A stretch of DNA of 64,000 nucleotides from Paracoccus sp. SMMA_5_TC (lineage in GTDB: Bacteria > Pseudomonadota > Alphaproteobacteria > Rhodobacterales > Rhodobacteraceae). Made by a program: the position numbers and the translations under genes. Location of the stretch: contig NZ_CP102355.1 in the NCBI RefSeq assembly GCF_009696685.2, positions 2,033,501-2,097,500 of the forward strand, given 5' to 3'. Below the pieces are notes generated by a model. It was given only the letters and a program-made list of their open reading frames with translations, made no database searches and was not told the origin of the DNA. Below, in pieces: positions 1-64,000 of this stretch; positions within the stretch are counted from its first letter, which is position 1, and each line of letters opens with the position of its first letter.

Positions 1-2
1 TG

Positions 3-542
3 ATCGCGTCGAATGGGCAGGGTCGCGCATGGTGGGGGCAGGATTTCGATTGGCGCGAATACGCCTTGCAGATGCTGAAGACCCGGGAGCATGGCGAGGG
101 GGTCTGGATGCCTTATACTGCCGAGCAGCTGGCCACGCTGCAGGGTCTGCTGATCGCGCTGTTCGAAGGCATCCCGTCGCTGACGGACATCACCACCCAT
201 TGGTATGTCAGCCCTGGCCGCAAGACCGACACCAATCCGCTGATGCCGCTCGATGAGATCAAGGTGGCGGTTCTGGGGCACGACGATCCCGGCGCGGCGG
301 TGGCGGAGGCGGCTTCCGAACCCGCGCCGACCGTCACCATGCTGAAGGTCGTGACCGCCGGCTCGGGGCTCAACATGCGGCGCTGGCCGAACGCCCAGAA
401 CCCCAATGTCATCGGATCCATCCCGAACGGTACCGTCGTGCCCGTGCTGCGATCAGGACAGTTCGACGGGCGCTGGTGGTCGCTGGTCCTCTATGGCGGC
501 CGCGAGGGCTGGATCCTCGAAACCTACACCCAACCTGCCTGA
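3..542 (+). CDS. Phage endolysin: N-acetylmuramoyl-L-alanine amidase with C-terminal SH3 domain (5' end outside window)
   Basis: The open frame runs in from before the window and stops at 540-542, so the N-terminal half of the amidase is missing here. The visible part has the end of a zinc-dependent Amidase_2/AmpD-type domain, with the ligand motif HWYVSPGRKTDTNP (compare GHSDIAPGRKTDPGP in AmpD-like enzymes). A linker follows and then a bacterial SH3 domain, seen in GSGLNMRRWPN, IGSIPNGTVV and the final GGREGWI. Such enzymes cut the amide between muramic acid and the stem peptide to release progeny. It opens a lysis and packaging cluster and is followed 10 bases later by a small membrane protein gene. 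The call is firm for the family; the true start cannot be seen. Confidence 0.75.
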   Translation: MASNGQGRAWWGQDFDWREYALQMLKTREHGEGVWMPYTAEQLATLQGLLIALFEGIPSLTDITTHWYVSPGRKTDTNPLMPLDEIKVAVLGHDDPGAAVAEAASEPAPTVTMLKVVTAGSGLNMRRWPNAQNPNVIGSIPNGTVVPVLRSGQFDGRWWSLVLYGGREGWILETYTQPA

Positions 543-552
543 GGCGTATTTC

Positions 553-906
553 ATGGACAGTTTCTGGTCTGATATTTCCGCTGCACTGGTGCCTGGCGTT
601 CTGACGCTGTTCGGCACCGTGATGACGCTCATCATTTCCCGGCTTGCCAATATGGCGGAAGAGAGCTGGGGCATCGATATCGAGGCCCGGCATCGCGCGG
701 CCTTGCATTCGGCGATCATGTCCGGAGTCCGATCGGCGCTGGCGCGGGGCCTGGATGGCAATGCCGCGGTCAGCGCGGCGCTGGCGCATGCCTCGGCCAG
801 CGTTCCCGATGCCATTCGCAAGCTGCCGCAGGCAACGCCCGAGGTGTTGACATCGCTGGCGGAGGCCAAGCTGCGCGAAGCCCTGGAGGGGATCGGGCGC
901 GAATGA
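553..906 (+). CDS. Small phage membrane protein, holin candidate
   Basis: This 117-residue protein starts at ATG 553, 10 bases after the endolysin stop, with a GAGG ribosome site just upstream. It has one hydrophobic stretch near residues 10-31, then an alanine-rich helical tail with many Ala/Leu/Arg residues. A short single-span protein beside the endolysin suits a holin or lysis accessory protein, and the helical tail resembles LL-H type holins only loosely. It overlaps the next gene by four bases (ATGA). The longer open frame reaching back to 406 overlaps the endolysin and is not used. Confidence 0.5.
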   Translation: MDSFWSDISAALVPGVLTLFGTVMTLIISRLANMAEESWGIDIEARHRAALHSAIMSGVRSALARGLDGNAAVSAALAHASASVPDAIRKLPQATPEVLTSLAEAKLREALEGIGRE

Positions 907-1244
907 CCTTCAATTTCGACACCACCATCACCCTCAGCCTGATCGCCACGATCTTCCTGGCGGTGATTGGCTGGGTGCGCATGCACAATGCCGCCGTTGC
1001 CAAGCGCATCGATGGCTGCGGCGAGCGCCTCGACCGCCATGAGCAGCGCATCCATTCCGCCGAGCAGTCCCTGCAGAGCCTGCCGTCGAAGGAAGACCTG
1101 CACGGCCTGTCGCTGGCCATGGCCGAGATGCGGGGCGACATGCGCGAGGTGCGCGCCGCCATGCAGGGACAGGGCCAGATACTGTCACGGGTCGAGGCGG
1201 TGGTCAGCCGCCAGGAGGACCATCTGATGAGGACGAAAGCCTGA
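903..1244 (+). CDS. DUF2730 family phage protein (Mu gp25-like)
   Basis: The 113-residue product has an N-terminal membrane segment (about residues 8-26) followed by a long charged helix likely to form a coiled coil (KRIDGCGERLDRHEQRI and onward). This layout and the position between lysis and terminase genes match the DUF2730 family found in Mu-like phages. Its role is unknown; in Mu the equivalent small gene sits in the lysis region, so a spanin or holin-partner role is possible. It overlaps its upstream neighbour by four bases and is followed directly by the next gene, so the cluster is translated as one unit. Confidence 0.65.
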   Translation: MTFNFDTTITLSLIATIFLAVIGWVRMHNAAVAKRIDGCGERLDRHEQRIHSAEQSLQSLPSKEDLHGLSLAMAEMRGDMREVRAAMQGQGQILSRVEAVVSRQEDHLMRTKA

Positions 1245-1245
1245 C

Positions 1246-1545
1246 ATGACCAGTTATGCAGAGGAGGTCAGTCGCCATCGCCGCCTGGCGGTGCTGCGCC
1301 ATCTCGCCGAGGTGACCGACTACGTGAGCAACGCCTCGGTCCTGCAGGGGGTACTGCGAAGCCTGGGGCTGCCGCTGTCCCATGATGCGCTGATGACGGA
1401 GCTTTGCTGGCTGCGCGAGCAGGGGTTTGTGACCTTCGATCCTGCAGCTGCCTTCGTGGTGGTGACCGCAACGCGGCGCGGCGTGGATCTGGCGGCGGGA
1501 CTGGCCGAGCATCCGGGCGTGCAGCGCCCCCGCCCGAGGATCTGA
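1246..1545 (+). CDS. VpaChn25_0724-type phage protein (Mu gp26-like), winged-helix fold
   Basis: The 99-residue protein carries the pattern of a small winged-helix family common in Mu-like prophages: RLAVLRHLAEVTDYVSNAS near the start, TELCWLREQGFV in the middle and a C-terminal PGVQRPRPRI, a typical ending of this family. It sits between the DUF2730 gene and the small terminase gene, where such proteins are normally found. The fold suggests DNA or protein binding, but no function is established. It starts two bases after the previous stop. Confidence 0.7.
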   Translation: MTSYAEEVSRHRRLAVLRHLAEVTDYVSNASVLQGVLRSLGLPLSHDALMTELCWLREQGFVTFDPAAAFVVVTATRRGVDLAAGLAEHPGVQRPRPRI

Positions 1546-1546
1546 C

Positions 1547-2086
1547 ATGCCGCCGCCCAGGAAGGTCGATCAGCTGCCGCCGGAGATCCGGGACTGGCTT
1601 CAGCAGACCCTGCGCGAGCGCGGGTTTTCCGATTATGTCGCCATTACCGAGGAGCTGAACGAGAAGCTGGCCGAGGCCGGCAAGGTGATCAGCTTTCACC
1701 ACGCCACGGTGCATCGGTTCAGCCAGGAATACCGCGAATTCGTCAAGACCCAGGAAACCGCCAGCGCCTGGGCGCAGGAATGGATGCTGGAGAACGGGCT
1801 CGAGGAGGAGGCCAAGCGCCACAATGTGCTGTTCCAGATGATCACGGCCCTGGCGTTCAAGGTGATGGAGAAGCAGCTGGGCAAGGAGGGCGACGAAATC
1901 GACCCCAGGGAGCTGCACTTCATCGGTCGCATGCTCAAGGATGTCATGGCGTCCTCGGGGATCCGCCAGCAGATGATCGCGGCCGAGCGCAAGCAGCAGG
2001 CCGAAAAACTCGAGGCAGCCGTCGCCTCGGGCGATATCGATGCCGAGGCAGCGGCCAAGGCCCGACGGATCATGGGATTTGCGTGA
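1547..2086 (+). CDS. Phage small terminase subunit, DUF3486 family (Mu gp27-like)
   Basis: The protein (179 residues) begins with a proline- and lysine-rich segment, then a helix-turn-helix-like region (residues about 10-65, containing SFHHATVHRFSQEYREF) and a long helical C-terminal part. DUF3486 proteins lie just before the large terminase gene of Mu-like phages and are taken to be the DNA-recognising small terminase subunit, which guides headful packaging from the phage end into host DNA. Order and length fit. The stop codon overlaps the ATG of the next small gene. Confidence 0.75.
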   Translation: MPPPRKVDQLPPEIRDWLQQTLRERGFSDYVAITEELNEKLAEAGKVISFHHATVHRFSQEYREFVKTQETASAWAQEWMLENGLEEEAKRHNVLFQMITALAFKVMEKQLGKEGDEIDPRELHFIGRMLKDVMASSGIRQQMIAAERKQQAEKLEAAVASGDIDAEAAAKARRIMGFA

Positions 2087-2271
2087 TGGGCTACTGGTTT
2101 GCTGCCCGCAATCTGGTTGCTGCGGTCAACTGGCGTCTGGCGCCGCTGCCGCTGCGCCTGCTGGTTCTGACCAGCGCGGGGATCGAGACCGTGCATGCCG
2201 GCGAAGGGCAGGCCAGCATCGCCTGGCTTTGGGGCATGCCTTATCTGATCCCGGTCGGGGCGCACAGATGA
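2086..2271 (+). CDS. Small phage protein of unknown function
   Basis: A 61-residue frame starts at ATG 2086, sharing one base with the stop of the DUF3486 gene, and ends by overlapping the next ATG by four bases. Those overlaps on both sides are the best evidence that it is translated. The sequence is moderately hydrophobic and Leu/Ala-rich (NWRLAPLPLRLLVLTS) with no clear domain. I do not recognise it. Short genes of this kind are frequent between the two terminase genes of related prophages. Confidence 0.45.
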   Translation: MGYWFAARNLVAAVNWRLAPLPLRLLVLTSAGIETVHAGEGQASIAWLWGMPYLIPVGAHR

Positions 2272-2456
2272 CCGGCGCGCGAGACATCATCAATGAGCTG
2301 CGCGCCCAGGCCCGGGCGCTGGAGGAACGGTCTGCCGACGATGCGGCGATGCCTGCCCTGTGCCGCAGCCTGCGCCGCGGCGCGGATGAAATCGACCGGC
2401 TGCTGGCCGAGCTGGCGATGCTGCGCGCCTTTGTCGAAATCGAGGTGACGGAATGA
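2268..2456 (+). CDS. Small helical phage protein of unknown function
   Basis: The 62-residue product starts at ATG 2268 and overlaps both its upstream neighbour and the large terminase gene by four bases, as expected in a translationally coupled run. It is almost wholly helical and charged (INELRAQARALEERSADD, then LCRSLRRGADEIDRLLAEL), suggesting a short coiled coil. No family is recognised. Its position between small and large terminase genes could mean a packaging accessory role, but nothing in the sequence proves it. Confidence 0.5.
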   Translation: MTGARDIINELRAQARALEERSADDAAMPALCRSLRRGADEIDRLLAELAMLRAFVEIEVTE

Positions 2457-3853
2457 CAGCGCCCTTGTCCCCGGTGGTCAATTTCCTGCCCTATCAGCGG
2501 GCATGGATCGACGACCGCTCCAGGTTCAAGATCGGCATGTTCAGCCGCCAGACCGGCAAGACCTTCACCACGGGCGGCGAATGCGCCGACGACTGCTTTC
2601 GCGGCTGGATCGAGGGTCGGCGCGCGCGCTGGGTGATCCTGTCGCGCGGCGAGCGCCAGGCGGCCGAGATGATGACCGAGGTTATCAAGCCGTTCACCAA
2701 GGCGTTTTACGAGGTCTATAACACCCTGTTGAAGGGTGGCGAACCCGAGTTTTCCGAAGGCGAATTCAGGGCCCCGCAGGACAAGGGGCCGGACGCGATC
2801 TACAAGGCGCTCGAGGTGCGCTTTCCGAACGGCAGCCGGATCACGGCTCTTCCGGCGAACCCTGATACTGCCCGGGGATTCTCAGCCAATGTGATCCTGG
2901 ACGAATTCGCGTTTCATGCCAAATCCCGCGACATCTGGGCCGCCTTGTTCCCCGTCATCTCGAAGGGCCAGCAGAAGCTGCGGGTGATCTCGACCCCGAA
3001 CGGCAAGGGCAACAAGTTCTATGAGCTGATGACGGCCGAGGACACGGTCTGGTCGCGTCATGTGGTCGATATCTACGAGGCTGTGCGCCAAGGGCTCGAC
3101 CGCGATATCGACGCGCTGCGCAAGGGGATGGCTGACGAGGATGCCTGGGCGCAGGAATACGAACTCAAGTGGCTGGACGAGGCAAGCGCCTGGCTGGACT
3201 TCGACCTGATCGCCGGTTGCGAAAGCCCGGTGGCCGGCATTCCCGGGCTATACCAGGGCGGCCCCTGTTTTGTCGGGGTCGATATCGCAGCCCGCAAGGA
3301 TCTTTTCGTCATCTGGGTGCTGGAACAGGTCGGCGATGTCATGGTCACGCGCGAGATCATCGCCCGGCGCCGGATCAGCTTTGCCGAGCAGGACCATCTG
3401 CTGGCCGAGGTGATGCGCCGCTATCATGTGGTGCGGGTGCGGATGGATCAGACCGGCATGGGCGAGAAACCCGTCGAGGACGCGCGGCGGGCGCACGGGG
3501 AAGGCCGGGTAGAGGGGGTGCTGATGTCGGCGGCCATCAAGCTGGACCTGGCCACCATCCTGAAAGAGATGATGCAGGATCGCCGCCTGCGCATTCCGGC
3601 CGGCGACGTGGTGTTGCGCGCGGACCTGCATGCCATCAAGAAGCAGGTCGGGCTGACCGGTATCCCGCGCCTGGTTGCCGATACCGACACCGACGGGCAC
3701 GCGGACCGGTTCTGGGCCGGGGCGCTGGCCGCATCGGCAGCGAAGACCGTCTACCAACCCTATGACTACCGGCCTGTTCCCCTGCAATCGGTCGATCATG
3801 ACCGCGATATCGTGACCACCGGCGGTTTCCGTGCCGGGAAAGGACTGTTCTGA
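2453..3853 (+). CDS. Phage terminase large subunit (Mu gp28-like)
   Basis: The 466-residue protein is the packaging motor. It has an ATPase domain with a Walker A variant SRQTGKT (residues 31-37) and Walker B with catalytic acid VILDEF (about 147-152). The C-terminal nuclease domain begins near 270 with FVGVDIAARKD, whose aspartate is a likely metal ligand of the RNase H-like fold. Length and motifs fit the Mu gpE/gp28 family, which pumps DNA into preformed heads. The start overlaps the previous gene by four bases and the stop overlaps the portal ATG by one, so the three are probably translated together. Confidence 0.9.
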   Translation: MTAPLSPVVNFLPYQRAWIDDRSRFKIGMFSRQTGKTFTTGGECADDCFRGWIEGRRARWVILSRGERQAAEMMTEVIKPFTKAFYEVYNTLLKGGEPEFSEGEFRAPQDKGPDAIYKALEVRFPNGSRITALPANPDTARGFSANVILDEFAFHAKSRDIWAALFPVISKGQQKLRVISTPNGKGNKFYELMTAEDTVWSRHVVDIYEAVRQGLDRDIDALRKGMADEDAWAQEYELKWLDEASAWLDFDLIAGCESPVAGIPGLYQGGPCFVGVDIAARKDLFVIWVLEQVGDVMVTREIIARRRISFAEQDHLLAEVMRRYHVVRVRMDQTGMGEKPVEDARRAHGEGRVEGVLMSAAIKLDLATILKEMMQDRRLRIPAGDVVLRADLHAIKKQVGLTGIPRLVADTDTDGHADRFWAGALAASAAKTVYQPYDYRPVPLQSVDHDRDIVTTGGFRAGKGLF

Positions 3854-5379
3854 TGGCTCTGCTGGATGCTTTTGGCCGCCCGATCCGCACCCAGGCGCTA
3901 ACCCGGCGCCTGGCCGAACCGGGCATGACCGGGATCAGGCAGGTCTGGGCGGGGTCGGCCGCGTCGGGGCTGACGCCGCAGCGCCTGGCCACGATCCTGC
4001 GGGCTTGCGACCAGGGTGATCTGACAGAATTCCTGACATTGGCCGAGGAGATGGAGGAGCGCGACCCGCATTACCTGTCAGTGATGGGCACGCGCAAGCG
4101 GGTGATCAGCGGCATCACGCCCATCGTCAAGCCGGGCGGCGACGATGCGCGGGCCAAGGAGATCGCCGAGGCCGTCCAGGCCCATATCGCCGATCACGAG
4201 GGCCTGCCCGACCTGATCGAGGATCTGCTCGATGCTTTGGGCAAGAGCTTCTCGGTGGTCGAACTCGACTGGGCTCGCGGCTCGCGGCTGTGGACCTTCA
4301 ACGGCTTCATCCACCGCGACCCGCGGCATTTCGTGTTCGATCGTGAGACCGGATGCGAGATCCGCCTGCTGGATGACGCCGAACCTGTGGATGGCGTGGC
4401 GCTGGCGCCGGCAAAATTCGCGGTCCATCGCGCACGCATCAAGTCCGGCCTGACCTGGCGCGGCGGGCTGGCGCGGGTCGTGGCGTTTGCCTGGATGTGC
4501 AAGCAATACACGCTGAAGGACTGGATCGCCTTCATCGAGACCTACGGTCTGCCGCTGCGCCTGGGTCGCTACGGACCCGAGGCCACGGCCGAGGATGTGC
4601 GCAAGCTGTTTCAGGCGGTGGCCAATATCGGCACCGATGCCGCGGCCGTCCTGCCCAAGGCAATGGAGATCGAGTTTGAGAACGGCCCCAGCGCCACCGG
4701 CGACAAGCTGTTCGAGACCTTTGCACGCTGGACCGACGAGCAGATATCGAAGGCGGTACTCGGCCAGACCATGACCGCGGACAGCGGCTCGTCGCAGGCG
4801 CAGGCGAAGGTGCATGACGAGGTGCGCCACGACATTGCCGTCAGCGACGCCAGGGCGGTGACCGGGACCATCAACCGCGATATCGTGCGGCCGTTCGTGG
4901 ACCTGAACTTTGGGGTGCAAGAGGTCTATCCGCGGCTGATCCTGTCCGTCGACGAGCCCGAGGACGTGAAGGCCAAGATCGACGGAGCGGTGTCGCTGGC
5001 CGGTATCGGCGTCACCTTCAAGGCCAGCGAACTGCGGCGCAAGCTTGGGTTTTCCGACCCGGAACAGGGCGACGAGGTCGTCGGCGGCCTGCCGGGCGCG
5101 CCGTCGCCATCCGAGCCCGGCAGGCTGGCGCTGAACCGCAGCGGCGGGGCGGGCGACGACATCGACGAGATCGAGGCCGGTATGGTCGAGGACTGGCAGG
5201 AGCTGGCAGACGACCTGCAGGCCGCCGTCGCCACCGTCATGGACGGCGCCGCCAGTTATGAGGACGCGCTGAAACGGTTGCCGGAAGCGCTGAAGGCCAT
5301 GCCGACGGGACTGGCGGTCGAGACCCTGATCAAGGGGCTGTTTTTGGGGCGTGCGCTTGGCGATGTGCGCGATGGCTGA
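3853..5379 (+). CDS. Portal protein, DUF935 family (Mu gp29-like)
   Basis: This 508-residue protein matches the DUF935 portal family of Mu-like phages: an N-terminal helical part with EEMEERDPHYLSVMGTRK, a central region with the family's SFSVVELDW and IHRDPRHFVFDR patterns, then FIETYGLPLRLGRY and GQTMTADSGSSQAQAKVH. Portals form the dodecameric DNA channel at one head vertex and bind the terminase and tail. The gene follows the large terminase with a one-base overlap, the usual arrangement. A glycine/proline-rich stretch near residues 405-435 probably links to a helical C-terminal tail. Confidence 0.88.
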   Translation: MALLDAFGRPIRTQALTRRLAEPGMTGIRQVWAGSAASGLTPQRLATILRACDQGDLTEFLTLAEEMEERDPHYLSVMGTRKRVISGITPIVKPGGDDARAKEIAEAVQAHIADHEGLPDLIEDLLDALGKSFSVVELDWARGSRLWTFNGFIHRDPRHFVFDRETGCEIRLLDDAEPVDGVALAPAKFAVHRARIKSGLTWRGGLARVVAFAWMCKQYTLKDWIAFIETYGLPLRLGRYGPEATAEDVRKLFQAVANIGTDAAAVLPKAMEIEFENGPSATGDKLFETFARWTDEQISKAVLGQTMTADSGSSQAQAKVHDEVRHDIAVSDARAVTGTINRDIVRPFVDLNFGVQEVYPRLILSVDEPEDVKAKIDGAVSLAGIGVTFKASELRRKLGFSDPEQGDEVVGGLPGAPSPSEPGRLALNRSGGAGDDIDEIEAGMVEDWQELADDLQAAVATVMDGAASYEDALKRLPEALKAMPTGLAVETLIKGLFLGRALGDVRDG

Positions 5380-5520
5380 ACCGGCAGGCGCAGGGCGGGC
5401 CGGCATTTCGCCGATTAAACGGGTTTCCGGCGTTTTTAAACGGGGGTTCGGTCTCGCGGGTGTCTTGGGTGCCGAGGGCGGCAAAGGCCGCTCCTGCGGC
5501 AAATTTTCGGGGGGTCGGGT

Positions 5521-6777
5521 TTGAGCGAGATGCGGGACCGTCCTGGTTACAGTTTCAACCCCGGCCCGCCGCCCGAGGCAAGCCGGTTTCTGCGGGTCAA
5601 GGGGCTGCGGCCGTCCTTTGCCTGGGAGGATGTCGAGCCCGAGGAGCATGCGGTCGCCTTCACGGTCGCCAAGGCGATGGAGCTGGACCTGCTCGAGGCG
5701 ATGAGGGGCGAGGTGCAGAAGGCTCTGGACGACGGGTTGCCGTTCGAGGCCTTCCAGAGAAGCTGGCGTGCGAACCCGCGCCTGGCCGAATGGTGGGGCA
5801 GGCGCGAGATGGTCGATCCGGCGACCGGAGAGACCCGGCTCGTGCAGCTGGGCAGCCCGCGGCGGCTGCGCACCATCTACAGCGCCAATATCCGCAGCGC
5901 CCGGGCGGCGGGCCAGTGGGAGCGCATCCAGCGCACCAAGGCCGCATTCCCCTATCTGGAATATCGAACCGGCCCCAGCGAAACCCACCGCCCGCATCAC
6001 CTGGCCAAGGCCGGCACCATCCTGCCGGTGGACAGCCCGTTCTGGGACGAGTGGTTTCCGCCGAACGGCTGGGGCTGCAAGTGCTGGGTGCGCCAGGTCA
6101 CCCGGGCCGAGGCGGCGCGTCGCGGGGTGTCGGACGAACCCGAGGTGGCGCAGACCGTGGTCGAGAACCGCCGCACGGGCGAGCTGCGCATCGTGCCCCA
6201 GGGCATCGACCCCGGGTGGCAGCACAATCCCGGCCAACTGCGTCTGCAGGCAATGGAGGCGCTGCTGAAGGACAGGCTGGAGCAGCTGCCCGATGCCGCC
6301 CGCCAGGCCGCGCTGCGCGACATCGCCACCAGCTGGCGCGTGCAGCGGATCATGGACGGCGCGCCGGGGCGCGCGCCGGTCGGGCTCTTGCCTGAAGGCA
6401 TCGCGGCCGCGGCCGGCCTGGCCGACCGGATGATCTGGGTCAACGAGGACACATTCCGGCATGTGGTGATGGACCACGATCCGCAGGATGCGGCGTTTCG
6501 CAAGGCGCTGATGTCGCTGGTCGCCAATATCGACAAGGCAACCCTGGCGGCGCTGGAGGATCGCGGCGACGGGCTGAGGACGCTGCGGGTGCTGATCCCC
6601 TTCGACCGGTTCTTTCATGTCACGGAAAGCACCAGGCCCGGCAAGGCGGAACGGCCCACCGCGCTGATCCTGTGGTTCGACGATGCGATGCGCGTGCGCA
6701 CTGTAATGCCCACGACTGTTGAGCGATTCCGCAGCAATGCGAACAAGCAAGGTGACAAGATCATTGAACTGGATTGA
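5521..6777 (+). CDS. Mu gpF-like minor head protein with an extra C-terminal domain
   Basis: Residues 1 to about 280 match the Mu F/SPP1 gp7 head morphogenesis family, with FEAFQRSWRANPRLAEWWG, IYSANIRSARAAGQWERI and the cysteine motif GWGCKCWV. Mu F proteins sit inside the head near the portal and are ejected with DNA. The part after about 300 (MIWVNEDTFRHVV, then FHVTESTRPGKAERPTALIL) is not needed for gpF and looks like a small nuclease-type domain of the kind often fused to these proteins. The frame opens with TTG at 5521, with a G-rich ribosome site before it; ATG at 5530 is a good alternative. It lies 141 bases after the portal gene. Confidence 0.8.
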   Translation: MSEMRDRPGYSFNPGPPPEASRFLRVKGLRPSFAWEDVEPEEHAVAFTVAKAMELDLLEAMRGEVQKALDDGLPFEAFQRSWRANPRLAEWWGRREMVDPATGETRLVQLGSPRRLRTIYSANIRSARAAGQWERIQRTKAAFPYLEYRTGPSETHRPHHLAKAGTILPVDSPFWDEWFPPNGWGCKCWVRQVTRAEAARRGVSDEPEVAQTVVENRRTGELRIVPQGIDPGWQHNPGQLRLQAMEALLKDRLEQLPDAARQAALRDIATSWRVQRIMDGAPGRAPVGLLPEGIAAAAGLADRMIWVNEDTFRHVVMDHDPQDAAFRKALMSLVANIDKATLAALEDRGDGLRTLRVLIPFDRFFHVTESTRPGKAERPTALILWFDDAMRVRTVMPTTVERFRSNANKQGDKIIELD

Positions 6778-6999
6778 TCGTGACCCGGAGGGACGGCCCT
6801 CCCTCGCACCCTAAAGGCGGTCAGCCATGGCTCGGGTCACATCCAGAATATGACCCTGCTTCGGCGCGGTTTCAAGCCCTGGTCGAGCCTCTCGACAGGC
6901 GGCGATCCGCAGGGCTAGGATTGCCGCGGGGCCCGCCCCCGCCATCCCCCGAACGGTTTCAGGGGCTAAGGTATCGCCGCCATCTGCGATGGTGTCGGC
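6778..6999. other. Gene-free 222-bp gap with inverted repeats inside the head cluster
   Basis: In a region where genes otherwise touch or overlap, this gap carries no convincing reading frame on either strand. It contains a six-base-pair hairpin (GGAGGG at 6787-6792, loop ACGG, CCCTCC at 6797-6802) and an outer inverted repeat GTGACCCG (6780-6787) with CGGGTCAC (6833-6840). These could form a folded mRNA element or a weak terminator between gpF and the protease gene, but there is no T-run. No promoter could be identified with confidence. Confidence 0.4.
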
Positions 7000-7983
7000 A
7001 TGACGAACCGCTCGATCCTTCAATCCATGCCGCTGGCGCTCTGCTCCGAGGAAGGGGCGGTGCCGGAATGGGTGCAGCTGACCCCCGAGGGGCCGCGGCT
7101 GCCCTCGCGCGACGGCCGCGAATGGCTGCTGCCCGATCCCGATGCCGTGGTGCGCGCTTATCAGGCCAGCCTGGCCACCGGGCTCGAGGCGCCGGTCGAT
7201 TTCGAGCATGCCACCCATGTCAAGGGCGAGCGGGGCGAGCGCGCCGACGCGGTGGGCTGGGTCAAGGAACTGGCCAACCGCGGCGGGGCGCTGTGGGGCC
7301 GCATCGACTGGACCGAGACCGGCCGCGCCGCCGTGGCCGCGCGCGGCTATCGCTATGTCAGCCCCGGCTTCTTCTTTTCACCCGCCACGCGCGCCGTGGC
7401 CCGGCTGGTGTCGGTCGGCCTGACCAACCTGCCGAACTTTGCCCTTCCCGCCCTGAACCGATCAACCGAACCGGAGAACCCCCCGATGGACGCAGCCGTC
7501 CTCGAGGCCCTTGGCCTCAACCCCACCGCCACCGCCGCCGAGGCGGTGCTGGCGATCAACAACCTCAAGGCGGCCGAGGCGCTGGCGCTGAACCGCGCGG
7601 CCACCCCCGATCCCGAGAAGTTCGTTCCCAGGGCCGACCACCAGCTGGCGCTGAACCGCATCGCCGATTACGAGGCCGCCGAGAAGGCCCGGGCCGAAGA
7701 GGCCGCCCTGGCCGCGGTCGAGGCCGCCATCGCCGAGGGCAAGATCGCCCCGGCCAGCCGCGACTATCACCTGGCCACCTGCCGCGCCGAGGGCGGGCTG
7801 GAGCGTTTCCGGGCCTTTGTCGCCGCCCAGCCGGTGATCGCGCCGCCCTCCGATCTCGACCGCAAGTCCCCCGGCGCCGCCGCGCCGGGCAAGCTCGATG
7901 CCGAGGAACTGGCCGTCTGCCGCCAGCTCGGCATGACCCCCGAAGAATTCGCGGCCGCGCGCGCCGCCGAAGGCAAGGAGTAA
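7000..7983 (+). CDS. Phage head maturation protease and scaffold (Mu gpI-like)
   Basis: The 327-residue protein has a Mu I/GPI-type protease domain in about residues 1-155, with the family signature VDFEHATHVKGERGERADA, GWVKEL and RYVSPGFFF, and then an acidic, alanine-rich helical scaffold part (163-327). In Mu the protease trims scaffold during head assembly and the scaffold is also made from an internal start. A similar internal ATG with ribosome site occurs here at 7486. The gene precedes the major capsid gene by six bases, the classic order protease-scaffold-capsid. Confidence 0.85.
   Translation: MTNRSILQSMPLALCSEEGAVPEWVQLTPEGPRLPSRDGREWLLPDPDAVVRAYQASLATGLEAPVDFEHATHVKGERGERADAVGWVKELANRGGALWGRIDWTETGRAAVAARGYRYVSPGFFFSPATRAVARLVSVGLTNLPNFALPALNRSTEPENPPMDAAVLEALGLNPTATAAEAVLAINNLKAAEALALNRAATPDPEKFVPRADHQLALNRIADYEAAEKARAEEAALAAVEAAIAEGKIAPASRDYHLATCRAEGGLERFRAFVAAQPVIAPPSDLDRKSPGAAAPGKLDAEELAVCRQLGMTPEEFAAARAAEGKE
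7486..7983 (+). CDS. Candidate internal in-frame start giving free scaffold protein (Mu gpZ-like)
   Basis: ATG 7486 is codon 163 of the protease gene, exactly at the join between protease and scaffold domains. GGAG at 7473-7476 lies nine bases upstream, a better ribosome site than chance within a coding region. Translation from here would give a 165-residue helical protein, as phage Mu does when it makes its scaffold gpZ from inside gene I. This is inference by analogy; no experimental data can be read from sequence. Confidence 0.4.
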   Translation: MDAAVLEALGLNPTATAAEAVLAINNLKAAEALALNRAATPDPEKFVPRADHQLALNRIADYEAAEKARAEEAALAAVEAAIAEGKIAPASRDYHLATCRAEGGLERFRAFVAAQPVIAPPSDLDRKSPGAAAPGKLDAEELAVCRQLGMTPEEFAAARAAEGKE

Positions 7984-7989
7984 GCCCGC

Positions 7990-8904
7990 ATGGCCATCGT
8001 CACCCCCACCATCCTGTCGGCGCTGAACACCGGCGTGAAGAAGCATTTCCAGGACGGCTACAGGGAATTCCGCGCCAAGTCCTTCTGGGACAAGGTCGCG
8101 ACGCTGATCCCCTCGACCACCGCATCCAACACCTATGGCTGGCTGGGCGACTTTCCGCAGCTGCGCGAATGGGTGGGCGATCGCGTCATCCGCGACATGA
8201 AGGCCAGCGGCTATTCGATCGAGAACAAGCTCTACGAGGCCACGCTGGGGGTGCAGCGCACCCAGATCGAGGACGATCAGTATGGCCATTTCGCCCCCGT
8301 CGCCGCCTCGATGGGCCAGGAGGCCGCCCAGCATCCCGACCGCCTGGTGCAGGCGGTGATCAACGCCGCCGGCAGTTCGCTGTGCTATGACGGCCAGTAT
8401 TTCTTCGACACCGATCACCCGGTCTATGCCAATGTCGACGGCACCGGCGCCGTGACCACGGTCTCGAACGTCGAGGCGGGGACCGAGCCGGCCTGGTATC
8501 TGCTCGACTGCTCGAAGGTGCTCAAGCCCTTCATCTTCCAGGAACGCACCAAGCCCGAACTCGAGATGAAGTTCGACCCCTCGACCTCGGACGCGGTCTT
8601 TACCCGCGACCAGTATCAATGGGGCATCCGCTATCGCTGCAATGCCGGCTACGGTTTCTGGCAGCTGGCGCGCAAGTCCCAGCAGCTGCTCGACGCCGCC
8701 AGCTTCGAGGCCGGGCGCACCGCCATGCGCATGCTCAAGGGCGACGGCGGCCGGCCGCTGGGCATCGTGCCGAACATCCTGCTGGTGCCGCCGACGCTGG
8801 AAAGCGCCGCCGACCGGGTGGTGAACGTCAAGACGCTGCCCAACGGCGGCGACAACCCGAACTATGGCAAGGCCACCGTGGTGGTCATGGATTGGGCGGC
8901 CTGA
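7990..8904 (+). CDS. Major capsid protein (Mu gpT-like)
   Basis: The 304-residue protein fits the Mu major head subunit in length and motifs: KKHFQDGYREFRAKSFWDKVA near the start, GWLGDFPQLREWVGDRV, the central QYFFDTDHPVYAN and the C-terminal IVPNILLVPPTLESAADRV. Mu gpT has an HK97-like fold and forms the icosahedral shell. It follows the protease/scaffold gene directly and is followed by gp35 and gp36 homologues, the standard Mu order. The gene is complete. Confidence 0.92.
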   Translation: MAIVTPTILSALNTGVKKHFQDGYREFRAKSFWDKVATLIPSTTASNTYGWLGDFPQLREWVGDRVIRDMKASGYSIENKLYEATLGVQRTQIEDDQYGHFAPVAASMGQEAAQHPDRLVQAVINAAGSSLCYDGQYFFDTDHPVYANVDGTGAVTTVSNVEAGTEPAWYLLDCSKVLKPFIFQERTKPELEMKFDPSTSDAVFTRDQYQWGIRYRCNAGYGFWQLARKSQQLLDAASFEAGRTAMRMLKGDGGRPLGIVPNILLVPPTLESAADRVVNVKTLPNGGDNPNYGKATVVVMDWAA

Positions 8905-8906
8905 TC

Positions 8907-9278
8907 ATGCAGCTTGTCGTTTCCACCACCGCACCCTCGGGCATCTTTCACCGCGCGGGCCGCGCCTGGACCCGCGAGGGCACCGTTCTCGACGAAGGCG
9001 ACCTGCCCGCCGCGACCTGGGCCATCCTGCGCGCCGAACCGCTGATCCATATCGCCCCGGCCCCGGGCGATCAGGACCGCGCCGCGACCGTGGCCGAGAC
9101 GGCGCGGGCGGCGATCCGCAAGGCCATCGCCGCGCTCGAACCCGGCGATTTCGGCCAGGACGGGGTGCCGCTGCTCGATGCGGTGCGCCGGCGCCTTGCC
9201 GAACCCGTCCCCGGCCTTGGCAGGAAGCTGGTGGCCGAGGTCTGGGCCGAACTGAAGGACGAAGCCGGCCCGGCCTGA
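8907..9278 (+). CDS. HI1506/Mu gp35-like phage protein
   Basis: This 123-residue protein starts at ATG 8907, two bases after the capsid stop. It begins with a beta-rich part (LVVSTTAPSGIFHRAGRAW) and ends in a helical segment (LLDAVRRRLAEPVPGLGRKLVAEVW). In Mu-like phages the gene after the capsid gene encodes gp35, a small protein of this kind and size, possibly a head-tail joining or head decoration factor. Assignment rests on position, length and the general pattern. Confidence 0.6.
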   Translation: MQLVVSTTAPSGIFHRAGRAWTREGTVLDEGDLPAATWAILRAEPLIHIAPAPGDQDRAATVAETARAAIRKAIAALEPGDFGQDGVPLLDAVRRRLAEPVPGLGRKLVAEVWAELKDEAGPA

Positions 9279-9332
9279 CCCGGACCGCGCCCCTCCCGCA
9301 ACCACAAGCAGCCGCAAGGAGCCGCGACCGCC

Positions 9333-9785
9333 ATGGCCTACGCCAGCCAATCCGACATCGTCGATCTCTATGGCGCCAATGCGCTGGTCGTCGCCGATCG
9401 CGACGGCGATGGCGTGGCCGATGGCGCCGCGGTCGCCCGCGCGCTCGATCTGTCCTCGGGCGAGATGGACACCTATATCGGCCGCCGCTACAGCCTGCCG
9501 CTGCCGGCGCTGACGCTGTCCTCGGCCTCGCACCTGACCCAGCTCTGCGTCGATATCGCCATCTATCGCCTGGCGCTGTCGCAGGATGTGGCCACGGCCG
9601 AACATCGCCTGCGCTACGAGGATGCGCTGTCGGTGCTGACCAGGATCGCCGATGGCCGCGTGTCGCTGTCGCTGGCGCCGCCCGCGCCGGGCGAAGCGGG
9701 CGAGCCCGAGGTCGCCGGCCCGCAACCCGTCGTCGCGGGCGGGCCGCCGCGGCTGTTTTCCCGGGAACGGATGCGGGATCTGTGA
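9333..9785 (+). CDS. DUF1320 family head-tail joining protein (Mu gp36-like)
   Basis: The product (150 residues) has the DUF1320 pattern: MAYASQSDIVDLYG at the start, a helix with SSGEMDTYIGRRYSLPL, and LCVDIAIYRL followed by RYEDALSVLTRIADGRV. Family members resemble HK97 gp6-type head-tail connectors that sit under the portal. The C-terminal 35 residues are proline- and glycine-rich and probably disordered. It is preceded by a 54-base gap with a GGAG ribosome site and overlaps the next gene by one base. Confidence 0.85.
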   Translation: MAYASQSDIVDLYGANALVVADRDGDGVADGAAVARALDLSSGEMDTYIGRRYSLPLPALTLSSASHLTQLCVDIAIYRLALSQDVATAEHRLRYEDALSVLTRIADGRVSLSLAPPAPGEAGEPEVAGPQPVVAGGPPRLFSRERMRDL

Positions 9786-10222
9786 TGGTCGGGGTCGTCG
9801 TCAATTCCGATGTCAGCCTGCCGGTGCAGGCGCTGTCGCGCCTGGACGAGGAGGCGCTGGCGCTGATCGTCCACGAGATCGGGGCGCTGATCGAGGATCA
9901 GACCCGGCTGCGCCTGGCCGAGCAGAAGACCACGCCCGATGGCCGCGCCTGGCCGGCCTGGTCGCGCGCCTATGCCCGCACCCGCAAGCCGCGCCACAGC
10001 CTGCTGATCGGCGAGGGCAATCCCGGGCTGCTAGAAAGCGTCCAGAACTACACCACCGGCCTGAGCGCTGTGGTCGGCACCAATCTGGTTTACGGCGCGG
10101 TCCACCAGTTCGGCTCCGAGCACGGCGCCGTGCCGGAACGCGCCTGGCTGGGCCTGTCGGCCGACAACCGCGCCGATATCGAGGCTCTGCTGGCCGGCCG
10201 TATCGAGGAATTGCTGGCATGA
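9785..10222 (+). CDS. Virion morphogenesis/tail completion protein (Mu gpG, P2 gpS family)
   Basis: The 145-residue protein belongs to the phage virion morphogenesis family, shared by Mu gpG and P2 gpS. Typical features are the early helix EALALIVHEIGALIEDQTRLRL, the motif TPDGRAWPAWSRAY, then NYTTGLSAVVGTNLVYGAVHQFG and a closing PERAWLGLS. It acts late in assembly where tail meets head. It starts at ATG 9785 sharing a base with the DUF1320 stop, and overlaps its downstream neighbour by four bases. Confidence 0.85.
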   Translation: MVGVVVNSDVSLPVQALSRLDEEALALIVHEIGALIEDQTRLRLAEQKTTPDGRAWPAWSRAYARTRKPRHSLLIGEGNPGLLESVQNYTTGLSAVVGTNLVYGAVHQFGSEHGAVPERAWLGLSADNRADIEALLAGRIEELLA

Positions 10223-10785
10223 GCCGGTTCGTCACCCCGCCCGACCTCATGGCCACGCTGCCGGCCACCGTCGCCGGCGCGATCCATGCCGTGATGCCCG
10301 ACCTGCGCGAATGCTGTGCCATCGCCGGGCGGCTCAACGTCGAGCAGATCCGGCAACTGGGGATCAGGACGCCGGCGGTCCTGGTCAGCCGCCTGCGCGC
10401 GCGCCAGGACAAGACCTATGCCGGCCCGCACCGGACCTATGTGCTGCAAATGGCGGCCTTCATCCTGTGCAAGGACGAGATGGGCCTGCCGCGCGACCTG
10501 GCCGCGGCCAATATCGGCCAGGTGCTGCTGAACCTGATCCCCGACCAGCAATGGGGGCTCGTCGACGACCTGATGCCGGCCGAGGCCGTGACCGAAGAGC
10601 CGCTGGTCTCGATCGAGGCCAACCGCCAGGGGCTGGCGCTGAGCGCGGTGCTGTGGGAACAGGTCGCGGCGCTGGCGCCGTTCCCGGGCCCCGAGCCGAT
10701 CTCGCCCGAGCTCTATCTGGGACAGGCGCCGCTGATCGGGGCGGCGCATGAGGCCGATTACCAGCGGATCGGAGCCGCGCCATGA
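10219..10785 (+). CDS. Phage protein in the gp37/tail-terminator position
   Basis: This 188-residue protein begins with MSRFVTPPDLMATLPATV and contains an alpha/beta region (residues about 20-130) with RTYVLQMAAFILCKDEMGLPRD. It lies between gpG and the baseplate gene V, where Mu-like prophages carry gp37 (DUF1834), thought to be a tail terminator. Length fits, but my recognition of the family is by place more than by motif. ATGA overlaps link it to both neighbours. Confidence 0.5.
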   Translation: MSRFVTPPDLMATLPATVAGAIHAVMPDLRECCAIAGRLNVEQIRQLGIRTPAVLVSRLRARQDKTYAGPHRTYVLQMAAFILCKDEMGLPRDLAAANIGQVLLNLIPDQQWGLVDDLMPAEAVTEEPLVSIEANRQGLALSAVLWEQVAALAPFPGPEPISPELYLGQAPLIGAAHEADYQRIGAAP

Positions 10786-11234
10786 CGCTTTCCGCCGCCG
10801 AGGCCGACCGCCGCATCGCCAATGTGCTGTCGATCGGCACCGTCGTCGCGATCGACAATGCCAGCAGCCGCGCCCGCGTCCGGGTCGGCGATCTGGAGAC
10901 CCCGCCGATCCCGGTGATGCAGCTGCGGTCGGGCGCGATCCGCATGCACTGGATGCCGAGCGTGGGCGAGCAGGTCACCATCGCCGCGCCCTCGGGCGAC
11001 ATGGCGCGGGCCTTCGTGATGGGTTCGCTGGCCATCGACGGCAACATGGTGGCCCCCGATGCCGGCGCGCCGACCATGGATCTGGGCGGCGGCACGCTGC
11101 GCCTGATCGGCAATCTTTACCTTGACGGAGATATCGAGGTCACGGGCGATGTCATCGCCTCAGGGGTCTCGCTCGTGCATCACACCCATGGCGGCGTCCT
11201 GTCGGGCGGCGCCAATACCAGGGAGCCGAACTGA
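10782..11234 (+). CDS. V: Baseplate assembly/tail spike protein (P2 gpV family)
   Basis: The 150-residue product has an OB-fold N-terminal domain (IGTVVAIDNASSRARVRVGDL, then MPSVGEQVTIAAPSGD) and a short beta-strand needle (PTMDLGGGTLRLIGN, LDGDIEVTGDVIASG). It ends with HHTHGGVLSGG, the His-x-His signature where P2-type spikes bind an iron ion at the tip. Trimers form the membrane-piercing central spike of a contractile tail. It is shorter than P2 gpV (about 210 residues), as many relatives are. It opens a P2-ordered V-W-J-I group. Confidence 0.9.
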   Translation: MTLSAAEADRRIANVLSIGTVVAIDNASSRARVRVGDLETPPIPVMQLRSGAIRMHWMPSVGEQVTIAAPSGDMARAFVMGSLAIDGNMVAPDAGAPTMDLGGGTLRLIGNLYLDGDIEVTGDVIASGVSLVHHTHGGVLSGGANTREPN

Positions 11235-11452
11235 TGGTTGAACACCCCGTTAAAAAGACCTGGCGCGTGCCCGCGGCGGGCTGGATCGCCGGCCAGCGCG
11301 TCGAGGCGGGCCAGCACATCGAACTGACCGAGGCCGAGGCGAAGTACGAAGCCGTCGTGCCCGCCGCCCCGCCCGAGCTCGCCCCGTCCCAGCCCGCGCC
11401 GTCCCAGCCCGCGCCAGGCGGCAAGCGCCGCGGCGAGGCGCCGCAGCCGTGA
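11234..11452 (+). CDS. Small phage protein with proline-rich tail
   Basis: A 72-residue protein is encoded between V and W, sharing one base with the V stop and overlapping W by four bases. Its first 45 residues form a compact segment (KKTWRVPAAGWIAGQRVEAGQHIELTEAEAKYEA is split by charged turns), followed by a tandem PAPSQ repeat and a basic end. I do not recognise a family. The coupling to two baseplate genes suggests it is a real tail-associated gene. Confidence 0.5.
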   Translation: MVEHPVKKTWRVPAAGWIAGQRVEAGQHIELTEAEAKYEAVVPAAPPELAPSQPAPSQPAPGGKRRGEAPQP

Positions 11453-11775
11453 CCGGCCTGTCGCGCCTCACCGCCCGGGCGATCGATCCCGACCGGCACC
11501 TGGCCCAGTCGATCGTCGACATCCTGACCACCCCCAGGGGCAGCCGGGTGATGCGGCGCGACTACGGCTCCGACCTGCCCGAGCTGATCGATGCGCCGCT
11601 GAACGGCGAGACGGTGGTCGATGTCTTTGCCGCCACCGCCGAGGCGCTCGATGCCTGGGAACCGCGCCTGCGCCTGCGCCGGGTCGAGATCGGCGCCGCG
11701 GCGGCCGGGACCATGTCGCTGGTCCTGACCGGCGAGGTCGGCGGCCATCCGGGCAGCTTCGAGGTGTCGCTGTGA
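11449..11775 (+). CDS. W: Baseplate wedge protein (P2 gpW/T4 gp25 family)
   Basis: The 108-residue protein has the gpW/gp25 pattern, with LAQSIVDILTTPRGSRVMRRDYGSDL near the start (the conserved RxxRPxyG-type core) and PRLRLRRVEIGAAAAG later. It joins the sheath to the baseplate in contractile tails and resembles lysozyme-like T4 gp25. It starts with GTG at 11449, inside the GTGA overlap with the upstream gene, and its stop overlaps gene J. Order V-W-J-I is that of P2. Confidence 0.88.
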   Translation: MTGLSRLTARAIDPDRHLAQSIVDILTTPRGSRVMRRDYGSDLPELIDAPLNGETVVDVFAATAEALDAWEPRLRLRRVEIGAAAAGTMSLVLTGEVGGHPGSFEVSL

Positions 11776-12662
11776 GCCGGGCCGTCATCGACCTTTCCGG
11801 GCTTCCGTTGCCGGAGGCGGTTGAGGTTCTGGATTACGAGGCGGTCCTGGGCGAGCTGCGGGCCGACCTGCTGGCGCAGGCGCCGGAACTGGCCGAGGCG
11901 CTGGCGCTGGAAAGCGAGCCACTGGTCAAGCTGTTGCAGGTCGCGGCCTTTCGCGAGCTCTTGACCCGCGCGCGGGTGAACGACAGCGTGCGTTCGGTGA
12001 TGCTGGCGCTGGCCTCGGGCGCCGATCTGGACCAGCTGACGGCGCTTCTGGGTGTTGCGCGCCAGACCGTGGTCGAGGCCGATCCCGACGCCAGCCCGCC
12101 GATTGCGGCGGTGTTCGAGGACGATGCCAGCCTGCGCCGCCGCGCCCAGCTGAGCTGGGAGGGCATGACCATCGCCGGCACCCCCGCGGCCTATGCCTTT
12201 CACGCGCTCAGCGCTGACGGGCGGGTGCGCGATGTCGCCGTCACCCGGCCGCGCCCGGGCACGGTGCGGGTCACGCTGCTGTCGCACGAGGCCGGCGGCA
12301 TGCCCTCGGCGGGGCTGCTCTCGACGGTGGCGGCCGCGCTCGAGACCCTGCGGCCGCTGTGCGACAGCGTCGAGGTGGCTGCGCCGGCCTTTGTCGATGT
12401 CGCGCTGGTCGCGCGGCTGCAACTGGCCGGCGGGCCGGGGGCCGAACTGGTGCTGGACGCCGCCATCGCCGCCGCGACCGCCTATCTGCGCGACGAGCTG
12501 GCGGTGGGGCGCGTGCTGCGCCAGGGCGCGATCCTGGCGCGGCTCTATCAGCCCGGGGTCGAGGCGGTGCGGCTGCTCTCGCCCGTGGCCGACATCGATC
12601 CCGGCCCGACCGGGGTGGCGCGCGCCAGCCTGATCGACATCGCCCCGGAGCCGGCGCCATGA
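11772..12662 (+). CDS. J: Baseplate protein J (P2 gpJ family)
   Basis: At 296 residues this matches P2 gpJ (302) closely. Family features include LSGLPLPEAVEVLDYEAVL, AFRELLTRARVNDSVRSVML, LDQLTALLGVAR and the central RRRAQLSWEGMTIAGTPAAY. The protein forms the baseplate wedge that surrounds the spike. It starts with GTG at 11772 within a GTGA overlap and ends overlapping gene I. The C-terminal region (AAATAYLRDELAVGRVLRQ) is also typical. Confidence 0.92.
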   Translation: MSRAVIDLSGLPLPEAVEVLDYEAVLGELRADLLAQAPELAEALALESEPLVKLLQVAAFRELLTRARVNDSVRSVMLALASGADLDQLTALLGVARQTVVEADPDASPPIAAVFEDDASLRRRAQLSWEGMTIAGTPAAYAFHALSADGRVRDVAVTRPRPGTVRVTLLSHEAGGMPSAGLLSTVAAALETLRPLCDSVEVAAPAFVDVALVARLQLAGGPGAELVLDAAIAAATAYLRDELAVGRVLRQGAILARLYQPGVEAVRLLSPVADIDPGPTGVARASLIDIAPEPAP

Positions 12663-13240
12663 GCGACCTGCTGCCCCCCAACAGCACCGCGACCGAACGC
12701 GCGATCAGCCGCAGCCTGGCCCGCATCGGCGAGATCCCGGCCCCGGCCGGGCTGATGTGGGATCCCGGCCGCATCCCGGCCGCCTGGCTGCCCTGGCTGG
12801 CCTGGGCGGTATCGGTCGACGACTGGAACCCCGACTGGCCCGAGGCGGACCGTCGTGCGGCCATCGCGGGCAGCGCCGACTGGCACCGGCGCAAGGGCAC
12901 CCTGGCCAGCGTGCTGGCGGTGCTGGCGCAGGCGGGCCATCCCGCCGCCACGGTGACCGAGGATCGCGACCTGCCGCGCCTGGGAGACGATGAGCTGACC
13001 CTTGACGCGGGCTGGGAGCTGGGGCCCGACGATCCGTCTTGGGCCGATTACTGGGTCACGCTGGCGGCGCCCGCGCTGCGGCCCGAGGCGCTGCGGATCA
13101 TGGCGCGGCTGCGCGACACCGCCCCGGCGCGCTGCCGGCTGCGCGCGGTCGCACTGGGGCCGGCGCAGCTGCCGCTGGGCCATTCCGCGCTGGTGCTGGG
13201 CCCCGACATCGCCATCGGCAACATCTATTTCGAGGAGTGA
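12659..13240 (+). CDS. I: Tail protein I (P2 gpI family)
   Basis: This 193-residue protein carries the P2 gpI pattern: LLPPNSTATERAISRSLARI at the start, WLPWLAWAVSVDDWNPDWPE, and WHRRKGTLASVLAVL. gpI links the baseplate wedge to the tail fibre. Start ATG 12659 overlaps J by four bases; a longer frame reaching back to 12359 would overlap most of J and is rejected. The fibre gene follows after seven bases, as gene H follows I in P2. Confidence 0.9.
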   Translation: MSDLLPPNSTATERAISRSLARIGEIPAPAGLMWDPGRIPAAWLPWLAWAVSVDDWNPDWPEADRRAAIAGSADWHRRKGTLASVLAVLAQAGHPAATVTEDRDLPRLGDDELTLDAGWELGPDDPSWADYWVTLAAPALRPEALRIMARLRDTAPARCRLRAVALGPAQLPLGHSALVLGPDIAIGNIYFEE

Positions 13241-13247
13241 CTTTCGC

Positions 13248-14258
13248 ATGGTCGATGAAGTTTCCGTCCCCCGGTTCGTCGAGCCCGACATCTGGCCCGC
13301 GACGGTGCCGATGCTGCAGAACGGCTGGCGCGGCACCGGCGGGCCGGTCGATCTGCCCGCCGACCAGGGGCTGCTGAACTGGCCCCTGCAGGAACTGACC
13401 CGGCGCACGCGCTGGCTTTACGAACGCCACCAGGAACGGCGGCTGGACGCGGCCATCACCCTGACGGTGGGGCCGGGGGGCGATCACGGCACGCTCAACC
13501 AGGCGCTCGAGCGGCTGTCGGTGATGGCGCCGCGCCTGCAGCCGCAGCCGATCACCGCCACCGTGCGGCTGCTCGCGGGTTACGAGATGGCCGAACAGGT
13601 CTTCGTGCGCGGCATCAACCTGGGCTGGGTGCGGATCCAGTCCGACAACCCCACCGTGCTGATCCGGCGCAGCGCCCTGACCCAGAGCTTCGGCGATCTG
13701 GTGCCGGCCTTCTTCGCCGGCGCGGGCGGGGTGCTGCCGCAGATCGCGGCGCTGTTTGCCATGACCACCGACGGCGCGGCGGCCGGGCGCACCGGCATCG
13801 CCGTCAGCCAAGGCGGATCGGTCCTGGTCGCGGCGGGCTGCGGGGTGCAGGCCGCCGGCAGCTATGGCGCCGTGGCCGAGCTGGGTGGCGTCATCAGCGC
13901 TGAAGAGGCCGATTTTCGCAGCGCCGGGCAGGACGCGGTGCGCGCATCCCGCGGCGGGCTGATCACCGTGCGGGCGGCGAACCTGTCGGGGGCCGGCGGC
14001 AATGGCGTCGTCTCGCATCGCGCCAGCACCGTCGATTGCGAATCGGCCGACATTACCGGCGCCGGCACCTATGGCATCACCGCCCAGCGGGGCGGGCGCA
14101 TCAACGCCTATGGCGCGCAGTGCCGGCGCAGCCCCGGCGCCGACAGCAGCGCCGACATCCATGTCACCACCGGCGGCGTCATCGCCGCCGCCACCGCCGT
14201 CGGCGGCACCTCGATCGCCGTCAACACCCTGACCGCCAACGGGATGATCCTGCGATGA
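13248..14258 (+). CDS. Tail fibre protein with beta-helix repeats
   Basis: This 336-residue protein occupies the place of P2 fibre gene H. Residues 1-70 probably attach it to the baseplate. The segment VGPGGDHGTLNQALERLS resembles the start of pectate-lyase-like right-handed beta-helices, and residues about 190-330 are built of short Gly/Ala-rich rungs (GTGIAVSQGGSVLVAAG, then GGVISAEEADFRSAGQ, GAGTYGITAQRGGRI), as in trimeric fibres and tailspikes. No catalytic residues can be named. Receptor-binding proteins vary greatly, so the host target is unknown. Confidence 0.65.
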   Translation: MVDEVSVPRFVEPDIWPATVPMLQNGWRGTGGPVDLPADQGLLNWPLQELTRRTRWLYERHQERRLDAAITLTVGPGGDHGTLNQALERLSVMAPRLQPQPITATVRLLAGYEMAEQVFVRGINLGWVRIQSDNPTVLIRRSALTQSFGDLVPAFFAGAGGVLPQIAALFAMTTDGAAAGRTGIAVSQGGSVLVAAGCGVQAAGSYGAVAELGGVISAEEADFRSAGQDAVRASRGGLITVRAANLSGAGGNGVVSHRASTVDCESADITGAGTYGITAQRGGRINAYGAQCRRSPGADSSADIHVTTGGVIAAATAVGGTSIAVNTLTANGMILR

Positions 14259-14686
14259 CCGTGATCTACGCCGCCCGCACCGCCGAAGGCATCTGGACCG
14301 GGGCGCGATACGACCGCCTCACCCCCGCGATCCGCGTCCATCACCGCCAATACGGCGAGACCCTGCATCCGGTGGGGGCGCTCACCGATCGGGGAGGGGA
14401 TGTCGCGCCCGACTGGCAGGCCAGCCCCGCCGAGCCCGAGGCGCTGCGCGCGGGCCTGGTCGTCAGCCGCTATCAGCTGCGCGCGGCGCTTGAGGCCGCC
14501 GGCCGGCTGGCGGCGGCCGATGCCGCGATGGCGGCCGCGCCCGAGCCGCTGCATCGCGACGCCTGGACCGGGGCGGCCGAATATCGCCGGTCCTCGCCGC
14601 TGATCGCCGCCCTGGGCACGGCGCTGGACCTGGGCGCGGCGGAACTGGACGCGCTGTTTCTGACCGCCGCCGGCATCGAGGCCTGA
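14255..14686 (+). CDS. Phage tail-fibre-associated protein
   Basis: The 143-residue product has a beta-rich N-terminal half and a helical C-terminal half, VSRYQLRAALEAAGRLAAAD followed by WTGAAEYRRSSPLIAALG. This second half resembles a module (SRFQARAAL... FRRxSPxVxAL) common at the ends of tail-fibre accessory proteins in phages of alphaproteobacteria. A role in fibre assembly or as a fibre chaperone is likely but not shown. It overlaps the upstream fibre gene by four bases. Confidence 0.55.
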   Translation: MTVIYAARTAEGIWTGARYDRLTPAIRVHHRQYGETLHPVGALTDRGGDVAPDWQASPAEPEALRAGLVVSRYQLRAALEAAGRLAAADAAMAAAPEPLHRDAWTGAAEYRRSSPLIAALGTALDLGAAELDALFLTAAGIEA

Positions 14687-14688
14687 GC

Positions 14689-16563
14689 ATGGCCCAGACC
14701 CCGCGCATCGACCGCAGGATGCTGGCAGCCTCGGGGCTGCCGGCGGCGCTGCAGGCGCTGATCCTGCAACTGGCCGCCCAGGCCGAACGCCCGGCGATCC
14801 GCGGCGCGCCAGGCCGCGGCATCGCCCATATTGCCGTGCATCCCGATACCGGGGCGCTGACCATCGCCCTGACCGACGGCACTTCGGTCGAGACCGTGCC
14901 CCTGCGCGGCCCCTCGGCCTATGACCTGGCGGTGATGCTGGGCTATGAGGGCAGCCTGGCCGACTGGATCGAGACCCAGCGCGGCGTCAATGGCGCGGCG
15001 CTGGAGGCGGCGCTGCAGGAGCTGCGCGGCCCGCAGGCGGTGCGCACCGACTTCGCCACGGGCCGCCACGGGTTGTGGCTGGATCGCGGCGGGCAGACGC
15101 TGCTGGCGCTGACCCCGACCGGGCTGGATTTCCGCGCCAGCACCGAACTGCTCGACCAGATCGCGCCGCCGCTGGCCGGGCGGCTGGGCATCGACAGCGC
15201 CCATGCCGTCGGCGAGGGCGCGGGCGGCTGGGATCTGATCCGCGACCGCGCCGGGCGCAGCCTGCTGCGGCTGACCCCGAGCGGGCTGGATTTCGCGCCC
15301 TCGGCCGAACTGGCGGCGCGGCTGCGCGCGGCGCTGGACCAGGTCGCCGTCGACAACCGCCATCTCACCCTGACCGTCTGCCTGACGCAAAGCCTGCTGT
15401 TCATGAACGGCGACAGCGAGACGGCGCCGGTCTATCCCGACGTCGATCCGCAGCTGGCGCTGCGCCTGGCGGGGCTGCGCCGGGCCGATGGCGTGGCGCT
15501 GACCATGGCGGGCCCCGGCAGCATGGGCTACGACACCGCCACCCCGGCCAGCGGTTTCGTGCCGGTCGATCCCGCGCCCGCCGATCCCACCGGCGCCTAT
15601 TACGCGGTCAAGGGCTACAACGGCTTTCGCCGCCGCTTCGGCCTGCTGCCGCGGCGCACGGTCGGCACGCTCTGGGGGCAGGCGGGCGAACACATCACCC
15701 GCTTCAACGCCATCCCGGGCGATGCCCCGGCCGGGATCGCCGACGCCACGCATCACTGGACGAACCTGATGTTCTGGCTGTCCGAGGCGGCGCGGCTGGC
15801 GGCAGCGGCCGGGCTGACGCCGCGGCTGGACCTGCTGGTGGTGCAGGGCACCAGCAGCAAGCAGGACAGCGACCCGCATCTGCACGCGGCCAGCATGCGC
15901 GCGCTGATCGTGGCGCTGCGCCAGGCCTGCGACGAGCGCGGCATCGACGAGGTCGCGGTCTATTTCAGCCAGCCGGGCGGCGATACCGACACCTCGCCCG
16001 CCGTCGAGCACTGGCAGGTGGCGCAGGGCTATCTGGAGATGGCCGAACAGGGCTATGGCGTCCTGGTCGCGCCGGAAGCCTATATTCGCATCTTCGACAA
16101 CAACGTGCATTTCGGCGAAGCCGCCGGCCAGCAGCTCATGGGCATGTTCAACTGGGCCCGCGCCGCGCGCGAGGCGGGGCGCGACTTCACCATCCGCCGC
16201 CCGCGCGTCAGCCGCGCCGGCAATGTGGTGACGCTGGATTACGCCTCGCTCTGGGACGGCGAGATATGGGAGATCGAGCCCGACCGCTATGCCGGCCAGG
16301 GCATCGACGCCAACCTGGGCTATACCGCCACCGGCGCCGCCATCACCGGCGTCGAGCTGATCGGCCGGCAGGTGCGGCTGAGCTGCAGCGCGCCGCCCAG
16401 CCGTATCAGCTACATGATGCAGGCCCAGGACGTGCGGCCGCTGAACGACGGCTATACCGCCTGGCGCGGCCGGCTGGTGACCAGTTCGCGCATGCGCGAC
16501 CCGCTCGACCCCGCGATCCTGCATCGCCGCCGCATGCCGTCCCATCATGTCGACATCCCCTAG
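14689..16563 (+). CDS. Large tail fibre/receptor-binding protein with SGNH-esterase-like domain
   Basis: At 624 residues this is the biggest fibre gene. The N-terminal third has two related segments about 56 residues apart (LTPTGLDFRASTELL and LTPSGLDFAPSAELA), typical of fibre shafts. Residues about 225-500 look like an SGNH/sialate-esterase fold: CLTQSLL with candidate nucleophile Ser235, a second block near FSQPGGDTDTS, and IFDNNVHFG with candidate catalytic His474. The usual aspartate three before that histidine appears as asparagine, so activity is uncertain. A C-terminal beta domain follows. Such domains deacetylate surface sugars on the host. Confidence 0.55.
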   Translation: MAQTPRIDRRMLAASGLPAALQALILQLAAQAERPAIRGAPGRGIAHIAVHPDTGALTIALTDGTSVETVPLRGPSAYDLAVMLGYEGSLADWIETQRGVNGAALEAALQELRGPQAVRTDFATGRHGLWLDRGGQTLLALTPTGLDFRASTELLDQIAPPLAGRLGIDSAHAVGEGAGGWDLIRDRAGRSLLRLTPSGLDFAPSAELAARLRAALDQVAVDNRHLTLTVCLTQSLLFMNGDSETAPVYPDVDPQLALRLAGLRRADGVALTMAGPGSMGYDTATPASGFVPVDPAPADPTGAYYAVKGYNGFRRRFGLLPRRTVGTLWGQAGEHITRFNAIPGDAPAGIADATHHWTNLMFWLSEAARLAAAAGLTPRLDLLVVQGTSSKQDSDPHLHAASMRALIVALRQACDERGIDEVAVYFSQPGGDTDTSPAVEHWQVAQGYLEMAEQGYGVLVAPEAYIRIFDNNVHFGEAAGQQLMGMFNWARAAREAGRDFTIRRPRVSRAGNVVTLDYASLWDGEIWEIEPDRYAGQGIDANLGYTATGAAITGVELIGRQVRLSCSAPPSRISYMMQAQDVRPLNDGYTAWRGRLVTSSRMRDPLDPAILHRRRMPSHHVDIP

Positions 16564-16590
16564 ACCGCAACCCGGAACGGAGCATTCCCC

Positions 16591-17343
16591 ATGGCCGGTA
16601 TCCTGACCGCCGATATCGACGCGCCCCCCGCCGCCACGCTGGGCATCATCCCCTCGCTGGCCAGCGTCCTGGGCGCCATCCCGGGGCTGGTCGATGTCTG
16701 GCGCATCGACCCCGCCCGGATCGCCCGCGACGGCGACAGCCGCGTCTCGGCCTGGACCGGCAGCATCGCCGGCCGGCAGTTCACCCAGGCGAACGCCCTG
16801 CGCCGGCCGCTCTACGTCGCCCCCGGCCGGGTGGATTTCGGCACCGGCGCCGCCGCGCGCGCCACCATGCAGCTCGCGGGCACCCCCCTGGGCCAGCCCG
16901 CCAGCGCCAGCATCGGCCTGCGCCTGGTGCTGGCCGCCGAGGACGAGACCACCGACAACCAGTCCTTCGCCGGCCAGGACCTGGACACCACCGGCACCGG
17001 CCTGGTGCGGCTGGCCTGGCGCTACAATGCCGCCGGGATGGGCAATTACATCCGCCTGCAGATCGGCGCCGCGCAGCGCGACGTCGACCTGCCGGCAGGG
17101 GTCACCGATGCCATGGTCTGGCTGACCATCCAGTCGGGCGAGGTCTGGCTGAACGTCAACGGCACCGCCGCCGCCAGCGCCATCGCCGCCGCCACGCTGA
17201 ACCTGCCCGGCTTCGCCATCGGCGGATCGCGCGAAGGCACCCCCGCCTTCGCCGGCAGCCTCACCGGCATCTGCATTACCCAATCCGCCCTCACCCCGAC
17301 CCAGCGCGCCGCCGCCGAATGGGCCATGCGCCACAGCGTCTGA
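16591..17343 (+). CDS. Phage tail protein with LamG/concanavalin-like fold
   Basis: The protein (250 residues) appears to be one jelly-roll lectin-like domain from about residue 30: ASIGLRLVLAAEDE, a TIQSGEVWLNVNGTAAAS strand pair and the closing GSLTGICITQSALTPTQRAAAEWA, a pattern seen at the ends of LamG-like domains in phage fibres. It follows the large fibre gene after 27 bases and has a GGAG ribosome site eight bases before the ATG. A sugar-binding role in adsorption is probable. Confidence 0.55.
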   Translation: MAGILTADIDAPPAATLGIIPSLASVLGAIPGLVDVWRIDPARIARDGDSRVSAWTGSIAGRQFTQANALRRPLYVAPGRVDFGTGAAARATMQLAGTPLGQPASASIGLRLVLAAEDETTDNQSFAGQDLDTTGTGLVRLAWRYNAAGMGNYIRLQIGAAQRDVDLPAGVTDAMVWLTIQSGEVWLNVNGTAAASAIAAATLNLPGFAIGGSREGTPAFAGSLTGICITQSALTPTQRAAAEWAMRHSV

Positions 17344-17507
17344 GCCCCGTGCTGATGCTTTGACAGACCGGGGGTGCGTCTGGCATGGTCGGTGTCGACG
17401 CGCGCCCCCGGACCCTGGCCCGCGCCTGCGCCCCCCGAATGCGTTCAAGGGCTATTTAATCCCCCCTTCAAGCGACTGTCGCCCGAGCCATTTCGGAGAC
17501 ATCGCCC

Positions 17508-18698
17508 ATGCCCAGCTTCCTTCACGGGATCGAAACCGTCGAGATCGATGACGGCATCCGCCCGATCGAGACCGTCAAGTCCTCGATCATCGGCATCGTG
17601 GGCACCGCGCCCGATGCCGCGCCCGCCGATTTTCCGCCGAACACGCCCGTCCTGGTCACCGGCCCGCGCATGGCGGCGACGCTGGGGGCCGCCGGCACGC
17701 TGCTGGACGCCTATAATGCCGCCTATGCCCAGGGGGTGAACGCCATCGTCGTGGTGCGCGTGGCCGAAGGCGTCGATGCGGCCGCGACCCGCACCGCCGT
17801 TGCCGGGGTGGCCGCGAACGCCACCGGGGTCTGGGCGCTGCTGCTGGCGGCAAACACCCTCGGGCTGACGCCGCGCATCCTGGCCGCGCCCGGCTTTACC
17901 GCCTCGGCCGCCGCCGATCCGGCCAATCCGGTGACGCTGGCGCTGATTTCCGTGGCCGAACGCCTGCGCGCCGTGGCCATCGCCGACGGACCCAACACCA
18001 CCGAGGCCGATGCCCTGGCCGATCGCGGCAAATACGGCTCGAACCGGCTCTATATCGTCGATCCGGCGGTGCGGGTCTGGGATGCGCAGGCCAATGCCCA
18101 TGTCACCCGCCCGGCCTCGGGCTTCGTCGCCGGGGCGCTTTCGGCCATCGATGCGCGCCGTGGCTTCTGGTGGTCGCCCTCGAACCAGGTGCTGCAGGGC
18201 GTGGCCGCCACCGCCCGCCCGATCGGCTGGGCGATCTCGGATCCCGATACCGAAGCCAACCGCCTGAACGACGCCGAGATCGCCACCATCATCCGCAAGG
18301 ACGGTTTCCGGCTGTGGGGCAACCGCGGCGCCGGCGAGGCGACCGACACGCTCTGGGCCTTCCTGTCGGTGCGCCGCACCGCCGACATGATCTACGAAAG
18401 CATCGAGAACGCGCTGCTCTGGGCGATGGACCGGCCGTTTTCCGAACAGCTCCTGCGCGACATCCGCGACAGCGTGCAAGCCTATCTCGACGAGCTGACC
18501 AACCGCCGCGCCATCCTGGGCGGCCGGGCCTGGATCGACCCCGAGCTGAACACCGAGGCCACGCTGAAGGCCGGCAAGCTCTATCTCAACTTCGACATCG
18601 AGCCGCCGGCGCCGCTGGAACACCTGACGCTGCAGGCGCATCGCAACGGCGACTATTACGAAGAGCTCGTGCTCTCCGTCACCGGCAACCAGCAGTAA
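17508..18698 (+). CDS. FI: Tail sheath protein (P2 gpFI family)
   Basis: The 396-residue product has the same length as P2 FI and the family pattern: FLHGIETVEIDDGIRPIETV, KSSIIGIVGTAPDA near the start, and PASGFVAGALSAIDARRGFW and LWGNRGAGEATDTLW in the C-terminal half that forms the contractile core. It shows that the phage is a myovirus. A 164-base gap before it lacks genes and may hold a late promoter. A GGAGA ribosome site precedes ATG 17508. The tube gene follows after ten bases. Confidence 0.93.
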   Translation: MPSFLHGIETVEIDDGIRPIETVKSSIIGIVGTAPDAAPADFPPNTPVLVTGPRMAATLGAAGTLLDAYNAAYAQGVNAIVVVRVAEGVDAAATRTAVAGVAANATGVWALLLAANTLGLTPRILAAPGFTASAAADPANPVTLALISVAERLRAVAIADGPNTTEADALADRGKYGSNRLYIVDPAVRVWDAQANAHVTRPASGFVAGALSAIDARRGFWWSPSNQVLQGVAATARPIGWAISDPDTEANRLNDAEIATIIRKDGFRLWGNRGAGEATDTLWAFLSVRRTADMIYESIENALLWAMDRPFSEQLLRDIRDSVQAYLDELTNRRAILGGRAWIDPELNTEATLKAGKLYLNFDIEPPAPLEHLTLQAHRNGDYYEELVLSVTGNQQ

Positions 18699-18708
18699 GG
18701 AGGCCCCC

Positions 18709-19206
18709 ATGGCGCTGCCGCGCGTGATCAAGAACTTCAACGCCTTCTGGGACGGCATCAGCTATTTCGGCCTTGCCGAGCAGGCCAGGCTGCCCACGGT
18801 CAGGATCCAGACCGAGGCGCATCGCGGATCGGGGATGGATGGGCCCATCGGCATCGATGTCGGCCAGGAAGCCATGTCGGCCGAGATCACCTTCTCGGAA
18901 TGGTCGGTCGCGATCCTGGGCAAGCTGGGCCGGCACGAACGCTTCGTGCTGCGCCCGGCCATGACCAGCGCCACCGATTTCAGCGCCCGGCCCATCGTCG
19001 CCACCATGGCCGGGCTGATCACCGCCAGCGAGCCCGAGGATCTCAAGCCCGGCACCGTCTCGAAGCTGAAGATGGTCATGGACGTGCGCGCCTATCGGCT
19101 GGAACTGGATGGCGCGACGGTCTTCGACATCGACCTGGCGAACGGCCGGCGGGTGATCGGCGGCACCGACCAGCTGGCCGAACTGCGCCGCGCCATGGGC
19201 ATCTGA
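18709..19206 (+). CDS. FII: Major tail tube protein (P2 gpFII family)
   Basis: At 165 residues it is close to P2 FII (172). Motifs include ALPRVIKNFNAFWDGISYFG at the start, LPTVRIQTEAHRGSGMDGP, and the C-terminal LKMVMDVRAYRLELDGATVF. It makes the inner tube through which DNA passes and which the sheath drives into the host. AAGGAGG lies six to seven bases before the ATG. The gene directly follows the sheath gene, as in P2. Confidence 0.93.
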   Translation: MALPRVIKNFNAFWDGISYFGLAEQARLPTVRIQTEAHRGSGMDGPIGIDVGQEAMSAEITFSEWSVAILGKLGRHERFVLRPAMTSATDFSARPIVATMAGLITASEPEDLKPGTVSKLKMVMDVRAYRLELDGATVFDIDLANGRRVIGGTDQLAELRRAMGI

Positions 19207-19217
19207 AGGAGACCATC

Positions 19218-19514
19218 GTGAACACCAAGGCCGTTACCCTTTCCAAGCCCGTCCAGCGCGGGGACAGCGCCATCGCCAGCGTGACCCTGCGCGAGCCCAT
19301 GGCGGGCGATCTGCGCGGGCTGAACCTGTCCGAGCTGCTGCAGATGAACGTCGCCGCCATGACCCGGCTGGTGCCGCGCATCACCGAACCGGGCCTAGCC
19401 CCCGATGAGGTGGCGAACCTGCCCGGGGCCGACCTGGTGGCGCTGTCGCTGGCGGTGGTGGGTTTTTTCTTCACCGAGGCGCAGATGGCCGAGGAGGCGC
19501 AGCGCCTGCAATAG
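19218..19514 (+). CDS. E: Tail assembly protein E (P2 gpE-like, TAC family)
   Basis: The 98-residue protein starts with GTG 19218 after an AAGGAG site. It has the tail assembly chaperone pattern (VTLREPMAGDLRGLNLSEL, LQMNVAAMTRLVPRITEP, LPGADLVALSLAVVGFFF). Such chaperones bind the tape measure protein before tube polymerisation and are made in a short and a frameshifted long form. A slippery heptamer lies at codons 82-84, and the long form continues into E' with no stop. In P2 the forms are roughly 90 and 140 residues; here they would be 98 and 150. Confidence 0.88.
   Translation: MNTKAVTLSKPVQRGDSAIASVTLREPMAGDLRGLNLSELLQMNVAAMTRLVPRITEPGLAPDEVANLPGADLVALSLAVVGFFFTEAQMAEEAQRLQ
19463..19469 (+). 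promoter_or_regulatory. Programmed -1 frameshift site joining tail genes E and E'
   Basis: The sequence TTTTTTC lies in E with codon phase T-TTT-TTC, the ideal X-XXY-YYZ pattern. After a one-base slip back, reading continues from 19469 in the E' frame without any stop to 19667, passing through ELPDDIEEAMADLA. The P2 site is TTTTTTG in the same gene. The open -1 frame upstream of the E' ATG is strong support, since it is not needed if E' started only at 19541. Confidence 0.85.
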
Positions 19515-19540
19515 AACTGCCCGATGACATCGAGGAGGCC

Positions 19541-19669
19541 ATGGCCGACCTTGCCACGGTGTTTCACTGGCCGCCCGCCAGCATGGACGGGATGAGCCTC
19601 GAAGAGCTTGCGCGCTGGTGGGCCAAGGCCCGGGCGCGCGCCGCAGCCCCAGAGGACGGTGATGGCTGA
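19541..19669 (+). CDS. E': GpE'-type phage tail protein, downstream half of the E/E' frameshift product
   Basis: The 42-residue stretch from ATG 19541 (MADLATVFHWPPASMDGMS, then LEELARWWAKARARA) matches the short P2 GpE family, a hydrophobic aromatic patch plus a helix. It is probably made mainly as the C-terminal part of the E-E' fusion, because its frame is open back to the slippery site at 19463-19469 and conserved-looking residues precede the ATG. Its stop lies inside the start of the tape measure gene (ATG 19662). Confidence 0.85.
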   Translation: MADLATVFHWPPASMDGMSLEELARWWAKARARAAAPEDGDG

Positions 19670-21860
19670 CCTGAACGTGCAACTGATCCTGCGCCTGGTC
19701 GACCGCGCCACCGGCCCGGCCCGGGCCGCGATGCGCGCGATCGAACGGCTGGGCGGCGAGGGCCTGATGCGCCAGGCAGAGCGGGTCAATCGCGGCGCGC
19801 AGCTGATGGCCGGGGGGCTGGGCACGGTGAGCGGTGCCGCCATGCGCGGCGGCGCGGTGCTGGCAGGCTATGCCGGCACCGTTGCCGGGCTTTCGGCGCT
19901 GCTGGTGCGGCCGGCGGCGCGCTTCGAGCAATTGCGGGTGCAGCTGACCAACCTCGAAGGTTCGGCCGCGGCGGCCGACAAGGCGCTTGGCTGGATCGAG
20001 GCCTTCGCCACCCGCACGCCGCTGCAACTTGAGGACACAGTGGCCGCATACGCCAGGCTCAAGGCATTCGGCCTTGACCCGACCAATGGCTCGCTGCAGG
20101 CGCTGACCGACACCATGGCCGCGACCGGAGGCGGCACCGAGCAGTTGGACGGGCTGGTCCTGGCGCTGGGACAGGCCTGGACCAAGCAGAAGCTGCAGGG
20201 CGAGGAAGCCTTGCAGATGCTGGAACGCGGTGTCCCGGTCTGGGATCTGCTGGGCCAGAAACTGGGCAAGACCGCCGCCGAACTGCAGGAGATGGCCAGC
20301 AGGGGCCAGCTGGGCCGGCAGGAGATCACCTTGCTGATCGACGCCCTGGCCGAGCGCAACAAGGGCGCGTCCGAGGCGATGTCCAGGACCTGGGATGGCA
20401 CCATCTCGAACATTCTCGATCACTGGGGCCGATTCCAGCGCATGATCATGGGATCGGGGGTGTTCGACTATCTCAAGACCCGGCTGCGGGAGTTTCTCGC
20501 CCTGCTGGACCGGATGGCACAGGACGGGCGGCTGCAGGAATACGCCGACCGCACGGCGCGGGTGATCATGTCCACGCTCGAAGCGCTCTGGGCCTTTGGC
20601 GGGCAGGTGCTGGCGCTGTGGAACCGGCTGGTGCCGGTGGTCGCGCAGGTCGCGCAGCTGCTGGGGGGCTGGGACCGGCTGGCCTGGTTCGCCGCCGCGG
20701 CGCTGATGGGCAGGACGGTGTTTTCCCTGCTCGCAGGCTTGCTGATGCTGACCCGCGGGCTTTTTCTGGTCGGCACCGGGCTGATCGGCATGGCCGGGCA
20801 CGCGACCGGGCTGGTGGCGGTGCTGTCGCGCCTGGGCGTGCTGCTGGGGGCGGGGCTGGCGCGCGGCTTCCAGCTGGTCCGGGCCGGCGCCATGCTGGCG
20901 GCCGGGGCCATCCAGTGGCTGGGCCGGGCGCTGCTGATCGCGGGCCGTGCGGCGCTGGCCAATCCGATCCTGGCGGCGATCGCCGCCATCGCCGGCGCCG
21001 CCTGGCTGATCCATGCCAACTGGGCCACGGTCGGGCCCTGGTTCCGGCGGCTGTGGGACACGGTCCGGCAGTATTTTGCCGGCTTCGCCGCATTCGTGCT
21101 GGGGGTGTTCACCCTGGACTTCGGCCGGGCGTGGGACGGGATCAAGACCATGTGGAGCAGTGCCGCCGGGTTTTTCTCCACGATCTGGAACGGCATTGCC
21201 AAGACATTCACCGCGGCATGGAGCACCTACCTTGTCCCGGTCCTGGAAAAGCTGGGTGTGCTCGATCCCATCATCGCTGCCTGGAAAGGGCTTGAGGCGG
21301 CGCTATCGGGCATTCTAGATGCCATTGGGTCAAGTTTTGCCACCGCGCTGGGCAAGATCACGCCTGTCATGGATGCGCTGAAATGGGTCTGGGACAAGGG
21401 GGCCGAGGTAGGGGCAAGGATAGGCGATGCCTTCAAAGGGGACGCTGGCCCCCAGATCGACGGGTATCTTGCCAACAACCCGACCATGCGCGACCCCCGG
21501 GTGCCCGGCCGCGCCCTGGGCGGGCCGGTGCGCGCCGGCCAGATCTATCGCTGGCAGGAGGAAGGGCAGGAGTTCTTCCTGCCCCGCAGCGACGGACATG
21601 TCATCTCGAACCGGCAGCTGCGCGCCATGCAGGCCATGGCCGAGGCCCCCGACCGCCTGCGCGTCGTGCCGGCGCAGCCCGGGCCGGCCGCGGGTGTCGC
21701 GCGCGCGCCCCGCTCGCTGCGGCTCGACCTCGGCGGCATCACCATCAATGCCGCCCCCGGCATGGATCCGCGCGCCGTCGCCCGCGCCGTGCGCCGCGAG
21801 ATCGAGGCGCTGGCCCGCGAACGCGGCTTTGCCCTGCACGACGGAGTGGATCATGCCTGA
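19662..21860 (+). CDS. T: Tail tape measure protein (P2 gpT-like)
   Basis: This 732-residue protein is the longest tail product and follows E/E', as tape measure genes do. The N-terminal part has the TP901/lambda-type tape measure pattern (MADLNVQLILRLVDRATG, PAARFEQLRVQLTNLEG and DGLVLALGQAWTKQKLQGEE). Residues about 330-450 are very hydrophobic (ALMGRTVFSLLAGLLMLTRG, then LIAGRAALANPILAAIAAIA), as needed for entry into the host membrane. It sets tail length and is ejected. The ATG at 19662 is preferred to 19608 because it overlaps the E' stop. Confidence 0.9.
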   Translation: MADLNVQLILRLVDRATGPARAAMRAIERLGGEGLMRQAERVNRGAQLMAGGLGTVSGAAMRGGAVLAGYAGTVAGLSALLVRPAARFEQLRVQLTNLEGSAAAADKALGWIEAFATRTPLQLEDTVAAYARLKAFGLDPTNGSLQALTDTMAATGGGTEQLDGLVLALGQAWTKQKLQGEEALQMLERGVPVWDLLGQKLGKTAAELQEMASRGQLGRQEITLLIDALAERNKGASEAMSRTWDGTISNILDHWGRFQRMIMGSGVFDYLKTRLREFLALLDRMAQDGRLQEYADRTARVIMSTLEALWAFGGQVLALWNRLVPVVAQVAQLLGGWDRLAWFAAAALMGRTVFSLLAGLLMLTRGLFLVGTGLIGMAGHATGLVAVLSRLGVLLGAGLARGFQLVRAGAMLAAGAIQWLGRALLIAGRAALANPILAAIAAIAGAAWLIHANWATVGPWFRRLWDTVRQYFAGFAAFVLGVFTLDFGRAWDGIKTMWSSAAGFFSTIWNGIAKTFTAAWSTYLVPVLEKLGVLDPIIAAWKGLEAALSGILDAIGSSFATALGKITPVMDALKWVWDKGAEVGARIGDAFKGDAGPQIDGYLANNPTMRDPRVPGRALGGPVRAGQIYRWQEEGQEFFLPRSDGHVISNRQLRAMQAMAEAPDRLRVVPAQPGPAAGVARAPRSLRLDLGGITINAAPGMDPRAVARAVRREIEALARERGFALHDGVDHA

Positions 21861-22263
21861 ACTCGGTCTCAGCCTGGTGATGATGGCGCTTGGCGCGCTG
21901 CGCTTCGGGGTCAACCGCGCCAATTACCAGCAGTTCACCCGCGCCGCCGCCTGGCGCTGGCAGGCGCAGGACCGTGTCGGGCGTCGGCCGGCCCTGCAGT
22001 TCCTGGGCCCCGGCACCGACGAGATCAGCCTGGAAGGGGTGATCTATCCGCATTTCAAGGGCGGCCTGCGGCAGGTCGAGCTGATGCGGCTGCTGGCCGA
22101 TCAGGGCCAGCCGCTGATCCTGGTCGACGGGCTGGGCTGGGTCTGGGACCGCTGGGTCATCGCCGCGGTCGAGGAGCGCAAGAGCCTGTTCATGGCGGAC
22201 GGCGCCCCCCGCAAGATCGAATTCACCGTCAACCTGCTGGCTTACGGGGCCGATGCGGCATGA
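21853..22263 (+). CDS. U: Tail protein U (P2 gpU family)
   Basis: The 136-residue protein begins MPELGLSLVMMALGALRFGV and contains NYQQFTRAAAWRWQAQDRVGRRP, GPGTDEISLEGVIYP and LADQGQPLILVDGLGWVWD, all typical of P2 gpU, a tail protein needed for completing the baseplate-tail complex. It starts at ATG 21853, overlapping the tape measure gene by eight bases, and overlaps X by four. Confidence 0.92.
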   Translation: MPELGLSLVMMALGALRFGVNRANYQQFTRAAAWRWQAQDRVGRRPALQFLGPGTDEISLEGVIYPHFKGGLRQVELMRLLADQGQPLILVDGLGWVWDRWVIAAVEERKSLFMADGAPRKIEFTVNLLAYGADAA

Positions 22264-22469
22264 GCAGCTATCGCACCATTGAAGGCGACATGATCGACGC
22301 CATCTGCAAGCGCCTGCTGGGGTCGGAACAGCACGTTCCCGCGGTGCTGGCCGCCAATCCCGGTCTGGCCGGGCTGGGCCCGGTCTATCCCGCCGGGCTG
22401 GTGATCGTGCTGCCCGAGGTGACGGCCCCGGTGGCGCGCGGCCAGGTTCGGCTTTGGGGGCGGACATGA
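22260..22469 (+). CDS. X: Tail protein X (P2 gpX family, LysM-like)
   Basis: This 69-residue protein has the gpX/LysM pattern YRTIEGDMIDAICKRLLG, VLAANPGLAGLGPVYPAGL and VIVLPEV. Family members are small peptidoglycan-binding-like tail proteins. The gene lies between U and D as in P2 and is coupled to both by ATGA overlaps. Length matches P2 gpX (67 residues). Confidence 0.92.
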   Translation: MSSYRTIEGDMIDAICKRLLGSEQHVPAVLAANPGLAGLGPVYPAGLVIVLPEVTAPVARGQVRLWGRT

Positions 22470-23443
22470 GGCCGGCGTTCCGGATCATGGTCGATGGCGA
22501 GGACCGCACCGCGGTGATCGCCGACCGGCTGCTGAGCCTTCTGGTCACCGACGAGGACGGCACCAAGGCCGACCGGGTCGAGATCGAGCTCGACGACCGC
22601 GACGGCCGGCTGGCCTTTCCCGAGGTCGAGGCGCGGATCGAGGTCTCGCTGGGGTTTGGCGGTCGGCCGCTGGCGCTGATGGGCATCTATGCCGTGGACG
22701 CGGTTTCCGGCGAAGGCCCGGCGCGGACGCTGCGCATCACCGGCACCGCCGCCGATCTCAAGGGCGATATCCGCGCCCCGCGCACCCGGTCCTGGATCGA
22801 CCGCACCCTGGCCCAGATCGCCGGCACCATCGCCGCCGAGGCCGGGCTGAGGCCGGTGGTCGGGCAAGGCCTGCGCGCGATCTCCTGGCCGTTCCTGGCG
22901 CAGACCGCCGAAAGCAACCTGCATTTCCTGACCCGGATCGCCGCCGAACTGGACGCCACCTGCAAGCCGGCCGGCGGGGCGCTGGTGGTGCAGCGCCGGG
23001 GCGAGGGCAGCACCGCCGCCGGCGATGCGCTGTCCCCGCCGCTGATCGGCCGCCAGCGCCTGTCGGACTGGAGCTGGTCCTGGAACGGCCGCAGCGTCTA
23101 TCGCGCGGCCGAGGCGGAATGGACCGAGACCGCGACCGGCGTCACCCACAAGGTCCGGATCGGCACCGGCACGCCGCTGAAGAAGATCCGCCACCCCTAT
23201 GCCACCGAGGCCGAGGCCAGCCGCGCCGCCCAGGCAGCCCTGTCCGGCGCCGGCCGCGCCGAGATGGAGATATCCGCTACCCTGTCCGGGTTCGAGCCGC
23301 GCCTGCTGGGCGGCGGGCCGGTCGCCCTGCAGGGCCTGCGCCCCGAGCTTGACGGCACCTGGCATCTCGCCGCCGTCACCCATCGCCTCGATGGCGCTGG
23401 CCTCATCACCCAGTTCCAGGCCCGCCGGGGCAGGGACGACTGA
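22466..23443 (+). CDS. D: Late control/baseplate hub protein D (P2 gpD family)
   Basis: The 325-residue protein matches phage late control D: RPAFRIMVDGEDRTAVIADR, VEIELDDRDGRLAFPEVEA and GIYAVDAVSGEGPARTLRI near the start, and a C-terminal domain with HPYATEAEASRAAQAALSG. gpD forms the baseplate hub that holds the spike, like T4 gp27. ATG 22466 lies in the ATGA overlap with X; a TTG at 22454 in the same frame is less likely. Confidence 0.9.
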   Translation: MRPAFRIMVDGEDRTAVIADRLLSLLVTDEDGTKADRVEIELDDRDGRLAFPEVEARIEVSLGFGGRPLALMGIYAVDAVSGEGPARTLRITGTAADLKGDIRAPRTRSWIDRTLAQIAGTIAAEAGLRPVVGQGLRAISWPFLAQTAESNLHFLTRIAAELDATCKPAGGALVVQRRGEGSTAAGDALSPPLIGRQRLSDWSWSWNGRSVYRAAEAEWTETATGVTHKVRIGTGTPLKKIRHPYATEAEASRAAQAALSGAGRAEMEISATLSGFEPRLLGGGPVALQGLRPELDGTWHLAAVTHRLDGAGLITQFQARRGRDD

Positions 23444-23469
23444 CCGCCCAGATCTGAAAGGAAACCGAC

Positions 23470-23706
23470 ATGCCGCGATACAGGATCACCCCCGACTGGT
23501 CCGACCCGATCGATGTCCTGGCCCGGGACGTGCTGCAGAACCAGGGCGCGTTCCCGGTCGAGATCTGCCCGCAGGATCCGGCGCTGGACACCACCAGCCT
23601 GCGGCTGCCGCCCACCACCGGCAGCCTGCAGGTCGATGGCCCGATGACGGTGCGCGCGCGCTGCCTGAACGGCGTGGGCGTGCTGGCCGTGGTGCGGGGC
23701 TTCTGA
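23470..23706 (+). CDS. Small phage protein of unknown function
   Basis: A 78-residue product starts 26 bases after D with a GAAAGGA ribosome site and ends in an overlap with the next ATG. It is probably a small beta-sandwich (PVEICPQDPALDTTS, LRLPPTTGSLQVDGPMTV). No family is recognised. Coupling to the esterase gene that follows suggests the two act together, perhaps as a fibre or decoration pair. Confidence 0.55.
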   Translation: MPRYRITPDWSDPIDVLARDVLQNQGAFPVEICPQDPALDTTSLRLPPTTGSLQVDGPMTVRARCLNGVGVLAVVRGF

Positions 23707-24521
23707 TGCTGCTCGAGCTTGCCGGCCTCTGGCCGCCCCGGCGCCTGGGCGATCTGCGCGCCCGCGCGCCGCGCCGCCCGCGCCCTGCGACCCCGGCCGG
23801 CGCCACGCTGCTTTTTGCCGGGCACAGCTTCGTCCAGACCCCCTATGGCGATGCCATCCCTGGCCAGGACCAGCACGGCGGCATCCTCTATACCGACTGG
23901 CCCGGCACGACCCTGTCGGACTATGTCGCCTTCGGCAGCACCCGCGCGGTCTGGGATCTGGACGACGACCTGCGCCACAGCGCCTATGACGTGGTCATCG
24001 CCTCGGAAGTGGCCGAGGATCTGCAGGCCGGCTATCCGCCGCCCGATACCCCCCGCGGCATCGAGACGCTGCAATACCTGCGTCGCTACGCCCAGGCCGC
24101 AGCCCTGCGCGGGGCGGAACTGGTGCTGATGCAGACCTGGGAGGGGCCGCTGACCGGCGCGGTGGGCGCGGCCATGCAGGCCCGCTTCGAATACGACCGC
24201 CGCTGGCTCGCGGCCGAGCTGGGCCGCCCGGTCTGGGTGATCCCGGCCGGGGTCTATGTCGCCGCGCTGCGCGTCCGGTTCGGGGACATGATCTTCGAGG
24301 ACGGGCTGCACCTCGACCGCGCCAGCCGCTTTCCGCGCGGCCTGTCCTACCTGGTCTACAGCTTCCTCACCCAGGACCGCTGCCCCTTCGTGCGGCCGGG
24401 CGATGCCGATATCGACGAGTTGGCCTGGCAGACGCTGCTCGATTGGGAATGCGCCGGCATGGGCGGCAGCCTGACCATCAGCCCGACCCCCGTCGCCACC
24501 CCGCCCGTCGTGCCCGCATGA
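23706..24521 (+). CDS. Phage SGNH/GDSL-type hydrolase
   Basis: This 271-residue protein has the main signs of an SGNH hydrolase: LLFAGHSFVQTPYG with candidate nucleophile Ser41, SAYDVVIASEVAED as a middle block, LVLMQTWEG, and a clear catalytic DGLHLD with Asp199 and His202. Enzymes of this type remove acyl groups from surface sugars and are common in phage tails. It is the last structural gene before the end repeats. Start ATG 23706 overlaps the upstream stop by one base. The final 15 residues are Pro/Thr/Val-rich. Confidence 0.7.
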   Translation: MLLELAGLWPPRRLGDLRARAPRRPRPATPAGATLLFAGHSFVQTPYGDAIPGQDQHGGILYTDWPGTTLSDYVAFGSTRAVWDLDDDLRHSAYDVVIASEVAEDLQAGYPPPDTPRGIETLQYLRRYAQAAALRGAELVLMQTWEGPLTGAVGAAMQARFEYDRRWLAAELGRPVWVIPAGVYVAALRVRFGDMIFEDGLHLDRASRFPRGLSYLVYSFLTQDRCPFVRPGDADIDELAWQTLLDWECAGMGGSLTISPTPVATPPVVPA

Positions 24522-24543
24522 ACGGGTGGCGCGGGGCAGCTAC

Positions 24544-24660
24544 GCGCATCTGACCGAAGATGAAGCGGGGTGTAACAGGGGCGTTTAAGCCCCGTTCAAC
24601 GAAATCGTCGTGCTGACAATATCCGTGGCAGATTCTGACAATATCCGTGGCAGGCTACAA
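24544..24660. repeat. 117-bp direct repeat, copy 1, with two 19-bp sub-repeats
   Basis: This block recurs at 24702-24818 with only two mismatches near its start (24552 and 24555). Inside it, CTGACAATATCCGTGGCAG occurs twice, at 24613-24631 and 24635-24653, a spacing of 22 bases. Upstream lies a hairpin GGGGC-GTTTAA-GCCCC (24578-24593). The 22-base period equals the length of MuA binding sites, so these are probably transposase-binding sites at the right end of the Mu-type element. That function is inferred. Confidence 0.85.
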
Positions 24661-24701
24661 GCATCTTCGACAGTTGCCGCGCCTTCATGCGCCATCTGGC
24701 T

Positions 24702-24818
24702 GCGCATCTCACGGAAGATGAAGCGGGGTGTAACAGGGGCGTTTAAGCCCCGTTCAACGAAATCGTCGTGCTGACAATATCCGTGGCAGATTCTGACAAT
24801 ATCCGTGGCAGGCTACAA
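24702..24818. repeat. 117-bp direct repeat, copy 2, with two 19-bp sub-repeats
   Basis: This is the second copy of the block at 24544-24660, separated from it by 41 unrelated bases. Its 19-bp elements lie at 24771-24789 and 24793-24811, and the GGGGC-GCCCC hairpin at 24736-24751. Both copies end in GGCTACAA and then diverge, so that point (or the CA just before the last A) is a candidate element border. Mu-type ends finish in CA. Confidence 0.85.
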
Positions 24819-24826
24819 CGAAACCC

Positions 24827-24842
24827 TTAACGGATCGTTAAC
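24827..24842 (+). promoter_or_regulatory. Candidate CtrA-binding site
   Basis: TTAA at 24827-24830, seven bases, then TTAAC at 24838-24842 matches the alphaproteobacterial CtrA consensus TTAA-N7-TTAAC exactly. The two halves are also part of an inverted repeat TTAACG-GAT-CGTTAA. It lies between the prophage repeats and the tRNA gene, with no + strand gene downstream to control, so it may be chance or serve the element. Confidence 0.35.
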
Positions 24843-24886
24843 CAAGGCAATGTTGCAGAGTTGTTGCAGAGCGCGCCAAGAACGAC

Positions 24887-24908
24887 AAAAGCCGCCCCGA
24901 GAGGCGGC
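24887..24908 (-). terminator. Intrinsic terminator for tRNA-Asn
   Basis: Read on the - strand, a six-base-pair stem (GCCGCC with GGCGGC, + positions 24903-24908 and 24891-24896, loop six bases) is followed by TTTTG. It lies 30 bases past the 3' end of the tRNA gene and fits a rho-independent terminator for it. Confidence 0.75.
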
Positions 24909-24938
24909 CTGTATCGTGTTGAAATCTCTATAAGATTT

Positions 24939-25013
24939 TGGCTCCGGCGGTAGGGATCGAACCTACGACCAATTGATTAACAGTCAACTGCTCTACCGCT
25001 GAGCTACGCCGGA
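24939..25013 (-). tRNA. tRNA-Asn (anticodon GUU)
   Basis: The - strand reads TCCGGCGTAGCTCAGCGG at the 5' end, an anticodon stem-loop with CTGTTAA (anticodon GTT), a T-arm with GGTTCGATCC, and a 3' acceptor strand CGCCGGA followed by discriminator G and an encoded CCA. The acceptor stem TCCGGCG/CGCCGGA pairs fully. Length is 75 including CCA. A possible -10 box TATACA lies 12-17 bases upstream. The + strand neighbour is the end of the prophage; Mu-type elements do not need a tRNA target, so the closeness may be accidental. Confidence 0.97.
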
Positions 25014-25114
25014 ACACGAGGCGCTGTATAGCGGCGTGTTCCGGGGGCGTCCAGAGGGTGCAACAGATTTTTTTGCCTCCCTTGCCGAAATTTTTCGGGG
25101 TGAGCAGATTTCGT

Positions 25115-25981
25115 TCAATCCACTGAAAAGATGGCATCTGCAGCAACCGGGCCGTCGCTGATCACCGCGCCCAGTTCGACCAGTGCCAGCAGATGCGCAA
25201 GCACATTGCGGGTGGCGGCCGGCAGCAGTTCTGGCGCGATGTCATAGATTCGTCGTGCCAGGGTGTCGGCACTGGCTGGTCCGCGTCGCAGCGCCTCAAG
25301 GATCTGCTGTGTGCGCATGCGGCGATGGCGGCCCAGTTCGGCGAGGCGCGCGGCGGGGGTGGCGATGACCTCGCCATGGGCGGGGTGCAGCATCGCGGCA
25401 TCCTGCGCCTCGAGCAGCGCGAGCGTGCGGAAATAGTCGGCAAGATCGCCGTCCGGGGGCGAGATGATGGTCGAGGACCACCCCATCACCACATCGCCGC
25501 AAAAGATGCGCCGATCCTGGCGAAAGCTCAGATGCCCGGCGAAATGGCCTGGAGTATGCAGGGCGGTCAGCCGCCATTCGTCGGATTCGATCACCGCACC
25601 ATCTGCCAATGCGATGTCAGGGCAAAAGTCCCGGTCCAGCCCCTCGCCCCCGGCAAGAGCGCCGTCCCGCGCAAGCCGCTGCATCAGGGCAGATCGCCCG
25701 GCCTCGGCCGGGCCATAGGCCAGAATCGGTGCGCCGGTGGCTTCGGCAAGGGCACGGGCGCCGGCCGAGTGGTCCAGATGCGCATGGGTGACAAGGATAT
25801 GGCTGATGCGTCCCCGACCCGCCGCGCGCAGGATCGCTGCACGGTGTTCGGGCAGATCCGGACCCGGGTCGATGACCGCGATCTGTCCGCGCCCCAGAAG
25901 AAAGGTATTGGTGCCCGGTCCGGTCAACGGCGACGGATTGGCGGCGGTGATCGTGCGCAGATCTTTCGGGTCGCGTATCAT
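25115..25981 (-). CDS. MBL-fold metallo-hydrolase
   Basis: The 288-residue protein has the metallo-beta-lactamase signature THAHLDH (His66, His68, Asp70, His71), preceded by the strand IAVIDPG, then the third metal histidine in TPGHFAGH, FCGDVVMGWS with the bridging aspartate, and HPAHGEVI for the last ligand. The C-terminal 75 residues form a winged-helix-like domain (TQQILEALRRGPASADTLARR) found in LACTB2-type hydrolases. Substrate is unknown; relatives act as thioesterases or RNA-cutting enzymes. It is transcribed away from the sensor kinase gene at 26037. Confidence 0.85.
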   Translation of the reverse strand: MIRDPKDLRTITAANPSPLTGPGTNTFLLGRGQIAVIDPGPDLPEHRAAILRAAGRGRISHILVTHAHLDHSAGARALAEATGAPILAYGPAEAGRSALMQRLARDGALAGGEGLDRDFCPDIALADGAVIESDEWRLTALHTPGHFAGHLSFRQDRRIFCGDVVMGWSSTIISPPDGDLADYFRTLALLEAQDAAMLHPAHGEVIATPAARLAELGRHRRMRTQQILEALRRGPASADTLARRIYDIAPELLPAATRNVLAHLLALVELGAVISDGPVAADAIFSVD

Positions 25982-26036
25982 GACGCTAACCTAACTGCAG
26001 GGACGATCACATTCCAAGACTTCCGAAAGGCGCTGC

Positions 26037-27377
26037 ATGAATTTCGATTGGCTCAAGCGTGCGATGCCGCGCGGGCTTTACGGGCGGGCGGCGCTGATCC
26101 TGTTTTTGCCGGTGTTCGCAGTGACCGTTGTCGTCACCGTGATGTTCCTTCAGCGCCATTTCGAGGACGTGACGCGGCAGATGACCGGCGGCATGGCCAA
26201 CGAGATTGCGCTGATCGCGGATCGGATCGAATCTGCACCAGATGCCGGCGATGCGCGCCGGCTGGGCGATGACCTGGCTCGGCCGCTGGGGCTGGAGCTG
26301 AATCTGCCCCCAAAGGCACCGGTGACAGAACAGCGCCGCTTCTATGACCTGTCGGGGCGCGTGGTGATTGCTACCCTGCATGAACGCATTCCCGCGGTCG
26401 TGGCAGTCGATCTGGGCCAGCGGCGGATGGTGCATGTCAGCTTGCAAAGTCGCCATGGCCCCTATGTGCTAAGCTTTGCCCGTTCCCGCGTCAGTGCCTC
26501 GAACCCCCATCAGCTGCTGGTGCTGATGCTGGGAACCTCGCTGTTGATGACGGCGATCGCCACATTGTTCCTGCGCAATCAGGTCCGTCCCATCCGTCAG
26601 CTGGCCCATGCTGCCGAGGAATACGGCAAGGGTCGGATCGTGCCCTATCGCCCCGCCGGCGCCAGCGAGGTGCGCAGTGCCGGCACCGCATTTCTGGAAA
26701 TGCGCGCCCGGATCGAGCGGCAGAACGAACAGCGCAAGCAGATGCTGTCCGGGGTCAGTCACGATTTGCGCACACCGCTGACCCGGCTGCGGCTGGGGCT
26801 GTCGATGCTTGGCCCCGACATGCCCCCCGAACCCGAAGAGATTGCGGCGTTGGAAAGCGATGTGGCCGCCATGGGACGCATGGTCGATGCCTTTCTGGAC
26901 CACGCCCGCGACAGCGCCCATGATGCACCGCCCGAGCCCGTGGATGCCCTTGAGTTCGTCCGGGCCATCGTTGCGGATGCACAGCGTGGCGGTCAGCAGG
27001 TGACCTTGCACGAACTGGCGGGCGAGGATCACGGCCGCGCCACCTTTCGCCGCGACAGCCTGCGGCGCGCCGTCGAGAATCTGATCGGCAATGCCGTGCG
27101 CTATGGCAATCGCGCCGAGGTCGAGGCGGTGCTGGGGCCCAGCTACCTGCGCATTTCGGTCGAGGACGACGGTCCAGGTATCCCCGCCGACAAAAGGGAC
27201 GAGGCGCTGCGTCCCTTTACCCGACTGGACCCGGCCCGCAACCAGAACCAGGGTCAGGGCGTGGGTCTGGGCCTGTCGATCGCGGCGGATATCGCACGCG
27301 CCCATGGCGGGCAGCTGCGCCTTGGCGAAGGCGAGCGTCTGGGCGGCTTGCGCGCCGAGATCGTCATTCCCCGCTGA
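26037..27377 (+). CDS. EnvZ-like sensor histidine kinase
   Basis: The 446-residue protein has two membrane segments (about residues 18-38 and 158-180) around a periplasmic domain of about 115 residues, then a HAMP linker, a dimerisation domain with phospho-acceptor GVSHDLRTPLTRLRLGL (His242), and a catalytic domain with N-box ENLIGNAVRYG, G1 VEDDGPGIP and G2 GVGLGLSIA. The layout is that of EnvZ-type kinases. No response regulator gene is next to it in this window, so its partner is elsewhere. It is followed 69 bases later by fabD. Confidence 0.85.
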   Translation: MNFDWLKRAMPRGLYGRAALILFLPVFAVTVVVTVMFLQRHFEDVTRQMTGGMANEIALIADRIESAPDAGDARRLGDDLARPLGLELNLPPKAPVTEQRRFYDLSGRVVIATLHERIPAVVAVDLGQRRMVHVSLQSRHGPYVLSFARSRVSASNPHQLLVLMLGTSLLMTAIATLFLRNQVRPIRQLAHAAEEYGKGRIVPYRPAGASEVRSAGTAFLEMRARIERQNEQRKQMLSGVSHDLRTPLTRLRLGLSMLGPDMPPEPEEIAALESDVAAMGRMVDAFLDHARDSAHDAPPEPVDALEFVRAIVADAQRGGQQVTLHELAGEDHGRATFRRDSLRRAVENLIGNAVRYGNRAEVEAVLGPSYLRISVEDDGPGIPADKRDEALRPFTRLDPARNQNQGQGVGLGLSIAADIARAHGGQLRLGEGERLGGLRAEIVIPR

Positions 27378-27446
27378 GCCGCAGTTGCGGGAATGTCCCG
27401 CCCGGGCTAAGCCTGTTTGCAACGATAACATGGAAGGAACACCCCA

Positions 27447-28373
27447 ATGCGGGCATTCGTATTTCCGGGGCAGGGTGCCCAGGTCGTGGGCATGGGTCGC
27501 GAACTGGCCGAAACGTATCCGGCCGCGCGCGCCGTTTTTGACGAGGTGGACGAGGCGCTGGGCGAAAGCCTGTCGCAACTGATCTGGCAGGGCGACATCG
27601 AAACCCTGACCCTGACCCAGAACGCCCAGCCGGCGTTGATGGCAACCTCGCTGGCGGCGTTTCGCGCGCTCGAGGCCGAGGGTTTCGGCATCCAGGATGC
27701 GGCCTTTGTCGCCGGCCACTCGCTTGGGGAATATTCCGCGCTTTGCGCGGCCGGTGCGCTGAGCCTGGCCGATACCGCCCGGCTTCTGCGGCTGCGCGGC
27801 CAGGCCATGCAAGAGGCGGTGCCGGTCGGTCAGGGCGCGATGGCGGCGATCCTGGGGCTGGATTTCGTCGCGGTCGAACAGCTGGCGCGCGATGCCGCCG
27901 AGGACGAGGTTTGCCAGGCCGCCAACGATAATGATCCGGCGCAGGTGGTGATTTCGGGACACAAGGCAGCGGTGGAGCGGGCGGCGGCCCTTGCCCGGGA
28001 ACGGGGTGCCAAGCGCGCGTTGATGCTGCCGGTGTCGGCGCCCTTCCATTCGGCGCTGATGCAGCCGGCTGCGGCCGTCATGGCCGAGGCGCTTGCGGCC
28101 GTAGAAATCGCCGCCCCCGCCGTGCCGCTGATCGCCAATGTTCGGGCCGAGCCGGTGACCGAACCCGGCGCCATCCGCCGGTTGCTGGTCGAGCAGGTGA
28201 CCGGCTCGGTGCGCTGGCGCGAGTCGGTCGAATTCCTGGCCGGGGCCGGGGTGACCGAATTCTGGGAAATCGGCGCCGGCAAGGCGCTTTCGGGCATGAT
28301 CAAGCGCATCGCCAGGGATGCAACGGTGCGCAATATCGGCGTGCCTGGCGATATCGCGGCATTGAAGGGGTGA
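27447..28373 (+). CDS. fabD: Malonyl-CoA:ACP transacylase
   Basis: This 308-residue enzyme moves malonyl groups from CoA to acyl carrier protein for fatty acid synthesis. It begins with FVFPGQGAQVVGMG and has the nucleophile motif GHSLGEY with Ser92, at the same number as in E. coli. The catalytic histidine lies in PVSAPFHSALM. GGAAGGA precedes the ATG. It heads a fabD-fabG-acpP group on one strand, a common arrangement. The gap to fabG holds G/C-rich hairpins (for example GGGGCC-GAAT-GGCCCC at 28375-28390) but no T-run. Confidence 0.96.
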   Translation: MRAFVFPGQGAQVVGMGRELAETYPAARAVFDEVDEALGESLSQLIWQGDIETLTLTQNAQPALMATSLAAFRALEAEGFGIQDAAFVAGHSLGEYSALCAAGALSLADTARLLRLRGQAMQEAVPVGQGAMAAILGLDFVAVEQLARDAAEDEVCQAANDNDPAQVVISGHKAAVERAAALARERGAKRALMLPVSAPFHSALMQPAAAVMAEALAAVEIAAPAVPLIANVRAEPVTEPGAIRRLLVEQVTGSVRWRESVEFLAGAGVTEFWEIGAGKALSGMIKRIARDATVRNIGVPGDIAALKG

Positions 28374-28465
28374 CGGGGCCGAATGGCCCCCGCGCGGCCC
28401 GGCCCTCGATGGGGCGGGTCGCGCGCGCCTGCACGAATATCACTACAGGACAATGAGGTTACGGG

Positions 28466-29203
28466 ATGTTTGATCTGACGGGCAAGAACGCGCTGGTGAC
28501 CGGCGCATCGGGCGGTATCGGCGGCGCCATTGCGCAGGCCCTGCACGCCGCCGGGGCGACGGTGACGCTGTCGGGCACGCGCGAGGCGCCCTTGCGCGAA
28601 CTGGCCGATCAGCTGGGCGCGCGCGCTCATGTGGTTACCGCCAACCTGGGCGATGCCGCCGCCGTCGAGGCCCTGCCCAAGGCCGCGGCCGAGGCGATGG
28701 GATCGGTGGATATCCTGGTCAACAATGCCGGCATTACCCGCGACAACCTGTTCATGCGCATGTCCGACGAGGAATGGACCCAGGTGATCGAGGTCAATCT
28801 GACCTCCAGCTTCCGGCTGTGCCGGGCCGTGCTGCGCGGCATGATGAAGGCGCGCTGGGGTCGCATCGTCAACATCGGCTCGGTCGTCGGTGCAACCGGC
28901 AACCCCGGGCAGGGCAATTACGCCGCGGCCAAGGCGGGACTGGTCGGAATGTCGAAAAGCCTTGCCTACGAAGTTGCCTCGCGCGGGATCACCGTCAATT
29001 GCGTGGCCCCCGGCTTCATCGAGACGGCGATGACCGACAAGCTGACCGAGGATCAGAAATCCCGCATCCTGACCCAGATCCCGGCCGGGCGCATGGGACG
29101 GGCCGATGAAATCGCGGCTGCGGTCCTGTATCTTGCCAGCCCGCAGGCGGGCTATGTCACCGGGGCCACGCTGCATGTCAATGGTGGCATGGCCATGGTC
29201 TGA
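28466..29203 (+). CDS. fabG: 3-oxoacyl-ACP reductase
   Basis: The 245-residue short-chain dehydrogenase reduces 3-oxoacyl-ACP with NADPH in the elongation cycle. It has the cofactor motif [19 protein letters not shown], and the catalytic set Ser139, Tyr152 and Lys156 ([10 protein letters not shown], then GNYAAAKAG). The C-terminal GGMAMV is typical of FabG. It lies between fabD and acpP, which confirms the role among many similar reductases. Confidence 0.95.
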
Positions 29204-29218
29204 TCCGGTTTATCCGGG

Positions 29219-29246
29219 TTGCAAGATCACGTCTCCGTGCTATATC
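29219..29246 (+). promoter_or_regulatory. Candidate sigma-70 promoter for acpP
   Basis: TTGCAA at 29219-29224 and TATATC at 29241-29246 are separated by 16 bases, in the gap between fabG and acpP. It would give acpP its own strong transcription, as is usual because acyl carrier protein is very abundant. The call rests on sequence only. Confidence 0.45.
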
Positions 29247-29340
29247 CCGCGAGCAAGGCTTCAGGGGAACCGCCCTGGGCTGTGTGCCCGGCAATCGCTG
29301 GACCATTCTGGGCGGATGCCCGCGAAAACGAGGAAGAGAT

Positions 29341-29574
29341 ATGAGCGATATCGCTGATCGCGTGAAAAAAATTGTCGTCGAGCACCTTGGTGTCGATGAG
29401 GACAAGGTGACGGAAACCGCCTCGTTCATCGACGATCTCGGCGCCGATTCGCTGGACACCGTTGAGCTGGTCATGGCTTTCGAGGAAGAGTTCGGGATCG
29501 AAATTCCCGATGACGCCGCGGAAACCATCCAGACCTTTGGCGATGCGGTGAAATTCATCCAGGGCGCGGTCTGA
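29341..29574 (+). CDS. acpP: Acyl carrier protein
   Basis: The 77-residue acidic protein carries growing acyl chains on a 4'-phosphopantetheine arm attached to Ser37 in the motif [11 protein letters not shown]. Start ATG 29341 follows a GAGGAAGAG ribosome site and gives the usual AcpP length; the longer frame from 29284 is not used. A perfect hairpin terminator follows 24 bases after the stop. Confidence 0.97.
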
Positions 29575-29598
29575 TCCCCTGGGCAATGACCTTTGCGA

Positions 29599-29628
29599 CG
29601 CGGCTCTGGATCCAGAGCCGCGTTTTTT
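29599..29628 (+). terminator. Intrinsic terminator after acpP
   Basis: A perfect 24-base palindrome (CGCGGCTCTGGA and its complement, 29599-29622) is followed directly by TTTTTT (29623-29628). It is a strong rho-independent terminator ending the fab group. Confidence 0.9.
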
Positions 29629-29709
29629 CATGCCCCGGATCTTCGGGACCAAGGAACCTCGGCGCGCGCCAGGCGTTGATCGGCACATCCCTGTAACAAG
29701 GAGACCGAA

Positions 29710-30183
29710 ATGGCCGTGAACCTGAAGGGGCTGACCGACAACGCCCGCAAGACCTCGATCGCCGAACTCAATGCCCGTCTGGCCGATGCCGTGGCGCTGT
29801 CCGCCGCCATCAAGCAGGCGCATTGGAACGTCAAGGGACGCAACTTCATCGCCGTTCATGAACTTTTCGATCAGGTATTTGCCAACCTGCAGGCCCATGT
29901 CGACACCATGGCCGAACGTGTCCAGCAGCTTGATGGCGTGGCCATCGGCACCGTGGAAAAGGTTGCCAAGGCAAGTTCGCTCAAGGAATACCCGACCGAC
30001 CTGACCAAGGCCGAGGATCACCTGAAGGCGGTCAGCGACCGCATGCGCGATTACGGCGAAAAGCTGCGCAAGGCCATCGACAGCACCGATGAAGCCGGCG
30101 ACGCCGATACCGCCGATCTGTTCACCGCTGCCTCGCGGACAGCGGACAAGGATCTGTGGTTCATGGAAAGCCATCTGGAATGA
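29710..30183 (+). CDS. dps: DNA starvation/stationary phase protection protein Dps
   Basis: The 157-residue protein is a ferritin-like Dps. It has the ferroxidase helix pattern IKQAHWNVKGRNFIAVHELFD and then HVDTMAERVQQLDG, with the His, Asp and Glu residues that bind iron between subunits. Dodecamers store iron and protect DNA from oxidative damage. AAGGAG lies six bases before the ATG. The gene stands alone between the acpP terminator and dnaE. A weak GC hairpin (30197-30232) follows it. Confidence 0.93.
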   Translation: MAVNLKGLTDNARKTSIAELNARLADAVALSAAIKQAHWNVKGRNFIAVHELFDQVFANLQAHVDTMAERVQQLDGVAIGTVEKVAKASSLKEYPTDLTKAEDHLKAVSDRMRDYGEKLRKAIDSTDEAGDADTADLFTAASRTADKDLWFMESHLE

Positions 30184-30278
30184 CCTTTGCCCTTGCGCCC
30201 GCCTGATCGCGCCTGACGTGACCGGGGCGGGCTGTCAGGGCAATTGCACTTGGCCGCTGCAACGCGCATGAATGCTTC

Positions 30279-33200
30279 ATGCAGCACTCAAGCCCCCGAT
30301 TCATTCACCTGCGCACCCATTCGGAACACTCGCTTCTGGAGGGCGCTATTCCGGTCAAGGATCTGGCGCGCCTTGCCGCCCAGAACGACATGCCTGCGGT
30401 CGCACTGACCGACACCAACGCGCTGTTCGCGGCACTGGAGTTTTCGGTCAAGGCGCAGGATTACGGCGTCCAGCCGATCATCGGCTGTCAGGTCACGCTG
30501 GAGGCTGGCGTCACCGGACCTGTTGTCCTGCTGGCGCAGGACCAGGCCGGCTGGCTCAACCTGATGCAGCTTTCGACCTGCCTTTACCTGCGCGAGGGCG
30601 GCGCGCTGCCCCATGTCACGCTGGACGAACTGGCGGCACATGCGCAGGGGTTGATCTGCCTGACCGGGGGTGCGCTGGGGCCGCTGGGGCTGCTGGTTGC
30701 GCAGGGGCGGCTGCCCGAGGCGCGGACCCTGCTGGAACGTCTGGCAGCGGCCTTCCCGACCCGGCTTTACGTCGAGTTGCAGCGCCATCACGACGCCGAA
30801 GGCAGGCCCGTGCCGGAAGAGCAGGCAGCCGAAGGGGGCATGATCGATCTGGCCTATGCGCTCGACCTGCCGCTGGTGGCGACAAATGATGCCTATTTTC
30901 CGAAAAGCGATCTTTATGCCGCCCATGATGCGCTGATCTGCATTGCCGAGCGCGCCTATGTCGACCAGACCGCCCCACGCCGCCGTCTGACACCCCAGCA
31001 TTATTTCAAGTCCCCGGCGGAAATGGCTGCCCTGTTCGCCGATCTGCCCGAAGCCATCGAGAACACTGTCGAAATCGCCCGGCGCTGTGCCTTTGCGGTC
31101 AGAAAGCACAAGCCGATCCTGCCGCGCTTTGCCGATGACGAGGTCGAGGAACTGCGCCGCCAGGCCTGGGAAGGGTTGCGCGCCCGGCTCGAGATCATTC
31201 CCCACGCCGTTCCCGTCGCCGAATACGAAGAACGGCTGCGGTTCGAGCTGGGCATCATCGAACAGATGGGCTTTCCCGGCTATTTCCTGATCGTGGCCGA
31301 TTTCATCAAATGGGCCAAGGATCACGGAATCCCGGTGGGACCGGGGCGCGGCTCGGGCGCCGGCAGTCTGGTGGCCTATGCGCTGACCATCACCGACCTG
31401 GACCCGCTGCGCTACAGCCTGCTGTTTGAACGCTTCCTGAACCCGGAACGGGTGTCGATGCCCGACTTCGACATCGACTTCTGCATGGATCGCCGCGAAG
31501 AGGTGATCCAGTATGTGCAGGAAAAATACGGCCGCGACCGGGTGGGGCAGATCATCACCTTCGGCGCGCTGCTGTCGAAGGCGGCGGTGCGCGATGTCGG
31601 CCGGGTGCTGCAACTGCCCTTTGGCCAGGTGGACCGGCTGTCCAAGATGATCCCGGTCGAAGGGGTCAAGCCGGTCAGTGTCACCAAGGCGCTGGCCGAC
31701 GAACCCCGCCTGCGCGAGGCCGCCAAGGAAGAGGTTGTCGGGCGGCTGCTCGACTATGCCGCCAAGCTGGAAGGGCTGTTGCGCAACGCCTCGACCCATG
31801 CGGCCGGGGTGGTGATCGCGGACCGCCCGCTGCATCATCTGGTGCCGCTTTACCGCGACCCGGCCTCGGACATGCCGGCAACCCAGTTCAACATGAAATG
31901 GGTCGAGCAGGCGGGTCTGGTGAAGTTCGACTTTCTGGGGCTCAAGACCCTGACGGTGATCCAGAATGCCGTCGATCTGATCAATGGCACCGGGCGACCG
32001 CTGCATGTCGCCGCCGACGGCAGGCAGCTTTACACGCCTGCGCGGGGCGCGGAAAACCAGATCAATGCCATCCCGCTTGACGACAGGGCAACATACGAGC
32101 TGTTCGCCAGCGCCCGCACCGTGGCGGTGTTCCAGGTCGAAAGCGCGGGGATGATGGACGCGCTGCGGCGCATGCGCCCGACCTGCATCGAGGATATCGT
32201 CGCGCTGGTCGCCCTGTATCGTCCCGGGCCGATGGAAAACATCCCCACCTATTGCGAGGTCAAGAACGGGCTGCGGCCGCTGGAGTCACTGCATCCCAGC
32301 ATCGACCCGATCCTGGCCGAAACCCAGGGCATCATCGTCTATCAGGAACAGGTGATGCAGATTGCCCAGGTGATGGCGGGCTACAGCCTGGGTGGCGCCG
32401 ACCTGCTGCGCCGCGCCATGGGCAAGAAGATCCCCGAGGAAATGGCCAAGGAGCGGCCAAAGTTCGTCGAAGGCTGCAAGTCGCGTGGAATCGACGCGAA
32501 GAAAGCCGGGGAAGTTTTTGATCTTCTGGAAAAATTTGCCAACTATGGTTTCAACAAGTCGCACGCTGCCGCCTATGCGGTGGTCAGCTATCAAACTGCA
32601 TGGCTCAAGGCCAACCATCCTGTCGAGTTCATGGCTGCGGTGATGAACTGCGACATCCATCTGACCGACAAGCTGGCAATCTACAAGCGCGAGGCCGACC
32701 GCATGGGGATCGAGACCGTGCCCCCTTGCGTCAACCGTTCGCTTGCCACCTTCAGCGTCGATGGCGGACGCATCGTCTATGCGCTGGGGGCGCTCAAGGG
32801 TGTTGGCGTCGAGGCGATGAACCTGATCGTGCAGGCCCGCGGCGACAAGCCTTTCCGCGACCTGCATGATTTCGCCCGCCGCGTCGACATGAAGCGGGTG
32901 GGCAAGCGACCGCTGGAAATGCTGGCGCGCGCCGGCGCCTTCGACTGTCTCGAGGTTAACCGGGCCAAGGTATTGAAATCCCTTGACGGTCTGGTCGCCT
33001 GGTCGGCGGCTGTGCAGGCGGCGGCGAACTCGAGTCAGTCGTCGCTGTTTGGGGGTGGCGAGGATCTGCCGCCGCCGCGCCCGGTGCCGGCACCGATCTG
33101 GATGCCGGCCGAAAAGCTGGCCGAGGAACACGCGGCCGTCGGCTTCTACCTTTCCGGGCATCCGCTGGACGATTATCTTCCCGCGTTGCGGCGCAAGAAC

Positions 33201-33749
33201 ATCCAGACCCTGGCCGAGGTGACGCAGGCGGTCGCCGACGGACCGCTGGTCGCGGCGATGGCGGGCACTGTTGCCTTCCGCCAGGAAAAGAAATCGGCGC
33301 GCGGCACGCGCTTTGCCTTTGTCGGCCTGTCCGATCCCACCGGGCTCTACGAGGTGACGGTGTTTTCCGACACGCTGGACGCGCATCGCCAGCATCTGGA
33401 GCCGGGGGCGAATGTGGTGTTGCAGGTTCAGGCCGAACCTTCGGGCGATCAGGTCAAGCTGTTGGCGCGGGCGGTGACGCCGCTGGATCAAGCGGTGGCC
33501 GATGCCGGCGCCAACCGGCTTGCCGTCGAGATTTCGGGGCTGGATGCGGTGCCGATGATCGCCCAGGCCTTGCAGCGCATCCGCGAGGAAATGACCGCAC
33601 CGGCACGCGCGCGCGGCCCGATCGCCCTGCGCGTCAAAGACGGCAATGACCTGATCGATATCGAGATCGCCGATGACGCGCCGTTGACTACCCCGGCCCG
33701 TCAGGCGCTGCGCGTCATTCCGGGCGTGCTGGAGGTGGTCGAGGAATAG
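30279..33749 (+). CDS. dnaE: DNA polymerase III alpha subunit
   Basis: At 1156 residues it is close to E. coli DnaE (1160). It starts with the PHP domain (FIHLRTHSEHSLLEGAI), followed by the polymerase core with catalytic aspartates in MPDFDIDF (Asp396, Asp398, Asp400) and RGSGAGSLVAYAL. The helix-hairpin-helix and OB-fold regions lie near the C-terminus (FVGLSDPTGLYEVTVFSD). It is the replicative polymerase. The ribosome site before ATG 30279 is weak. A bidirectional hairpin ends the gene. Confidence 0.97.
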   Translation: MQHSSPRFIHLRTHSEHSLLEGAIPVKDLARLAAQNDMPAVALTDTNALFAALEFSVKAQDYGVQPIIGCQVTLEAGVTGPVVLLAQDQAGWLNLMQLSTCLYLREGGALPHVTLDELAAHAQGLICLTGGALGPLGLLVAQGRLPEARTLLERLAAAFPTRLYVELQRHHDAEGRPVPEEQAAEGGMIDLAYALDLPLVATNDAYFPKSDLYAAHDALICIAERAYVDQTAPRRRLTPQHYFKSPAEMAALFADLPEAIENTVEIARRCAFAVRKHKPILPRFADDEVEELRRQAWEGLRARLEIIPHAVPVAEYEERLRFELGIIEQMGFPGYFLIVADFIKWAKDHGIPVGPGRGSGAGSLVAYALTITDLDPLRYSLLFERFLNPERVSMPDFDIDFCMDRREEVIQYVQEKYGRDRVGQIITFGALLSKAAVRDVGRVLQLPFGQVDRLSKMIPVEGVKPVSVTKALADEPRLREAAKEEVVGRLLDYAAKLEGLLRNASTHAAGVVIADRPLHHLVPLYRDPASDMPATQFNMKWVEQAGLVKFDFLGLKTLTVIQNAVDLINGTGRPLHVAADGRQLYTPARGAENQINAIPLDDRATYELFASARTVAVFQVESAGMMDALRRMRPTCIEDIVALVALYRPGPMENIPTYCEVKNGLRPLESLHPSIDPILAETQGIIVYQEQVMQIAQVMAGYSLGGADLLRRAMGKKIPEEMAKERPKFVEGCKSRGIDAKKAGEVFDLLEKFANYGFNKSHAAAYAVVSYQTAWLKANHPVEFMAAVMNCDIHLTDKLAIYKREADRMGIETVPPCVNRSLATFSVDGGRIVYALGALKGVGVEAMNLIVQARGDKPFRDLHDFARRVDMKRVGKRPLEMLARAGAFDCLEVNRAKVLKSLDGLVAWSAAVQAAANSSQSSLFGGGEDLPPPRPVPAPIWMPAEKLAEEHAAVGFYLSGHPLDDYLPALRRKNIQTLAEVTQAVADGPLVAAMAGTVAFRQEKKSARGTRFAFVGLSDPTGLYEVTVFSDTLDAHRQHLEPGANVVLQVQAEPSGDQVKLLARAVTPLDQAVADAGANRLAVEISGLDAVPMIAQALQRIREEMTAPARARGPIALRVKDGNDLIDIEIADDAPLTTPARQALRVIPGVLEVVEE

Positions 33750-33754
33750 GGGGT

Positions 33755-33778
33755 AAGGCCCCGCCTTGGCGGGGCCTT
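33755..33778. terminator. Bidirectional terminator between dnaE and ilvC
   Basis: AAGGCCCCGCC and GGCGGGGCCTT form an 11-base-pair stem with a two-base apex (33766-33767). It lies between two convergent genes, five bases after the dnaE stop and 11 bases before the ilvC stop, so it can serve both strands. Confidence 0.75.
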
Positions 33779-33789
33779 GTGCGATTTGC

Positions 33790-34815
<1,026 letters not shown>

Positions 34816-34902
34816 TCAGCTCCTCGGTTCGATTAAGGTTTTCTAGCAGTGGCACGGCTTCATTTCTGTGCAATTTTCGCAGTCACTCTGGAAAATCTGT
34901 GA

Positions 34903-34920
34903 TAATCATGCTCATGATTA
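34903..34920. promoter_or_regulatory. Palindromic operator candidate in the ilvC-lrp gap
   Basis: TAATCATG and CATGATTA form a perfect inverted repeat around CT. It lies 18 bases before the ATG of the first Lrp gene and about 90 bases upstream of ilvC. Lrp/AsnC regulators bind such palindromes and often control their own gene and the divergent neighbour. Confidence 0.55.
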
Positions 34921-34938
34921 GTTTATGGTGAAAAAATC

Positions 34939-35394
34939 ATGACAGATGCCACCGATCGGCGAATCCTGCGCCAACTGCTGGCCGACCCTGCCGCCGCCAG
35001 TGCCGAACTGGCCGCACGCGCCGGGGTTACGGCTGCCAGCCTGTGGCGACGGCTCGAGCGTATGCGCCAGACCGGCGTCATTCGCGCCATCGAGACGCGT
35101 ATCGATTGGCGAAAACTGGGATATGAGGTGCAGGTCAGCCTGCGCTTCACGCTGGACAAGACCACGCCCCGCGCCTTTGACGAATTCATCGCCGCCGCGC
35201 GCCAGGTGCCCGAGGTGGTCGAGATCCAGACCTTTCTGGGCTCGGTCGATCTGCGGCTCAGCGTGATTGCCCGCGACATGGCGCATTGGCAACAGCTTTA
35301 CCGCGAAAGCATCCTGACCCTGCCGCATGTGGCCGATTCCGATGCGCTGATGCTGGTCAGCAGCATCAAGGACGTGCAGGAGCTGCCGTTGTGA
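34939..35394 (+). CDS. Lrp/AsnC family transcriptional regulator 1
   Basis: The 151-residue protein has an N-terminal helix-turn-helix (DRRILRQLLADPAAASAELA, then VTAASLWRRLERMRQTGVI) and a C-terminal RAM/AsnC ligand domain (EVVEIQTFLGSVDLRLSVIA). Such proteins form octamers that sense amino acids. It is divergent from ilvC and overlaps a second regulator of the same family by four bases, so the two are made together and may form mixed oligomers. Confidence 0.9.
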   Translation: MTDATDRRILRQLLADPAAASAELAARAGVTAASLWRRLERMRQTGVIRAIETRIDWRKLGYEVQVSLRFTLDKTTPRAFDEFIAAARQVPEVVEIQTFLGSVDLRLSVIARDMAHWQQLYRESILTLPHVADSDALMLVSSIKDVQELPL

Positions 35395-35864
35395 CCGACA
35401 TGCTGGCCCCCGACGCGACCGATCTGGCGATCCTGCGGCTGCTGGCGGGCGATGCCACGCTGAGCGCGGCCGAGGTCGGGCGGGCGCTTGGCCTGACCCA
35501 GCCGGCCGCATGGCGGCGCATCCGCCGGCTCGAGGATGCGGGCATCATCGCCGGGCGCCGCGTGGTGCTGGATCAGGCGGCCCTGGGATTTGGCGTCACC
35601 GTGTTCCTGGGCATCCGTCTGGCCACCAAGGGTCGCGTCAGCCTTGAGGATTTCGAGCGCGCGGTGACCGCAATCCCCGAGGTGCAGGTCGTCCAGCATG
35701 TGCTGGGCCAGTTCGATTACCGCCTGCGCATCACCGCCCGCGACATCGCCGATTTCGAGCGCATCCTGCGGCGGCGCATCATGACCCTGCCCGGCGTGGG
35801 CCAGGTCGAGGCCAATGTGATGCTGTCCGAAGAACGCCTGCCCGGGCCGTTGCCCGGCCGCTGA
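35391..35864 (+). CDS. Lrp/AsnC family transcriptional regulator 2
   Basis: This 157-residue paralogue of the preceding gene has the same helix-turn-helix plus RAM layout (DLAILRLLAGDATLSAAEVG, TQPAAWRRIRRLEDAGII, and PEVQVVQHVLGQFDYRLRIT). It starts with GTG 35391 in a GTGA overlap; ATG 35400 is possible. Tandem Lrp pairs of unequal sequence are known and suggest a heteromeric regulator. No ligand can be read from the sequence. Confidence 0.88.
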   Translation: MTDMLAPDATDLAILRLLAGDATLSAAEVGRALGLTQPAAWRRIRRLEDAGIIAGRRVVLDQAALGFGVTVFLGIRLATKGRVSLEDFERAVTAIPEVQVVQHVLGQFDYRLRITARDIADFERILRRRIMTLPGVGQVEANVMLSEERLPGPLPGR

Positions 35865-35942
35865 CATGATGGTCACGGCGATGTTGGGTTGTGTTTTCGC
35901 GGCGCCCGCGCCAATCAGTCTGCGGTTCAGACAAGGTGCTTC

Positions 35943-37244
35943 ATGGCTGCCACGCGCCCGTTTTCCCGATACGAGTTCCTGATCGCCTGGCGCTATCTGC
36001 GCGCCCGCCGCGCCGAGGGCGGCGTCAGCGTGATGACCTGGATCAGCCTGATCGGCATTGCGCTGGGGGTAATGGCGCTGATCGCCACGCTGGCGGTGCG
36101 GGCGGGCTTTCGCAGCGATTTCGTCGATACCATCCTGGGCGCCAATGCCCATAGCACGCTGTATTACGCCCCGACCCAGATCTATAACGAGCTGACCGAG
36201 GAAACCTATATCGTTCCGGGCAAGGTGCAGGACTATCAGGCGGTGGCCGAACGCATTGCCGCCATTCCGGGCGTGGTGCGCGCCGATCCGGCGGTGCGCG
36301 GCAAGGTGATGGCCCGTCAGGGCGAGGCCGCCGGCCTGGGTGATGTCTATGGCATCCTGCCCCAGGCGTTGCAGGCGCTGCCGGGGGTTGCCGATCCCGA
36401 CAAGGCCGCCGGCCGGATCGAGGATTTCGACCGCGGCATCGCCATCGGCGTGGGCCTGGCGCGCGAACTGGGCGTCGGCGTCGGCGACCGGCTGCAACTG
36501 GTGGCCCCCGACGGTGCCCGCACCGCCATGGGCACCACGCCCCGCATCGAAAGCTACGAGGTGGTCTATATCTTTTCCGCCGGGCGCTACGACATCGACC
36601 AGACCCGCATCTACATGCCGCTCTCCGAGGCGCAAAGCTATTTCAACCGCGAAGGCGTGGTGGACGAAATCCAGGTCTATGTCGCCGATCCAGAAAGGGT
36701 GGATGACTGGACCGCGCCGCTGCTGGCGGCCGGGGGCGAGGGGGCGCAGGTCTGGACCTGGCGCGATGCCTCGGGGTCGTTCCTGGCGGCGCTGGACATG
36801 GAGGATGACGTGATGTTCGTGATCCTGTCGGTTCTGGTGCTGATCGCTGCGATGAACATCACCTCGGGGCTGATCATGCTGGTCAAGAACAAGGGCCGCG
36901 ACATCGGCATCCTGCGCACCATGGGTTTGACCGAAGGCGCGGTGCTGCGCGTGTTCTTTCTGTGCGGGGCCTTCACCGGCATCATCGGCACGCTGGCCGG
37001 GGTGGTGCTGGGGGTGGCGCTGGCGCTGAACGTCGAACATATCATGGCGGGGCTGAATGCGCTGACCGGCGGCAACGCCTGGCAGCCCGAGGTGCGCGGC
37101 ATTTATGCGCTGCACGGCGATCTGCGGGCCTGGGACGTGTTCCGCGCCGTCGCGCTGTCACTGACCCTGTCCTTTGTCGTCACCATCTTTCCGGCCCGGC
37201 GTGCGGCGCGGATGAACCCGGTCGAGGCACTGCGTTATGAATGA
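35943..37244 (+). CDS. lolC: Lipoprotein-releasing ABC transporter, permease LolC/LolE
   Basis: The 433-residue membrane protein begins [19 protein letters not shown], the classic start of the LolC/E family, with a first membrane segment near residues 30-52, a large periplasmic domain, and three further segments in the C-terminal third. The last residues ([17 protein letters not shown]) are also typical. With LolD it releases lipoproteins from the inner membrane to the carrier LolA. It overlaps lolD by eight bases. Start ATG 35943 is chosen because the frame upstream to 35889 has no family match. Confidence 0.93.
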
Positions 37245-37914
37245 TGTCCTGATCCTGGACCAGATCAGCAAGACCTATGGCAAGGGCGGTCCGGCGCCGG
37301 TGCCGGTGCTGGCCGATCTGTCGCTGTCGGTCGCGCGTGGCGAGGTGGTGGCGCTGGTCGCGCCTTCGGGGGCGGGCAAGTCGACCTTGCTGCATATCGC
37401 GGGTCTGCTCGACACGCCGGACGCGGGCAGGGTGGTGATCGCGGGCCGCGACATGACCGGCCAATCCGACCGCGCCCGGACCGAGGCGCGCCGCCAGACC
37501 CTGGGCTTTGTCTATCAGTTCCATCATTTGCTGCCCGAGTTCTCGGCCGCGGAGAACATCGTCCTGCCGCAACTGGCCAATGGCGTCTCGGCACGCACTG
37601 CGGCGGCGCGCGCGCGGGATCTGCTGGGCCGGGTGGGGCTGAGCCACCGCGCCGATCATCGACCGGCGCAACTTTCGGGCGGCGAACAGCAGCGCGTCGC
37701 CTTTTGCCGGGCGCTGGCCAATCAGCCGGCACTGTTGCTGGCCGACGAGCCGACGGGAAACCTGGACCCGGCAACCTCGGACAAGGTGTTCGACGTGCTG
37801 ATGGCGCTGGTGCGCGACACCGGGCTGTCGGCGCTGATTGCCACCCACAACCCCGAGCTTGCCGCCCGCATGGACCGGGTGGTCAGGCTGGGCGACCAGG
37901 CAGCCGCTGGATAA
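37237..37914 (+). CDS. lolD: Lipoprotein-releasing ABC transporter, ATPase LolD
   Basis: The 225-residue ATPase has Walker [10 protein letters not shown], where alanine replaces the usual first glycine, a LolD-type Q-loop region [18 protein letters not shown], the signature [15 protein letters not shown] and Walker B LLLADEP. It drives LolC in moving outer-membrane lipoproteins. It overlaps lolC and no separate lolE is next to it, so the complex is probably a LolC homodimer with LolD, as in many alphaproteobacteria. Confidence 0.95.
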
Positions 37915-37968
37915 GCGCATCCGCTGGCGCTAGAGAAGGTCGTGAGGGACGCACCACAGGGGGAGACG

Positions 37969-38472
37969 ATGCGCGCGGCAAGGATGGCAGTTCTGATGCT
38001 GGCTGCGGCAGCGACCCCTGCGGCGGCGGATCCCTTCGAGGATTTCGGCACCGCGATGAAATACGCCCTGCCGCTGGCCGCGGCCGCCTGCGCTGCCGAT
38101 CAGCACCGGTTCGAGGATTTCGCCGTCCGTGGCCTGGTGCAGACCGCGCTGGTCTGGGGGCTCAAGACCTATTTCGACGGCACCGCCCTTGGCACCCGCC
38201 CCTCGGGCGAGGGCAAGGGCTTCCCATCGGGGCATACGGCGGCGGCGTTCTTTGGCGCCGGGGATCTTGCCGGCAAATGCTTTCCCGACAAGGCTGCGGG
38301 CGGGGCGCTGGTCTATGGCGCTGCCGGCCTGACCGGGTGGAGTCGGGTCAGCAGCGGCGAACACACCCCGCAGCAGGCGCTGGCCGGCGCGGTCATCGGG
38401 CTGAGCTTTGGCGCCGCCAGCCTGGGCATCGGCACCGACGAGGTGGGTTTCCAATGGGGAATGCGGTTCTGA
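37969..38472 (+). CDS. PAP2-type phosphatase, exported
   Basis: The 167-residue protein starts with a signal peptide (about 20 residues, ending ATPAAADP) and carries the three acid-phosphatase motifs in order: K and RP in LKTYFDGTALGTRPSG, FPSGH, and SRVSSGEHTP. It probably removes phosphate from a lipid or nucleotide in the periplasm. It is shorter than membrane PAP2 enzymes. ATG 37969 with GGGGGAGA before it is preferred to GTG 37942. Confidence 0.85.
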   Translation: MRAARMAVLMLAAAATPAAADPFEDFGTAMKYALPLAAAACAADQHRFEDFAVRGLVQTALVWGLKTYFDGTALGTRPSGEGKGFPSGHTAAAFFGAGDLAGKCFPDKAAGGALVYGAAGLTGWSRVSSGEHTPQQALAGAVIGLSFGAASLGIGTDEVGFQWGMRF

Positions 38473-38493
38473 TCGGGAAGGGGTCAAGCCTGC

Positions 38494-39306
38494 ATGGGCA
38501 ACAGATACATGTTTTGCGGGTCAGGCAAGCCGACAAGGGAACATGTATCTGGCAAGTGGTTGAAGAAATACGCCGGCAATTTCGACAGCCCCGCGATCAA
38601 GACGGCGCATACCGTTTCGGGCAGCGATGGAAAACCCCGACCGGGGTTCATGGATCGTCCCGGCAGTCCGCTTGCCCAGACCTCGCGCGTGGTCTGCGCG
38701 GAATGCAACAATGGCTGGATGTCACGTATCGAAGCGGCGATGGAGCGGATATTTCCGTCGTTGCTGGCAGGGGACACATTGGCCTGCACGGCAGGCGAAT
38801 GGGATGTGCTGGAACGCTGGGTGACGCTCAAGTTGGCCATCATTGCCCGCGGTTGCCTGGAAGGCGAAACTGGGGCAAAGGCGATGCAGGTCCGCGAGAC
38901 GGCCGAAGGCTTGTGGCGACAGTTCGCAACCGATCAGGTCGGACAGCATGAGGTGTTGGTGTTCCGGTGCCGTGAACTGCGACACTGGGGCGGTCATAAC
39001 CATGTTTACACCGCGCTTCTTGAACCGAACGGCCGGATGCATCTGCACGATGTTTCCTGCCTTGTATTCGGTCCACTGCTGCTGGTCTGCCAGCGCCGGT
39101 GCTGCGCTGATTGGGTGCCGATCATGCTGCGCGCAGCCAGTATGGGACTGGTCCCGGCGACCCGGACAAACGCGGGCCTGCGCGGCGCAGTCTCAGGGAT
39201 CGATCTGACAAAGGCCGACCGTCTGTTGCGCAGCTACAGCCAGACGCCCCAGGATTTTCGGCCCATCGGTTTTCACCCCAGGGACAGTTCGCCCCGGTCC
39301 GGTTAA
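38494..39306 (+). CDS. HNH/treble-clef-like protein of unknown function
   Basis: This 270-residue protein has an N-terminal motif FCGSGKPTREHVSGKWL and, about 60 residues later, CAECNNGWMS. Together these resemble a widespread family of treble-clef, HNH-endonuclease-like proteins with CxxC-EH and CxxCNNGWMS motifs. Here the first cysteine of the first pair is tyrosine (Tyr5, codon TAC, one base from TGC), so metal binding may be impaired. The remainder is unlike anything I recognise. Its base composition looks lower in GC than neighbours. It overlaps the convergent regulator gene by four bases and may be a recent arrival. Confidence 0.55.
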   Translation: MGNRYMFCGSGKPTREHVSGKWLKKYAGNFDSPAIKTAHTVSGSDGKPRPGFMDRPGSPLAQTSRVVCAECNNGWMSRIEAAMERIFPSLLAGDTLACTAGEWDVLERWVTLKLAIIARGCLEGETGAKAMQVRETAEGLWRQFATDQVGQHEVLVFRCRELRHWGGHNHVYTALLEPNGRMHLHDVSCLVFGPLLLVCQRRCCADWVPIMLRAASMGLVPATRTNAGLRGAVSGIDLTKADRLLRSYSQTPQDFRPIGFHPRDSSPRSG

Positions 39307-40160
39307 CGATGCCGGCGAAAGAAGCGGGCGCGGTCGTAAAGCGTCTCGAGTCGTTTCAGTCGCGGCTCGGTTTCGTCCCAGCTCAGCGTCTGCACCGCGG
39401 TCAGCAGCGTTTCCACCAGCACCAGGATCGACACCGTCGAATCCCAGGCGCTGGGGGCCTCGATATGGCAGGCAAGGCAGTGGCGGGCATGGGCGGCCGC
39501 CGGGCTGCACCAGCGATCGGTGATCAGCACGACCTCGGCCCCCTGGTCCACCGCCATCTCGACCAGTTGCAGCACCGAATTTTCATAGCGGCGGATGTCG
39601 AAAACCAGGAACACGTCGCCGGGCTGCATGTCCAGCAGTGCCGGCGGCCAGGTGTTCGATGTGCCCGACAGCAGCGTGACATCGGCGCGGACCACCTTCA
39701 TCAGCGTGACGAAATAATCGGCATGGGCATGGGTGATACGCCCGCCCATGGCAAAGATCTGGCGTGATTTGTCCGCCAGCAGGCGCGCCGCGGCGTCGAA
39801 TTCGTCGTGATCGATCTGGCCCAGGGTGGCTTGCAGATTGGCCACCACGGCATCGGCGAATCGGTTCAGGATATGCGTGTCGGGCGCGCCGCCCGCCCAG
39901 CGGTCATGCTTGGCCAGCGGCGACAGCAACATCGCCTCGACCTCGCTGCGCAGGGCGGATTGATAATCGGGATAGCCCTTGAAACCCAGCTTCTGACACA
40001 GGCGCACCACCGTGGGGGTGGAAACCTTGGCCGCCCGTGCCAGTGTGGTGATCGAGCCCAGCGCCGCCACCGGATACTGTCCAAGAATATGGGTAGCCAA
40101 CTGGCGCTCGGCCCGTGTCAGATCGGGCAGGGCGGTGCGCATGCGCTGTTCGATGTCCAT
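39303..40160 (-). CDS. MurR/RpiR family transcriptional regulator
   Basis: The 285-residue protein has an N-terminal helix-turn-helix (LTRAERQLATHILGQYP, then AAKVSTPTVVRLCQKLGFKG) and a C-terminal SIS sugar-isomerase-like domain (QIFAMGGRITHAHADYFVTL, GDVFLVFDIRRYENSVLQL). RpiR regulators bind phosphosugars or other small acids. It is divergent from the catabolic cluster starting at 40280 and is the natural candidate to control it. An inverted repeat lies in the shared gap. Confidence 0.92.
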   Translation of the reverse strand: MDIEQRMRTALPDLTRAERQLATHILGQYPVAALGSITTLARAAKVSTPTVVRLCQKLGFKGYPDYQSALRSEVEAMLLSPLAKHDRWAGGAPDTHILNRFADAVVANLQATLGQIDHDEFDAAARLLADKSRQIFAMGGRITHAHADYFVTLMKVVRADVTLLSGTSNTWPPALLDMQPGDVFLVFDIRRYENSVLQLVEMAVDQGAEVVLITDRWCSPAAAHARHCLACHIEAPSAWDSTVSILVLVETLLTAVQTLSWDETEPRLKRLETLYDRARFFRRHR

Positions 40161-40228
40161 CGCAACCTCACGTCACACGGGGCGCGCGGCGCGCCGTTTC
40201 GGCAGCCTTGGCGCGCATGCGGGCAGTC

Positions 40229-40276
40229 GTCAAGAAAAGATTGTAACAGGAAAGACATCAAAGAAAAATTCTTGAC
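40229..40276. promoter_or_regulatory. Inverted repeat in the rpiR-catabolic operon gap
   Basis: GTCAAGAA (40229-40236) and TTCTTGAC (40269-40276) are exact reverse complements, 32 bases apart, in an A-rich gap between divergent genes. They may be paired half-sites for the RpiR regulator. The second half also contains a TTGACA (40273-40278). Confidence 0.45.
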
Positions 40277-40279
40277 AGA

Positions 40280-41104
40280 ATGGGCGCTGGCATGAACGCT
40301 GACGAAAAAAGGGGGGTGAATCGGATCGTGTCAGAGGCCGTCTTGATTCAGGATTACGGGTCTTTTCCCGCGCTTGTCGAAAATCGCGAGGCTGCGGGGC
40401 GGATCGTTCTGGTGTGCGAACACGCTTCTTGCCGCATCCCTGAAGCCTGGGGCGGCCTGGGGCTTGCCGACGACGCCGCACGGGCCCATGTCGCCTGGGA
40501 TCCGGGGGCGCTGGATCTGGCGCGCGGGCTGGCGGCGCGGCTGGATGCCTGCCTGGTTCATGCCGCGGTCAGCCGGCTGGTCCATGATCTGAACCGGTCC
40601 CCCGATCACCCTGGCGCGATGCCGGCCAGGTCCGAGTTGTTCGACATTCCGGGCAATGCAACAATTTCCCCGGCCGAGCGGCTGGCGCGGATGCGGGCGG
40701 TCTACATTCCGTTTCACACCGATCTGCATGGGGTGATCGCACAGCGTCTTGCGCTGGGTCTCAGGCCGGTGATCGTGACCATCCATTCCTTTACGCCGGT
40801 CTATTTCGGGCAGCCGCGGGATGTCGAATTCGGCATTATCCACGACACCGACGACCGCTTTGCCCGCGCGGTATTGCAGAATGCGCCGCAGGCAATGGTG
40901 GCGCGACTGAACCAGCCCTATTCCGCGGCGGATGGGGTCACCCATACCCTGCGGCTGCATGCGACGCCCTATGGACTCGCCCATGCGATGCTGGAAATTC
41001 GCAACGATCTGATTGCCACGCCAGCTGCCGCCGCCGCCATGGCCGACAGGCTGGCGCCCTGCCTGCGTGGGGCGCTTGCCGATACGAACCAGGGGGAGGA
41101 CTGA
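40280..41104 (+). CDS. N-formylglutamate amidohydrolase homologue
   Basis: The protein of up to 274 residues has the family pattern IVLVCEHASCRIPEAWGGLG, HVAWDPGALDLARGLA, SRLVHDLNRSPDHPGAM and VIVTIHSFTPVYFG, with the metal-binding Glu and His residues of the zinc-type amidohydrolase fold. Known members split N-formylglutamate to glutamate and formate in histidine breakdown, but no other hut gene is nearby. Beside a glutamine-synthetase-like ligase it could instead split a glutamyl or formyl amide. The start is uncertain: ATG 40280, ATG 40292 or GTG 40328, the last with a strong G-rich ribosome site. Confidence 0.85.
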   Translation: MGAGMNADEKRGVNRIVSEAVLIQDYGSFPALVENREAAGRIVLVCEHASCRIPEAWGGLGLADDAARAHVAWDPGALDLARGLAARLDACLVHAAVSRLVHDLNRSPDHPGAMPARSELFDIPGNATISPAERLARMRAVYIPFHTDLHGVIAQRLALGLRPVIVTIHSFTPVYFGQPRDVEFGIIHDTDDRFARAVLQNAPQAMVARLNQPYSAADGVTHTLRLHATPYGLAHAMLEIRNDLIATPAAAAAMADRLAPCLRGALADTNQGED

Positions 41105-41105
41105 G

Positions 41106-41645
41106 ATGCCGCGCGCGCTGGTCAATTTCGTGCGCCTGGTTGATCGCATGAATTACGGCATCGGCCGTCTGGCCATGTTCCTGCTGTTCGTGCTGATGGG
41201 CGTGCTGATGTGGTCGACCCTGTCCAAGGCGCTGTTCACCCCGGCGCTGTGGACGCTGGAGATGGCTCAGTTCGTCATGGTCGCCTATTGGGTTCTGGGC
41301 GGCCCCTATGCAATGCAGATGAACAGCCATGTGCGGATGGACCTGTTCTATGCCAAGCTGTCCCCGGTGCGGCAGGCGTGGTGGGATGCGTTCACCGTGC
41401 TGGCGCTGATCTTCTATCTTGGCGTCATGCTGTATGGCGCGGTGGATTCCACCATTTATTCGTTTGCTTATGCCGAGCGCAGCCCCACGGCATGGCGGCC
41501 GCCGATGTGGCCGATCAAGGTGATCCTGTGCGTCGGTTTCAGCCTGATGCTGCTTCAGGCGCTGGCGGCCCTGGTCCGTGATCTGGCCACCATCCGCGGG
41601 GTACCGATCCCGCCCGGCCCCGCACAGAAGGAGCCTGCGGCATGA
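41106..41645 (+). CDS. TRAP transporter small permease (DctQ type)
   Basis: The 179-residue protein has four membrane segments (near residues 18-38, 50-70, 90-112 and 130-155) and the DctQ-type region EMAQFVMVAYWVLGGPYAMQ. It pairs with the large permease at 41642 and a periplasmic binding protein at 43030. It starts one base after the amidohydrolase stop and overlaps the large permease by four bases. Confidence 0.9.
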   Translation: MPRALVNFVRLVDRMNYGIGRLAMFLLFVLMGVLMWSTLSKALFTPALWTLEMAQFVMVAYWVLGGPYAMQMNSHVRMDLFYAKLSPVRQAWWDAFTVLALIFYLGVMLYGAVDSTIYSFAYAERSPTAWRPPMWPIKVILCVGFSLMLLQALAALVRDLATIRGVPIPPGPAQKEPAA

Positions 41646-42982
41646 GCTACGAGATGATCGCGCTGTTGATGTTCTCGACCATGCTGCTGATGATGATGAC
41701 CGGGCAGCGGGTGTTTGCGGTGATCGGCTTTGTCGCCGTGTTCTCGGCGCTGCTGCTGTGGGGCACCGGGGGCGAGCGGATGGGCTTTTCCTCGGCCATC
41801 AAGCTGATGAAATGGTATCCGCTGCTGTCGCTGCCGATGTTCGTGTTCATGGGCTATGTCATGAGCGAGGCGCGGCTGGCCGACGATCTTTACCGCATGT
41901 TCCACATCTGGTTCGGACGCGTGCGCGGCGGGCTGGCGATCGGGACCATCCTGCTGATGGTGCTGATTTCGGCGATGAACGGGCTGTCGGTGGCGGGCAT
42001 GGCCATCGGCTCGACCATCGCGCTGCCCGAGCTTTTGCGTCGGCATTACGACAAGCGCATGGTGACCGGGGTCATCCAGGCGGGGTCCAGCCTGGGCATC
42101 CTGATCCCGCCTTCGGTCGTGCTGGTGCTTTACGCCATGATCGCCCGCGCACCGGTTAGCGAATTGTGGCTGGCGGGGATCTTGCCGGGGCTGATGATGG
42201 CGGCGCTGTTCGTGCTGTTGATCGTCGTGCGCTGTGGGTTGCAGCCCGAACTGGGGCCGGCGATTCCCGAACAGGAACTTCAGGCGATCAGCCGGTCGGA
42301 AAAGATGCGCAGCCTGCGCGCTGGGCTGCTGCCTTTCGCGATCTTTGGCGGCATGATGCTGCCTTTCATCTATGGCTACACCTCGCTGGTGGAAAGCAGC
42401 GTGATCGGCGTGCTGATGACGGTGGCGGGCGCGGTGGCCAAGCGGCGCTTCAACCGCCAGGTGTTCGAGGTCGCCACCCGCAACACGCTGGGCATCACCT
42501 GCATGTTCATGTGGGTCATCCTGGCCGCGCTGTCCTTTGGCGCCGTGTTCGACGGGCTGGGCGCGGTCAAGGCGGTGGAAAACCTGTTCGTGCAAAAGCT
42601 GCACCTGTCGCCCTGGACCATCCTGATCCTGATGCAGCTGTCGTTCCTGGTCATGGGCATGTTCCTCGATGATACGGCGATGCTGGTCATCGTGGCGCCG
42701 CTGTATGTGCCGCTGGTCGCCAGCCTCGATTTCGGCATGCCGCGGGCGGATGTGCTGGTCTGGTATGGCGTGCTTTACACCATGACCTGCCAGATCGCCT
42801 ATCTGACCCCGCCCTTTGGCTACAACCTGTTCCTGATGCGCGCCTTTGCGCCCCGCGACATCACCATGGGCGACATCTATTCGTCGGTCTGGCCCTTTGT
42901 GCTGGTGATGGTGCTGGGGCTGGCGCTGATCATCGCCTTTCCACAGATCGCGCTGTGGCTGCCCAATCAGATCTATCCATAG
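41642..42982 (+). CDS. TRAP transporter large permease (DctM type)
   Basis: The 446-residue protein has about 12 membrane segments and DctM motifs such as SAMNGLSVAGMAIGSTIALPELLRR, split around GVIQAGSSLGILIPPSVVLVLY, and FLDDTAMLVIVAPLYVPL. It carries solute with sodium across the inner membrane. The binding protein gene follows 47 bases later, after a hairpin. The order Q-M-P is common. Confidence 0.95.
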   Translation: MSYEMIALLMFSTMLLMMMTGQRVFAVIGFVAVFSALLLWGTGGERMGFSSAIKLMKWYPLLSLPMFVFMGYVMSEARLADDLYRMFHIWFGRVRGGLAIGTILLMVLISAMNGLSVAGMAIGSTIALPELLRRHYDKRMVTGVIQAGSSLGILIPPSVVLVLYAMIARAPVSELWLAGILPGLMMAALFVLLIVVRCGLQPELGPAIPEQELQAISRSEKMRSLRAGLLPFAIFGGMMLPFIYGYTSLVESSVIGVLMTVAGAVAKRRFNRQVFEVATRNTLGITCMFMWVILAALSFGAVFDGLGAVKAVENLFVQKLHLSPWTILILMQLSFLVMGMFLDDTAMLVIVAPLYVPLVASLDFGMPRADVLVWYGVLYTMTCQIAYLTPPFGYNLFLMRAFAPRDITMGDIYSSVWPFVLVMVLGLALIIAFPQIALWLPNQIYP

Positions 42983-42983
42983 A

Positions 42984-43002
42984 GGTCCGGCCGAACCGGA
43001 CC
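42984..43002 (+). promoter_or_regulatory. Hairpin between TRAP permease and binding-protein genes
   Basis: GGTCCGG and CCGGACC pair around a CCGAA loop, just after the permease stop and 28 bases before the binding-protein ATG. With no T-run it is more likely to stabilise or process the mRNA than to end it, which would raise binding-protein levels. Confidence 0.45.
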
Positions 43003-43029
43003 CGAACCCACCACAGGAGAGGTAACATC

Positions 43030-44070
43030 ATGACGACTTCCCGACGTTCATTCCTGACCAAGGGCGCCATCGCCGGCGCCGCAACGATCGCAAGCCCCGC
43101 CGTGCTGCGCGCGCAGGATGTCATCAAGTGGCGCTTGCAGACCTATGCCGGGGCGGCGCTGGCCGAACAGGTGGTCAAGCCCGCCGTCGACCTGTTCAAC
43201 CGCCTGGCCGAAGGCCAGATGCAGATCGAACTTTACACATCGGATCAGCTGGTGCCGACGGGCGAACTGTTCCAGGCCATGCAGCGCGGCACCATCGACG
43301 CCGTGCAGTCGGACGACGATTCCATGGCCTCGCCGACCGAGGTCACGGTCTTTGGCGGCTATTTCCCGCTGGCGCTGCGCTATAGCCTGGATGTTCCGGT
43401 GCTGTTCAACAAATACGGCCTGAAACAGATATGGGAGGACGAATACGCCAAGGTCGGGGTCAAGCACATCTCGGCCGGTTCCTGGGATCCGTGCCACTTT
43501 TCGACCAAGGATCCGATCAACAGCCTGGCGGATCTGCGCGGCAAGCGCATCTTCACCTTTCCGACCGCGGGGCGCTTCCTGTCGCAGTTCGGCGTGGTGC
43601 CCGTCACCCTTCCTTGGGAGGATATCGAGGTCGCCGTCCAGACCGGCGAGCTTGACGGTATCGCCTGGTCGGGCATCACCGAGGTCTATACCGTCGGCTG
43701 GTCGAACGTGACCAATTACTTCCTGACCAACAACATCTCGGGCGCCTGGATCGGCCATTTCTTTGCCAACATGGACCGCTGGAACGCGCTGCCGCCCAAC
43801 CTGCAAGAGCTGATGGCGGTCTGCTTCGAATCCAGCCACTATTATCGCCAGCACTGGTATTGGGGCGGCGAGGCCGATCTGCGTATCAATGGCGGCAAGC
43901 TGAAACTGACCGCGATCCCGGACGAGGAATGGGCCCAGGTCGAAGAGGCGGCGGTGAAATTCTGGGACGAGATCGCCGCCGAATCCGAGGTCAAGGCCAA
44001 GGTCGTTCAGATATTCAAGGAATACAACGATCTGATGAAAAAGGCCGGGCGACCCTATCGCTACGGCTGA
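43030..44070 (+). CDS. TRAP transporter substrate-binding protein (DctP type), Tat-exported
   Basis: The 346-residue protein starts with a twin-arginine signal (SRRSFLTKGAIAGAATIAS, arginines 5 and 6) and a likely cleavage after RAQ near residue 25. The mature part has DctP features, such as LADLRGKRIFTFPTAGRFL and VQTGELDGIAWSGITEVYT. It captures the solute in the periplasm for the permease pair upstream. Relatives bind organic acids and related solutes; the ligand here is unknown. Start ATG 43030 follows GGAGAGG. Confidence 0.93.
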   Translation: MTTSRRSFLTKGAIAGAATIASPAVLRAQDVIKWRLQTYAGAALAEQVVKPAVDLFNRLAEGQMQIELYTSDQLVPTGELFQAMQRGTIDAVQSDDDSMASPTEVTVFGGYFPLALRYSLDVPVLFNKYGLKQIWEDEYAKVGVKHISAGSWDPCHFSTKDPINSLADLRGKRIFTFPTAGRFLSQFGVVPVTLPWEDIEVAVQTGELDGIAWSGITEVYTVGWSNVTNYFLTNNISGAWIGHFFANMDRWNALPPNLQELMAVCFESSHYYRQHWYWGGEADLRINGGKLKLTAIPDEEWAQVEEAAVKFWDEIAAESEVKAKVVQIFKEYNDLMKKAGRPYRYG

Positions 44071-44163
44071 AGCTGCTCCTGGCGGGGCTGCGACATGGGG
44101 CGTCCGGCCTGCGGGCGCCCCGGATATACCGAACGACACGGAACTGCTGCTGGGGAGAGGGCA

Positions 44164-45531
44164 ATGCCGGGCAATCTGACGCTTGAGGAACTGAAGGAAC
44201 TGGTCGACAGGGGCGATATCGACACGGTGATCGTGGCCGGCATCGACATGCAGGGCCGGCTGATGGGCAAGCGGTTCCATGCGCGTTTCTTTGTCGATGG
44301 CGGACATCACGAAACCCATTGCTGCAACTATCTGCTGACCGTGGACATGGAGATGTTCACCGTTCCGGGTTACAAATCGGCCAGTTGGGAAACCGGTTAT
44401 GGCGATTATGTCCTGAAACCCGACATGGCGACGCTGCGCCGCATTCCCTGGCTGCCGGCCACGGCGCTGGTCCTGGGCGATTTCCTGGACCATCACAGCC
44501 ATGCCGAGGTGGCGATCAGCCCGCGCGCCATCCTGAAGCGCCAGGTCGCCCGTGCCCGCGCCATGGGCTTCGAACCGATGATGGCGACCGAACTTGAATT
44601 CTACCTGTTCGAGAACAGCTATGACCACCTGCGCGATCATGGCTGCGAAAACCTGCGCCCGGTCGGCAGCTACAACGAGGATTACAACATTTTCCAGACC
44701 TCGAAAGAGGAAGACGTGATGCGCGCCATCCGCAACGGTCTTTACGGCGCCAACATCCCCGTCGAAAACACCAAGGGCGAGGCCGAGGTCGGCCAGGCCG
44801 AGGTGAACTATCGCTATTCCGACGCGCTGGACACCGCCGACAATCACGCGATCATCAAGACCGGGGTCAAGGAAATCGCCCATGCGGCGGGACGATCTGT
44901 GACCTTCATGGCCAAATACGATCACCGCCGCGCGGGTTCGTCGGCGCATATTCACCAAAGCCTGTGGGGCCTGGACGGCAAGCCCGCCTTTGTCGACCCG
45001 GGCCAGGAATACGGCATGTCGGCGCTGATGCAGCATTATCTGGCCGGGCAACTGGCCCATGCCACGGAAATCACCGCCTTTCTGGCGCCCTATGTCAACA
45101 GCTACAAGCGGTTCTGCGTGGGCATGTTCGCCCCCACCAAGGCGGTGTGGAGCGCCGACAACCGCACTGCGGGTTTTCGTGTCTGCGGGGCGGGCACCAA
45201 GGGGGTGCGGGTCGAATGTCGCATTCCCGGCAGCGACGTGAACCCGTATCTGGCCTGCGCGGCGCTGCTTGCTGCGGGGCTTGACGGTGTCGAACGCAAG
45301 CTGGCACTGGAACCCGAGATGAAGGGCGACATGTATGCCGCCCGCGACGCCCGCGAGATCCCGCGCAACCTGCGTGACGCGGCGGCGGCGCTTGACGGCT
45401 CGGCGTTCCTGCGCGCCGCGCTTGGCGATGATGTCGTCGAACACTATCACCACGCCGCGCAGTGGGAAATCGCCGAGGCCGACCGCGTGGTCACGGATTT
45501 CGAGCGTCAGCGGCTGCTCGAGCGGGCGTGA
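44164..45531 (+). CDS. Glutamine synthetase-like gamma-glutamyl ligase
   Basis: The 455-residue protein belongs to the glutamine synthetase superfamily, with TELEFYLFENSYD and the Mg/Glu sites in NIPVENTKGEAEVGQAEVNY, the ATP region GSSAHIHQSLW, and CRIPGSDVNPYLACA. It differs from housekeeping GlnA and resembles ligases joining glutamate to amines (PuuA, GmaS or ethanolamine-type). The tyrosine adenylylation loop of GlnA is not evident. Between a TRAP transporter and two dehydrogenases, it probably activates an imported amine. Confidence 0.88.
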   Translation: MPGNLTLEELKELVDRGDIDTVIVAGIDMQGRLMGKRFHARFFVDGGHHETHCCNYLLTVDMEMFTVPGYKSASWETGYGDYVLKPDMATLRRIPWLPATALVLGDFLDHHSHAEVAISPRAILKRQVARARAMGFEPMMATELEFYLFENSYDHLRDHGCENLRPVGSYNEDYNIFQTSKEEDVMRAIRNGLYGANIPVENTKGEAEVGQAEVNYRYSDALDTADNHAIIKTGVKEIAHAAGRSVTFMAKYDHRRAGSSAHIHQSLWGLDGKPAFVDPGQEYGMSALMQHYLAGQLAHATEITAFLAPYVNSYKRFCVGMFAPTKAVWSADNRTAGFRVCGAGTKGVRVECRIPGSDVNPYLACAALLAAGLDGVERKLALEPEMKGDMYAARDAREIPRNLRDAAAALDGSAFLRAALGDDVVEHYHHAAQWEIAEADRVVTDFERQRLLERA

Positions 45532-45578
45532 GGCCCCAGGTTTTTTCCGGGCCCATACCGGCCCGCATGAGGTGAAGA

Positions 45579-46958
45579 ATGAAACCGATCCAATTGATAT
45601 CGCCGGTGGATGGCCGGATCTATGCCGAACGCATGCCGCTGTCGCCCGAGGAGGCGCGCGCGGCCTGCGACCGGGCGCGCGCGGCGCAAAGGGACTGGGC
45701 GGCCCGACCGCTCGACGAACGCATCGCCCTGGTCAAGTCCGGTGTCGCACGGCTCAATGACATGGCCGATGTCGTGGTCCAGGAACTCGCCTGGCAGATG
45801 GGCCGGCCCACCCGCTACGGCGGGGAATTCGGCGGCGTCAATGCGCGCACCGATTACATGGCCAGCATCGCCGCCGAAACGCTGGCGCCGCTGATGGTCG
45901 AGGATTCGGCAAGCTTTCGCCGGTATCTGGCGCGCGAGCCGGTGGGCGTCGTGTTCATCATCGCGCCCTGGAACTATCCCTATCTGACCACGATCAACAC
46001 GCTGGTGCCGGCGCTGATCGCGGGCAATACGGTGGTGCTGAAACATGCCAGCCAGACCCTGCTGGTCGGCGAACGCCTGGCCGAGGCGTTTCACGCCGCC
46101 GGCATCCCCGAGGACGTGTTCCAGAACCTGGTGCTGGACCATGCCACGACGGAATCGCTGATCCAGGCACGAGCCTTCAACTTCATCAACTTCACCGGCT
46201 CGGTGGCGGGCGGCGCGGCCATCGAACGGGCCGCGGCCGGCACCTTTACCGGCCTGGGTCTGGAACTGGGCGGCAAGGATCCCGGCTATGTCCGCGCCGA
46301 CGCCAATCTGGATGCGGCCGTCGAGACGCTGATGGACGGCGCGATGTTCAATGCCGGTCAGTGCTGCTGCGGCATCGAGCGCATCTATGTTCACGAAAGC
46401 CAGTACGACGCCTTTGTGGACAAGGCCGTGGCCTGGGCCAACAGCCTCAGGCTGGGCAACCCTTTCGAGGCCGAAACGACCCTGGGCCCGATGGCGCATC
46501 GCCGCTTTGCGCAGGTAGTGCGCGATCAGATCGCCGAGGCGGTCGCGGCGGGGGCAAGGCCGCTGATCGACCCGGCCGCCTTCCCGGCCGATGACGGCGG
46601 CGCCTATCTGGCCCCGCAGGTGCTTGTGAATGTCGATCACTCGATGCGGGTCATGGTCGAGGAAAGCTTTGGCCCGGTGGTCGGCATCATGAAGGTTGCC
46701 AGCGACGACGAGGCGATCGGGCTGATGAACGACAGCCCCTATGGACTGACCGCCAGCATCTGGACCGAGGATTACGATACCGCCGCGCGCATCGGTGCCC
46801 GGATCCAGACCGGCACCGTCTTCATGAACCGCGCCGACTATCTTGACCCGGCGCTGTGCTGGACGGGCTGCAAGGATACCGGTCGCGGCACCTCGCTGTC
46901 CTATCTGGGCTTTCATTCGGTCACCCGGCCGAAATCCTATCACCTCAAGAAGGTCTGA
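45579..46958 (+). CDS. Aldehyde dehydrogenase
   Basis: The 459-residue NAD(P)-dependent enzyme has FIIAPWNYPY, the glycine motif NFTGSVAGG, general base Glu229 in LELGGKDP and catalytic Cys263 within GQCCCG, exactly 34 residues later as in the family. It would oxidise an aldehyde intermediate to the acid. It lies 47 bases after the ligase gene and five before the alcohol dehydrogenase gene, so it is probably the second oxidation step of the same route. Confidence 0.93.
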   Translation: MKPIQLISPVDGRIYAERMPLSPEEARAACDRARAAQRDWAARPLDERIALVKSGVARLNDMADVVVQELAWQMGRPTRYGGEFGGVNARTDYMASIAAETLAPLMVEDSASFRRYLAREPVGVVFIIAPWNYPYLTTINTLVPALIAGNTVVLKHASQTLLVGERLAEAFHAAGIPEDVFQNLVLDHATTESLIQARAFNFINFTGSVAGGAAIERAAAGTFTGLGLELGGKDPGYVRADANLDAAVETLMDGAMFNAGQCCCGIERIYVHESQYDAFVDKAVAWANSLRLGNPFEAETTLGPMAHRRFAQVVRDQIAEAVAAGARPLIDPAAFPADDGGAYLAPQVLVNVDHSMRVMVEESFGPVVGIMKVASDDEAIGLMNDSPYGLTASIWTEDYDTAARIGARIQTGTVFMNRADYLDPALCWTGCKDTGRGTSLSYLGFHSVTRPKSYHLKKV

Positions 46959-46963
46959 CCGCA

Positions 46964-48124
46964 ATGACGCACAGCGTTCCCAACCGGAACTGGTCCTATC
47001 CCACCGCCATCAAGTTCGGCGTCGGCAGGTTGGCCGAACTGGCCGAACACTGCCAGGCCGCCGGCATCCGCCGGCCGCTTCTGGTGACCGACCGCGCGCT
47101 GGCGGCGCTGCCGATCACCACCCAGGCCCTGGACGTGCTGGAGGCCGCCGGCCTTGGCCGCGCGGTCTTTGCCGAGGTTGACCCGAACCCGCACGAAGGC
47201 AACATGGCCGCCGGGATCGCCGCCTATCGCGAGGGCGGGCATGACGGGGTGATCTGCTTTGGCGGCGGCTCGGCGCTGGACCTGGGCAAGATGATCGCGC
47301 TGATGGCGCATCAGCCGCCAGAACTGAGCGTGTGGCAGCTTGAGGACATCGACGACTGGTGGACACGTGCCGATGCCGCGGCCATCGCGCCGATCATCGC
47401 GGTGCCCACCACCGCCGGCACCGGTTCCGAGGTCGGGCGCGCAGGCGTGCTGACCAACAGCGCAACACATAAGAAGAAGATCATCTTTCATCCGCGGCTG
47501 ATGCCTGCCATCACCATCTGCGATCCGGCGCTGACGGTGGGGATGCCGAAATTCATCACCGCCGGGACCGGCATGGACGCGCTGGCGCATTGCCTCGAGG
47601 CCTATTGCAGCCCGCATTATCACCCGATGAGCCAGGGCATCGCGCTCGAGGGGATGCGTCTGGTGTTCGAGAATCTGCCGCGCGCCTATGCCGCGCCCGA
47701 TGATCTGCAGGCGCGCGCCCACATGATGAGCGCGGCCGCCATGGGGGCCGTCGCCTTCCAGAAGGGGTTGGGCGCGATCCACAGCCTCAGCCACCCGGTC
47801 GGAGCGGTCTATAACACTCATCACGGCACCACCAATGCGGTGGTGATGCCCATGGTGCTGGATTTCAACCGCCCCGCGGTAGAAGAACGCATCGCCGCCG
47901 CCGCCGCCTATCTGGGAATTGCCGGGGGCTTTGACGGTTTCCGGCAGGCGGTGATGCAGCTGCGCGCCGATCTGGCCATTCCGCCCGATCTGACGGCGCT
48001 GGGTGTCAGGGCCGAGGATCTGGACATGTTGACCGACATGGCGCTTGAGGATCCGTCCTGCGGCGGCAACCCGGTCGAGATGACGCGCGACAACACCCGC
48101 GCGCTGTTCGAGGCCTGCATGTGA
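46964..48124 (+). CDS. Iron-containing alcohol dehydrogenase
   Basis: The 386-residue protein is a group III alcohol dehydrogenase. It has the nucleotide-binding CFGGGSALDLGKMIA, PTTAGTGSEVGR, and the metal ligands in GMDALAHCLEAY, IHSLSHPVGAVYNTHHG. It would oxidise an alcohol to the aldehyde used by the dehydrogenase encoded just upstream. Start ATG 46964 is five bases after the previous stop; the longer frame back to 46856 overlaps that gene and is not used. A terminator follows. Confidence 0.93.
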   Translation: MTHSVPNRNWSYPTAIKFGVGRLAELAEHCQAAGIRRPLLVTDRALAALPITTQALDVLEAAGLGRAVFAEVDPNPHEGNMAAGIAAYREGGHDGVICFGGGSALDLGKMIALMAHQPPELSVWQLEDIDDWWTRADAAAIAPIIAVPTTAGTGSEVGRAGVLTNSATHKKKIIFHPRLMPAITICDPALTVGMPKFITAGTGMDALAHCLEAYCSPHYHPMSQGIALEGMRLVFENLPRAYAAPDDLQARAHMMSAAAMGAVAFQKGLGAIHSLSHPVGAVYNTHHGTTNAVVMPMVLDFNRPAVEERIAAAAAYLGIAGGFDGFRQAVMQLRADLAIPPDLTALGVRAEDLDMLTDMALEDPSCGGNPVEMTRDNTRALFEACM

Positions 48125-48132
48125 CAAGCTGC

Positions 48133-48165
48133 CCCCGGCCTGCGCTGCGGGCCGGGGCCTTCTTT
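48133..48165 (+). terminator. Intrinsic terminator after the alcohol dehydrogenase gene
   Basis: CCCCGGCC (48133-48140) and GGCCGGGG (48150-48157) form an eight-base-pair stem with a nine-base loop, followed by CCTTCTTT. It closes the catabolic operon and faces the convergent cytochrome gene. Confidence 0.7.
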
Positions 48166-48205
48166 GACGAACATTCGGCACGCGTCCGCCGGACGCTCTG
48201 CCGCA

Positions 48206-48700
48206 TCACTGCTGCGGCAGGGTCACGCGATAGAAGGGGGCCTTGGCCTTTGCAGCGTCGGTCACCGGGACCAGCCTTTCGGTGGGGGTGGCGGGCAGGC
48301 TGCGCAGCCAGGTAATCAGCGCCTGCAAGTCCTCGGGCGTCAGCGCCGCGTAAGAGGTCGCCGGCATGATCGGCGCCAGCTTGTGCCCGTCGCGCGAAAT
48401 GCCGCCTATGATGGCCGCGGCGATTTCGGCATCGGTCCAGTCGCCAAGGCCCGAGGCATCGGGCGTCAGGTTCGGCGGCCAGAAGATGCCCATTCCCGGG
48501 ATCTCGAAGCCGACAGTGCCGCCGGACAGGGTGGCGCCGGCGACCGGGGCCCCATCCGGCCCGCGCGGCATGTGGCAGCCGGCGCAATCCATGATCGCGC
48601 CAAGATATGCGCCGCGCGCCAGCTGATCGGCCGCGTGGTCGGCGGCCAGGGCAGGGGTGGCGATGATGCCCAACAGCATCGGCAGTGCCAGGATCTTCAT
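48206..48700 (-). CDS. Periplasmic c-type cytochrome
   Basis: The 164-residue protein has a signal peptide ending ATPALAA and one haem motif CAGCH (Cys39, Cys42, His43). A probable axial methionine lies in LAPIMPATSY, with WTDAEIAAAIIGGI and LTPEDLQALITWLRSLP as in cytochromes serving membrane dehydrogenases. It follows the flavoenzyme gene on the same strand after 40 bases and is its likely electron acceptor. Confidence 0.88.
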   Translation of the reverse strand: MKILALPMLLGIIATPALAADHAADQLARGAYLGAIMDCAGCHMPRGPDGAPVAGATLSGGTVGFEIPGMGIFWPPNLTPDASGLGDWTDAEIAAAIIGGISRDGHKLAPIMPATSYAALTPEDLQALITWLRSLPATPTERLVPVTDAAKAKAPFYRVTLPQQ

Positions 48701-48740
48701 GGTTCTGCTCCTTTCAGATCATATCAAGCCCTTGGACGGG

Positions 48741-50096
48741 TCATTCGGCGGCCAGGGCGGTGGCAAACAGCGGCGTGCCGAACAGGCCGTCCGGATCGAA
48801 ACGGTTGCGCAGATCGGCCAGCCGCATCGCGGCCTCGGCCGAATGGCACGGCAAGGTGCCGCCGGGACGGTCCAGATCGCACAGGCCGGCATAGGCACCC
48901 TGCGCCAGCGGTGCCACATCGTCGCCCAGCCGATGCAGCCAGTCGGCGTTGCGCGCATCCTCGGCCGCATCCGTCCACAGCGCATAGACGGCGGCGAAAA
49001 TGCGGCCGTCGAGGCTGAAGGCGGCATCCAAAGGCAGCGGTGCAGCCTTGGGGGCCAGCGTCAGCACGGCAAAGCTGCGCTCGGATGGCGCGTGCGCCAT
49101 GGCGGCGACCATGCGCGCCAGCACCGCATCGAACCCGGCGTCGGACCACAGGGAATCGCTGCGATAGCGCAATCCGGCCGGGACCGAAGGTTCGGTTGCC
49201 TGGTAAAGCCCGGCCAGCGACGACGACATCGGGCCGATGGTTTCCAGTGCGGGCGGCGCGCCGAGGCCCAATTGCCGATGGATTTCAGCGGCAGAAACGG
49301 TGCTGTCGGCAAATACGGTGGCGATCGCGGCCAGCATCGGGCCTTGCGGGCCGGGGGTGACCTGGACCGTGAACTCGACCTCGGCCGGGGCGCGCGTCAT
49401 CGCCTGTTCGGCCCATTCCGCGACGGGGTGCGCCATGGTGCCCGGATAGACCCGGACCACCGTTTCGATGGCGGCCGGCGCCGGTTTCAAGGCCAGTTCC
49501 CAGTCCGTCACCACGCCGAAGAAACAGGGCCCGCCACCGCGCACGGCCCAGAACAGATCCGGGTTTTCGCGGGGCGAGGCGGTGACACAACGGCCATCGG
49601 CCAGCACCACACGGGCCGCCTTGACCAGGCCGCAGGCCATGCCCCAGGCGCCGCTGTTCCAGCCTACGCCGCCCGCCAGCAGATAGCCGCTCATCGGGAC
49701 GCTGGCGCAATGGCCCAGTGGAAAGCCCAGCCCATGCCGGTCCAATTCCTGAGCAAGCTGCAAATTCGTCACCGCCGGACCGATCCGGGCGCTGCGGCTG
49801 GCGGCGTCGATCTGCATCCCGGCCAGCGCGCCCAGGTCGATCACCATGTCGGCACGGGCGGCAACGCCGGTCATGTGATGGCCGCCGCCGCGGGGCGCGA
49901 CACTCAGGCCGTGGGCGGCGGCAAAGCGCACGCCGTGCTGCACATCCGCGACCGAAGCGGCGCGCAGGATGATCCGCGCCTGACGCGCGGGCTTGCGGCC
50001 GTTCCAGATCAGCCGGTCGTGATGGGCGGCAAAGGCGGGTTCATGCGCGGCAACCACACTGCCGGTGAGCTGACGACTGAGATGGTCGAGGTTCAT
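48741..50096 (-). CDS. FAD-binding oxidoreductase, berberine-bridge-enzyme type
   Basis: The 451-residue protein has the PCMH-type FAD domain (IILRAASVADVQHGVRFAA, APRGGGHHMTG with the histidine that can hold flavin covalently, and GYLLAGGVGWNSGAWG) and a C-terminal berberine-bridge tail ending NRFDPDGLFG. A cysteine in LGHCASVPMSG may give a second covalent link. Such enzymes oxidise alcohols, sugars or amines. No export signal is seen from ATG 50096. Start 50096 is preferred since residues upstream are low-complexity. The cytochrome gene follows. Confidence 0.85.
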   Translation of the reverse strand: MNLDHLSRQLTGSVVAAHEPAFAAHHDRLIWNGRKPARQARIILRAASVADVQHGVRFAAAHGLSVAPRGGGHHMTGVAARADMVIDLGALAGMQIDAASRSARIGPAVTNLQLAQELDRHGLGFPLGHCASVPMSGYLLAGGVGWNSGAWGMACGLVKAARVVLADGRCVTASPRENPDLFWAVRGGGPCFFGVVTDWELALKPAPAAIETVVRVYPGTMAHPVAEWAEQAMTRAPAEVEFTVQVTPGPQGPMLAAIATVFADSTVSAAEIHRQLGLGAPPALETIGPMSSSLAGLYQATEPSVPAGLRYRSDSLWSDAGFDAVLARMVAAMAHAPSERSFAVLTLAPKAAPLPLDAAFSLDGRIFAAVYALWTDAAEDARNADWLHRLGDDVAPLAQGAYAGLCDLDRPGGTLPCHSAEAAMRLADLRNRFDPDGLFGTPLFATALAAE

Positions 50097-50320
50097 TCCT
50101 GTCCTTTTCCCGGGCAGGGTGTGCCCGATATGCTGGCGGTCCGGCGCGGCGCGACGGCCCGGTTGGCGATGTCCGGCGCCTTGCGGGTTCGGCCGCCCCG
50201 GGGTCGGGGATTGCTGCACACCGCCTGTCGCCTTGGGCGCAGTGATACGCGCGCCGCAGGCTTCAGGCATGCTAAGTCTCTGGACAGGAAAGCGTAAAAT
50301 ATTGCTAAGCGGCTTTGGGC

Positions 50321-51672
50321 TCAGGCTGTTGTCGGGCCGTCGTGGCCCATGTCCTGCAAGGCGATGGCGCAGGCGGCGGTCAGGCGAAAGCGGCCGCGGC
50401 CGGTCTTTTCGATGCGCAGGCAGGCGCCGCGTTCCTCGAGGCGGCGGCGCAGCAGCACCAGCCGGGCATCAAGATTTTCGGCATTTTCAGGCAGGCGCAG
50501 GCTGTGATCCAGCCGCAGTTCACGGGTGGTGAAATCGCTGCGGCCTGTCTGCAGGTGCTGACGCAACAGCCGCCACAGGATCGCCCCGGCGACGCCCTTG
50601 ATCAGATAGTCGCCGTCCAGGAACACGCTGTCATCGCGGGGATAGTGCCGCACCGTCACCTGAGCCGTCGGCACCGTCACCCTGCGCTGGGGGTTGGTCG
50701 TGGCCAGACAATCTTCCTCGCCCAGCAGGGCGGCCATTGCGCCCAGATAGCCGGCCAGAAGCATCAGCGCATCCTCGTCCTGATGATCGAAACGCATGAT
50801 GCGCGGCGATTCGCAGAACAGGACACCCATGACCCGACCTGCCGACAGGATGGGCACCGCAATCTGGCTGTGCGGATCGCCAAGGCCGGGAAAGGGCACG
50901 CCGTGCAGCTCGCCCGCCACCAGGCCCGCCTGTCGCGCCGCCGCCTCCAGCGCGGCGCCATAGCGATAATCGGCGCTCAGATGGCCGATACGGATGGGCA
51001 CGCGCTCGCGCGCGGCTACGCCGATCACGCTTTTGCCGGGCAGGATTTCCGCCCCCACCCCCGAGGCGGGATAGCCACGCGAGCCGATGGCAAACAGCCG
51101 ACCGTCGCCTTCGGCCATCAGCAGGATGACATGGGGATGCGCAGGTGGAGCACCACCCCGTCCAGCACCGCATCGGCCAGCTCGTCAAAGTCGCGGCATT
51201 GCGCCAGGGCGTCGATGCAGAACCGCACCGCCGACAGATAGGGCGGGCGATCCGCTTCAGGCACCGCGCTCGCCGGGGTCAACTGCTCGATTCCGGTGAC
51301 GCGGAAGATGTCGGCACCCAGCAGCCGAAAGACACCCTCCAGCCCGTGATGCGAGGCGATGCCGGCCAGTCGCGCCTTCATCATCTCGTAAAGCGGGCCT
51401 TCGTTGCGGGTTTCCACATGGTCAAGATGCGGGCGATGGCGGGAGTGGGTGACGGGATCGAAAAGCTCGACGCAAGCCTTGCCGGTGGCCAGCAGGTTGG
51501 CGCGGGTCTTGTTGAAGAACTGCCAGGGCGGGGCGACGTGTTCATCATCGACCCAATGCACCTGGCTGATCATCGACACGTTGGGCTGGCCTTCGACATC
51601 GCAGGTGCACAGCAGCGAGGCCGCGATACCCTCCATCGCGCCGCGCAGCGCCCTGAGACCGCAGGCGCTCAT
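50321..51672 (-). pseudogene. Frameshifted PNPOx-GAF-winged-helix regulator gene
   Basis: Two adjoining frames make one normal protein. The first (51672-51118) encodes a pyridoxamine-phosphate-oxidase-like flavin domain and the start of a GAF domain, ending LHLRIPMSSC at a TGA. The second (from 51133 to 50321) continues the GAF domain as HVILLM, then GRLFAIGSRGYPASGVG, and ends in a winged helix (DFTTRELRLDHSLRLPEN). Joining them at a run of four C (51136-51133 on the - strand) gives 450 residues. One missing C, or a -1 slip at CCCC, explains the break. It may be a true mutation, a read error or a recoding site. Confidence 0.8.
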
Positions 51673-52205
51673 CAACGCAACTCGGCCCCGGCGCCGGGGC
51701 CAGGGGTCTGGGTGAACACGCGCTGGGGGACAAATTCCACCACCGCCAGGTCGGTGGCATCGAATGCCGCATAGGCCAGCGCCTGGGCGCGCGTGTAGCC
51801 CAGCTCGACCAGCTCGTCTGCCAGAACCGCAGATTGGCGGGTGATTTCCGCGATGTCCTCGGGCAGGGGCGGGCATGTCAGGGCGCCGCTGGCTTTCAAC
51901 TGGATCGACCTGTGATCCCGTGCCCGCGAAAATGTGGCGGCGACCGCACTGCCGGCGGCGACAGCCTCGAGCAGGCCGGCGTTTCGGCGAGCGGCCAGGA
52001 AAAAACGCAGGGTATTGCCGTCGCGGATGCGGCATCCTGCACCGGATCCCACCAGGGGCAGACCATCCTTGCCAAGAACGCCCAGAATTGCCGCGACCCC
52101 GCATTGGACGAAGGCGACCACGTCCTGCGGCAGCGTCCCCGGCGCCGGGCAGGCGCTGCGCCAGCTGATCAGATCGTCGGTGGGGGTCGCGTAACCCTTG
52201 CTCAT
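51672..52205 (-). CDS. Pyridoxamine 5'-phosphate oxidase-like flavin-binding protein
   Basis: The 177-residue protein has the split-barrel pattern of PNPOx-like proteins (VAAILGVLGKDGLPLVGSGA, LRFFLAARRNAGLLEAVAAG, and AVAATFSRARDHRSIQLKASG). Such proteins bind FMN, F420 or haem and have varied roles. Its TGA overlaps the ATG of the following regulator gene, which also begins with a PNPOx-like domain, so the two probably work together. The substrate is unknown. Confidence 0.78.
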   Translation of the reverse strand: MSKGYATPTDDLISWRSACPAPGTLPQDVVAFVQCGVAAILGVLGKDGLPLVGSGAGCRIRDGNTLRFFLAARRNAGLLEAVAAGSAVAATFSRARDHRSIQLKASGALTCPPLPEDIAEITRQSAVLADELVELGYTRAQALAYAAFDATDLAVVEFVPQRVFTQTPGPGAGAELR

Positions 52206-52373
52206 CGCGGAACAGGGCCTTTCCAGGAAGCGTGGGGGAACGACCGAAAAGCCATGTGCTTCATCGCATTGCGCAGAGGTTCAGTCTACGCCAGCGAAGG
52301 TTGTCGTGGCAATCCGGATCATGACAAGCCGGTGGCCGTGCCAAGGCGACAGAAAGGATTCTTCCCGCGCTGG

Positions 52374-53021
52374 CTAGCCCAGCTTGGCAAAGGCGGCAAG
52401 AATCAGGCGTTCGGATTCGTCCAGGTATTCGGCAAGCATTTGGGCCGCGCCCGCAGGATCTCCTGCGCGCAGAAGCTCGAGTATCCGGGCGTTGCGATCG
52501 ATATAGGGTTCGTGCAACCGCTCGGGGCTGTCCAGAAGCCCGAAGGCCAGTCGCAATTCCGCTATGATCTGGGCAAAAAAGATCTGCAGGCGCGCACTGT
52601 CGGCCAGAGCGACGATGGCATGGTGAAATTCCATGTTGGCACTGCCGACTTCGCGCCACTCACCCGCATCTCTGGCGCGCCGGGCGCATTCCACGGCGCG
52701 TTCCATGCGATCCACAGCCTCGTGCCGGGGCCAGGCCTGTTGCAGGGCAGGAATCTCGATCAACCGCCGCACGCGATAGATATCGACGATGGTGGCCATC
52801 GACGGCACGGTCACGAATACGCCGCGGTTGGGTTCGTGGCGCAGCAGACCTTCGCGCGTCAGCAGGCGAAACACCTCGCGCAGCGTATTGCGCGACACCC
52901 CCAGATCAGCCGCGAGGCGCGTTTCCGACAAACGCTGGCCAGGGGCCAGCGTGCCTTCGATGATGTCTCTGCGCAAACGCGCCGCCGTTTCCTCGGCCAG
53001 GCCAGGGGGATCTGTCGTCAT
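52374..53021 (-). CDS. GntR family transcriptional regulator (FadR/FCD type)
   Basis: The 215-residue protein has a winged helix (RLRRDIIEGTLAPGQRLSE, then DLGVSRNTLREVFRLLTREG) and a helical FCD ligand domain with metal-binding residues in EFHHAIVALA and the C-terminal helices. Such regulators bind organic acids or amino acids and usually repress a divergent operon. It faces the transporter and carboxylase operon starting at 53287. ATG 53021 is chosen because residues encoded upstream are not like the family. Confidence 0.92.
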   Translation of the reverse strand: MTTDPPGLAEETAARLRRDIIEGTLAPGQRLSETRLAADLGVSRNTLREVFRLLTREGLLRHEPNRGVFVTVPSMATIVDIYRVRRLIEIPALQQAWPRHEAVDRMERAVECARRARDAGEWREVGSANMEFHHAIVALADSARLQIFFAQIIAELRLAFGLLDSPERLHEPYIDRNARILELLRAGDPAGAAQMLAEYLDESERLILAAFAKLG

Positions 53022-53171
53022 GCCGGTTCCTGTTCTTGGCCGCCACCATGGCGACAACCTGCGTCCTGCGCAAGCGCAGGGCCGCCACGACAAGGCGCAA
53101 GTTGCGGAAATTTCTTGGATAAACAACGGGCATCGTTGCGGGTCGGCACGATGTTCCGATCATAAATAATA

Positions 53172-53186
53172 TTTTGTTGAACAAAA
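53172..53186. promoter_or_regulatory. GntR operator candidate
   Basis: TTTTGTT-G-AACAAAA is a perfect 15-base palindrome in the A/T-rich gap between the divergent gntR and transporter genes. FadR-type GntR proteins bind short palindromes with TTGT/ACAA ends. A TTGACA lies 23 bases further on at 53210-53215 and could be the -35 of the operon promoter. Confidence 0.5.
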
Positions 53187-53286
53187 AATAACAAATGGTC
53201 AAATAATCGTTGACAGATCGTATGGACAACTGCATCGTCGAGCTATTCTCAAATCGACAATCGGCCTTGCAGCAGGAGCATACCCG

Positions 53287-54519
53287 ATGCGCTCATCGAC
53301 CATTCCAGCGCCCGCTAATGCCAGCCTCCGAGGGGGCTTTCTGGCGGCCATCTTTCTGATGGCAACCTCGGCCATCGGCCCGGGCTTCATCACCCAGACC
53401 GCAACCTTTACCGCCAAGCTGGGCGCTGCCTTCGCCTTTGCGATCCTGGCATCGATCCTGATCGACTTTGTGGTGCAGCTGAATATCTGGCGCATCACGG
53501 CGCTGACGCGTCGGAATGCCTCGGAAACGGCCAATGCCGCCATACCGGGTGCCGGCTATTTGCTGGCAGTGCTGGTGATGGTGGGGGGGCTGGCCTTCAA
53601 CGTCGGCAACATTGCCGGCGCCGGGCTTGGTCTGAACGCGATGCTTGGGCTTGACCCGAAGATCGGCGGTGCCCTGTCGGCCTTGCTGGCCATTGCGGTG
53701 TTCCTGTCCAAGCGGGCCGGATTGCTGCTGGACCGTTCCATCATCGGTCTGGGCATCCTGATGATCGCAATGACGGTGATCGTTGCGCTGACATCCAATC
53801 CGCCCGTTGGCGAGGCGCTGCGTCAGACCATTCTGCCCGACGTGATCGATTTTCCCACCATTACCACCATCGTCGGCGGAACGGTGGGCGGTTATATCAC
53901 CTATTCTGGCGCGCATCGCCTGCTGGACAAGGGGTTGGTGGGCGAGGAAAACCTGCCTGCCGTCACGCGGGCCTCGCTTACAGGGATTGCAGTGACTGGC
54001 GTCATGCGCTTCGTTCTGTTCCTGGCCATCCTTGGCGTGGTGGCATCGGGCGTGACGCTGGATCTGTCCAGCCAGGCGGCGAACCCGGCAGCCCAGGCTT
54101 TTGCTGCGGCGCTGGGACAATGGGGCATGCGCATCTTCGGGATCGTTCTGTGGGCGGCAGCCATCACCTCGGTCATCGGCGCGGCCTATACCTCGGTGAG
54201 CTTTCTGGTCGCCTTCATGGCCTTGACCGACCGCAGCCGCAACATTGCGACGGTTCTGTTCATTACCGTGTCGCTGGCGGTCTTTGTTGCCATCGGAACC
54301 GCGCCGGCGGCGCTGCTGGTGTTCGTGGGCGGCTTCAACGGTCTGATCCTGCCCATCGGTCTGACCATCTTCACCTACGTGGGTTTTGCCCGGCCTGACC
54401 TGATGGGGGGGCATCGCTACAACCGGCCGCTTCTTGTGCTGAGCACGGTTGTCTGCGCGCTGACCTGGTATATGGGCTACAAGTCCATCGGACCGATCTT
54501 CGCCTTCCTGGGCATGTAA
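53287..54519 (+). CDS. NRAMP-fold transporter (YcsG-like)
   Basis: The 410-residue protein has about 11 membrane segments with NRAMP similarity ([34 protein letters not shown]). The metal ligands of true NRAMP proteins, DPG-N in segment 1 and MPH in segment 6, are absent: segment 1 reads GPGF and segment 6 SGAH. It therefore may not carry divalent metals. YcsG-like members lie beside pxpABC genes, as here, so 5-oxoproline or a related solute is a possible cargo. pxpA follows 11 bases later. Confidence 0.82.
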
Positions 54520-54530
54520 AGGAGCTTGTG

Positions 54531-55301
54531 ATGACCGGCACCATCGATCTTAACAGCGATCTGGGCGAGGGCTATGGCGCGTGGCGCATGGGCGATGATG
54601 CGGCCATGCTGGAGATCGTCAGTTCGGCCAATATCGCCTGTGGCTTTCATGCAGGCGATCCGCTGACGATCCGCCAGACGGTGGTGCAGGCGGCCGCCCG
54701 CAGCGTGGCGATCGGGGCGCATGTGTCCTATCCTGATCGTGTGGGCTTCGGGCGCCGCCCGATGGATGTAAGCCCCGCAGAGCTGACCGCCGATGTCATC
54801 TATCAGATCGGGGCATTGCAGGGCATCGCCCGGGCGGCGGGCACCCGCGTCAGCTATGTCAAGCCGCATGGCGCGCTTTACAACACGATTGCCCATGATC
54901 CCCGCCAGGCTGATGCGGTGATCGCGGCGATCCGCGAAATCGATCCTGCGCTGGCCCTGATGGGGTTGGCGGGAAGCCCCATCCTGTCCCGCGCGGCCGA
55001 TGCGGGTCTTGACACCGTTGCCGAGGCATTTGCCGACCGCGCCTATGCGCCTGACGGCCAGCTTGTGTCCCGTCGCGAAAGGGGCGCGGTGCTGCACGAT
55101 CCCGATGCGGTCGCGGCGCGGATGCTGCGCCTGGCCAGCGATGGCGTGATCGATGCCATCGACGGCACCCGGTTGCACCTGCGGGCCGACAGCATCTGCG
55201 TGCATGGCGACAGCCCCGGCGCGGTCGGGATGGCGCGTCGGATCCGCGAGGTGCTGGTCGCGGGCGGCGTCGGCATTTCAGCCTTTGCACGGGGACAGTG
55301 A
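54531..55301 (+). CDS. pxpA: 5-oxoprolinase subunit A, LamB/YcsF family
   Basis: The 256-residue protein matches Pxp[13 protein letters not shown] at the start, [32 protein letters not shown], and [10 protein letters not shown]. PxpA acts with PxpB and PxpC to open 5-oxoproline to glutamate using ATP. ATG 54531 is preferred to GTG 54528, with GGAG at 54521-54524. Its stop overlaps the next ATG by one base. Confidence 0.93.
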
Positions 55302-56083
55302 TGCGCCCAGACCTGAAAATCGCCCGCGACGCCCGCGCCGAATGTCGCAACCATGTCACGCCGACGGCCGGGATGGCGCCCGGGTTTACCCAATGCAACC
55401 TGATCGCATTGCCGCGCGACTGGGCCTGGGACTTTCTGCTGTTTGCGCAGCGCAATCCGCGGCCTTGCCCTGTGCTGGACGTGACTGACCCCGGCAACCC
55501 ACGCACGGAGCTGGCCCCCGACGCGGACCTGCGCCGCGACATACCGCTTTATCGCATCTGGCGGGACGGGATACTGGTCGACGAGGTTGCGGATGCCACG
55601 CAGGCCTGGGCCGAGGTGCCGGATCTTGTGGCGTTTCTGATCGGATGCTCCTTTACCTTCGAGACCCCGCTGCAAGCGGCGGGTATCGGCATCCGTCACA
55701 TCGATCAGGGGTGCAACGTGCCCATGTATGTCACGAACCGGCCCTGTCGATCGGCCGGTCGCCTGCACGGTCCGATGGTCGTGTCGATGCGGCCCATTCC
55801 CGCAGATCGTGTGGCCGAGGCGGCGATGATCTCGGGGCGGTTTCCGGCAGTCCATGGGGCGCCCGTCCATGTCGGCGCACCGGAAGCCCTGGGCATAGCC
55901 GATCTGGGGCGGCCGGATTTCGGTGATCCGGTTGAACTTCGCCCTGGCGAGCTGCCGGTGTTCTGGGCATGCGGGGTGACGCCGCAGGCGGCACTGATGG
56001 CCTCGCGTCCGCCCTTTGCCATCACCCATGCGCCCGGGCACATGTTCATAACCGATGTTCCCGACAGCCGGTGGCAGCTATGA
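55301..56083 (+). CDS. DUF1445 family putative hydro-lyase (D-glutamate cyclase-like)
   Basis: The 260-residue protein has family features such as [67 protein letters not shown] and [15 protein letters not shown]. Mammalian DGLUCY, which has a related domain, turns D-glutamate into 5-oxo-D-proline. In an operon with PxpA, B and C this makes sense as a feeder of 5-oxoproline, but the link is inferred. It overlaps both neighbours (TGATG and ATGA). Confidence 0.85.
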
Positions 56084-57627
56084 CCATGCGTTTCCTTCCT
56101 GCTGGTCCGCGCAGCCTTCTGGTCGAACTGGACGATCTGGACGCGACACTGGCCATGTTCGATGCGCTGCGCGCCGATCCGGTCGAGGGTGTGGTCGAAA
56201 TCATTCCGGCGGCGCGCACCCTGTTGATCCGCACGGCAATCGGAGTCCCGGCCGACGGCCGCCTGGCCGCCGAGATCGCGGCACGCCAGTCCATGGCCAC
56301 CCGGCCACGCATGGTCCGGGAAATCGAGACCATCGAGATACCGATGGTCTATGACGGAGCCGATCTGGCCGATGTTGCTGCCCATATGGGGATGTCAGTC
56401 ACCGAGGTGATCGACGCCCATCAGTCCGCGACATGGAGCGTGGCATTTTGTGGCTTTGCCCCCGGATTTGCCTACATGACCTGCGACGATCCACGTTTCG
56501 ATCTGCCGCGCCGTTCCTCGCCCCGGACAAGGATCCCGGCCGGATCGGTGGCTCTGGCGGCGCGGTTCTGCGGGATATATCCACAAGACACGCCCGGAGG
56601 CTGGCAGCTGATCGGAACCACGCGCGTTCCGATGTGGGATCTGTCACGCGACCCGCCGGCGCTGCTGCGCCCGGGCATCCGGGCGCGATTTGTCGAAGGA
56701 CGCGCCACGGTGCGCCCGGCCGCTGCGATCCCCCGCTCGCAGGGCGATCCGGCGCTGACAGTGCTGCAAACGGCTTTCCCCATCCTGTTTCAGGACGAAG
56801 GCCGTCCGGGGCAGGGCGGTCAGGGTGTTTCCGTTTCCGGGGCGCTTGATACGGCGGCGATGCGTCGGGCGAATCGTGCGGTGGGCAACCGCGCGGATGC
56901 GCCGGTGCTGGAAATCACCCTGGGTCCGGTGCGCCTGCGCGCCGATGCCCCGGTCACGCTGGCCCTGACCGGCGCTGGCCGGGCACGTGTTGCGGGCCAA
57001 CAGATGCCCACCACATTCGCACTGGATGCCGGCGATGAACTGTTCATCGCGCCACCCCAGGCGGGGATGCGCAGCTATCTGGCGATCCGTGGCGGCTATG
57101 CCGTCGGCGCCGTGCTGGGATCGGCCGCCACCGATACGCTGGCGCATGTCGGCCCTGCGGCGCTGACCGATGGCGCCACCCTGCACCTTGCGAACCATCC
57201 GGCACTGGCCGTCGCCGAGCCGGTCGAGGAACCTGCGCTGCCCCGCTCCGGTGACGTCGTGGAACTGCCCGTCACCCTGGGGCCCCGCGCAGACTGGTTC
57301 AGTCCGCAGATGATCGCGCATTTACTCGCGCAGGAATGGCTGGTGACGGCCCAGTCCTCGCGCGTGGGCATCCGCCTGCAGGGTGAACCGATCACGCGCG
57401 AGGATACGCGCGAACTGCCTTCCGAAGGCACGGAAACCGGCGCAATCCAGATCCCACATTCGGGCCAGCCGGTGCTGTTTCTGGCCGATCACCCCCTGAC
57501 CGGCGGTTATCCGGTGATCGCGACATTGTCCCCGCGCGCCTTGGACCTGGCCGGGCAGATCCCGCCCGGGGCCCGCATCCGCTTTACCGCCGACGCCCCC
57601 TTTCAAGAGATCAAGGTCCAGCCATGA
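56080..57627 (+). CDS. pxpBC: Fused 5-oxoprolinase subunits B and C (KipI-KipA, carboxyltransferase family)
   Basis: The 515-residue protein joins a PxpB/KipI domain (residues 1 to about 210; [37 protein letters not shown] in part) to a PxpC/KipA domain (about 220-515; [21 protein letters not shown] and [13 protein letters not shown], with the final [20 protein letters not shown] in two blocks). In urea carboxylase the same two domains are fused with a biotin carboxylase. Here that enzyme is encoded next, overlapping by four bases, so this may be the carboxyltransferase part. Confidence 0.9.
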
Positions 57628-59411
57628 CCCTTTTTGCCTCTGAACCCACGCTTGTGTTGAACCGCCTGCTGATCGCCAATCGCGGCGAGATCGCTGTCCG
57701 TATCATTCGCGCTTGCCGCGACGAAGGCATCGAAACGGTGGCGGTCTATGCCGATTCCGACCGCGACGCGCCTTTCGTGCGCATGGCCGACCAGGCCTAT
57801 GCGCTGGGCGGCGATCGGCCGGCCGACACCTATCTTGACGCCGATCGCATCATCGCCATCGCGCGACGCGCGGGCGCGGATGCCATTCACCCAGGTTATG
57901 GTTTCCTGTCCGAGAACGCGGCTTTCGCGCAGGCGGTCCAGGATGCAGGCCTGATCTGGATCGGTCCCGATCCCGCGGTCATCACCGCCCTTGGCGACAA
58001 GATCGAGGCGCGGCGCATCGCCGAGGCGGTCGGTGCGCCTTTGGTCGCGGGCACCCCCGGCCCGGTCTCCGGCGCGGCCGAGGCGCTGGCATTCGCCCGC
58101 GAACACGGCCTGCCCATCGCCATCAAGGCCGCCTTTGGCGGCGGTGGTCGCGGCATGAAGGTTGCCTGGCGTCTGGACGAGGTCGAAGAGCTCTTCGAAT
58201 CCGCCACGCGCGAGGCACTGACCGCATTCGGTCGCGGCGAATGTTTCATCGAACAGTTCCTTGACCGACCCCGCCATATAGAGGCCCAGGTGCTGGCCGA
58301 CCGCCACGGCACCGTCAAGGTGATCGGCACGCGCGATTGTTCATTGCAACGTCGCAACCAGAAGCTGGTCGAGGAAGCGCCGGCGCCCTTCCTGACCGAC
58401 GAACAGCGCCAGCGCATCCACGAAAGCGCCCGCGCCATCTGTGCCCATGCCGGCTACAGCGGGGCGGGCACGGTCGAATACCTGCTTTCCGCCAATGGCA
58501 CGATTTCGTTTCTCGAGGTGAACACGCGCCTTCAGGTCGAACATCCGGTGACCGAGGAAAACACCGGCATCGACCTGGTGCGCGGCATGATCGCCGTGGC
58601 ACGCGGCGCGCGGCTGGCCGACGACGGCGTGCCCGCCCCGCGCGGTCACGCGATCGAGTTCCGCATCAATGCCGAGGATGTCGGGCGCGGTTTCCTGCCC
58701 ACGCCGGGGCCGGTTTCGTCTTTCGAACCGCCTACGGGGCCGGGCGTCCGGTTGGACAGCGGTGTCGTTTCGGGGTCGGTCATTCCAGGCAGCTTCGATT
58801 CGATGATGGCCAAGCTGATCGTGACCGGGGCCACCCGGGCCGAGGCCATCGCCCGCGCCCGTCGCGCCCTGGCCGAATTCCGCATCGAAGGTGTCGCCTC
58901 GGTGCTGCCGTTCCATCGGGCAGTGCTGGACGCGCCCGAGTTTCGCGCCGAGGACGGCGACTTCGGCGTCCATACCCGCTGGATCGAGACCGATTTTGCC
59001 GAACGGCTGGCTGCGGCGGTTGCGCCCCATGATCGGGTGACACCCGCGACCGTTGCGCCGTTGTTGCAGATCGCCATCGAAATCGACGGCAAGCGTCACC
59101 AGCTGGGGTTGCCCGCCGGCATGCTGGCGGCGGCGACCGCCGGCGGTGGGGGCGAAGTATCCTTCGGCACAGATGGCACGGGGGAGGGCGACGATGCCCT
59201 GCTGACCGCGCCGGTTCCGGGCACGCTGACCGCCTGGCAGGTCGATGACGGCGATCGCGTCGAACCCGGGCAGGTCATCGCCGTCATCGAGGCGATGAAG
59301 ATGGAAACCCGAATCGAGGCGCACCGCGCCGGTCGTCTGCACCGCCTCGCCGATGCCGGGGCGACACTGGGTTATGGCGCCCCGATTGCCAGGATCGAAC
59401 CCGAAGCATAG
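57624..59411 (+). CDS. Biotin carboxylase with C-terminal biotin carrier domain
   Basis: The 595-residue protein has the biotin carboxylase fold: [18 protein letters not shown], the ATP-grasp loop [30 protein letters not shown], and [17 protein letters not shown] with the catalytic residues. After a linker it has a biotinyl domain with [11 protein letters not shown], biotin on Lys559. It lacks its own carboxyltransferase. The overlap with the fused PxpB-PxpC gene suggests a two-part biotin-dependent carboxylase, though acyl-CoA carboxylase subunits look similar. Confidence 0.92.
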
Positions 59412-59494
59412 GGCGCTGCGCGCGTGACGCTTGTCCGTGGGGCCGGGCTGGGGCAGGGTGGCTATGTCTCACACTGGTCCTGACGGAGGCCGCC

Positions 59495-59935
59495 ATGATA
59501 CGCCTTGCCCTGATCTGTTGCCTGTGCGCCCTGACAGCACCGGCCCTGGCCGCCCCCTTGCAGCAGCAAGCCGAGGATCCACAGGCCACCGCAGTCGCCG
59601 AAGCCGCCTTTGCCGCCGATCTGGCCGAGGCGCAGAAGGTCGGCTCGTTGACGCAGGTTCAGGGCTGGTCCGTCGATCTGGACGGCGACGGGGCTGCCGA
59701 GGTGGTTGGTCATATCTACAGCCTGTTCCTGTGCGGGAATTTCAACTGCACCTTCGTGCTTCAATCCGATGGTCAGGGCGGCATGCGTCAGCTGCTGTTC
59801 AGTCAGGGCATGGATGCGGTAGAGGTGCTGGACAGCCGGACCGGCGGCTGGCGCGATCTGGCGGTCTGGAGGCCCGACCTGATGGGCGGGCCGGCGACGC
59901 TGGTGTGGTCGGGCAGTCAATACGATCTGCGCTAG
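59495..59935 (+). CDS. Small secreted protein with calcium-loop-like motif
   Basis: The 146-residue protein starts with a signal peptide (IRLALICCLCALTAPALA, cleaved near residue 19). The mature part has a DLDGDGAAEVVGHIY stretch, like the repeat loops of FG-GAP or dockerin-type calcium sites, and a cysteine pair in LCGNFNCTF. I recognise no named family. It lies alone between the carboxylase operon and the convergent phosphatase gene. Confidence 0.6.
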   Translation: MIRLALICCLCALTAPALAAPLQQQAEDPQATAVAEAAFAADLAEAQKVGSLTQVQGWSVDLDGDGAAEVVGHIYSLFLCGNFNCTFVLQSDGQGGMRQLLFSQGMDAVEVLDSRTGGWRDLAVWRPDLMGGPATLVWSGSQYDLR

Positions 59936-59958
59936 GCTCGGTCGGCGTCGGCGGGCTG

Positions 59959-60564
59959 TCAGCCGGCCTTTGAAAACAGGGCGGCGAGGGGCCTGCCGTC
60001 CTCGATCCCCCACCAGGCTTCCATCTGTTCCCAACTGGTATCCATGGGCCAGGCCGCCGACAGCAACGGCACCGAGAAATGGCCAAAACGCAGCGACAGC
60101 TGGCCTTCGGCGGTTTCCTCGTCGATCCGCGCCACCATGGCCTGATAGATGACCGATGCCAGCCCGGTGCGATCGGCACCCGACATGCAATGGATCAGCA
60201 GCGGCTTCGGGGCCTGCTGCATTGCCGCCAGCAACGCCTCGGCCTGGTCGCGGCTCAGTTCGCGGCTGGCCGAAAGCGGGAAATCGATCAGCGTCAGACC
60301 CAAATCGCGTGCGGCCCTGCGTTCGGCCTGATACCAGTCCGCCCCCGGGTTTTCGCCGCGCAGGTTCAGCACCGCGCGGATGCCGTGATCGCGCACATAT
60401 GCCGCCAGCCGATCCGGGGTTGGCTGGTTCGAGCGATAGACCTCGCCTTCGACGACGGTGGCGAAGTTACCGGTCGATTGCCGCCAGGCCAGATAGCCCG
60501 CCAGCGACAGAACCGTGACAAGAACAAGGACAAACAGGCGTTTCGGGCGAAGAATTCGGGCCAT
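59959..60564 (-). CDS. Membrane-anchored tyrosine/dual-specificity phosphatase
   Basis: The 201-residue protein has a basic start and one membrane segment (about residues 10-26), then a phosphatase domain with the P-loop HCMSGADRTG (Cys126, Arg132) and a general-acid aspartate candidate in LIDFPLSASRELS. Relatives act on phosphotyrosine, inositol phosphates or lipid phosphates. The domain lies outside the cytoplasm if the charge rule holds. It follows the sensor kinase gene by 24 bases, so they form an operon. Confidence 0.85.
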   Translation of the reverse strand: MARILRPKRLFVLVLVTVLSLAGYLAWRQSTGNFATVVEGEVYRSNQPTPDRLAAYVRDHGIRAVLNLRGENPGADWYQAERRAARDLGLTLIDFPLSASRELSRDQAEALLAAMQQAPKPLLIHCMSGADRTGLASVIYQAMVARIDEETAEGQLSLRFGHFSVPLLSAAWPMDTSWEQMEAWWGIEDGRPLAALFSKAG

Positions 60565-60588
60565 CGAGAGGTTCCGGGGGCAACAGGG

Positions 60589-62013
60589 TCAGGCGACCGT
60601 TTCGGGGAAGGATAGCGTGGCGCGCAAGCCAGGGGCATTGTCGGAAAGCGTCAGATCGGCGCCATGTGCCTCGGCAATGGCGGCGACCATCGCCAGGCCA
60701 AGACCATGGCCGGGCGTCGTGCGCGAACGTTCCAGCCGATAAAGCCGGCGCAGCACCCTTTGGTGCTCGTCTGCGGGAATTCCGGGGCCATTGTCGGCAA
60801 CGACCAGGTCGACCCTGCCCGAATGGCGCGACAGCGACAGCGTGATCGTCGCGCCGGGCGGGCAGTGACGCAGCGCGTTTTCGATCAGATTTGCCAGCGC
60901 TTGCCCGATCAGTGTGCGATCGCCATTGACCGTCAATGCGGCTGTCGGCACAGGCGCCAGATGCAGGCGATGCCCGCTATCTTCGGCCGCAGGCTCATAG
61001 ATTTCGGCGAAGGTGCGGGCGACTTCTGCCAGGTCGACTGGGGCAAAGCGTGCCTTGGGGCTGCCGCCCTCGATCTGCGCGATCTGCAGCAAGGATTGAA
61101 AGACCGCAACCGCACGATCTGCCTCGTCTGCGGCGCGGGCGGCCAGGTCCGCTTCGACGCCCTGCTCGGGCAAGCGGTCGCGCAGGTCGGCCAGCAGCAC
61201 CGCCATGCGCTGCACGGGCGTTTTCAGATCATGCGCGATATCGGCCGAAACCTGCCGCAAGGCGGCGGTCGCGGCCTCTTGCGCGGCGGCCATGCGGTCT
61301 ATGCCTGCGCCGATACGGGACAGATCGTCGCCGCGGTCGCGGTCGCGCACCCGCGCGGTCAGATCGCCCGAGGCCATGCGTTCCAGCGCGGTTTCGATGC
61401 GTCCGACCCTGCGGGCAGAGGCCGCCGCCAGCCAGACACCTGCCGCCAGCGACAGCAGCACCGTCGGTGCCAGACTGAAGGCGACCAGATCAACCAGTGT
61501 TTCCTCAAGATCCTTAAGGGGGGCCAGGCTTTCGCCAATGACCAGCAAGCCGCCTGCCATGGGCACCACGCGGGTTTCATAGCCGTCCACGCCCAGTTCA
61601 CGGCCGCCCTCTGGTCGCGACAGCCGAACCTCGGTGCCGATGATCTGAGCCCTGGCGTTGCCGACCGTCGCGGCACCGGGTGCTATGAACACGAATATCC
61701 GATCCTGGGGATCGGCCGCCGCAGCCTCGGCCGCGACCAGTGCCGCCAGGGTCCGCGCGTCCGAGGTGACACGAAAGCCGGCGACATGCTGGTCGAGGCT
61801 GGCGGCGATCTGGCTGGTCAGGTTGCTGCGGATTTGAGCAAAGGCCACGCCCAATGTCACCATGCTGACCATGGAAAACAGCGCCACCAATCCCAGCGCC
61901 AGCCGCACCGGGGTCGATCGCAACAATCGCCAGGGATGGTCAAGCGCAGGGCGGCGGGTGGCGGGCGCAGGCGGCGTGGTCAACAGATCAGCCCTCGATC
62001 CTGTATCCGGCAC
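60589..62013 (-). CDS. Two-component sensor histidine kinase
   Basis: The protein of up to 474 residues has two membrane segments (near 38-60 and 175-200) around a periplasmic sensor domain, HAMP (RRVGRIETALERMASGDLTAR), phospho-acceptor ADIAHDLKTPVQRMA (His261 from the GTG start), N-box ALANLIENALRHCPPG, and G boxes VADNGPGIP and GHGLGLAMVAAIAE. It starts with GTG at 62013, overlapping its response regulator by 26 bases; a TTG start further in is possible. It is the cognate partner of the regulator encoded upstream. Confidence 0.92.
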   Translation of the reverse strand: MPDTGSRADLLTTPPAPATRRPALDHPWRLLRSTPVRLALGLVALFSMVSMVTLGVAFAQIRSNLTSQIAASLDQHVAGFRVTSDARTLAALVAAEAAAADPQDRIFVFIAPGAATVGNARAQIIGTEVRLSRPEGGRELGVDGYETRVVPMAGGLLVIGESLAPLKDLEETLVDLVAFSLAPTVLLSLAAGVWLAAASARRVGRIETALERMASGDLTARVRDRDRGDDLSRIGAGIDRMAAAQEAATAALRQVSADIAHDLKTPVQRMAVLLADLRDRLPEQGVEADLAARAADEADRAVAVFQSLLQIAQIEGGSPKARFAPVDLAEVARTFAEIYEPAAEDSGHRLHLAPVPTAALTVNGDRTLIGQALANLIENALRHCPPGATITLSLSRHSGRVDLVVADNGPGIPADEHQRVLRRLYRLERSRTTPGHGLGLAMVAAIAEAHGADLTLSDNAPGLRATLSFPETVA

Positions 62014-62659
62014 CGCGCACGGTTTTCAGCAATTCGCGCTCGAAAGGCTTGTCGATCTTGGACCGCAGGCGGCTGATATGGGTTTCGACGACATTGGTCT
62101 GGGGATCGAAGCTGATGTCCCAGACCGCCTCCAGCAGCATGGTGCGGGTCTGCACCCGGCCCTTGCGGCGCAACAGATGTTCCAGCAGCGCGAATTCGCG
62201 CGGCAGCAGGTCGATCTCGACCCCCGCGCGGGTGACTTTGCGCCGGATAAGGTCCATTGTCAGATCGCCCGCGGTCAGCACGGTTTCCTGCTGGGCGGCC
62301 TGCGGCCGACGCGCCAGCGCCTGGATGCGCGCGGACAGTTCACCGAAGGCAAAGGGCTTGACCAGGTAGTCGTCGCCCCCCGCCTGCAAGCCCTCGATCC
62401 GGTCGTCCACCCCGCCGACAGCGGTCAAAAAGATGGCAGGTGTGCTGATCTTGGCCGCGCGCAGCGCCTTCAGCAACGACAGACCGTCAAGCCCGGGCAG
62501 CATCCGATCCACGACCATCACGTCATAGCCACCCGCCATCGCCTGGGCCAGCGCCTCGCGGCCGTCGGCCAGATGATCGACGACATGACCTTCCTGCCTG
62601 AGCCCATTGACGATGTAATCGGCGGTGGTGCGGTCGTCCTCGATAATCAGCAGCTTCAT
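61988..62659 (-). CDS. OmpR/PhoB family response regulator
   Basis: The 223-residue protein has a receiver domain (LLIIEDDRTTADYIV, phospho-acceptor Asp51 in VVDRMLPGLDG, then FLTAVGG and the KPF lysine) and a winged-helix output domain (VDLLPREFALLEHLLRRKG is split here by I before DLL; VVETHISRLRSKID and TVRGAGYRI). ATG 62659 gives the usual length. It is transcribed away from a DegP-like protease gene that it may control. Confidence 0.93.
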   Translation of the reverse strand: MKLLIIEDDRTTADYIVNGLRQEGHVVDHLADGREALAQAMAGGYDVMVVDRMLPGLDGLSLLKALRAAKISTPAIFLTAVGGVDDRIEGLQAGGDDYLVKPFAFGELSARIQALARRPQAAQQETVLTAGDLTMDLIRRKVTRAGVEIDLLPREFALLEHLLRRKGRVQTRTMLLEAVWDISFDPQTNVVETHISRLRSKIDKPFERELLKTVRGAGYRIEG

Positions 62660-62973
62660 CAAAGCGGTCCTGTTGGGGCATGGCCCTGGGCGATGCGATT
62701 TCGGACCCGTTGCGCCGGATGCGGACAATATCCGATCATCGCCAGGGTGCGAGCGGTTGCAACCTGTGCCTTCGGATAAGGGGGTCACACGACAGGCTGC
62801 TGACTGCAAGCTTACAAATCCGCAATCTCTGAGCCGTCATCGCCTGTGAGCAGGCTGTGAGAAAGTTTGCGCATCTGCAATCTGCACGTGGTCTGACTGC
62901 AAGAAATCGCCCCGATCTTGGCGGCATTGCAGGCCTGGCACCGATACGCCAGCGCCCGAATCAGGAGAAGCGA
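62660..62973. promoter_or_regulatory. Divergent promoter region between response regulator and protease genes
   Basis: This 314-base gap has no gene. CTGTGAG occurs twice at 62844-62850 and 62855-62861, 11 bases apart, one turn of DNA, as OmpR-type regulators prefer. CTGACTGCAAG occurs at 62800-62810 and 62893-62903, and GCAATCT at 62822-62828 and 62877-62883. These repeats are candidate sites for the neighbouring response regulator. No clear -35/-10 pair could be assigned. Confidence 0.5.
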
Positions 62974-64000
62974 ATGAAGAACCAGTTCAGACCCCGCCGT
63001 TGGCCGGCAGTCGTTCTTGGCGTCACAATGACCGCCGCCGCCCTTGGCACACTGGCGCCGCCAATCACCTCTGCCCAGGCCTATTCGGTGCAGCCCGGGG
63101 GGTATGCGCAGCTTGTCAGCCGGGTATCTCCGGCCGTTGTCTATATCGAGGTGACCAAGACCGCTGAGCCGGCGGCGATGAAACCGGCCGACCTTCCGCC
63201 CGAGTTTCAGGAATTTGCCCGCCGCTTCGGCATGCCCTTGCCTGACCAGCCCTTCGACGCGCCCCGCGGGCAACTGCAGCAGACCGGCGTGGGGACCGGC
63301 TTCATCATCTCGGCCCAGGGTGACATCGTGACGAACAACCATGTGGTCGAGGGTGCCGACAAGGTGACTGTCAAGCTGGCAGATGGCACCAGCATGGAAG
63401 GCAAGGTGGTGGGCACCGATCCTGCCACCGATCTGGCGCTGGTGCGCGTCTCGGCGGGTCATGACCTGCCGTTCGTGGAATGGGGCGACAGCACAAGCCT
63501 GCAGGTGGGGCAGGATGTGGTCGCGATCGGCAATCCCTTCGGTCTGGGCAATACGGTGACCGCCGGGATCGTTTCGGCGCTGGGGCGCGACATCAATTCG
63601 GGTCCGTTCGACAATTACATCCAGACCGATGCAGCGATCAATCAGGGCAATTCCGGTGGCCCGCTGTTCGATTCCCAGGGAAAGGTGATGGGCATCAATA
63701 CCGCGATCTTTTCGCCCAGTGGCGGATCGATCGGCATCGGTTTTGCCGTGCCGGCAGAGACCGCAAGACAGGTGATTGCGGATCTGGCAGATGACGGCAA
63801 GGTTGAGCGGGGCTGGCTGGGGGTCTCGATCCAACCAGTGACCGAGGACATTGCCGCGGCCATCGGCATGGAAAAGGCCACAGGCGCGCTGATAGCCGAT
63901 GTCAGTGCCGATACTCCGGCCGCCAAGGCGGGGCTCAAGCGCGGCGACGTGGTGACTGCGGTGAACGGCACCCCGGTCCAGGGGCCCCGCGACCTGACGC
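62974..64000 (+). CDS. DegP/HtrA-type periplasmic serine protease (3' end outside window)
   Basis: The frame starts at ATG 62974 after an AGGAG site and is open to the window edge. A signal peptide (about 35 residues, ending ITSAQA) leads to a trypsin-like domain with the catalytic triad in IVTNNHVVEGAD (His), TDPATDLALVRV (Asp) and QGNSGGPLF (Ser). A PDZ domain starts near VERGWLGVSIQPV and includes GLKRGDVVTAVNG at the edge. The protein degrades damaged envelope proteins. It is divergent from a two-component system that probably regulates it. Confidence 0.95.
   Translation, partial: MKNQFRPRRWPAVVLGVTMTAAALGTLAPPITSAQAYSVQPGGYAQLVSRVSPAVVYIEVTKTAEPAAMKPADLPPEFQEFARRFGMPLPDQPFDAPRGQLQQTGVGTGFIISAQGDIVTNNHVVEGADKVTVKLADGTSMEGKVVGTDPATDLALVRVSAGHDLPFVEWGDSTSLQVGQDVVAIGNPFGLGNTVTAGIVSALGRDINSGPFDNYIQTDAAINQGNSGGPLFDSQGKVMGINTAIFSPSGGSIGIGFAVPAETARQVIADLADDGKVERGWLGVSIQPVTEDIAAAIGMEKATGALIADVSADTPAAKAGLKRGDVVTAVNGTPVQGPRDLT

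Follow-up and report, generated by a model that had tools for sequence, protein, structure and literature searches.

The region analyzed here, hereafter referred to as the window, is a stretch of 64,000 nucleotides from Paracoccus sp. SMMA_5_TC. Listed in Table 1 are the features of the gene cluster that it contains. A gene encoding an RpiR-type regulator lies on the minus strand and is followed, on the plus strand, by those for a PF05013 amidohydrolase, the three components of a TRAP transporter, a glutamine-synthetase-like ligase, an aldehyde dehydrogenase, and an iron-containing alcohol dehydrogenase. A Pfam search of the window proteins revealed that all eight genes are uninterrupted and that their products match their families above the gathering scores. 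This search and the reading of the open reading frames confirm that the genes named in an earlier sequence-only reading of the DNA are real and correctly placed. The starts given in Table 1 for the small permease, the DctP protein, the ligase, and the two dehydrogenases are the likely ones as read from the sequence. The longest open reading frame for the amidohydrolase begins at 40280. Its start is probably the GTG at 40328, however, because the conserved -35-like element places both the ATG at 40280 and that at 40292 inside the promoter. The downstream neighbor of the iron-containing alcohol dehydrogenase gene, located on the opposite strand, is a cytochrome c-like gene (48206-48700).

Table 1. 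Features of the gene cluster, with positions numbered from the first nucleotide of the window.
Feature	Position	Strand	Basis and remarks
MurR/RpiR-family regulator	39303..40160	-	HTH_6 PF01418, 59 bits, and SIS PF01380, 57 bits; transcribed away from the operon; corresponds to MED193_10021
Conserved promoter-operator, TTGTAACAG-19-TTCTTGACAG	40241..40278	+	-35-like TTGACA at 40272-40277; palindrome AAGAA-AAA-TTCTT at 40261-40273
PF05013 amidohydrolase, predicted gamma-glutamylglycine amidohydrolase (GGAH)	40328..41104	+	FGase PF05013, 134 bits; start probably as given (revised)
TRAP small permease (EtoV)	41106..41645	+	DctQ, 80 bits
TRAP large permease (EtoW)	41642..42982	+	DctM, 204 bits
TRAP solute-binding protein, EtoX/Csal_0678 orthologue, predicted ethanolamine binder	43030..44070	+	DctP, 78 bits; 608 bits to 4uab
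Glutamine-synthetase-like ligase, predicted gamma-glutamylethanolamide synthetase (ETAGA)	44164..45531	+	Gln-synt_C PF00120, 350 bits
Aldehyde dehydrogenase, predicted gamma-glutamylacetaldehydeamide dehydrogenase (GAADDH)	45579..46958	+	Aldedh PF00171, 388 bits
Fe-containing alcohol dehydrogenase, predicted gamma-glutamylethanolamide dehydrogenase (GETADH)	46964..48124	+	Fe-ADH PF00465, 152 bits; ADH_Fe_C PF25137, 155 bits

The promoter-operator was recognized by an alignment of the intergenic regions that separate the RpiR gene from the next gene. Its palindrome, AAGAA-3-TTCTT, is present in exact form in 14 of 66 such regions, and any motif was found in no more than two in each of 20 shuffles. 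The two halves, TTGTAACAG and TTCTTGACAG, were searched as a pair with up to two mismatches per half and a separation of 20-45. The pair occurs in 42 of the 44 close intergenic regions, that of the window included, and in three of the 22 others. Shuffled intergenic regions contained it in a mean of 0.06 of 66 and in one at most, a comparison in which shuffling kept only the base content, the close loci are related to one another, and the contrast with the flanks weighs more than the count. The 22 close loci that lack RpiR gave two matches at a tighter spacing of 27-30, one of which looks decayed (L009) and the other like chance (L068). Among close relatives, then, the promoter-operator goes with RpiR. 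A search of the organism's own genome with up to three mismatches yielded one match, as did the reversed-pattern control.

An operon composed of these eight genes, in an order that is identical when compared by locus tag, has been described for Phaeobacter sp. MED193 (MED193_10021-10056, namely RpiR-GGAH-EtoV-EtoW-EtoX-ETAGA-GAADDH-GETADH; PMC10132767). Five of its proteins are increased on phosphoethanolamine, and its EtoX binds ethanolamine with a Kd of 7.9 uM and none of the other compounds named (PMC10132767). Weighing against an ethanolamine assignment, this EtoX is also increased under phosphate starvation alone (PMC10132767, Table 2). The promoter-operator was not met in the available portion of that paper. 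The MED193 genes are stated to be closely related to those of Chromohalobacter salexigens and A. tumefaciens that were shown to act in ethanolamine use (PMC10132767, crediting Vetting 2015). As judged from the available portions of the papers citing Vetting 2015 for the C. salexigens and A. tumefaciens C58 pathway, the enzyme families of the former are the four encoded in the window. Indeed, PF00120, PF00465, PF00171, and PF05013 enzymes are tabulated for C. salexigens, and its PF05013 protein is named in print as a gamma-glutamylglycine amidohydrolase, which favors the ethanolamine assignment (PMC9397018, Table 2 for the families). The C. salexigens pathway is termed an in silico prediction elsewhere (PMC6529630), and the sources disagree on how far it was demonstrated. 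The GlnA4 pathway of Streptomyces coelicolor likewise employs a glutamine-synthetase-like ligase, an aldehyde dehydrogenase, and a proposed release step by a member of the formylglutamate amidohydrolase family, again in favor of ethanolamine (PMC6529630). It differs from the window in that a short-chain dehydrogenase replaces the iron-containing enzyme, and no TRAP importer is described in the available portion of the text (PMC6529630, Fig. 2 legend).

When compared with the PDB, the window EtoX matched 4uab and 4xf5 with 608 bits, and the runner-up scored 75 bits. Of 318 aligned residues, 253 (80%) are identical to those of Csal_0678, the C. salexigens binding protein, which argues for ethanolamine as the ligand. 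The 4uab entry is Csal_0678 solved with ethanolamine (PMC12410723), and 4xf5 is a second entry with the same sequence. Glu 220 has been named as the residue that holds the ligand in Csal_0678 (PMC12410723). The glutamate at chain index 217, which would correspond to Glu 220 given a numbering offset that we infer, aligns with Glu 218 of the window protein, and thus the acidic platform residue is kept. The single other match to EtoX in the organism's own genome is 26% identical.

The closest structures to the ligase are 5dm3 (598 bits), which we take to be from C. salexigens, and 11zs (565 bits), with all others at or below 180.5 bits. This match supports the ethanolamine assignment; both entries were deposited as glutamine synthetase, however, which speaks against it. 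The DGSS residues of GlnA have a role in the ammonia site. In an alignment of 14 cluster ligases, which affords a weak comparison, the aspartate position is occupied by proline in the window ligase and by aspartate in three of the 14, and that of the second serine by lysine in the window ligase and by serine in one of the 14. Since the aspartate is kept in three of these ligases, the ammonia site has not been cleanly lost, as far as so weak a comparison goes. The organism's own genome holds four genes of the glutamine synthetase family. One of these paralogues (L090; 275 residues, in the wrong frame and devoid of glutamine synthetase motifs) was left out of the comparison, and another sequence in it (L087) carries a false N-terminal extension. 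For the amidohydrolase, the PDB contained a single match, 2odf (Atu2144), with 259 bits.

The cluster is very probably an operon for the gamma-glutamylation of ethanolamine of the Chromohalobacter/Phaeobacter type. Orthology and the published work suggest the substrate and each reaction, which would proceed as follows. Ethanolamine would be brought in by the TRAP transporter, and its amine would be joined to the gamma-carboxyl group of glutamate by the ligase at the expense of ATP. Oxidation of the hydroxyl group by the iron-containing alcohol dehydrogenase would give an aldehyde, which the aldehyde dehydrogenase would convert to gamma-glutamylglycine, and from this the PF05013 amidohydrolase would liberate glutamate and glycine. 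A probable repressor of the operon is the divergently encoded RpiR protein, acting from the site that overlaps the -35 element. All four enzymes required for such a route, namely a glutamine synthetase family ligase, an iron-containing alcohol dehydrogenase, an aldehyde dehydrogenase, and a PF05013 protein, are present with Pfam scores above the cut-offs. At the NCBIfam cut-offs none of the four received a name among the families listed (for the aldehyde dehydrogenase, the best 25 of 44), a result that counts against the assignment. The sequence-only reading had proposed that an amino alcohol is glutamylated, oxidized to an aldehyde and then an acid, and relieved of its glutamate; this logic agrees with the published reading of such operons and is probably right.

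To address the conservation of the cluster, the ligase was searched in genome contigs, and 315 relatives were confirmed. The best 80 of these, with 76-84% identity, were used. The closest loci belong to the Rhodobacteraceae and their kin. Counts were made on the 59 of the 80 loci with at least 5.3 kb upstream and at least 2.7 kb downstream of the ligase, and the 21 loci at contig ends were left out. Gene presence was scored by tblastn with the window proteins (E 1e-10). Scripted gene calls are crude in high-GC relatives, where some antisense frames were mistaken for genes, and served only to find neighbors. The two dehydrogenase genes follow the ligase on the same strand in all 59 loci. All eight genes are present in 13 loci, all but the amidase in five, and RpiR and the amidase without the TRAP genes in 19. 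In the remaining 22 the ligase and the two dehydrogenases stand without RpiR, amidase, or TRAP genes in the stretch examined, a finding that weighs against the ethanolamine assignment. Also against it, of the 27 genomes whose full loci lack the cluster amidase, 26 offer as its closest relative a protein of 35-41% identity, and one has no relative; one genome (G001) holds, in addition, a broken amidase fragment of 47 residues with 51% identity. A paralogue may serve in the amidase-less genomes, because the organism's own genome, too, holds such a relative (L003, 36% identical). EtoX was also searched in 33 genomes whose loci lack the TRAP genes, comprising the 22 bare ones and 11 of the 19 that retain RpiR and the amidase. 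A relative of 56-73% identity is encoded elsewhere in 15 of the 33, and seven of these 15 places were examined. In five (L164-L168) the three TRAP genes are grouped, and no other gene of the cluster accompanies them. The sixth (L163) also contains RpiR (54%) and an aldehyde dehydrogenase match (32%), and in the seventh (L169) there are also weak matches to RpiR (31%) and to the amidase (41%).

In many of the close relatives, whether or not RpiR is present, a conserved tiny open reading frame with the ten-residue motif CWPRKPEFGG lies upstream of the ligase. The motif is absent from the window. A second candidate leader peptide, NMG.VEIQRQAKAS, found at 22 of 77 loci, was rejected: at 18 of these loci the string forms the C-terminal end of the amidohydrolase, and at the other four, which lack the gene, it is a remnant of that end.

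A broader view was provided by 299 genomes sampled evenly from the Pseudomonadota. At a threshold of E 1e-90 or better the ligase was found in 31, the organism's own genome counted; no ligase passed this threshold in the single listed genome from the same genus. Of the 30 other loci, 11 are from the same family, 16 from the same class, and three from other classes. The aldehyde dehydrogenase follows the ligase in 27 of the 30, the iron-containing alcohol dehydrogenase does so in 29, and all three genes occur together in 27. The amidase lies upstream of the ligase in 23 (seven are without it), and a divergent RpiR gene precedes the block in 22. The complete TRAP set is present in 11 and missing from 19, and the full set of eight is found in 10. 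The loci without amidase or TRAP genes count against the ethanolamine assignment. The grouping of the eight genes is not due to chance, because the block is encountered again in further families and classes of the Pseudomonadota. Co-occurrence elsewhere, one of the points on which the sequence-only reading had staked its proposal, is borne out in both sets of loci.

Among 13 loci listed, five (L135, L137, L151, L153, and L157) carry a permease of ~500-540 residues directly upstream of the ligase, in the place of the TRAP genes, and L152 carries the same in the absence of the amidase. Six permeases were run against the NCBIfam models. For those of L135 and L152 the best model was the ethanolamine permease TIGR00908, with 367 and 372 bits, respectively, just under the cut-off of 381.75. 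Against the ethanolamine assignment, those of L137 and L151 matched another amino-acid permease model, far under its cut-off, and no ethanolamine model, and at L147 the gene upstream of the ligase is of the lactate permease family, with an amino-acid permease-like gene following that for the iron-containing alcohol dehydrogenase. The replacements in L135 and L152 thus hint at ethanolamine, and the remaining permeases are silent with respect to substrate.

The same chemistry could also serve other or a broader set of amino alcohols, for example the conversion of L-alaninol (2-aminopropanol) to alanine in the style of the Ipu isopropylamine route. This explanation, which is not fully exclusive of ethanolamine, is rather unlikely. 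The reactions would be identical, and 4xf5 presumably contains an alaninol-like ligand. The Ipu route, on which the comparison is based, involves an amine oxygenase; no gene of this type is among the eight of the cluster. The affinity of the Phaeobacter EtoX for ethanolamine and the response of its operon to phosphoethanolamine also argue against it (PMC10132767).

A Puu-type degradation of putrescine or another polyamine is very improbable. In the Puu pathway of E. coli, as in the route predicted here, a glutamine-synthetase-like ligase gamma-glutamylates an amine and glutamate is released later; the substrate, the oxidase, and the release enzyme are different. The window ligase does match the gamma-glutamylputrescine synthetase model NF045547, but its 192 bits fall well below the cut-off of 650 bits, and on this basis the Puu assignment was rejected. 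Moreover, it would leave the iron-containing alcohol dehydrogenase without a role, and neither a PuuB-type oxidase nor a PuuD-type class I amidotransferase is among the eight genes. The ethanolamine ammonia-lyase (Eut) route was ruled out, given that EutB had no match in the organism's own genome, which is 99.9% complete, with E. coli as a positive control.

Four PF05013 genes are found in that genome, one of which (258 bits) adjoins a HutH-family gene. Least probable of all is a hut side operon in which the PF05013 protein is an N-formylglutamate deformylase and the other genes are unrelated: it draws on the Pfam name of the family, N-formylglutamate amidohydrolase, and was rejected because the HutH-family and urocanase genes lie ~1.6 Mb away (C1:481593-487246) with that different PF05013 gene, which gave no tblastn match to the cluster enzyme (L001; E 1e-10), the cluster gene not being beside hutH or hutU and the cluster amidase recurring upstream of the ligase in the phylum sample as given above. 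The absence of hut genes noted in the sequence-only reading is therefore a property of the cluster alone; such genes are present elsewhere in the genome.

With regard to control of the proposed ethanolamine operon, we infer both the binding of RpiR at the promoter-operator and the nature of its ligand. Members of the SIS-domain RpiR family are usually thought to sense phosphosugars. Quite tentatively, the regulator might sense ethanolamine or a gamma-glutamyl intermediate and switch the operon from the site overlapping the -35 element, and in many close relatives a translated CWPRKPEFGG leader may add a further layer of control.

The pathway and the arrangement of the operon have been described before and are encountered here in another genome, and no new discovery is claimed. 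The combination of a TRAP importer with an N-formylglutamate-type amidase had been put forward as new, yet the Phaeobacter operon already has both at matching places (PMC10132767); likewise, the PF05013 release step is anticipated by the families tabulated for C. salexigens (PMC9397018). The words "glutamine synthetase" and "formylglutamate" do not occur in the text of PMC10132767, and an empty word search is therefore no sign of novelty. What is added to the published operon are the promoter-operator beside RpiR, the exchange of transporters, and the conserved tiny open reading frame of the relatives. The cluster provides one more case, suitable for comparison, of a route by which phospholipid headgroups enter nitrogen and carbon metabolism. 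The transporter of this pathway is reported to be ubiquitous in the ocean (PMC10132767), and the promoter-operator represents a defined control site for it that is open to test.

Upstream of the ligase gene in 43 of the 77 close loci, that is, the neighborhoods of the nearest ligase relatives, lies a short open reading frame with the core CWPRKPEFGG, as counted by selecting the reading frame at the DNA level. It is absent from the window, and it occurs in close loci with and without RpiR alike. The mismatches at the first, second, and third codon positions number 11, 6, and 104, respectively, and on the basis of this pattern the reading frame looks to be translated. Searches of 32 genomes, picked largely for having the reading frame at their own locus, gave exactly one match in 28 and zero in four, the window's genome being among the latter. 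The reversed control yielded 0 matches. No match to the reading frame was found in Pfam or NCBIfam. Provided in the following table are the positions of this and other features.

Features in the window and in related loci
Feature	Location	Remarks
Short CWPRKPEFGG reading frame	86-140 nt upstream of ligase start	L012, L015, L016, L062, and others
Permease replacing TRAP	L135:6890-8389	directly upstream of ligase
Permease replacing TRAP	L152:6582-8252	directly upstream of ligase
FAD-dependent gene 3' of Fe-ADH	L025:13090-14331	example; close relatives
Cytochrome c-like and FAD-binding-domain protein genes	window 48206-50270	(-)

In six phylum-sample loci (L135, L137, L151, L152, L153, and L157), amino-acid-permease-type transporters take the place of the TRAP importer immediately 5' of the ligase, and two of them are nearest to the ethanolamine permease. 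Where the ligase locus itself is without TRAP genes, the genome may carry another, isolated TRAP set at a distance from the ligase, as at L164-L168; its binding protein resembles EtoX (56-60% identical). Both L150 and L155, also from the phylum sample, retain the ligase and Fe-ADH, with no aldehyde dehydrogenase match between these two genes. The amidohydrolase gene is missing from L059, L063, L068, and L069, where a small reading frame 5' of the ligase ends with the amidohydrolase C-terminal residues (NMGMVEIQRQAKAG) and is likely a relic of the gene's loss.

Just past the operon in the window, on the opposite strand, a small cytochrome c-like protein adjoins an FAD-binding-domain protein. 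Among close loci with enough flanking sequence, an FAD-dependent gene follows Fe-ADH in 46 of 53. Such a gene is not downstream of Fe-ADH in the window, and its nearest relative in that genome, 36% identical, is on another contig. The nearest models are D-amino-acid dehydrogenase and ThiO, with every score below the cut-off. The encoded protein might oxidize the glycine product.
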